DNA from: a virus
IMG/VR virus record: IMGVR_UViG_3300037293_000208
Span: 1 to 26,506 of that record
Reading direction: 5' to 3' (one strand)
Length of the DNA: 26,506 bases
The position numbers were made by a program, and so were the translations under genes. This document shows positions 1 to 26,506 of the stretch, piece by piece; positions within the stretch are counted from its first letter, which is position 1; the number at the start of each line of letters is the position of its first letter. The notes beneath the pieces are model-generated. The model did not search any database. It had not been told where the DNA came from and was given only the letters and a program-made list of their open reading frames with translations.

Positions 1-245
1 TAATTGATAGTAAAGGTGGTAACATCTTTAGATTTGATGGTGCGGCTACTTTAGCAATAACATCTATCATCAATGGTGTAGAAGGAAAAGCAGTCACAAT
101 TTATGGTGGTGCTGGTGGTGCAGTAACAATTGCAGCTGATGTTCCTGGTATCTCAGTAGCAAGTGCAGTAAGTTTAACTGGTGCAGTGAACTACATCAAC
201 TTGATTCTTGTGAATGGTACTTGGGTTGAAACTTCAAGAGCATAG
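1..245 (+). CDS. Virion structural protein, C-terminal end (partial)
   Basis: Open reading continues from the left edge (first full codon at base 3) to TAG at 243-245, giving about 80 residues. The fragment is rich in Gly, Ala, Val, Ile and Thr, with alternating hydrophobic residues as in a beta domain. It contains VTIYGGAGGAVTI and ends NGTWVETSRA. The C-terminus of the next gene has the same layout (VTLIGGGG, then a Leu/Ile/Asn stretch, ending EEISRS), so the two products seem to share a terminal domain. I infer an Ig-like or decoration domain of a capsid or tail protein, possibly the major capsid protein, since no other gene in the window is an obvious candidate for it. The start and most of the protein lie outside the window. 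Confidence 0.6.
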   Translation, partial: IDSKGGNIFRFDGAATLAITSIINGVEGKAVTIYGGAGGAVTIAADVPGISVASAVSLTGAVNYINLILVNGTWVETSRA

Positions 246-275
246 TAATTAATCTTTTTTAATAAATATATAGAT

Positions 276-1100
276 ATGTATATAAGACAAAATGTAGCAA
301 AAGCAAACCTCGGGAAATCCCCGGGGGCTGCTGCTCCAAAAGAACCGAATGTAACTATTGTTGCGACGGATGATATTTTGGCTTGGCCAGCACGTGACGG
401 TAACAATGTAGCCTATGTAGGTAACTTTGTGATGAATGCTGGTGCAAAAATGATTCAGGTTTATATGACGCCTTCTAAAACGAAAGCGGGTTATACTCCA
501 GAAGGGTCAGAGGATGATATTACTTTCAAACACATGTTTGAGGGAGAGCATCCGGGGAATGAATTAGAGATCGCTGAATTCGTTCAGAACTGGACTGGTG
601 TAAATTGCATTGTAATTTACGGAAGCTGTTCTGACACGTATCGCAAGGTACTAGGAACTAAATGTGCTCCTTTGCAATTGAAAGCTGAATTGAAGGACGA
701 TAATGACTCTAGAGTTCATAATCTAAAATTTGATCAGGCTGGAAAACCATCTTTTGTTCCTGGGCATTACACTGGAACATTGAGCCTTGGCGCTCCGTTC
801 GCGGTGGTGAGTTCTACTGCAGTTCCTTTAGCTACTGTTAATGGGAACCAATATCAATTACCAAGCCTTGCAGTGACTGCTTCAATAGCATTCTCTACTG
901 TAGGATTAGCTCACGGTAGTATTGTGACCTTGATAGGTGGTGGCGGTGTTGCTCCTGCAACATTAGCAACCGGAGTTACTGATAAATCAGCATTGCTTGT
1001 TAGCGGTACTACTTGGGTAGGACTTGCTGGTGCAGTAATCAACTTGAAAGTTTTCAACGCAGGTAGTATCACTTTGCTTGAAGAAATATCAAGATCATAA
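276..1100 (+). CDS. Putative virion structural protein (capsid or tail type)
   Basis: The product has 274 residues. The ATG at 276 follows the previous stop by 30 bp. There is no signal peptide or membrane segment. A central part (about residues 85-150) contains FEGEHPGNELEIAEFVQNW and CSDTYRKVLGTKCAPLQL, which reads like a compact folded virion domain. From about residue 190 a Gly/Ala/Val/Thr-rich tail ends in EEISRS and parallels the end of the upstream gene. A rho-independent terminator follows 38 bp after the stop, so this gene closes a transcription unit. I infer an abundant virion protein, such as a tail-tube or head protein. I cannot tell which from sequence alone, and homology would have to decide. 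Confidence 0.55.
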   Translation: MYIRQNVAKANLGKSPGAAAPKEPNVTIVATDDILAWPARDGNNVAYVGNFVMNAGAKMIQVYMTPSKTKAGYTPEGSEDDITFKHMFEGEHPGNELEIAEFVQNWTGVNCIVIYGSCSDTYRKVLGTKCAPLQLKAELKDDNDSRVHNLKFDQAGKPSFVPGHYTGTLSLGAPFAVVSSTAVPLATVNGNQYQLPSLAVTASIAFSTVGLAHGSIVTLIGGGGVAPATLATGVTDKSALLVSGTTWVGLAGAVINLKVFNAGSITLLEEISRS

Positions 1101-1137
1101 GAATCATTTTTTTTATTTTTACTTGGTTAGTAAGGAA

Positions 1138-1165
1138 AGCCTCTGCATTTGCAGGGGCTTTTTTT
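1138..1165 (+). terminator. Rho-independent terminator
   Basis: AGCCTCTGCA and TGCAGGGGCT form a nearly perfect ten-base stem around a two-base loop, followed by a run of T. It lies 38 bp after the stop at 1100 and ends the virion-protein unit to the left. Confidence 0.85.
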
Positions 1166-1229
1166 CATGTCACAACTTTTTAAGGTGGTAATTACCATAT
1201 TTACAGTCCTAACCAGAGGGGATGTAGAT

Positions 1230-1258
1230 CGTGAGATTGCTTCGTTCCTCGCAATGAC
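1230..1258. repeat. Dispersed 'GTCATTGCGAGGAACGAAGC' type repeat fragment
   Basis: Read on the minus strand, this segment begins GTCATTGCGAGGAACGAAGC and continues AATCTCACG. I recall this motif as a widespread dispersed repeat in intergenic regions of Flavobacteriaceae and other bacteria. Here it sits just ahead of the gene starting at 1266, and one candidate ATG (1254) falls inside it. Its presence suggests that host chromosomal repeat DNA entered the phage. The identification is from memory and should be checked by searching for other copies. Confidence 0.5.
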
Positions 1259-1265
1259 AAAAAAA

Positions 1266-2417
1266 ATGAAAAACAAAGTAATTGAGTTCTTCCAGAACTT
1301 ACCGCAAGCAGACCACGAGCAGTTTAATGCTGCTTTTGAATTGTACCGAAATTCTCCTGGTAAAAATCTAGGGATTGAAAGATCATTAAATTCATCGGGC
1401 TTTTCTAAAAGAGCACTCGCTAATTTATTGTATGACTTACAAAAAATGCACGGGGTTACTGATGTAGAGAAATTAGCTATTCCTGTTATGGCTGTAGTGA
1501 AGGATTCAGATTTTGTGAGTGAGCTCAGCGAAAATCTTCTTAATGCTTCTGAGGATGAATTAAGAGTGTTTTCAAAAGGATATTTGGATTTAGGAAATAG
1601 GCTTGACGAATTTATCTTAATTGCGTTAGCCAAAGATCAAATAGTTATAGCAAATATTCTTATTGACGAGCAAGCAAAGTATGATGTTGCTGCAGGTTGG
1701 GAAATCAAAGAACTCGACCCAAAGTTAAAAGCTTTTATTGCTAGTAAGAAATTAGAGGATACTGCAGATTTGACTTTAAAAAACAAAGATCTTACGGAGG
1801 AAAACGAAGATTTAAACGCTGAGAAAGAAGATTTAGAAATCGAGAACGAAGATTTGAAGGACGAAAACGAATCTTTGAAATCAGAGAATGAATCCTTGAA
1901 ACTTCTTAAAAAAACGGATGTAGAATCGATTAGAGTGGAATTCCCTTTCTTGAAAGAAAAGGATTGTCCGGACGAGTTCAAGATATTGATTGCTGATAAG
2001 ATTACTGCTTGGAATGAGTACGTAGATGCGAAAAACGCGATTGCCCAGGCTGAGGAACTGAATGATTTGTCTAAAGAAGAATTAGCTGAATTAGCTAAGA
2101 TTGCCGTTGACGCTTTTGACGAAAACCAAAAGATATATGAGGAATTGAATTGCTACGCTACATTTGGTCGTGTTCTAGGGATTCATCCCATATTTAAAAA
2201 ATTGCAATTGTCTCGTGAGGTTGAACTGATGACTGCCGATGAAATGATTGCTTATAAAGGCGCTACTGCGAAATATTTTTCTGTGAACAAAACTGCTTTG
2301 GCGAAAGCCGAAAAAGCAAAAAACACGGTTAAAATAACGGAGATTAATAATCGTGTTGTGGACCGTAGCGAAAAACTGTTTTTGGTAAACAAAAAGCTGG
2401 GTGTAAAAAACAAATAA
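1266..2417 (+). CDS. Coiled-coil protein of unknown function
   Basis: I chose the ATG at 1266 (383 residues, MKNKVIEFF...). The reading frame opens further upstream at 1149, but that start lies inside the terminator, and the frame then runs through the dispersed repeat. An ATG at 1254 is also possible. Residues about 174-215 are six near-perfect heptads of the form E-D/S-L-x-x-E-N/K, encoded by a 21-bp tandem repeat, and should form a long acidic coiled coil. The flanking parts are charged, mostly helical and soluble, with no membrane segment. The stop abuts the ATG of the phospholipase-D-like gene (TAA then ATG, no gap), so the two are probably translated together. I do not recognise a family. 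It could be a virion or host-interaction protein. Confidence 0.7.
   Translation: MKNKVIEFFQNLPQADHEQFNAAFELYRNSPGKNLGIERSLNSSGFSKRALANLLYDLQKMHGVTDVEKLAIPVMAVVKDSDFVSELSENLLNASEDELRVFSKGYLDLGNRLDEFILIALAKDQIVIANILIDEQAKYDVAAGWEIKELDPKLKAFIASKKLEDTADLTLKNKDLTEENEDLNAEKEDLEIENEDLKDENESLKSENESLKLLKKTDVESIRVEFPFLKEKDCPDEFKILIADKITAWNEYVDAKNAIAQAEELNDLSKEELAELAKIAVDAFDENQKIYEELNCYATFGRVLGIHPIFKKLQLSREVELMTADEMIAYKGATAKYFSVNKTALAKAEKAKNTVKITEINNRVVDRSEKLFLVNKKLGVKNK
1785..1910 (+). repeat. 21-bp tandem repeat encoding coiled-coil heptads
   Basis: Six in-frame 21-bp units encode KDLTEEN, EDLNAEK, EDLEIEN, EDLKDEN, ESLKSEN and ESLKLLK. Neighbouring units are similar at the DNA level (GAAGATTT... or GAATCTTTG...), so the array probably grew by duplication and could vary in copy number. 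Confidence 0.8.
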
Positions 2418-3008
2418 ATGCTGTTTAATTATCAGGATATAAAGAAAGAAAAGGAAGAAGAAGCCAAGCCACTCGCTGAGTTGTACACTTCGAAGTATTT
2501 AGCTTCTCATTTTCAAAAAGTCAGCTCGTTAGAAAATGATTTGATGCGGGTACCCACAAAGGAGGAATTTTTCTTTTTGCAAAGTGATACCGCTTTTAAT
2601 GCTTTTACCTTCATTCCGCTAGTGGCTAAGTGCTACCCTATCAAACATCTATATGCTTCGACTTATAGCATTAGCCGAAAGGTAATTGAAGCTTTGATAG
2701 AATTGCATGACAAGGGGCAAATTGAGTGTATCACACTATTGATTAGCGATAGTATGATAAAACGAAACCCGCTAGTGATTGACAATCTAATGGCAATGGC
2801 AAAAAGCAGACCGAATTTAAACGTACTGTATGCGTGGGTTCACGCAAAAGTTTGTTTACTCGAGACGCACGAAGCGCATTATGTAATTGAAGGCTCTGGG
2901 AACTGGAGTGAGAATGCGCATTATGAGCAATACGTTTTTGCCAATAGTAAGGGGTTGTTTGATTTTAGAATGGAATTGTTTACGAATTCGAAACTAAAAA
3001 AATATTGA
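2418..3008 (+). CDS. Phospholipase-D-like (HKD family) protein
   Basis: The product has 196 residues. The C-terminal half has the layout of a single PLD-superfamily half-site: H142-A-K144 in a beta-strand context (LYAWVHAKVCLLE), then G159-S-G-N162 (EGSGNWSEN). Upstream, residues about 80-110 (IKHLYASTYSISRKVIEAL) match the strand-helix pattern that precedes the motif in such proteins. The usual Asp of HxKx4D is not obvious, and only one HxK is present, so the enzyme would need to dimerise, as Nuc-type nucleases do, or be inactive. No signal peptide is seen. The gene directly follows the coiled-coil gene without a gap. I infer a phage nuclease or phosphodiesterase-like protein; its substrate is unknown. 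Confidence 0.7.
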   Translation: MLFNYQDIKKEKEEEAKPLAELYTSKYLASHFQKVSSLENDLMRVPTKEEFFFLQSDTAFNAFTFIPLVAKCYPIKHLYASTYSISRKVIEALIELHDKGQIECITLLISDSMIKRNPLVIDNLMAMAKSRPNLNVLYAWVHAKVCLLETHEAHYVIEGSGNWSENAHYEQYVFANSKGLFDFRMELFTNSKLKKY

Positions 3009-3010
3009 AT

Positions 3011-3050
3011 CCCCACCCCGACCCTTTCGCCGCGGCGAAGAGGGAGACTG
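3011..3050. repeat. GC-rich palindromic element in the 3009-3082 gap
   Basis: The segment has a C-rich lead (CCCCACCCCGACCC), then a perfect palindrome TTCGCCGCGGCGAA, then AGGG which pairs back to CCCT with one bulged G. It is far more GC-rich than its surroundings. It resembles dispersed 'CCCCACCCCGACCC...GAGGGAG' intergenic elements of Bacteroidota. No T-run follows, so it is not a standard terminator. Confidence 0.5.
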
Positions 3051-3082
3051 GACGGAATTGCTAACTTAAAAAACAGTGTGTT

Positions 3083-3307
3083 ATGACTAAAATAGATTTA
3101 GAAAATTTAAAAAAATTCTTTGAAAAACGGGCAGTAGACGTTTCTAAAAATAAGACGCCTCAAATTAAAATTCAAAGTTCAGTTCTTAATAAAGATGAAG
3201 TGTTTACTATTTTGGAATTATTTCAGGAAGGAAAATTTTATAAGTTCATTGAAGATATAAAAAGACATTCGCATGATTTTAAAGACATTGAAATTGAATC
3301 TAACTAA
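3083..3307 (+). CDS. Small hypothetical protein
   Basis: The product has 74 residues and is basic and charged (MTKIDLENLKKFF...). No membrane segment or recognised motif is present. It is the first of a chain of short genes between the PLD-like gene and the packaging genes. The next gene starts 11 bp after its stop. I do not recognise it. Coding is supported by the ATG, by a low-GC codon pattern like its neighbours, and by the tight packing. Confidence 0.55.
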   Translation: MTKIDLENLKKFFEKRAVDVSKNKTPQIKIQSSVLNKDEVFTILELFQEGKFYKFIEDIKRHSHDFKDIEIESN

Positions 3308-3318
3308 AAATAATTAGT

Positions 3319-3459
3319 ATGTATTTTATATTTTTCATTCTGTTTATGTATGTTTTTGGTGCGCTTGGAACAATTGGTTTTGTGAGGCGTTCTGGAGAAA
3401 GTAAAATCCCAAGACCGCCAAAACACTTAGATCCTAACTATAAAAAAAGAAAACGATGA
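3319..3459 (+). CDS. Small membrane protein
   Basis: The product has 46 residues. An N-terminal hydrophobic helix (MYFIFFILFMYVFGALGTIG) is followed by a basic tail (FVRRSGESKIPRPP... ending KKRKR). One membrane span with a cytoplasmic positive C-terminus is expected. Its stop overlaps the next ATG (ATGA at 3456-3459), which points to translational coupling. A role in lysis (holin- or spanin-like) is possible from size and context only. Confidence 0.55.
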   Translation: MYFIFFILFMYVFGALGTIGFVRRSGESKIPRPPKHLDPNYKKRKR

Positions 3460-3626
3460 TTGCTATTTTACTTTTGATTTTAAAGATTCTCGGCGGTTTA
3501 TTTTTATTGGTTATTTCGCCTGCAATATTGGTGTTCGCCTTGATTATTATTTGTGTTTTGTTTATGCTTTTATTTGTCATTCTGCCTATTGCAATATGGC
3601 GTGGATTTAAAAAACTATTTGTATGA
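3456..3626 (+). CDS. Small hydrophobic membrane protein
   Basis: The product has 56 residues and is almost wholly hydrophobic. It appears to have two spans: about residues 3-24 (ILLLILKILGGLFLLVIS) and 26-47 (ILVFALIIICVLFMLLFVI), followed by a basic end (WRGFKKLFV). It overlaps the preceding and the following gene by four bases each (ATGA). The size and two-span layout fit a holin, but no endolysin is seen nearby, so this remains a guess. Confidence 0.55.
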   Translation: MIAILLLILKILGGLFLLVISPAILVFALIIICVLFMLLFVILPIAIWRGFKKLFV

Positions 3627-4105
3627 AAAATATAGGCTATTTAGTTATTATAGGAGCTTTGGCAATCGGAATAATCATTGGCAATTTGCCTGTAGGATTT
3701 CCTATTGAGCCCTTGGTCGGGATTTCGTTTGTATACTTTTTATTGGGGATCTATATTTTGATTTTGGATAAAAAAGGAAGTGCGGGTTTTCCTGAATATG
3801 TAAATCCTCCTGCTCCTCCAGAAAGAGGTATAAGAATTTCAATTGATGATTCATCACGAAAAAATGAAGCTTTTGCAAAAATGATGGAAGAACCAAAGCA
3901 GACCAATCATGCTGATTACCGTGCACAAATTGAAGGGAATTTTAATCTTATCGCCTCTACAAAAAAGAAGTGCATTTGTAATGATATTTTAAAACATTCT
4001 TCTGGAGTTTGTTGTTTAAGTTGTTTAGAAAAATCTAAGGATGCAGATGAAGCATATCAGAAATGGAAAAAAAGAAATATAAAACGAACTGATTTTTTAG
4101 ATTAA
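3623..4105 (+). CDS. Membrane protein with Cys-rich C-terminal part
   Basis: The product has 160 residues. Two hydrophobic segments (about residues 4-23 and 29-48) are followed by a soluble tail. The tail carries a proline stretch (NPPAPPERG, about residues 61-69) and a cysteine cluster (CICNDILKHSSGVCCLSC, about residues 118-135) that could bind a metal. The ATG overlaps the previous stop (ATGA), and the terminase-side genes begin 10 bp after its own stop. I do not recognise a family. It completes a three-gene coupled membrane cassette. Confidence 0.6.
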   Translation: MKNIGYLVIIGALAIGIIIGNLPVGFPIEPLVGISFVYFLLGIYILILDKKGSAGFPEYVNPPAPPERGIRISIDDSSRKNEAFAKMMEEPKQTNHADYRAQIEGNFNLIASTKKKCICNDILKHSSGVCCLSCLEKSKDADEAYQKWKKRNIKRTDFLD

Positions 4106-4115
4106 AAAATTAACT

Positions 4116-4442
4116 ATGAAACTCCTAGACCTTAAATTTTCCGAAGAAGAAATGACTGCAATACATGATCTCGCTGGGTGTAATTATTCGCCTGAGAAGA
4201 TTGCGCTGTATCTTGATGTGGATAAAAAAGCGTTTTTGCAGTTGTGGTACCAGAAAGAAAGTGAGGTTAGACAGGCGTATGATCGTGGGGAATTGATAGC
4301 GGCTTTTAATATCAACAACAAACAAAAGGAATTAGCAGAATCAGGGAATATTACTGCAGCTCAGATATTTCTAGCGGAAGCCGAAAAAACAAAAATAGAA
4401 ACGATTAGGAATCAAATACTCTTTGGACACGATGTTGATTGA
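4116..4442 (+). CDS. Putative small terminase subunit, HTH-like
   Basis: The product has 108 residues. The N-terminal part reads as a helix-turn-helix of the small-terminase or sigma-like type (about residues 10-45, YSPEKIALYLDVDKKAFLQL), followed by long charged helices ending near ETIRNQIL. It has no membrane segment. It sits two genes before the large terminase and overlaps the next gene by 11 bp, as is common for DNA-recognition subunits of phage packaging motors. A general phage regulator remains possible. The small-terminase call depends on context more than on motif. Confidence 0.5.
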   Translation: MKLLDLKFSEEEMTAIHDLAGCNYSPEKIALYLDVDKKAFLQLWYQKESEVRQAYDRGELIAAFNINNKQKELAESGNITAAQIFLAEAEKTKIETIRNQILFGHDVD

Positions 4443-5058
4443 CAATATAAATTTAGCGGATATCTATGAATTTGTGGAGACAGGGAATCCTGACAATGCT
4501 CCAGAAGGAATAGTGGCTTATCTCGAACTCTTGAATAAAGTGTACGGGATGACGTTGCGGATAGATAAATTTGGAAGCAAGGAAATGGTCGTGCGACATT
4601 TGGTTTTGTCTGAAAAAATAAGTCGGTACAAAGCAGCGCAAGTGTACAACGAAGCGATTGAGTATTTCTACAATGATATCGAAGTTTCTAAAAAAGCGTG
4701 GCGCAATTTCTATGCCTCCATCATGGACAAAGAAATCAATTTTGCTATGTTAACTCAAAAAGATGGTAGCGATGCCAAGCGTATTGTAGATATGGCCGAG
4801 AAAGCCGCCAACATGCGTGGCGCATTCGACGAAGAAATTGAAGAATTACCGGAGGAATTATTTAGAACTCCATTTATCGTTTATACCTGTGATGCTGAAA
4901 TGCTAGGTTTACCAAAAGTAGACCGTAATAAACTGGCCGCACAAATTGATGCGTACCCAGATATTACGGAGAAAGAAAAGGTGCAAATTAAAAGAGAAGC
5001 ACAAATTATACCAATTAATATATTTCCAAATGAGCAGGAGGACGCACGTAAGTCTTGA
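4432..5058 (+). CDS. Putative packaging protein upstream of the large terminase
   Basis: The product has 208 residues from the ATG at 4432. An in-frame TTG at 4423 would add three residues. It is helical and charged; about residues 60-120 (SRYKAAQVYNEAIEYFYNDI onward) resemble the DNA-binding and oligomerisation helices of small terminases. The C-terminal third mentions no known motif. It overlaps the upstream gene by 11 bp and the large-terminase gene by 29 bp, so the three are probably co-translated. Either this protein or the one upstream could be the true small subunit. Confidence 0.5.
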   Translation: MLIDNINLADIYEFVETGNPDNAPEGIVAYLELLNKVYGMTLRIDKFGSKEMVVRHLVLSEKISRYKAAQVYNEAIEYFYNDIEVSKKAWRNFYASIMDKEINFAMLTQKDGSDAKRIVDMAEKAANMRGAFDEEIEELPEELFRTPFIVYTCDAEMLGLPKVDRNKLAAQIDAYPDITEKEKVQIKREAQIIPINIFPNEQEDARKS

Positions 5059-6733
5059 TGACGATAGGGTAACGGGTCAGTATGCTTCTTGGATAAAGAT
5101 GGCAATTGATTTGATTTCGCCCAAAAACTTATATCTTATTGCCGGACGTGCGACTGCCAAAACATCTGATATCATTGCGGAACGTTCTATGACGATTTGC
5201 AAGGATATGCCGCACAGTAAGCAGGTGTTTGTTTCTGATACGTATGTCAATGCTTTAAAAAACATTACTCCTACTCTTATTGAAGGCTGGAACCGTAAGG
5301 GATGGCGTGAGGGAATTCATTATGTTACTGATTCCAGACCGCCCTCTCATTTTAAAAAGTGCTACAAGCCTGTGCAGTCCTTCAAGCACACTATTTATAC
5401 CTACTTGGGTAATTTGTTCACTATTGGTTCTCTTGATCAGCCTAGTGGACTTGCAGGGGATTCTTTCCAACATCGCTATGGGGATGAAGCGCGCCAACTT
5501 AAAAAAGCCAAATTAGATAAATTGACTCCTGCTTTGAGGGGAGAGTATGCGCAATTTGGCACTTCAGTATATTATCGTGGGAATACTTTTACTACGGATA
5601 TGCCTAATATCCTTGCGGGAGATGATGACTGGATTATGGCGCAAGAAAAGAACATGGATTTAGATCAGGTTAAAAATGCGCTTCAGGTAGGATTAGTGCT
5701 CAACGAAATAAAAAGGGAAGTACTGGCCGCTATCCAAATTAAAGATTATGCCGAAGTTGAGAAACTGAAAAAACAATTAGTGAAGTGGACGATGAACTGG
5801 GTGAAAGTCCGTAAGGATTTGACTTTCTTTTATGTGGTTTCCTCTTTTGTGAATGTGGATATCCTTACCGATGGATTCTTTGGCGACAGCCTGAAAGCTT
5901 TGGGTATAGAAGAGTTTAAAAGTGCGATTCTATCGTTTAAAGTAAATATTACTAAAGGGGAAAAATTCTATGGGAATCTTGGCGAGCATCATTTTTATGA
6001 TGATGGTGTGATTGCTGAATACTACAATAAATTCTCCTTAACGGACGAAATAGAGGAAAGTAGCTTGGCATTGCGATACATCGACCACAATGCGAAGCTG
6101 GAATGCGGTGTAGACTTTGGGGATATGTGTAGTATCGTGGCGGGGCAACCGCGCGGGAACTACTTATATTGCCTTAAAGAATTCTACACACTGGCTCCGG
6201 AGAATGAAATTCAGTTGGGTTTGAAGTTTAGACTGTTTTTTTCGCATCATAAAAATAAGGTGCTGGATATGTACTATGATAGATCAGGGAATCAGAATAG
6301 TAAAACAAAACGCGACTGGGCTAATGCGGTGGCTAATGCGATTATGTATGAGAATGGAGCTTCGACTGGATGGACTGTAAATTTAATGTCATTGAATCAG
6401 GCTACTATTTACCATGATGAAGAGTTTCAATTTGCTAAAGCGTTCATGGGAGAAACGACCATAGGCCTAATGAAATTGAAAATAGACAAGTTCCAGTGCA
6501 AATGCCTTAAAAGTTCTTTAGAACTCACAAAAATAAAGCTCAAAACAGATACTAAAACTGGTTCGAAATCCTTGCATAAAGATAAATCTAGCGAGAGTTT
6601 GCCTATTTTACTACGACCGATGTACTCGACGAACTTTAGTGATGCCTTTAAGTATTTTATTTATCGTAGGGATTTTGTGGACCAGGTGAATACGCATAGC
6701 GCATATACGAGTATTGATCCTAGTGTGAATTAG
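5030..6733 (+). CDS. Phage terminase, large subunit
   Basis: The product has 567 residues from the ATG at 5030. The same frame is open back to 4946, but that stretch is coding in another frame for the preceding gene. The ATPase domain shows a Walker A variant GRATAKTS (residues 39-46) and a Walker B-like stretch RYGDEAR (D152, E153). The RNase-H-like nuclease domain shows the expected three acidic positions: D362 in VDFGD, D417 in YYDRSGN and D538 in SDAFKY. Length and domain order fit large terminases, which cut concatemers and drive DNA into the prohead through the portal. The portal gene lies unusually far away (11402) because accessory DNA separates them. Confidence 0.93.
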   Translation: MSRRTHVSLDDDRVTGQYASWIKMAIDLISPKNLYLIAGRATAKTSDIIAERSMTICKDMPHSKQVFVSDTYVNALKNITPTLIEGWNRKGWREGIHYVTDSRPPSHFKKCYKPVQSFKHTIYTYLGNLFTIGSLDQPSGLAGDSFQHRYGDEARQLKKAKLDKLTPALRGEYAQFGTSVYYRGNTFTTDMPNILAGDDDWIMAQEKNMDLDQVKNALQVGLVLNEIKREVLAAIQIKDYAEVEKLKKQLVKWTMNWVKVRKDLTFFYVVSSFVNVDILTDGFFGDSLKALGIEEFKSAILSFKVNITKGEKFYGNLGEHHFYDDGVIAEYYNKFSLTDEIEESSLALRYIDHNAKLECGVDFGDMCSIVAGQPRGNYLYCLKEFYTLAPENEIQLGLKFRLFFSHHKNKVLDMYYDRSGNQNSKTKRDWANAVANAIMYENGASTGWTVNLMSLNQATIYHDEEFQFAKAFMGETTIGLMKLKIDKFQCKCLKSSLELTKIKLKTDTKTGSKSLHKDKSSESLPILLRPMYSTNFSDAFKYFIYRRDFVDQVNTHSAYTSIDPSVN

Positions 6734-6744
6734 GGAGTTAATTG

Positions 6745-6752
6745 TATATTTG
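6745..6752 (+). promoter_or_regulatory. Candidate promoter (-7 box TATATTTG)
   Basis: TATATTTG matches the Bacteroidota -7 consensus TAnnTTTG and lies 24 bp before the ATG at 6776, after the terminase stop. No convincing -33 TTTG is seen, so it could be weak. It would allow the small accessory genes to be expressed separately from the packaging genes. Confidence 0.45.
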
Positions 6753-6775
6753 AGAATAATTAAAACAAAAAAACC

Positions 6776-7045
6776 ATGACAAAAACTTTCAGTAATTTAG
6801 GCCTTTTAAAAAAGGAGCAAGTAAGCGTTAAGGCGCAACTGGGCGAAAAATACGAGCCTACAATCAAGCTATTTTATGACATCATCCAGATGGTGATGCG
6901 CGGGAATGATGAGAATGAATTTCAAGCTATGAAAAGGATAAAGGATACTTTGCCTATTTATAAAGCTCCAGATGCGCCGCTACTTTTTACAGCTGCACTA
7001 ATCGAAATCACTGAGGGTAAACATTTTGTAGGATTTGAGGCGTAA
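6776..7045 (+). CDS. Hypothetical protein
   Basis: The product has 89 residues and is predicted to be soluble and mostly helical (MTKTFSNLGLLKKEQVSVK...). It ends VGFEA and has no recognised motif. A -7 box of the host type stands in front. The next gene begins 15 bp after its stop. Its place between terminase and portal, among short AT-rich genes, suggests an accessory gene rather than a conserved virion part. Confidence 0.6.
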   Translation: MTKTFSNLGLLKKEQVSVKAQLGEKYEPTIKLFYDIIQMVMRGNDENEFQAMKRIKDTLPIYKAPDAPLLFTAALIEITEGKHFVGFEA

Positions 7046-7060
7046 ATTTAAAAGCGAAAA

Positions 7061-7384
7061 ATGAAACAATTTCTAATTGATCAGCCAGAATTCTTATTTT
7101 GTGAAATAGGCAAAAAGGACTACTCTCAAGAAGATGAAAGAAAATGGGTATACCATATCCAAAGTTTGTCATTAATAGAGTTTTTGTATCAAGATGATTT
7201 TCCAGATTTTCCATTGTCAGACAAAACCAAACTATTCCAGCACGAAGACGATCATTGGGTTGCTGTTTTTATCCAAGATAATTGTGATAAAAATGGTTTT
7301 GAATGTAATGAGATTTTGCAAAAGGCGTCATTGTATTTTACAGAATATTTAGATTGGAAAATGGAAGAGGGAAATAATTATTAA
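7061..7384 (+). CDS. Hypothetical acidic protein
   Basis: The product has 107 residues. It is acidic and rich in Asp, Glu, Phe and Tyr, with DDHWVAVFIQDNC near the middle and a helical acidic end. The composition is reminiscent of small immunity or anti-host proteins, but I recognise no family. It follows the 89-residue gene by 15 bp and probably shares its transcript. Confidence 0.55.
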   Translation: MKQFLIDQPEFLFCEIGKKDYSQEDERKWVYHIQSLSLIEFLYQDDFPDFPLSDKTKLFQHEDDHWVAVFIQDNCDKNGFECNEILQKASLYFTEYLDWKMEEGNNY

Positions 7385-7405
7385 TTAAAAATATTGAATG
7401 ATAAT

Positions 7406-7701
7406 ATGAATCAAGATATTAATAAAATAATGCAAAAACACTTTTTGAAGAGAAATTAAAGAACGGAATAACAAAAGAATTGCGCAGATATGATATTACA
7501 TTCAAAGATGATTATGAATTCAATGATTTTTGTAACCATAACATTATGAGAGTTAATTACAATGAGCGCCCGTTTTACAATGAGCTTTATTTAAAAAACG
7601 GAAATAAAGAAAAAATCCTATTATTAAAATATTCGGATAAAGTTGAAATTAAATTTAATTCTGAGCAGCAGAATATACTTAATGTGACTTTTGGAGAATA
7701 A
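7406..7701 (+). pseudogene. Small gene with a frameshift in an A5 run
   Basis: An ATG at 7406 opens MNQDINKIMQK and then hits a stop at 7457-7459. The frame one base back (-1) continues from the same place as TLFEEKLKNG and runs to TAA at 7699-7701. The switch falls on five A (7434-7438). One extra A would join the parts into a protein of about 98 residues. The 3' part alone could start at a TTG at 7480 (73 residues, MRRYDITFKDDYEF). It may be a broken gene, a sequence error in a homopolymer, or a frameshifting site. The product is unknown. Confidence 0.5.
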
Positions 7702-7704
7702 ATA

Positions 7705-7756
7705 AAATAAATTCCGAATTCCTCCGCCCGATGCCCCGCTTCGGGCGGATTTTTTT
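7705..7756 (+). terminator. Terminator, left copy of a 52-bp direct repeat
   Basis: TCCGCCCG and CGGGCGGA form the stem, followed by seven T. The whole 52 bases from AAATAAATTCCGAATT onward recur at 8616-8668 with one difference (C at 7721 or 7722 versus A at 8632), apart from T-run length. It ends the accessory unit to the left. Confidence 0.85.
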
Positions 7757-7806
7757 ATATAGTATAGGGCATAAATTATTTATTAATATTCGTAAGAAAA
7801 TAGTTG

Positions 7807-7814
7807 TACTTTTG
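7807..7814 (+). promoter_or_regulatory. Promoter -7 box TACTTTTG
   Basis: This is a match to TAnnTTTG 16 bp before the ATG at 7830 and after the terminator at 7756. No clear TTTG is found at -33. Together with terminators on both sides it gives the next gene its own transcription unit. Confidence 0.5.
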
Positions 7815-7829
7815 AAAAAAAAGTAAACC

Positions 7830-8621
7830 ATGTTTGAAGCTTTCTCTTCTTTAATTCATAATTATAAAAGTAAAATAAGAAATCCATTTTTTGGAACATT
7901 AGTAAGTATTTGGCTTATTAGAAATTGGAGTATTGTATATGCTGTTTTTAATTTTGATAAGGTGTGTACAATGCAGGATAAAATTAATTACGTACAAGAA
8001 TATTTTATAAAAAAGGAATTTTGGCGGGAGTTTTTTATAAATATATCTCTGTCGTTTTCATTACTAGTGGTTACTTATATTTTGCTAGGCTTCACTCGTC
8101 TTTTAACTGATTTGTATTATAAGAGATGTGAACCTTGGATTATTACAAAAATTGATAACATAGCAATACTGACGGAGCGAGACAAAACCAGGCTAGAAAA
8201 CAGAATAAGTCACTTATCAAAAAAAATGAATTTACAGTCTACTGAATTATCTTTTAGTGAGAATGATAATAAAATTCTTTTGGAGCAAATAAAAAATTTA
8301 AAATCTGAAATTGTTACAAAATCTGATGAAATTAATGGTAGACTAGATAAGATGCATTCCGAGCAAGAGGCTGCTATGGGAGTCATGAATAGTTTTGATG
8401 AAATTATTAAGCATTTTAATTCTACGATAGAATTAATAGAAAAAGATATTTATTATGTTGGACAAATTGATTTCAAGATAGAGAACATTACTAGTGATGA
8501 AAAAAACGCTGGAATTTTATTTGATCAAGGTCTATTAATTAAAAAAGATTACGAGTATAAATATATTTTACTCGGAGACGCGTTTGTTCAACATTATATA
8601 AATATGAAGAAAATTAAATAA
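7830..8621 (+). CDS. Two-helix membrane protein with coiled coil, moron-like
   Basis: The product has 263 residues. There is a short amphipathic N-terminus, then NPFFGTLVSIWLIRNW (first hydrophobic segment, about residues 19-41), a second span at about 70-92 (ISLSFSLLVVTYILLGF), and then YYKRCEPWI. A long charged region (about 115-185) follows with coiled-coil character, then a small C-terminal domain. The N-terminal pattern recalls small membrane proteins often found beside mobile elements. The gene has its own -7 box, is more AT-rich than its neighbours, and is bracketed by near-identical terminators. I infer a lysogen-expressed accessory gene, perhaps for superinfection exclusion. The function is not shown by sequence. 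Confidence 0.65.
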   Translation: MFEAFSSLIHNYKSKIRNPFFGTLVSIWLIRNWSIVYAVFNFDKVCTMQDKINYVQEYFIKKEFWREFFINISLSFSLLVVTYILLGFTRLLTDLYYKRCEPWIITKIDNIAILTERDKTRLENRISHLSKKMNLQSTELSFSENDNKILLEQIKNLKSEIVTKSDEINGRLDKMHSEQEAAMGVMNSFDEIIKHFNSTIELIEKDIYYVGQIDFKIENITSDEKNAGILFDQGLLIKKDYEYKYILLGDAFVQHYINMKKIK

Positions 8622-8669
8622 ATTCCGAATTACTCCGCCCGATGCCCCGCTTCGGGCGGATTTTTTTTT
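8616..8669 (+). terminator. Terminator, right copy of the 52-bp direct repeat
   Basis: The stem and loop are the same as at 7705-7756, with nine T. The repeat begins at the last codons of the gene ending at 8621, just as the left copy begins right after the stop at 7701. Confidence 0.85.
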
Positions 8670-8673
8670 GGCA

Positions 8674-8702
8674 TAAAAAAACGGCTTGAAATAAGCCGTT
8701 TT
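8674..8702 (-). terminator. Terminator of the leftward island
   Basis: AAAACGGCTT and AAGCCGTTTT pair around GAAAT. On the minus strand the stem is followed by seven T. The stop codon of the methylase-like gene (8701-8703) lies within the stem. Only a few bases separate it from the rightward terminator ending at 8669. Confidence 0.8.
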
Positions 8703-9375
8703 AACCGTTGTTATAGTACAGAATGGAGTAAGTGTTGTTTTTCCAGAATTCATAGTTTGTAACTAACGAAAAGCGGGGTTTATCCATCTTTAAAGTGTCG
8801 TGACAATGAACCTCTCCCTTTATTTCGTGAAAGCATAAATTAATAGCGGTCATTTTGCAACACATGGGGTCTAAGTCTTCACAAACATAATAATTTCCCT
8901 TTGTTACTTGGTTAGCTGCTAAAACCATCCGCCCACTACCTGAGGAGGGTTCGTTAATAGTTTGCCCAAAATTATCTTTTTCGATAACAAAACCCGCCAT
9001 CATTTGACAAATTGATTTTGGCGTGAAATACTGCCCAAAATTCGATTTTTTATAATTCCCTATCAAACATTCGTAATATTCCCCTAGAGGGTCGCACCAA
9101 TCATTTAACAATAGATTATTTTGATAAATGACGGTTAACTCTGCAAAAAGTTTGCAAAATATATCTAATTCTTTTCGGTCGTATTTTTTAATGGTTTCTA
9201 AATACAAGGGTTCTTGTGTTCCTCTTCCCATTGCGCAAATAATCACGGTTAAAAGGTCATCAAAAACACGGTTTAAATCGTGCTTGTATTGAAAGTCAAA
9301 AAATAAGGAGTTAAATTTTTTTAACTCCTTTGGAACATCTCTATTTTTCAACATTGGCGGTTTGCACTTGAGCAT
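8701..9375 (-). CDS. N6-adenine methylase-like protein, catalytic motif not seen
   Basis: The product has 224 residues. It shows the start of an HsdM-type N6 methylase: GQYFTP (residues 114-119), the SAM-binding motif EPSSGSGR (142-149), EDLDP (166-170) and a following HDTL (192-195). In active enzymes an NPPF or NPPY motif should come soon after the last. Here the protein continues KMDKPRFSLVTNYEFW and ends at residue 224 with no such motif. It may bind SAM and DNA without methylating, need a partner, or be truncated. Similar short methylase-like proteins are, from memory, common in Bacteroidota conjugative elements. It overlaps the upstream ArdC-like gene by 35 bp. An internal ATG at 9354 would shorten the overlap. 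Confidence 0.75.
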   Translation of the reverse strand: MLKCKPPMLKNRDVPKELKKFNSLFFDFQYKHDLNRVFDDLLTVIICAMGRGTQEPLYLETIKKYDRKELDIFCKLFAELTVIYQNNLLLNDWCDPLGEYYECLIGNYKKSNFGQYFTPKSICQMMAGFVIEKDNFGQTINEPSSGSGRMVLAANQVTKGNYYVCEDLDPMCCKMTAINLCFHEIKGEVHCHDTLKMDKPRFSLVTNYEFWKNNTYSILYYNNG

Positions 9376-9700
9376 TAGAAAATAAATAACAAATCGGATA
9401 AAAAGAAAATTTCTTTTCTTCTTCGGTCTTGGGTTCTGCGGTTGCTTTGTCTTGGTCGCTTTTTCGTTTCCTTCCCCAAACTAAAAAGGCTTTTTCTCCT
9501 TTTTTCACTCGGTGCCCTTGTTTAATCCATTCTTTGAAAGTGTTAAATTCTTTGTGTTCCCCTTTCTGATAAAAATCATCAATTAAAATACTATTGATGT
9601 TTCGGGGTTCGTCCTCCATTTCTTGGATTTCCTTTGCTAATTTTGAAAGTGCTATTAATGCTTTTTTCTTGGCTTGGTGTTCTGCTTGCTTGTCTGTCAT
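9341..9700 (-). CDS. ArdC N-terminal-like ssDNA-binding protein
   Basis: The product has 119 residues. Residues 52-79 (FNTFKEWIKQGHRVKKGEKA then FLVWGRKR) and 98-111 (FSFYPICYLFSNAQ) match the pattern of the ArdC N-terminal domain, which carries 'W...G..V.KGEK...V.W' and ends 'LFN.AQ'. ArdC proteins protect incoming single-stranded plasmid DNA, and the N-terminal domain binds ssDNA. There is no C-terminal metalloprotease domain here, so this is the binding part only. It lies 3 bp after the SymE-like gene and overlaps the methylase-like gene, so the three form one operon. The content points to a conjugative or mobilisable origin. Confidence 0.65.
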   Translation of the reverse strand: MTDKQAEHQAKKKALIALSKLAKEIQEMEDEPRNINSILIDDFYQKGEHKEFNTFKEWIKQGHRVKKGEKAFLVWGRKRKSDQDKATAEPKTEEEKKFSFYPICYLFSNAQVQTANVEK

Positions 9701-9703
9701 GGC

Positions 9704-9889
9704 TTAAATTTTTGTAATTATTAAAATATTTTTTGACACTGAAATAGTGACCTCCTGCCCTATTTCAAAACCTGCTTTTTTCATCCAATCTCCGGAAAGG
9801 GTTAATTTTGGTTTTCGGGTGTTGCTCCAAAGATTTCGAACAAATAAAGAGGATATTTTAAGCGTGCGAGGATTAAAAAATATATCCAT
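9704..9889 (-). CDS. SymE-like small protein
   Basis: The product has 61 residues from the ATG at 9889, which overlaps the preceding gene's end by 17 bp. An ATG at 9937 in the same frame would add 16 residues but overlap more. The C-terminal half, KPKLTLSGDWMKKAGFEIGQ followed by EVTISVSKNILIITKI, matches the SymE/AbrB-like fold pattern ('P.L.L.G.WL..AGF..G..V.V.V..G.L.I'). SymE of E. coli is an SOS-induced RNA-cleaving toxin silenced by an antisense RNA. Many relatives in mobile elements have no proven toxicity. No separate antisense promoter is evident. The function here is inferred from the fold only. Confidence 0.65.
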   Translation of the reverse strand: MDIFFNPRTLKISSLFVRNLWSNTRKPKLTLSGDWMKKAGFEIGQEVTISVSKNILIITKI

Positions 9890-10100
9890 TGTAATCGCTT
9901 TTTTGTGTTGTGTTATCTTGGATAAATAGCTCGGCAATGGCTTGGGCTCTGTTAAAGGCTTGCTTTGCGTTTTCTTTGAAATATTTATAATCAGAGTAAT
10001 TGAAAAGAAAAGAATATCCTTTTTCGTGTAGAGTGGCTTTTACTTGCTCGGATAGGTTAAAAGCTGTATTTTTGTGGCTGTTAGATAATATCGGCGTCAT
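9873..10100 (-). CDS. Hypothetical protein of the leftward island
   Basis: The product has 75 residues, is soluble, and is helical in the second half (KENAKQAFNRAQAIAELFIQ). No family is recognised. It begins 27 bp downstream of a strong hairpin and overlaps the SymE-like start by 17 bp, so it is probably translated with that gene. Confidence 0.55.
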   Translation of the reverse strand: MTPILSNSHKNTAFNLSEQVKATLHEKGYSFLFNYSDYKYFKENAKQAFNRAQAIAELFIQDNTTQKSDYNGYIF

Positions 10101-10127
10101 GGCTTGTATTTGTTTAATGATTAATTA

Positions 10128-10157
10128 ACTCCTGTACTCTTCGACCAGTACAGGAGT
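10128..10157. terminator. Terminator-like hairpin between island genes
   Basis: ACTCCTGTAC and GTACAGGAGT pair perfectly around ten bases. The T-rich tail is on the plus strand, whereas the genes run leftward and on that strand only AT-rich sequence follows. It may be a partial terminator or attenuator within the leftward operon, or stop rightward readthrough. Confidence 0.6.
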
Positions 10158-10169
10158 TTTGTTTTTTGG

Positions 10170-10640
10170 TTATATCTCAAAGTTTAAAACCTCGTTTTCT
10201 GCTTCATTTAATAAAATATTCAATTCGTTTTCCATCGCATCACGTACCTTTTTTATCACGTTAGAATTTGAAACCTCAAATTTAAATCCCGCTTGATTTT
10301 GTAAAATTATTTTAGCGTTTATTTTGTCGTTTCCTGCATCAAACATTTTTAAATCGTTAGACTTTTCTTTTAAATGGATAAACCTTTTTGAAACTGCATC
10401 AAAATGTAAAATTCTTTGGATTCGTTCCTCTGCCGTTGCGGGTGTTTTTGGTCTGAATTTCTCAATAATTTTGTTTTTCTCTTCCGCTTTTAGCTCCTCC
10501 AATGGTTTGAACTGTTCAATAGTCTGCTGAATAGCCTCTTTTTGTCCTGGTGCGGTTGTTTCTTCTTTTTTCGGAGTTGGTAACGTTTGCGCTTTTTTCT
10601 CTCCGTTTACCTCTTTACTTGTCAATAATAATGTTTTCAT
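10170..10640 (-). CDS. Hypothetical protein, first gene of the leftward island
   Basis: The product has 156 residues. A low-complexity charged N-terminal part (about residues 1-60, rich in Lys, Glu, Gln, Thr, Pro) is followed by a more ordered part with RIQRILHFDAVSKRFIHLKE (about 73-92) and a C-terminal helix. No catalytic motif or membrane segment is seen. Proteins of this composition are, as I recall, common among unknowns in Bacteroidota conjugative elements, but I cannot name a family. It is the promoter-proximal gene of the island and is followed by a strong hairpin. Confidence 0.55.
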   Translation of the reverse strand: MKTLLLTSKEVNGEKKAQTLPTPKKEETTAPGQKEAIQQTIEQFKPLEELKAEEKNKIIEKFRPKTPATAEERIQRILHFDAVSKRFIHLKEKSNDLKMFDAGNDKINAKIILQNQAGFKFEVSNSNVIKKVRDAMENELNILLNEAENEVLNFEI

Positions 10641-10747
10641 TTTGTTGCTATTTAGCTGATTAATAATACTTAAAGATAACGAATACCGTACACATACGGA
10701 AATATTAAGAGATAAAAAAGCGGTTTTTTCGCTTAATTTTCGAAAGA

Positions 10748-10760
10748 TAGAACCGTTCTA
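10748..10760. promoter_or_regulatory. Operator-like dyad TAGAACcGTTCTA
   Basis: This is a perfect 6+1+6 palindrome upstream of the leftward operon. On the minus strand it runs into TATCTTTC, one mismatch from the -7 consensus TAnnTTTG, so a bound repressor would sit on that promoter. Confidence 0.4.
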
Positions 10761-10833
10761 AATAGGGAATATTACCACATAAAAACCTAGTATAAAAGCA
10801 GTTACAAAAAAAATAAAAAACCGTAAAAAGCAG

Positions 10834-10880
10834 AAAACCAACTAATTAACCCAAAACAAAAGGGGGTTAATGTTGGTTTT
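10834..10880. terminator. Long hairpin, possible bidirectional terminator
   Basis: AAAACCAAC-TA-ATTAACCC pairs with GGGTTAAT-GTTGGTTTT: 17 base pairs with a two-base bulge. T-rich sequence flanks it on both strands. It may insulate the leftward operon from the rightward promoter at 10962. Confidence 0.55.
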
Positions 10881-10950
10881 GTCTTTCGAAATACCGTCCC
10901 GCTCAAAAACGTTTTTCTCGTTACCTCCTTTTCGTTTTTTTAGAGATATG

Positions 10951-10982
10951 ACACAAAATGTTATATTTGTAACATTTTGTGT
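10951..10982 (+). promoter_or_regulatory. Promoter box inside a perfect palindrome
   Basis: ACACAAAATGTTA and TAACATTTTGTGT are perfect 13-bp inverted arms around TATTTG. The -7 consensus TATATTTG (10962-10969) is formed by the end of the left arm and the spacer, so a dimeric repressor on the arms would block the promoter. It points right, with a leader of about 145 bases before the ATG at 11121. Confidence 0.6.
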
Positions 10983-11120
10983 TTTTACGACTTATAAGGG
11001 AGCGCCCCACCGCCCACCGTTATCGCTGCGTAGCTAACCTAACCCCTTGCTATTGTTCATGTCACACCATAAGTACTATGGTAATAGTATCATTGTATAA
11101 CATTAAGAATAGGTAATTAC

Positions 11121-11399
11121 ATGCAAGCCACCATTAAACTGTATGATGCATTGAAAAGAATGCGAGCGTTAACCGAATTAGGGATTCCCTTTGAGTTTGA
11201 GTTCTTGTCATTCAATGCGACTAACAATACTACTGATGGTTTCAAGAGGGTATCAAAGGCACAGTTGAGAAGAGGTTATCGAGATGACCAGAGCGACAAA
11301 GCGGCTATCCTCATAGGCTATGTAAACAAACACGATGGTAACCGATGGTTCTATCTACCATTATTAATGAAGTTCAATGGATACATAATAAAACCATAG
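11121..11399 (+). CDS. Small conserved phage protein upstream of portal
   Basis: The product has 92 residues and is compact and soluble, with GIPFEFEFLSFNATNN, KAQLRRGYRDDQ and RWFYLPLLMKFNGY. I recall similar short proteins in front of portal-like genes in Bacteroidota prophages, but no function is known to me. It stops 2 bp before the portal ATG, so the two are probably co-translated. Its lysine codons are mixed (3 AAG, 5 AAA). Confidence 0.65.
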   Translation: MQATIKLYDALKRMRALTELGIPFEFEFLSFNATNNTTDGFKRVSKAQLRRGYRDDQSDKAAILIGYVNKHDGNRWFYLPLLMKFNGYIIKP

Positions 11400-11401
11400 T
11401 T

Positions 11402-12766
11402 ATGAATGTAGAGTATGTAGGCAGGGATGCCATAGTTGACACAGCTGATGTAGCGTTCACTTACCAAGTAAGCGAGACGCCACGTGACTTCTATAAGTAT
11501 AAGACTGATAACAATAACCTTGACTGGAACACTCAGACTAACTTCATTGGTGACTTCTTAGTGTATCCTTATGGTGCTAATAATGATCTTCCTGATATCA
11601 TCAAGCAAACAGTACAGACTAACTACATCGCTCCTGGTATATTAAAGAAGAAGACCCAATTGATCTGGGGAATGGGACCACAGCTATATACTGAGAAGAT
11701 AGAGGATGGAGTACTCAGTCGTGTGTGGGTAGAAGATGAAGGTATTAAGGCGTGGCTTGATTCATGGGGTTATGAAGACTATCTTCTCAAAGCGTGTACT
11801 GACTATCAGCATATCGAGGGAGTATTTACACGCTATGAACTATCAAAGGGTTCACGTATAGGTGAAAACTATATATCTAAGTTGGTACATTTATTTCCGG
11901 ATAGAGCGAGAGTGGCGTCTGAAAGAAGTAGTCGCTTACGTGAGTATACCCATGTTATCACTGCTGACTATTCTTTTAACGCTGTCCAAGCATTGACTGA
12001 TTATAAAGTCTATCCAAAGTTTGATTTCCTGAATCCATTTGCAAATAGGAATTCAGTATTATATTCGAATATGTACAGCTTTTGTACGGACTATTACACC
12101 GTGCCTGATCTATATGGCTCATTAGAATGGCTGAACCGCTCTACTGCAGTTCCTATAATCTTCAAGGCATTGTCTAAAAATTCAATCAATTTAAAATACC
12201 ATATCGTTTCGCCTCAGGCTTTTTGGGACAAAAAACAAAAAGAAATTGAAGCTAATTGCACTAAAACAGGAATAATTTACAGCGATAAATTGCTTTTGGA
12301 TTATCAAAGGGCATTTTTAGAAAAAATATCAGTGGTATTGTCAGGCCAAGAAAATACAGGAAAGTACCTGCATACGTCAAAAAGCTTTACCGTAGAAGGA
12401 ACTAACCTTATAGAACACGGTTGGGAGATTAAAGTAATCGACCAAAACATAAAAGATTTCGTTACCGCTCAAATAGCTATTTCAGAGCGTGCAGATCATG
12501 CTTTATCAGCAGGATTAAATCTACACTCCGCATTAGGGAATGTGTCTGAAAGTGGAAAAAGTGATAGCGGTTCTGAACAGTTGTATGCTTTAAAAACATT
12601 CTTACAAACCGGTATTGACATTCCAGAAATGATAATTATGAAAGCCGTGAACTATGCGCTTAAAGCAAATTTTGGAGCGAAGAAACTAAAACTAGGCTTC
12701 TACCACGACAAAACAGATCAGAAAGAACAAAACATCACGCCTAGCAAACGATTAATAAATCAATAA
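11402..12766 (+). CDS. Putative phage portal protein
   Basis: The product has 454 residues from the ATG at 11402. The frame is open back to 11345, but that overlaps the preceding gene. The N-terminal part has YGANNDLPDIIKQTVQTNYI and LKKKTQLIWGMGPQLY, typical of the wing and stem start of Bacteroidota portal proteins. The middle has WLNRSTAVPIIFKALSKNSI, and the end carries an acidic or polar tail. Length fits the family. The portal forms the ring through which the terminase packs DNA. Lysine codons change sharply: before about 12170 there are 12 AAG and 2 AAA, after it 2 AAG and 20 AAA, which suggests a recombination joint. The portal call is by pattern, not by a catalytic motif. Confidence 0.65.
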   Translation: MNVEYVGRDAIVDTADVAFTYQVSETPRDFYKYKTDNNNLDWNTQTNFIGDFLVYPYGANNDLPDIIKQTVQTNYIAPGILKKKTQLIWGMGPQLYTEKIEDGVLSRVWVEDEGIKAWLDSWGYEDYLLKACTDYQHIEGVFTRYELSKGSRIGENYISKLVHLFPDRARVASERSSRLREYTHVITADYSFNAVQALTDYKVYPKFDFLNPFANRNSVLYSNMYSFCTDYYTVPDLYGSLEWLNRSTAVPIIFKALSKNSINLKYHIVSPQAFWDKKQKEIEANCTKTGIIYSDKLLLDYQRAFLEKISVVLSGQENTGKYLHTSKSFTVEGTNLIEHGWEIKVIDQNIKDFVTAQIAISERADHALSAGLNLHSALGNVSESGKSDSGSEQLYALKTFLQTGIDIPEMIIMKAVNYALKANFGAKKLKLGFYHDKTDQKEQNITPSKRLINQ

Positions 12767-12767
12767 G

Positions 12768-13781
12768 ATGAATCTATTATTTAACCTAGAAATAATCGAG
12801 GGTAAAGGTACCGTTAAAGGAAACAAAGAGCTCAAAGAATTAATGGGTTTCATTGATGCCGATTTAAAACTGAAAAACTTAATTCCTGACATCATCACAG
12901 CAACTAATGATGTGATTGATTTAATAGGTATCGAAGTGTACAACAAAGCCATTGCTGCTTATGCCAATGAAACTATTGCTGACGAAGACAAAGCATTCAT
13001 TTATGCCGTTCGTTATCCTATTGCAGTAAATGCATATCGTTTGTACGCTCCAAATAATGATATATCTCACACCAATGATGGCAGAAAGCATCGTCAAGAA
13101 GAAGGGCAAAAGCTTCCTTGGGAATGGATGCTTGACCGTGACAATGCAGCTTTAGAAAAAAGATACTACCGCGCACTGGATGACTTAATCAAGTTTTTGG
13201 ATAGATCCAAAGTTGAATTTGAGCTTACCACTACCCTATACACCATCTGGACAAACTCAGAGGCGTACAAAAAAACACAAAAACTATTCATTCGTACTGT
13301 GGCTGAATTTGACGAATTCTTTACCATACAGTCACGATTGTTGTTAATAAAATTAGCCCCAGCAATTTCAGAATGCGAGCAATATGAAATCCTTCCTAGA
13401 ATTGGAAAGGAAAAACACAGCGCATTGAAGCTGGCGCTAATGGAGAATACGGCTATTACCGATGCCGCCGATATAGAGTTAATTCGGCTAATCCGTCAAG
13501 CATCGGTATCGTATTCACTTGCGTGGTCCATGACCCGCTTATCTGTGCAGTTGTATCCAGAAGGAGTGCTGCAACATGTAACAAGTGAAAAAGCGACTAC
13601 TAGAGGAGCAAAACCCGCTCAAAAAAACGAAACCCAAGAAGCAAGGCAAGCCTTTGAAGTCGATTATAAAAGAGCATTACTCTCCATCGAAAAGCTTCTG
13701 GAACCACCACCGCTTATTGATACAACGGGAACTGTAATTCCTGATCAAACCTTTGGTGACAACTATTTCTCAGCACTTTAA
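12768..13781 (+). CDS. Phage structural protein, DUF6712-like
   Basis: The product has 337 residues. The N-terminus, with KELKELMGFIDADLKLKNLI and PDIITATNDVIDLIG, is what I recall of the DUF6712 phage proteins of Bacteroidota. The rest is helical, with KLPWEWMLDRDNAALEKRYY near residue 117. The ATG comes 1 bp after the portal stop. A head-tail connector or capsid-associated role is inferred from its place directly after the portal. Confidence 0.6.
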   Translation: MNLLFNLEIIEGKGTVKGNKELKELMGFIDADLKLKNLIPDIITATNDVIDLIGIEVYNKAIAAYANETIADEDKAFIYAVRYPIAVNAYRLYAPNNDISHTNDGRKHRQEEGQKLPWEWMLDRDNAALEKRYYRALDDLIKFLDRSKVEFELTTTLYTIWTNSEAYKKTQKLFIRTVAEFDEFFTIQSRLLLIKLAPAISECEQYEILPRIGKEKHSALKLALMENTAITDAADIELIRLIRQASVSYSLAWSMTRLSVQLYPEGVLQHVTSEKATTRGAKPAQKNETQEARQAFEVDYKRALLSIEKLLEPPPLIDTTGTVIPDQTFGDNYFSAL

Positions 13782-13795
13782 AACCTATCTATAAA

Positions 13796-14092
13796 ATGAA
13801 AAAAATTCAAGCCTTCTTCTATTTCTTATTCAACTTCAAGAAAATCAACCTTTTTAAGAAAGTAAATAAAAAGCTGTACAAAACAATCGAAGACCGCGAA
13901 GTCGATAGAATCATCCTGAAAGGTCAAATCATCAAAATGACTAGAAAGTTTCTTCGTATCGACGCTAATTCGAAGTTTATACCGAAGGATCATAAAAACA
14001 CGACTGAAATCCGTGAAAGAATACTTGGGGAATTTGGAGAACAAATGAGCCTACTAGGAGTTCGTATCAATAGTAAATTAGAATTCGTATAA
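13796..14092 (+). CDS. Hypothetical basic protein in the connector region
   Basis: The product has 98 residues and is strongly basic and rich in Lys and Phe at the N-terminus (MKKIQAFFYFLFNFKKINLF...), with a helical C-terminal half (TTEIRERILGEFGEQMSLLG). The N-terminal hydrophobic stretch is short and broken by Lys, so a membrane span is doubtful. The next gene begins 1 bp after the stop. Function unknown. Confidence 0.6.
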   Translation: MKKIQAFFYFLFNFKKINLFKKVNKKLYKTIEDREVDRIILKGQIIKMTRKFLRIDANSKFIPKDHKNTTEIRERILGEFGEQMSLLGVRINSKLEFV

Positions 14093-14093
14093 C

Positions 14094-14999
14094 ATGCACT
14101 TAATAGAACTTCGCGACGCTAAAATAAAAAGGTACTTCCCCTCTGATCTATCAGAGTGCGATAGTGAACAGTATATGGATATGTGCGAATTAGTTTTTCG
14201 TCGCCAAAATCAGGAAATCAATTATGACGAATTCAAAGTTCAAGCAGTATACAAGCTAATGGGTTTGAAACCTTCAAAACCAACTGATGATGACGAAAAT
14301 AAGTTCGCTAACATCTACCAAATATCTGAGCTAATCAATGATTTCTTTGAAGAAGACGAGGAGGGGATGAAAGTGATCAAGCAATATTACATTCATAATC
14401 CGGTACCACAATTCAAACCATTGTGGAAAACCTACTACGGACCTACGGATAGTTTTATGAATATGACCTTCGGGGAATATACGGATGGGCTTAGAATGTT
14501 TCACGACTTTCACGCCTCGGGTGACATGCATATTCTAACCTTATTGACTGCTTTGTTCTATCGCCCAAAAAAGCGTTTTCATTTCATCAAGAAACGATTA
14601 GACAATTATGACGGAGATATCAGGGTAACGTATAATTCAAACCATCTGGAAGCTCGTGCCAAAGCCTTGAAGTACGCACCCATAGGTTTCGTTTATGGTT
14701 TCTACCTACTTTTTGCTTCTTTCCAAAAATCATTGGTCGAAATGCAATTAAACTGGGGCGGTCAGGAACTAGACTTATCTATTCTTTTCGAAACTTCGAA
14801 AGAAGAAAAAGACAATCCTGTTGCTTTAGCAGGAATAGGAATGGATAGCATCGCATTTATGATGGCCGAAAGCGGAGCATTTGGCAACTACAAGGAATTA
14901 AGAAATACGAATTTTTGGGAAATAATAGTACGCATGTACGACCTTAGAAGAGCCGATTTAGAACGACAAAAACAAGAAGCCAATGCTACCAATAACTAG
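14094..14999 (+). CDS. Conserved phage virion-assembly protein, unknown
   Basis: The product has 301 residues and is soluble and mostly helical, with FDxxH-like aromatic stretches (GLRMFHDFHASGDMHILTLL, about residues 142-161), FYRPKKRFHF and an acidic segment (NDFFEEDEEGMK). No enzymatic motif is recognised. It is packed tightly between neighbours (1 bp gap before, 17 bp overlap after), as structural genes are. I infer a connector or tail-assembly factor. The evidence is context only. Confidence 0.6.
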   Translation: MHLIELRDAKIKRYFPSDLSECDSEQYMDMCELVFRRQNQEINYDEFKVQAVYKLMGLKPSKPTDDDENKFANIYQISELINDFFEEDEEGMKVIKQYYIHNPVPQFKPLWKTYYGPTDSFMNMTFGEYTDGLRMFHDFHASGDMHILTLLTALFYRPKKRFHFIKKRLDNYDGDIRVTYNSNHLEARAKALKYAPIGFVYGFYLLFASFQKSLVEMQLNWGGQELDLSILFETSKEEKDNPVALAGIGMDSIAFMMAESGAFGNYKELRNTNFWEIIVRMYDLRRADLERQKQEANATNN

Positions 15000-15462
15000 A
15001 TTACTAGAGTACCAAGCCGAAATGGTTGCTGTATTGCTTGACGCCAATAGCAATAAGATGTTTCGTTATTCAGATATGATAATCGATGATAGTGAGCTGG
15101 CTAATATTTTAAAAGAGCGCACCGCTGATGACAACACCTTTTTAATATCAGTGATGCCATCTTACCGAATGAAAGGCCAAGAAGACAATGCCAAGTGGGA
15201 TAATGTACTGCAATTCTTTATCCTGGACAAAACGGATTATTCAGAACACGATAGAGACGGTTTTCGTAATATATTTGTCGAAACTCAAATAAAAGCACAA
15301 GCATTCCTCTATAAGTTAATGAACGATAAAGCAGATAATAACAGTCTTTTTTGTGGATTTCTTTCCTACCTAGACGAAAACTCCATCACGGTAGATCCAG
15401 TCTGGAAAATGCACGGATGCAATGGCTGGACGATTAATATAAATTTGGATACTGCGTTATAA
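14983..15462 (+). CDS. Putative tail or head-completion protein
   Basis: The product has 159 residues and is an alpha/beta type protein with FRNIFVETQIKAQAFLYKLM (about residues 89-108) and a final beta part with VDPVWKMHGCNGWTINI. Size and position between connector genes and the tail module fit a tail terminator or completion protein. It overlaps the previous gene by 17 bp. The role is inferred from context. Confidence 0.55.
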   Translation: MLPITRLLEYQAEMVAVLLDANSNKMFRYSDMIIDDSELANILKERTADDNTFLISVMPSYRMKGQEDNAKWDNVLQFFILDKTDYSEHDRDGFRNIFVETQIKAQAFLYKLMNDKADNNSLFCGFLSYLDENSITVDPVWKMHGCNGWTININLDTAL

Positions 15463-15480
15463 TTCCGTACCTTTACGGAA
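15444..15480 (+). promoter_or_regulatory. Promoter with -7 box inside a dyad
   Basis: TTTG (15444-15447), 20 bp, then TACCTTTA (15468-15475), which has one mismatch to TAnnTTTG. The -7 box lies inside the perfect dyad TTCCGTA-CCTT-TACGGAA (15463-15480). It stands 11 bp before the ATG at 15491. The layout, with a palindrome enclosing the box, is the same as at 10951-10982. Confidence 0.5.
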
Positions 15481-15490
15481 ACACAAAGCC

Positions 15491-15691
15491 ATGACAAATA
15501 CACAAATCGAAAAACTATTTTTCGAAACCATCGAAGAAACCGCGATCTACAATAAGCTAGAAGGCATAAGCGAAGACAAAATATACAACTGGCGCAAAGG
15601 CCGTGGCCGAAAACCCACTACTGGTGAAATGCTAGACGTATTGTATCAAATGAATAAAATCGTAATCAATGAGCCTAATAAAATCTCGTGA
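15491..15691 (+). CDS. Small hypothetical protein, possibly DNA-binding
   Basis: The product has 66 residues. It contains EGISEDKIYNWRKGRGRKPT, which reads like a recognition helix followed by a basic arm (as in Cro/HTH or AT-hook-like proteins), then GEMLDVLYQMNKIVINEP. It has its own promoter-operator element directly upstream and overlaps the next gene by 23 bp. A small regulator is possible. No family is assigned. Confidence 0.55.
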   Translation: MTNTQIEKLFFETIEETAIYNKLEGISEDKIYNWRKGRGRKPTTGEMLDVLYQMNKIVINEPNKIS

Positions 15692-16046
15692 AAACCTATC
15701 AGAACAAATCCTGCAAGGCCGTTTTATTCGTAAAACCCTGCGGGATGTTGCTGTAGATATTGACAAGGCGCAAAGGAGTGTCATGTCAAGCCGTGGTTTT
15801 GAGAGTCAAGACTGGTACAATGGCCGGGGATTTATAGTGAGCGAGAATACAATGGATTACACCCACCTCAAGAAACATCGTTTTGTTGATATGAAATCGC
15901 GCACCAGCAAGAATGGAACTAAGCGAAAGAAATCCCACCCTATACACAACAAGATTATTTGGGGCCATTACAATAACATTATCAAGGAATTGCATTTTGG
16001 CTTTACAAATGCTGTGAAGGAAGAATTGCGGAACATAAAAGGTTAG
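15669..16046 (+). CDS. Hypothetical phage protein, morphogenesis candidate
   Basis: The product has 125 residues and is basic, with RNLSEQILQGRF-like N-terminal helices, a central DYTHLKKHRFVDMKSR and a helical end (FGFTNAVKEELRNIKG as read, about residues 108-125). Head-tail joining or minor tail proteins of this size often have this look, but no motif is decisive. It overlaps the upstream gene by 23 bp and is followed by the non-coding leader of the HicB-HicA unit. Confidence 0.5.
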   Translation: MSLIKSRENLSEQILQGRFIRKTLRDVAVDIDKAQRSVMSSRGFESQDWYNGRGFIVSENTMDYTHLKKHRFVDMKSRTSKNGTKRKKSHPIHNKIIWGHYNNIIKELHFGFTNAVKEELRNIKG

Positions 16047-16072
16047 TAAGATGTGTTAATCATTAGTAAAAT

Positions 16073-16116
16073 TTGGTAGTAAAAAATACATTTGTATGTA
16101 ACTTTGTATATATTTG
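16073..16116 (+). promoter_or_regulatory. Promoter cluster and operator of the HicB-HicA unit
   Basis: Three -7-like boxes follow each other: TACATTTG (16087-16094), TAACTTTG (16099-16106) and TATATTTG (16109-16116). A TTTG at 16073 lies 22 bp before the second. The dyad TACAT-ttgt-ATGTA (16087-16100) overlaps them and could be the HicB operator for autoregulation. Confidence 0.6.
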
Positions 16117-16172
16117 CACAACACAATAATAACATTTACTACTAAAGAAGACAAATTAATTTATTTGTAGAG

Positions 16173-16235
16173 ATGTTTCAAAAAATTTTTGAATTAAAAA
16201 AAGTTTTTTATTTTAAAAAGACAGCAACAAAATGA
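16173..16235 (+). CDS. Possible 20-residue leader peptide before hicB
   Basis: The sequence is ATG TTT CAA ... to TGA at 16233-16235. The TGA overlaps the hicB start (ATGA). The peptide is basic (MFQKIFELKKVFYFKKTATK). A leader of this form could couple translation to hicB. Nothing but the open frame and the exact overlap supports it. Confidence 0.3.
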   Translation: MFQKIFELKKVFYFKKTATK

Positions 16236-16624
16236 ATAAAAATCATCACGTAAATGTAAATTTTAAAAACGCTGAGGCTAAAGTTAAAGCCAATATCGTT
16301 TTGATATCATTTAAAGAAGAGGACAACTATATAATTTATTCACCACATCTTGAAGTTACAGGATATGGAAAAAGTGAAGAGGAAGCTATGGGATCATTTA
16401 ACCATTGCCTAGGCGCTTTTCTTGATTATACCACTAATAAAAAAACATTACACAAAGAACTTACTCGTTTAGGCTGGGAGCTAAGAAAAGGAACTGTTAA
16501 GCGTCCAAGAAAAATTAATGCTCCATCAATGTCTGATTTAGTATTAAACAATGAACAGCTTAAGGAATTGTTGAACAAGCATGATATCTCTACGATTCAA
16601 AAAGAAGTTGCTATACCCGTCTAA
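16232..16624 (+). CDS. hicB: HicB-like antitoxin
   Basis: The product has 130 residues. Residues about 18-65 form the partial RNase-H-like HicB fold: ANIVLISFKEEDNYIIYSPH, then LEVTGYGKSEEEAMGSFNHC, which has the 'G.G.t.eEA' signature. The C-terminal part is basic (KGTVKRPRKI) and may bind DNA. HicB neutralises HicA and usually represses its own promoter. It comes before the toxin gene, which is the reverse of the classical hicA-hicB order but known in the family. The toxin ATG is 3 bp after its stop. Confidence 0.8.
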   Translation: MNKNHHVNVNFKNAEAKVKANIVLISFKEEDNYIIYSPHLEVTGYGKSEEEAMGSFNHCLGAFLDYTTNKKTLHKELTRLGWELRKGTVKRPRKINAPSMSDLVLNNEQLKELLNKHDISTIQKEVAIPV

Positions 16625-16627
16625 TAA

Positions 16628-16870
16628 ATGAATACATACAAGGCTAGCAATATTCCGTTAAAAACTATATTGTGGTTTTTAGAACATAATGGATTAAAGC
16701 ATATTAGCACAGATGGAGGTCATGCAAAATATACCCGAAAAGATTTACTGAGACCCATTATAATTCAAACTCATATATGTCCAGTACCTGAATTTATAGT
16801 TTTACAAATTTTTAAGCATTTAGGATATAATAAAAAATCATTTCATACATATTGTAAAAATTATTATTAA
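16628..16870 (+). CDS. hicA: HicA-like mRNA interferase toxin
   Basis: The product has 80 residues. It matches the HicA double-stranded-RNA-binding-like fold: LKTILWFLEHNGLKHISTDG, then GGHAKYT with the expected catalytic His (H32), then PIIIQTHICPVPEFIVLQIF matching the 'P.H......gtl..I.k..G' end. The more usual residue before His is Ser, and here it is Gly. HicA cleaves mRNA when freed from HicB. A weak hairpin with T-rich tail follows. In a prophage such a pair may stabilise the element or act against other phages. Confidence 0.78.
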   Translation: MNTYKASNIPLKTILWFLEHNGLKHISTDGGHAKYTRKDLLRPIIIQTHICPVPEFIVLQIFKHLGYNKKSFHTYCKNYY

Positions 16871-16894
16871 TTCCTCAATTAGAGGGATTTTCTT
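16870..16894 (+). terminator. Weak terminator after hicA
   Basis: ATTCCTC and GAGGGAT pair around AATTA (one G-T wobble) followed by TTTCTT. The sequence right after it, TATATTTA (16894-16901), could be a -7 box for the gene at 16924. Confidence 0.45.
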
Positions 16895-16923
16895 ATATTT
16901 ACAGCTAACTAAAAAATTAAAGT

Positions 16924-17460
16924 ATGAAGAAAATTATTTTGTTTTTATTATTCACACAATATATAGGACTAGCTCAAAGTACTAACTATCAAGATAAACT
17001 ACAAAAATTGCCGAAAGAAATTGTAAAGAACTATCGAATTATTAATGATAAGTTTGAGCATGCAACAAACATTTTTTCAAAAAGCAGTGATGGAGCAAAA
17101 ATAAAATTGAATATAAAAATAACCGATGACCAATGTATACTAAGATTATATTCTTTTTATTCAGCTAGTACCTGGCTATTCATTGATTCCATTTCTTTTC
17201 TTATAAACGGGGAGACATATAAAATCGAAAGTATAAATTCAGCAAATAAACAAATAGGAATCGGGCAAGGAATAGCAGAAAGGACTTATACAATAGTTGA
17301 CAATGAACTTTTAAGAGTGGTAGGGAAAATAATAGATTCTAAAGTTCCGGTTGAAGTACGATTTCATGGCAATAATGAATATTTTGATTTTAAATTATCA
17401 AAAAAGAATATAGCTGCTATGAAAGAAACATTAGCATTGTATCAAAATATAATTGAATAA
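16924..17460 (+). CDS. Secreted protein, accessory (lysogenic conversion candidate)
   Basis: The product has 178 residues. The N-terminus is a typical signal peptide (MKKIILFLLFTQYIGLAQS) with a likely cut around residue 18, so the product acts in the periplasm or outside. The mature part is a beta-rich domain (INDKFEHATNIFSKSSDG, LNIKITDDQCILRLYSFY, then STWLFIDSISFLINGETYKI) and ends in a helix. No cysteines suggest a lipoprotein. No family is recognised. It sits alone between the toxin-antitoxin pair and a strong terminator inside virion genes, and its product is exported, which fits a prophage gene that alters the host surface. Confidence 0.6.
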   Translation: MKKIILFLLFTQYIGLAQSTNYQDKLQKLPKEIVKNYRIINDKFEHATNIFSKSSDGAKIKLNIKITDDQCILRLYSFYSASTWLFIDSISFLINGETYKIESINSANKQIGIGQGIAERTYTIVDNELLRVVGKIIDSKVPVEVRFHGNNEYFDFKLSKKNIAAMKETLALYQNIIE

Positions 17461-17481
17461 ACTTCAGAGAACTAATTATTA

Positions 17482-17510
17482 AAGATGTGCAAATGCACAT
17501 CTTTTTTTTT
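17482..17510 (+). terminator. Strong rho-independent terminator
   Basis: AAGATGTGCA and TGCACATCTT form a perfect ten-base stem around AA with a following run of T. It ends the accessory unit. Its T-run and the next G form the TTTTG that serves as the -33 box of the next promoter. Confidence 0.9.
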
Positions 17511-17538
17511 GCTCATTGAATTTATATTTGTACGTTTG
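17507..17538 (+). promoter_or_regulatory. Promoter of the tail module (TTTTG-N19-TACGTTTG)
   Basis: TTTTG (17507-17511), then 19 bp, then TACGTTTG (17531-17538) fit the Bacteroidota consensus in sequence and spacing. A second box TATATTTG (17523-17530) directly precedes. Transcription should start near 17543-17546. Confidence 0.65.
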
Positions 17539-17542
17539 CAGG

Positions 17543-17675
17543 GCAAAAACATTACAAGGTTACCCATTCTAAACTTTTTTAAGTTAACATAAGCGAACCC
17601 TCGCCACGTTGTAGGTGCTAGTGATAGCCCTGATCTCATTCCTTGGAATGTTTTTGCACAACCGAAGCGAGGGTT
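17543..17675 (+). ncRNA. Structured leader RNA, possible pseudoknot
   Basis: Two interleaved inverted repeats lie here. GCAAAAACATT (17543-17553) pairs with AATGTTTTTGC (17647-17657). AACCCTCGC (17596-17604) with GTTGT (17608-17612) pairs with ACAAC (17658-17662) and GCGAGGGTT (17667-17675). The first partner's second half lies in the loop of the second stem and abuts it, which is pseudoknot topology with room for stacking. The RNA would begin right at the first strand, given the promoter upstream. I know of no matching family. It may control the gene at 17699. Confidence 0.45.
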
Positions 17676-17698
17676 TCGTGTATTTTATATTTTCAGAT

Positions 17699-18148
17699 AT
17701 GCAAAAAGAAAATCAAAATCAGAATGAATTACCGAGTGTTGGGATTCCATTTTCAACTGTTCCAGTAAAAATATTTTACGGAAAAGGAAAAGCGGTAATG
17801 ATTAAAGACAAGTCCTTTAAACAAGCTATGATTAGGATATGGCAATCGGACGAATTTAAGGACTACGAACCTATGAAAATGGTATTTACCAGCACTGGAA
17901 AAGTCCTGTTTATGGACAAGCAAGCCTTTCACTCCTACCTCAATGGAGGTATTACTATGCAAGAACTCATTGAACTTACAGAATGTGATGAGTTGTATCG
18001 CAATACTAAGGACTTTATAAGTGAAGGAGACTGTGTTATCGACGCAGGATCGCTATGGAAATCCAATCGAAAGGAACTTACTTTAATCGATGATGATAAT
18101 ATATTTACTACCAAAATTGATTTAACGATGTTTGAAATTGTAGAATAA
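17699..18148 (+). CDS. Hypothetical protein upstream of tape measure
   Basis: The product has 149 residues from the ATG at 17699. A GTG at 17615 is in frame, but the added part overlaps the structured leader, so I prefer the ATG. It is soluble and acidic, with VKIFYGKGKAVMIKDKSFKQ, FTSTGKVLFMDKQAFHSYLN and a final beta part. The position before the tape measure is where tail-assembly chaperones usually lie, but no slippery frameshift or second frame is seen, so I do not make that call. A terminator follows 26 bp after the stop. Confidence 0.55.
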   Translation: MQKENQNQNELPSVGIPFSTVPVKIFYGKGKAVMIKDKSFKQAMIRIWQSDEFKDYEPMKMVFTSTGKVLFMDKQAFHSYLNGGITMQELIELTECDELYRNTKDFISEGDCVIDAGSLWKSNRKELTLIDDDNIFTTKIDLTMFEIVE

Positions 18149-18174
18149 ATTTAATCCGCAGAATACCACCTTAG

Positions 18175-18197
18175 CCCCGTAATCACGGGGATTTTTG
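18175..18197 (+). terminator. Terminator before the tape measure gene
   Basis: CCCCGT and ACGGGG pair around AATC, followed by ATTTTTG. The stem is short but GC-rich. The tape measure gene starts 55 bp later, so either readthrough or a promoter in 18198-18251 is needed. I see no good -7 box there. Confidence 0.65.
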
Positions 18198-18251
18198 TTG
18201 TCACATATTTACCCGTAATAAATAGCCAATTTTACTGAAAATCAGTACCTA

Positions 18252-21200
18252 ATGGCAAAGACTATATCAGACGAAAAGATGAAACTATCGATAATAATCG
18301 ATGGAAATGTAGCGCAAAAAGAACTCTTAGATTTGGAGAAAAGTACGCGTTCCCTTAAGAAAGCAAATAGTGATTTACTTTTTGAACAAAAGGTTATTGA
18401 AAAACAATTAGGGAAAGATTCTGCCGAATATAAAGCGTTGTCTGTTCAAATAAAAGCGAATACCGCTACTATGTCCGCCAATAAGACTAAAATGGCCGAG
18501 CTTCAGGATCAGATTGGATTGACTGGTTTGACCATGAAACAATTGGGAGACAAAGCCAAGCTTTTAAGAATGCAACTCCTTAACGCCATACCAGGAGGCG
18601 AAGCGCACAAGCAATATACTGCCGAGTTAGCACAAGTATCTGGAAGAATAAACGAATTAAGGGGAAACGCCAATACAGCAGGGAGCTCCATTGGTTCACT
18701 CGCTGATAAATTCAACCGTTATCAAGGATTAGCTATTTCTGTTATTGCTGGTTTGACTGGTGTTGCTCTTTCTATTCAAAAAATAATTGATATTAACGGT
18801 AAACTATCAGATGCGCAATCTGATGTTATGAAAACTACAGGGCAAACCAAAGAGGAAGTTGATGAGTTGACTAAATCATTTGGAGTATTGCAAACCCGTA
18901 CATCAAGAATTGACCTCTTAGGTATTGCTGAGCAAGGTGGCCGTATAGGTGTTGCTAAAGCGGAGATTGGCGATTTTGTCAATGTAATGAATAAAGCGTC
19001 TGTAGCATTGGGTGATTCCTTTACCGGAGGAGCAGAAGAAGTGGCTAATAAACTGGGTAAAATAAAATTCCTTTTTGCAGAAACTAAAGATCTAAAAGTA
19101 GAAGAATCTTATAACGCTATTGGTTCTGCCATCAATGATTTAGGAGCAAATGGAGTCGCTTCTGAGGCTAACATTGCTGATTTTACCACCCGTATTGGTT
19201 CGCTTACTGATGTTTTAAAACCCACCATTCAAGAAACACTAGCATTAGGTACCGCATTTGAAGAATCAGGTATTGAAGCAGAGGTTTCGGCACGTGCCTA
19301 TAACATCTTCATGAAACAAGCCAGTACGGAGAGTGCTAAATTTGCTAAGGTCATGGGGATTTCTCAAAAATCAGTAGAGGATATGATTAATACTGATCCT
19401 CTTGAATTCATGCTTAACTTCTCGCAAGGGTTAAAAGGAATGAACGCTACTGAAACGGCCAAAACCTTAGACTACTTAGGGATTAATGCTGATGGAGCCA
19501 ATAAGGTTATCGGGGCTATGGGAAACAATATGGGGCGTTTCCGTGAATTGATTGACTTATCTAACAATTCATTTGCTTCGGGAACATCATTAATCAATGA
19601 ATACAACATCAAAAACAACAACTTAGCGGCTACTTTAGAAAAAATAAGCAAACGGGTTTCTGGTTGGTTTTCTTCTGAAACATTTATTAAGTGGCTTTCT
19701 GCTGGTGTAGAATGGATAGCAAAGTTTATTGGAGCAACTGATGATGCAGATGGTTCCGTAACCGCTTGGAAAAACACTTTAGTTTTTATAGCAAAAGTAC
19801 TCGCTATTGTAACGGCCGCAATGTTAACCAATGTGGCTTGGCAAAAACTGGTTGTTTTGTGGACCAATAGAAACACCGAAGCTAATTTACTATACAGCAT
19901 CGGTGCAAAAGCGCGCGCATTTGCTGATGGTGTTGCAATGGTCGCATCTCAGGCTTATGCAATGACAACGATGTTGTTGACAGGAAATATTAAAGGCGCT
20001 ATTCAAGCATTTAGGGTAATGACGGCTACTATGATGACAACTCCTTGGGGGTTTATCTTAGGAGCGGTAGCCGCTATTGGAGCCGCTTATTTAATATTTT
20101 CTGATGAAGCTAAAAAAGCCGAAACTTCACAATCAATGTTAAATAAAACATTGCAAGATGTTGATGCGGTTGTAAAAACACAATCTGCTTCTTTTTTAAC
20201 TTTGATTTCAATATTAAAAGATAAAACAGCATCTACAGAAGCGCAGGCTGCAGCCTTGAAAAAGGCAAAAGAAATAGGTGGTGAATACACTAAGGGATTA
20301 ACGTTAGAAAATATAGCTACTGCTACAGGTAAAAAACTGATTGATAGTTATATCAAAAGTTTAGAGAAAAAAGCGATGCTTCAGATTTTAGAGAAAAGAC
20401 AAGCTTCTATTATGGAGGAAATGGCAACTAAGAAAAATCTATCTCTAGAGGAAGAAATATCATGGTATGACAAAGCTTGGGCCTCTGTAAAAAATCTAAA
20501 TAATCCAGCACTCGCTGCAGCTGATGTTGTTATAACTGCTTCGAATAAAAGGAAAGCTGCTTTATCTGATTTGCAGAACTCCCTGAATTTAACCAACGCT
20601 GAGATGAAAGCATTCTTAGAAGCAAACCCTGATGCTATTGCAAACTTAGGAGGAGATTCTTCAGATGGCTCTACTTACACTGTTCCTCCAGATGATAAAA
20701 AAGGAAACGGAACGGCTTCTAAAAAAGACCCAAACGCCACTCAAGAAGAAATCAACCGTATAAAATTAGAGTCCAATTCTAAATTTAACGAACTACTACT
20801 TAAACAGGAACGTCAAAAAGAAGATGACCGTATCGCTATTATGGAAGAAGGTTATGCTAAAGATATGGCAATTGAGAATCAAAGATTCCAACGTGAAATT
20901 GATGATCTAAACAAACAAAAAGTACATACGGAGGAATTGGCAAAAATGGATGAAGAAATTGCCAAAGCCAAAGAATCTAAAGACACCTTAAAATACAATG
21001 CCTTACTAGCCATCAGGCAAGGATGGACTGCCAAAAACCTCGCTATTGATAATCAGGTTAATGAAATCATTGAAGGGAAGCAAGCAATACACAACCTGAA
21101 ACTCGCCACCATCCAAGAAAAAGGAGCGACTGAAATTCTAAAAGACAAGAAGGAAGCCTATGACCGTGAGAAAGTGCTGCGCGAAATTAAGTTTAATGAG

Positions 21201-22490
21201 GAATTGGCTGCACTTGGCAACAATAAAATACGTAAAGCAAAACTTACTGAAAAATACAATCTTGAAGAATTAGCCCATGAAGAGCAATTTTTAAAAGAAT
21301 TAATTGCTGAGTTCAATACTATCGTTGGTAAAGGAAAATTCAACGAGGTCGATTTATCTTTATTGTCTCCTGAGCAAGTACAAGAATTTACGGATGAAGC
21401 CGCCAAAGTTGGCTTAACCTTATCTGAGTTAATCAACAAAAAAAACGAATTACTAGGCAAGGACTCCGCAAGTAATGCAGAAGCTTTGGGAGTTGCAGGA
21501 GGAACCGCAGATATATTTGGGTTCACACCTGATAATTGGTTACAGTTCCACGATAATCTTGCTACAGGTAAAATGGGAATTGAAGAAATGATATTTGCTG
21601 TTACTGCCTTAACCAATGCGTACTCGATGTACAGCCAATTTCTGGATGCTAACGAAAGTAAGCAAGTGGCGCAATTTGAGAAAAACTCTAACGCTAAAAA
21701 AGCAAGGTTAAAACAGCAGTTAGATCAAGGGTCTATAAGTCAAGACCAATACAATAAAGGTGTTGAAAAAGCAGATAGCGATCTAGCAAAGAAAAAAGCA
21801 GAGATTGAATTGAAGCAAGCCAAACGCCAAAAAGCAATAGCTATTTCTAATATAGCTATGAGTACTGGACAGGCTATTTTAGGAATTTGGGCACAGTTCC
21901 CTAAATTCGATTTTGGTGCAACTGCAGCTATAATGTCGGGCGTTGTTGGAGCAATGGGATTAGCGCAAATTGCAATGGTTGCCAGACAGCCATTGCCTTC
22001 AGCTGCAGGATACGAGCAAGGATTATACCCTGAGTACGTAAAACGCCAACAGGACGGTAAAACATTCAAGTCTACCTATGGAGGAAAAACAAAATCAGGC
22101 TTAGTAAAAGACACCAGTCACTTCCTTGTGGCCGAGAATGGTCCCGAAATGGTAATTGATAACAAAGCATGGCGCCAAATGAACCCAGAGGTTAAGGATG
22201 CGTTAGTTCGTGAGTTGCGTGGTGTAAAAGGATTTGAGCAAGGATTATACAATGAAAACTTGAAGCGCTATGAAGTTCCTGCAGCTTCGGGTTCTGCCCC
22301 TGCTTCGTCTAGTGATTCGCAAATGCTAGCTATGGTACTCAATGTAATTTCAGAAAATACAGCTGTAATGAAGGACATAAAAGAATCGGGGATACTAGCA
22401 ATTGTTTCTAACAAGGACTACAACAGTATGAAAAACATTAAAGAAGGAGTCGATAAATATGTTGCTTTAAGAAAATCTAACAAATTATAA
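18252..22490 (+). CDS. Phage tail tape measure protein
   Basis: The product has 1412 residues, by far the longest gene here, as expected for the ruler that sets tail length. An N-terminal coiled coil (about residues 20-130) leads to a hydrophobic helix (about 160-178). A region from about 180 to 430 matches the TP901-type PhageMin_Tail family (SDAQSDVMKTTGQTKEEVDE; LGTAFEESGIEAEVSARAYN). Hydrophobic helices lie at about 510-530 and 598-616, long charged coiled coils at about 780-1030, and another hydrophobic stretch at about 1193-1240. VAENGPEMVID near residue 1293 is the 'GEnGPE' motif seen near the ends of tape measures. By length the tail would be roughly 200 nm at 1.5 angstrom per residue. 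The next gene starts 2 bp after the stop. Confidence 0.93.
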   Translation: MAKTISDEKMKLSIIIDGNVAQKELLDLEKSTRSLKKANSDLLFEQKVIEKQLGKDSAEYKALSVQIKANTATMSANKTKMAELQDQIGLTGLTMKQLGDKAKLLRMQLLNAIPGGEAHKQYTAELAQVSGRINELRGNANTAGSSIGSLADKFNRYQGLAISVIAGLTGVALSIQKIIDINGKLSDAQSDVMKTTGQTKEEVDELTKSFGVLQTRTSRIDLLGIAEQGGRIGVAKAEIGDFVNVMNKASVALGDSFTGGAEEVANKLGKIKFLFAETKDLKVEESYNAIGSAINDLGANGVASEANIADFTTRIGSLTDVLKPTIQETLALGTAFEESGIEAEVSARAYNIFMKQASTESAKFAKVMGISQKSVEDMINTDPLEFMLNFSQGLKGMNATETAKTLDYLGINADGANKVIGAMGNNMGRFRELIDLSNNSFASGTSLINEYNIKNNNLAATLEKISKRVSGWFSSETFIKWLSAGVEWIAKFIGATDDADGSVTAWKNTLVFIAKVLAIVTAAMLTNVAWQKLVVLWTNRNTEANLLYSIGAKARAFADGVAMVASQAYAMTTMLLTGNIKGAIQAFRVMTATMMTTPWGFILGAVAAIGAAYLIFSDEAKKAETSQSMLNKTLQDVDAVVKTQSASFLTLISILKDKTASTEAQAAALKKAKEIGGEYTKGLTLENIATATGKKLIDSYIKSLEKKAMLQILEKRQASIMEEMATKKNLSLEEEISWYDKAWASVKNLNNPALAAADVVITASNKRKAALSDLQNSLNLTNAEMKAFLEANPDAIANLGGDSSDGSTYTVPPDDKKGNGTASKKDPNATQEEINRIKLESNSKFNELLLKQERQKEDDRIAIMEEGYAKDMAIENQRFQREIDDLNKQKVHTEELAKMDEEIAKAKESKDTLKYNALLAIRQGWTAKNLAIDNQVNEIIEGKQAIHNLKLATIQEKGATEILKDKKEAYDREKVLREIKFNEELAALGNNKIRKAKLTEKYNLEELAHEEQFLKELIAEFNTIVGKGKFNEVDLSLLSPEQVQEFTDEAAKVGLTLSELINKKNELLGKDSASNAEALGVAGGTADIFGFTPDNWLQFHDNLATGKMGIEEMIFAVTALTNAYSMYSQFLDANESKQVAQFEKNSNAKKARLKQQLDQGSISQDQYNKGVEKADSDLAKKKAEIELKQAKRQKAIAISNIAMSTGQAILGIWAQFPKFDFGATAAIMSGVVGAMGLAQIAMVARQPLPSAAGYEQGLYPEYVKRQQDGKTFKSTYGGKTKSGLVKDTSHFLVAENGPEMVIDNKAWRQMNPEVKDALVRELRGVKGFEQGLYNENLKRYEVPAASGSAPASSSDSQMLAMVLNVISENTAVMKDIKESGILAIVSNKDYNSMKNIKEGVDKYVALRKSNKL

Positions 22491-22492
22491 TT

Positions 22493-23305
22493 ATGAACTT
22501 TACAACGCCATATAATACTAGCGATTATTTTTTCACGAAAGAGCAGGACTACATCCAGTTCAATACACCATTGCAAAACACTTATTTTGAAATGAAGGTA
22601 GTTATTACTACATATGATTTTTATACTGAGGCTCAAAATAGCAGGTCGCTAAACTACAAGATTCCAGTTTATAAAAATAAAGCTTCGTTTCTACTCGGCG
22701 AAATAATCGATCGCTCTATGCCTAGAATGCAGGAAATCAACCTACGCAGTTTGTTTCAATATAAAGCAGCGGATGTCGAAATGATAATAAAAGAAATTGA
22801 CTATGCAACTGAAAGCATAATTAGTACAAACAATATTGGCCCAATTAAATTTCTTTCAGGATTTATTCCTGAATTGGTTCAAAACAATTGCGCATTTCTT
22901 GATGTATACCATGTAAATAGAAGGGCTACTCCGTCAAGTTATGCATTTATCAATATGATTCTTACACCCGGTATGCATAATTTCAAGGTTTTCAAAAATA
23001 ATATTGAAGTTGACTCATTCAACATTACGATCATATCTAGCAACATTGTTTCAAGAGCACTTAAGTTAAGCGATTACGCAGTAATTGAAGGAGATATTAT
23101 CGAATGTAGAATGGTTAACAACCCCATGGTTGTAAAGTCTTTCTATGTTTTCCCTCCTTCATTCTACAGCAACTACATTGCATTTGAAGATGAATATAGG
23201 TTAAGAACAGTTATGGAGTTTACTGGACAGTATAGTTTTAGTGCTGATTTCGTTTCTAAAATTAATAAAATTCAAAAATTAGTTCCAAAACAGATTTACT
23301 ATTAA
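22493..23305 (+). CDS. Distal tail protein, 5' part of a frameshifted gene
   Basis: This frame gives 270 residues and ends at TAA 23303-23305. It is beta-rich with no signal peptide: QYIQFNTPLQ-like start, YFEMKVVITTYDFYTE, YRLRTVMEFTGQYSFSADFV. The position right after the tape measure is that of the distal tail or tail-tip protein. The reading frame one base back (-1) is open from 23269 and carries on in the same style (TIDTGWVLQEEE, then SLSFSKRAWLIIGE), so the original gene probably ran on to 24369. The last residues of this frame (about IQKLVPKQIYY) are then an out-of-frame tail. Confidence 0.7.
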   Translation: MNFTTPYNTSDYFFTKEQDYIQFNTPLQNTYFEMKVVITTYDFYTEAQNSRSLNYKIPVYKNKASFLLGEIIDRSMPRMQEINLRSLFQYKAADVEMIIKEIDYATESIISTNNIGPIKFLSGFIPELVQNNCAFLDVYHVNRRATPSSYAFINMILTPGMHNFKVFKNNIEVDSFNITIISSNIVSRALKLSDYAVIEGDIIECRMVNNPMVVKSFYVFPPSFYSNYIAFEDEYRLRTVMEFTGQYSFSADFVSKINKIQKLVPKQIYY

Positions 23306-24369
23306 CTATAGATACTGGATGGGTTCTACAAGAAGAGGAAACAATTATCGAAAGCCTATCGTTTAGCAAGCGCGCCTGGCTAATCATTGGTGAAAACCAA
23401 GGAATTGAATTAGTACCTAACGCTAAGAAATTTAAAAAGTTTGATCCTACAACAGCATTATACTCTTATAATCTAGAATTTATCGTAAATGCGGTAAATG
23501 AAAAACCGTTGCGAGTACTCATGGATCAGCCTTTAGTCATTGTTGAAGTAGATGATATCCCCCCATCGAAGCCACTTAATTTAACAGCAAGAAATACTAC
23601 TATGAATACGACCACCTTGTCTTGGGATAGGTCTACAGATTCCGCGGGAGTGTTAAGTTATGACGTCTATAAAGACAATGTTTATCTTGCTTCCACGCCT
23701 AATTTGTCATTTATTCCAACATCTTTAAGTTCTGGAAATGAATTTACTTTTTATGTTAAGGCTAAAGATGCTCGCGGGAACATGTCTGAAGCCAGTAATG
23801 CAATTACAATAACGACATTAGAAGCTCAAGATAGTATTCCTCCTTCACAACCAACTAATTTACTTGCTTCTAACATTACGGATTCATCATTAAAACTAAC
23901 TTGGACATTATCTACTGACGCCACAGGTGTGTCAATTTACAATATCTATAAAGATTTAATTAAAATAGGGGAGGTAATTCCATGGTTAAATGGCACAATC
24001 GAATATAATGTGTCTGGTCTTAATCCTAATTCTCTTTATACCTTTCAGGTAACCGCTCAAGATAGCGCGGGAAATATTTCAGAATATAGTAACGCTCTTC
24101 AAGCACAGACGTTGCAGACTACAAGTATAAGAATAAAAGATTCAAGTGTGTATAATGACCCGTGTGGTTCTCCAATTGATAATTTGTGGTTAGATAACAA
24201 CAATGGACTATACTACACCACAAGTAGCGGCTCTACTCTATATTATGGTGGTGGTTATGTTTATGCAACACAAGAGCAAAATAATAGTTACCAATGGGAA
24301 ACTGTTTCTATTGAAAATGGTGTAATGTCATATAGCGGTTATGTTTTTTCGCCGTGCGCTCCTTTCTAA
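23269..24369 (+). pseudogene. Distal tail protein, 3' part with two FN3 domains
   Basis: This frame is open from 23269 after a stop at 23266-23268, with no ATG until 23521, so it looks like the downstream half of the gene above. A missing A in the five-A run 23274-23278 would explain the break. The joined protein would have about 625 residues. This part holds TIDTGWVLQEEETIIESLSF, then two fibronectin type III repeats (about 23560-23820 and 23840-24120), each starting PPSKP or PPSQP with 'YDVYKDN' or 'YNIYKDL' and ending 'SNA'. A C-terminal Gly/Tyr-rich domain (CGSPIDNLWL; YYGGGYVYA) follows. FN3 domains on tail tips are thought to bind carbohydrates. A programmed shift is also possible. Confidence 0.6.
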
Positions 24370-24380
24370 ATATAAAAATC

Positions 24381-26186
24381 ATGCATAAAATAATCCATCA
24401 ATTATTCGAAATAAGTCTTTGCAATGTAGATATCACATTGACTGACGAAAACTCGTGGTTCTCAGATACTTTTAACACCACCTACTCCTTCCCTTTTTCG
24501 GTAGATTTAACCGATGAAATGAAAGAAGTCTTTGCGGACTTGCTGGATTATAGGTCGAAAGAAACGACTGTGGAGTTCGAAGTAATCTATGTGTTTAATG
24601 AGCTTCAGCAACTCGCTTTGTTAACAGCAGAAGGAATAGGAGACACGATTTCGTTTCAATTAAAAATAGGTATCGAAGAATATCCAAACTTTAGTAAAAA
24701 ACTGTCCGAAATAGGCTTAGAAAACACAACCGTTACTGACATTTACGCTCATGCAAAAACTGTTATTACCCAAGGGTGGCCAGCCGTTAATTATAATTTC
24801 CCGCAAATACATACTGATAAGGTAGACACTACCCAATCGATGTGGACTTTTTTCGAAAAAATAATAAACAACTACAAGGCGGGAGAATTTGTTATTAACG
24901 AGGTAATCGCCGAGACGCCACACAACCGAAACCTGATGCAACCAATGCCGTACTTCCTGCACGTTATGACGCAAGGATTTGCGCAAAAAGGCTACACTTT
25001 AAAAGGGGATGTTCTCGAAATCGACACCTTAAAAAAGAAGTTATTATACTGCGAGACGGATTATCATAAAATCCTAGATCAAGTCGATATTGCGACAAAC
25101 GTAATGGGAACTGATAAAACGGTAGCGAGCGGTAATCGCGCCGATTTTTTAAAGAAAATTGCTCTACCCCAAGGCGGACGTTATCAAATATCAGGGACTA
25201 TAAATATATACGGCCGTTGGAAAGAGTATGCATGGGCCTCTTTAAAATACAGAAACAAAACCATCTGGACGAATCATAAATACGAAAAGAGACACCACTC
25301 TGGTTATCTGTATTCTTATGATGTAGATGTCACTTTCGACACCATCAATGACGGCTTAGCCCACGAATTAGTTTTTGAAAGTAGTCAATTCTATGACATA
25401 AATAATGTAATTTGTGACCTATACACCACCTCTTTGTTCCTTTATAACGAAGTTGGCGTGGCGATTCCAAACGTGGTGAACAACAATAAAATAGAATTGA
25501 ATAGGGTTGTTCCTGATATGACCTTTGGAAATTTTGTCACGGCGGTAAAAAATTGGTACAATTTAGATATTGCATTGAAAGGGAAAGAAATTTGGATGAA
25601 TTTTATCGAAAAAGAAATCAACCACGACAATGCCATAGATCTCTCGGAATATGAAACCCAGCCAGAGCGCACTTTTAACAAAGGCGCTTCGTTCCTGCTT
25701 CAATTTGCCGAACCTACAGACGAAGTGAACAAACACAAAGAAATGTTTTTTAACGCCGCAGGATATAGCAACGCAGGTTTTATTGAGGATGATAAAACAA
25801 GCAAAATACAAATACAGGCGTTTCCTTTGTTGAATGATTTTAGAAACGGTGTGCAAACCGCTTATGCAGTCGAAGCTGAGAAAAGCAAAGTGTACGCAGT
25901 ACTTTATGATGGTTTAAACGGTTCCGGACTAAACCTTACCGCTGATCCTGCTCCAATGCTTTTATCCCAGGTGGGCGAAGAATTTTATAAAAATTGGTTT
26001 GAATTTAGATTATCAGCCATCAATTTTAAGTGGTCTTTTTCCATATTCACCGAAGCTTTCAATGGCTTGACTTCTAAAAGGAAAGTATTTGCATTTGGGC
26101 GATATCACATTATAAAAACGCTTCCAAAACACCAAATAAGCAAAGACCTATTTGATGTTGAATTGGAAACATATACCCTAAAATAA
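24381..26186 (+). CDS. Phage tail/baseplate protein
   Basis: The product has 601 residues from the ATG at 24381. The frame is open to 24354, but that overlaps the previous gene. It begins MHKIIHQLFEISLCNVDITL and continues in beta-rich style. It contains ENSWFSDTFNTTYSFPFSVD (about residues 24-43), PQGGRYQISGTINIYGRW (about 264-281) and VVPDMTFGNFVTAVKNWYNL (about 376-395). The last is a motif I recall from tail-associated proteins of Bacteroidota phages. No membrane segment is seen. As the last gene of the tail block it should form part of the tail tip or baseplate. Its stop overlaps the end of the integrase gene on the other strand. Confidence 0.7.
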   Translation: MHKIIHQLFEISLCNVDITLTDENSWFSDTFNTTYSFPFSVDLTDEMKEVFADLLDYRSKETTVEFEVIYVFNELQQLALLTAEGIGDTISFQLKIGIEEYPNFSKKLSEIGLENTTVTDIYAHAKTVITQGWPAVNYNFPQIHTDKVDTTQSMWTFFEKIINNYKAGEFVINEVIAETPHNRNLMQPMPYFLHVMTQGFAQKGYTLKGDVLEIDTLKKKLLYCETDYHKILDQVDIATNVMGTDKTVASGNRADFLKKIALPQGGRYQISGTINIYGRWKEYAWASLKYRNKTIWTNHKYEKRHHSGYLYSYDVDVTFDTINDGLAHELVFESSQFYDINNVICDLYTTSLFLYNEVGVAIPNVVNNNKIELNRVVPDMTFGNFVTAVKNWYNLDIALKGKEIWMNFIEKEINHDNAIDLSEYETQPERTFNKGASFLLQFAEPTDEVNKHKEMFFNAAGYSNAGFIEDDKTSKIQIQAFPLLNDFRNGVQTAYAVEAEKSKVYAVLYDGLNGSGLNLTADPAPMLLSQVGEEFYKNWFEFRLSAINFKWSFSIFTEAFNGLTSKRKVFAFGRYHIIKTLPKHQISKDLFDVELETYTLK

Positions 26187-26506
26187 GGAGTCAAGTAAGA
26201 ATATTTCAGAGTTGGCGTCACTCTGTACGATGTGTGCGTAAATCATCGTCTGCTTTATATCGCTATGCCCTAGTAATAATTGTAATTTTTCTACATTGCC
26301 ACCAGCTCTCAAGAAGCTCGTGGCAAATGTATGTCTGGCTACGTGAAAGGTCACGTTCTTTTGAATCTTCAAAATCTTCATTATTTTTTTCAGCTCATCG
26401 TTGATGTGTTGGTCAGCAAATTTCTTCTCGAATAACAAAGGTTCAAACTCAATAATCTTTCTCGCATTCATATTCAAAGCAATAGACTGATCCTTCTTTG
26501 ATTTTT
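26178..26506 (-). CDS. Tyrosine recombinase (integrase), C-terminal part
   Basis: The gene ends at TAG (26178-26180) and its frame is open to the right edge, so the start is outside. It shows the C-terminal catalytic signature of the phage integrase family: HVARHTFATSFLRAGG (with H-x-x-R-H), LQLLLGHSDIKQTMIYAHIV (the second His and the nucleophilic Tyr). The first catalytic Arg lies beyond the window. It overlaps the tail gene by 9 bp, tail to tail. Such enzymes integrate phage or conjugative elements by attP x attB recombination. It could belong to the phage or to a neighbouring mobile element, since the window stops here. Confidence 0.88.
   Translation of the reverse strand, partial: KSKKDQSIALNMNARKIIEFEPLLFEKKFADQHINDELKKIMKILKIQKNVTFHVARHTFATSFLRAGGNVEKLQLLLGHSDIKQTMIYAHIVQSDANSEIFLLDSLF

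Follow-up and report, generated by a model that had tools for sequence, protein, structure and literature searches.

Known from a few proteobacterial phages, the c4 antisense RNA counts among the classics of phage immunity. The C4 RNA (Rfam RF01695) is processed by RNase P to an RNA of about 77 nt and represses in trans. In hok-type type I toxin mRNAs, the 5' end and internal elements swap partners, exposing or hiding the translation start. In phages P1 and P7, C4 lies upstream of its target, is co-transcribed with it and is directed, in antisense, against the start of a small ORF; this ORF can precede an antirepressor gene, and multi-copy host versions of such systems exist (PMC5320573; PMC8198154). 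The P1 operon reads c4-icd-ant1/2 (PMC8198154). The RNA acts in trans, and its specificity resides in differences of a few nucleotides, the c4 RNAs of P1 and P7 being separated by about 4 nt (PMC5320573). A separate 'c4-a1b1' motif was listed by Weinberg in 2010 (PMC2864571).

The window, that is, the whole stretch of 26,506 nucleotides analysed here, is a Flavobacterium phage record, related most closely, among named phages, to Duneviridae (6H, 2A and FPSV-D15, for example). It contains a leader that is probably a copy-specific antisense switch of translation of the c4 type, acting here on the gene that begins at 17699.

Architecture and conservation of the leader

An intrinsic terminator of the upstream gene (17481..17512, plus strand; AAAGATGTGCA/TGCACATCTTT followed by a T run), conserved in phage relatives, would insulate the leader from preceding transcription. 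A predicted -7 promoter box, TACGTTTG (TAnnTTTG; 17531..17538, plus strand), puts +1 at 17543 when placed at the published position of -12 to -5 (PMC9723704), while an overlapping, perfect alternative box, TATATTTG (17523-17530, plus strand), predicts a start 8 bases earlier. TAnnTT[T/C]G ends 4-5 bases 5' of strand A in 69 of 74 distinct homologues, and this conserved spacing, together with the predicted +1, favours the earlier proposal that the RNA starts near strand A. For this phylum, a sigma-70 promoter scan carries no information.

Both inverted repeats of the preliminary description, of 11 and 14 bp, are present where it placed them. The first, stem A, can be lengthened beyond its 11 bp to span 17 columns, one of them mismatched (17543-17559 with 17641-17657). 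Stem B comprises 17596-17604/17667-17675 and 17608-17612/17658-17662, separated by a 3x4 internal loop, and continues outward as CG/CG (17594-17595 with 17677-17678). Taken by itself, an inverted repeat of 11 bp is unsurprising in a window so rich in AT (4 found, 2.4 expected); the interleaved order A-B-A'-B' was found once against 0.007 expected per window in order-1 Markov windows, and the nested fold of the leader beats shuffled sequences (z = -2.8).

What had been described as a 14-bp stem with a 3x4 loop is the outer and inner parts of P1 of a c4-like RNA. Strands B (17594..17604) and B' (17667..17678), both on the plus strand like all segments below, are the 5' and 3' arms of the outer P1 stem, and GUUGU (17608..17612) is the 5' arm of the inner stem, pairing with 17658-17662. 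The P2 hairpin (17614..17630) is closed by a GUGA loop of the GNRA type, which is GAAA or GUGA in relatives, and P3 is the hairpin CAUUC/GAAUG (17637..17650). Strand A (17543..17559), at the predicted 5' end of the RNA and in a position comparable to that of a1/b1 in c4 systems, combines a copy of the start target, GCAAAAA, with bases that pair with the 3' arm of P3, and is the proposed 'lock'. Strand A' (17641..17657) consists of the 3' arm of P3 followed by the antisense segment UUUUUGCA (17651..17658), which connects P3 with the 3' arm of P1 and complements strand A as well as the start codon. Stem A and P3 are mutually exclusive and both covary, so selection acts on at least two folds; because stem A competes with P3, stems A and B may belong to alternative folds rather than to one pseudoknot.

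Phages that differ in the following gene conserve the leader region at 71-86% along some 240 bases, and this similarity ends just past the next start codon. A search seed derived from this phage alignment matched nine contigs of viruses and 32 of genomes, almost all from Flavobacterium, with L009, L034 and L042 being chance matches. A covariance model built without stem B and without the start region detected the leader in 42 of 250 and in 69 of 400 Flavobacterium genomes, at up to four copies each; in the rest of the family it is rare, with two divergent copies beyond the genus matches. Phage laban6-1 has the same layout in quite different sequence. Viral contigs yielded no match in a degenerate DNA scan. 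Two copies (L039, L019) are truncated, and matches without strand A (L090/L102 (778517), the second match of L159, L172 and the second match of L081) were excluded from the tests.

Across about 110 homologous leaders from Flavobacterium phages, prophages and chromosomes, compensatory changes preserve both stems, in agreement with the structured, conserved leader originally proposed. For A:A', P1 and P2 taken together, 165 cells carry changes on both sides, against 62 in shuffles, none of 500 of which scored as high. Stem B, assessed as P1 on 86 distinct sequences, is 95.6% paired with 65 double changes (13 in shuffles), a result independent of the model since B:B' was not modelled in the search. 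Its inner continuation of 4-5 bp also covaries (GUUG/CAAC, GGUG/CACC, GAUG/CAUC), the second pair being UA, AU or GC across relatives. All five pairs of P3 covary and are 98% paired. The GTG at 17615, raised earlier as a possible coding start, lacks coding support: it would translate covarying RNA, and relatives conserve the ATG at 17699.

A word shared by strand A, the antisense and the start codon

The start region of the next gene is a third copy of the strand A sequence, which the preliminary description did not contain. The target, UGCAAAAA (17700..17707, plus strand), consists of bases 2-3 of the AUG and the following 6 bases, and forms 8 bp with the antisense segment. It sits in the loop of a start-codon hairpin (17689..17713, plus strand; AUUUUC..AUGCAAAAA..GAAAAU) whose stem reaches at least 6 bp in 82 of 86 distinct starts, as against 20% of control ATGs, and which shows compensatory variants in L126, L128 and L129.

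This word differs among leaders, and the three segments change together. The A/start pairs include GACAAAA/AUGACAAAA, GCAAAAA/AUGCAAAAA, GACUAAA/AUGACUAAA, GUCAAAA/AUGUCAAAA, GCUAAAA/AUGCUAAAA, GUCCAAA/AUGUCCAAA and GACUUAC/AUGACUUAC, and even the highly divergent words GTCCAAA, GTCAACA, GCACAAA and GACTTAC obey the three-way rule; in laban6-1, A' matches the start at 17/18, and A at 16/18. On a tree of leader cores from which these segments had been removed, A, A' and the start changed in concert at least 25 times. With a covariance model that excluded the start region, 97% of A':start cells are paired and double changes number 35 (13 in shuffles). Of 108 genomic leaders, 104 have the six-base A':start pairing complete, as do 75 of the 78 among them that lack the search seed. 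Ten starts deviate: eight by A to G, which still allows a G-U pair, one by a doubled AUG and one by loss of the start. Tolerance of G-U at the start argues for RNA pairing with the U-rich antisense rather than for repeats at the DNA level. A sub-group with the word GCAAAAAA (L020, L023, L028, L033, L035, L044, L049, L098) has a stem A longer by one base pair and an ORF longer by one codon (MQKRENQ vs MQKENQ).

Leaders within one genome tend to bear different words. The 24 genomes that carry 2-4 copies provide 45 paralogue pairs, of which none is identical over 8 nt and two are identical over 6 nt, where about 11.5 were expected (P = 0.004, with identical sets collapsed and permutation within protein clusters), in a test weakened by shared ancestry. 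Three further genomes have no identical 8-base word, one pair sharing six bases, and one tandem pair of classical c4-2 copies (in L201) does share a word. Such avoidance of shared words, read as an avoidance of cross-regulation, makes action between molecules likely and suggests that paralogous leaders can act on one another. On one contig, L165 and L166, 15 kb apart, have the words GCAAAAA and GCACAAA and drive two homologous 93-aa proteins, which makes them a ready-made pair for assessing orthogonality.

Relation to c4-2 RNAs and genes under control

Rfam searches with the whole window at the gathering cut-off and with the leader at E<=10 yielded no family, and the window copy did not match c4-2 (RF02944, clan CL00128) at gathering, at E<=10 or in a search with that record alone; it is too divergent to score. 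Scanning homologues was the sole route to this family: nine of 34 homologous leaders (L091, L004, L087, L104, L067, L162, L084, L071, L074) exceed its cut-off of 41, at 41.3-53.6 bits, with alignments that cover P1-P2-P3 exactly. The Rfam comparison proposed in the preliminary description therefore fails for the window copy and succeeds for its homologues, and the earlier impression of a leader unlike any known one gives way to membership of homologues in the c4 antisense clan. No score above the cut-off was obtained for RF01695 (C4) with the window or the scanned homologues; a dedicated RF01695 search also gave no match, but its controls were silent too.

The leader shares with c4-2 the order P1-P2(GNRA)-P3, a conserved P1 inner arm of the CACACCUAA type, a target at the next start, a target copy at the RNA 5' end and a downstream small ORF. 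The two differ in that the antisense of c4-2 lies mainly in the P3 loop and that of the leader in the P3-P1 linker and the P3 flank. An antisense in the P3 loop, as in the classical copies of the genus, was not found in the leader, where the covarying segment is the linker. In addition, the leader target overlaps the AUG itself, unlike that of c4-2, and the downstream small protein belongs to a different family. With the layout shared and the antisense placed elsewhere, the leader is a variant of c4-2 whose antisense has shifted to the post-P3 linker and whose target has shifted onto the AUG.

Classical c4-2 RNAs occur in 20 of 101 of the same genomes, at up to seven copies, in the order promoter, 5' target copy, c4-2, target before the start codon and an ORF of about 77 aa. 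Their P3-loop antisense shows complementarity to each copy of the target, with longest exact matches averaging 7.5 and 7.4, compared with 5.6 and 4.9 after re-pairing. Carriers include G001, G061, G067, G072 and G084 (loci L187-L206), with each RNA followed by an orphan ORF of about 77-82 aa and three RNAs in tandem in L201.

Like C4 of P1 and P7, the leader is an upstream RNA antisense to the start of a co-transcribed gene, complementarity to the translation start of such a gene being a general c4 trait. Unlike C4, the Duneviridae leader lies in the tail module, and the window has neither the small ORF nor a following antirepressor; the c4-type operon of small ORF and antirepressor is found in several relatives but not in the window or the stand-alone chromosomal copies. 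With hok-type mRNAs the leader shares the logic of partner exchange, but it has no antisense gene on the opposite strand, no hydrophobic peptide and no sequence relation to them.

The gene at 17699..18148 (plus strand) encodes 149 aa, of which the first eight codons or so (MQKENQNQ) derive from the leader element and the remainder is phrog_38077. That the leader controls this gene, as had been proposed, is supported by the complementarity of the antisense to its start codon, which covaries in relatives. In those relatives an ORF of about 90-103 aa comes first at this position; the window lacks it, and the first codons of the leader are fused to phrog_38077. In tail-module phages the order is leader, a protein of about 97-103 aa, phrog_38077, sometimes KilA-N/P22_AR_N genes, and then the tape measure. 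In three prophage-like loci the leader stands directly on Bro-N- or KilA-N-type genes, and in several relatives antirepressors (KilA-N, Bro-N, P22_AR_N) immediately follow the leader or occupy the next place in the operon. The chromosomal leader usually precedes a helical protein of about 90 aa as a stand-alone unit, which in several species lies behind what we take, from reading, to be a methionyl-tRNA synthetase-like gene. This protein is under purifying selection (dN/dS 0.19-0.26). Pfam, PHROG and NCBIfam assign it no function, and its AlphaFold model, a confident helical fold (pLDDT 86), has no significant match among PDB and viral models.

Several further observations concern these neighbourhoods. 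In L045, L138, L088, L092 and L142 the leader is well conserved beside a small ORF that carries a frameshift, a truncation or an ATA in place of its start codon. In phage 6H (L006 4215-4330) the leader start opens a frame of only 34 codons, followed by the tape-measure gene, as if the small ORF and phrog_38077 had been deleted. A marginal match to the Rfam RT-17 RNA (40.6 bits, cut-off 40.4) lies at 144-226 of L120, just 5' of a leader that drives Bro-N. Upstream in the window, two small genes at 16232-16870 resemble a HicB/HicA pair by eye, with no Pfam match at E<=0.01. On its minus strand at 8701-9700, opposite to the neighbouring genes, is an N-6 DNA methylase fragment, and the matching region of phage 1H holds a DUF932/SymE-like cassette, also on the minus strand.

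Proposed mechanism, alternatives and meaning

The leader very probably turns off translation of the downstream gene in a sequence-specific manner, as judged from these complementarities, and the c4-2 matches of its homologues lead us to prefer an antisense-type switch over a riboswitch. Transcription would begin at strand A and the RNA would fold into P1-P2-P3, with strand A and the loop of the start-codon hairpin competing for the antisense segment. An antisense locked by A would leave the start codon free. With A absent, removed or occupied, P3 would form, the antisense would cover the start codon and translation would stop. The antisense would probably act between molecules as well, giving copy-specific, immunity-like control as with c4 in P1 and P7. 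We infer from the sequence that pairing of the antisense with the start represses and that the antisense can act in trans, and by analogy that RNase P processing releases the lock.

Estimated duplex energies are about -20 kcal/mol for A:A' and about -8 kcal/mol for A':start, to which P3 adds a few kcal/mol. Since A':start is the weaker duplex, the default in cis would be a free start, translated unless A is displaced, and the energetics fit a lock that needs to be opened. Nested folding produced no sequestration of the start codon in cis, not even after deletion of A, and so speaks against a cis switch governed simply by thermodynamics. The window sequence has no terminator or processing site between the antisense RNA and the mRNA.

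The same bistable leader might instead work in cis only, with A, P3 and the start codon competing for A' during transcription, the balance being set by a signal (5'-end processing, a core-binding protein or temperature) and no antisense acting in trans. All three partners do reside on the same transcript, A:A' greatly exceeds A':start in stability and a separate antisense transcript is not predicted; we nevertheless judge this version unlikely, as it leaves the paralogues' avoidance of shared words without a reason and the c4 precedent acts in trans (PMC5320573). Very improbable is a metabolite- or protein-sensing riboswitch with the P1-P2 core as aptamer and A, A' and the start as expression platform. 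Its anti-sequestor/sequestor logic and the many invariant core bases would suit such a device, but the invariance of the seed motif comes partly from searching with that motif, the controlled genes are phage regulators or small proteins without known function rather than one pathway, and the core matches c4-2 and no aptamer family (Rfam, whole window at gathering, leader at E<=10). Of the riboswitch-like or protein-binding control element first suggested, the control leader thus survives and the metabolite riboswitch does not. The notion that chance or DNA-level repeats account for the pattern without RNA pairing, to which the commonness of 11-bp repeats in the window and the A-rich starts might lend themselves, is refuted by compensatory changes in every stem, concerted three-way changes and G-U tolerance at the start only, and has next to no probability. 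An HDV-like or other ribozyme, a group I intron guide and a reverse-transcription template were also considered and rejected, no such gene or motif lying beside the stand-alone copies inspected.

Under the preferred reading of a copy-specific antisense switch, a c4 variant built of lock, antisense and start is now seen in Bacteroidetes phages and also outside them: of 400 Flavobacterium genomes sampled, 69 carry it in stand-alone form. From the triplet of matching words one can predict which copies are able to regulate each other, so that copy-specific RNA control becomes testable in a tractable genus; otherwise unannotated leaders gain a likely function, and an orphan family of proteins of about 90 aa gains a context. 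More tentatively, and with rather low probability, the stand-alone units (1-4 per chromosome) and the adjacent classical c4-2 RNAs might constitute mutually orthogonal words for immunity or incompatibility, by which incoming phages or elements with a matching word are silenced. If this were true, only elements bearing a new word could settle.
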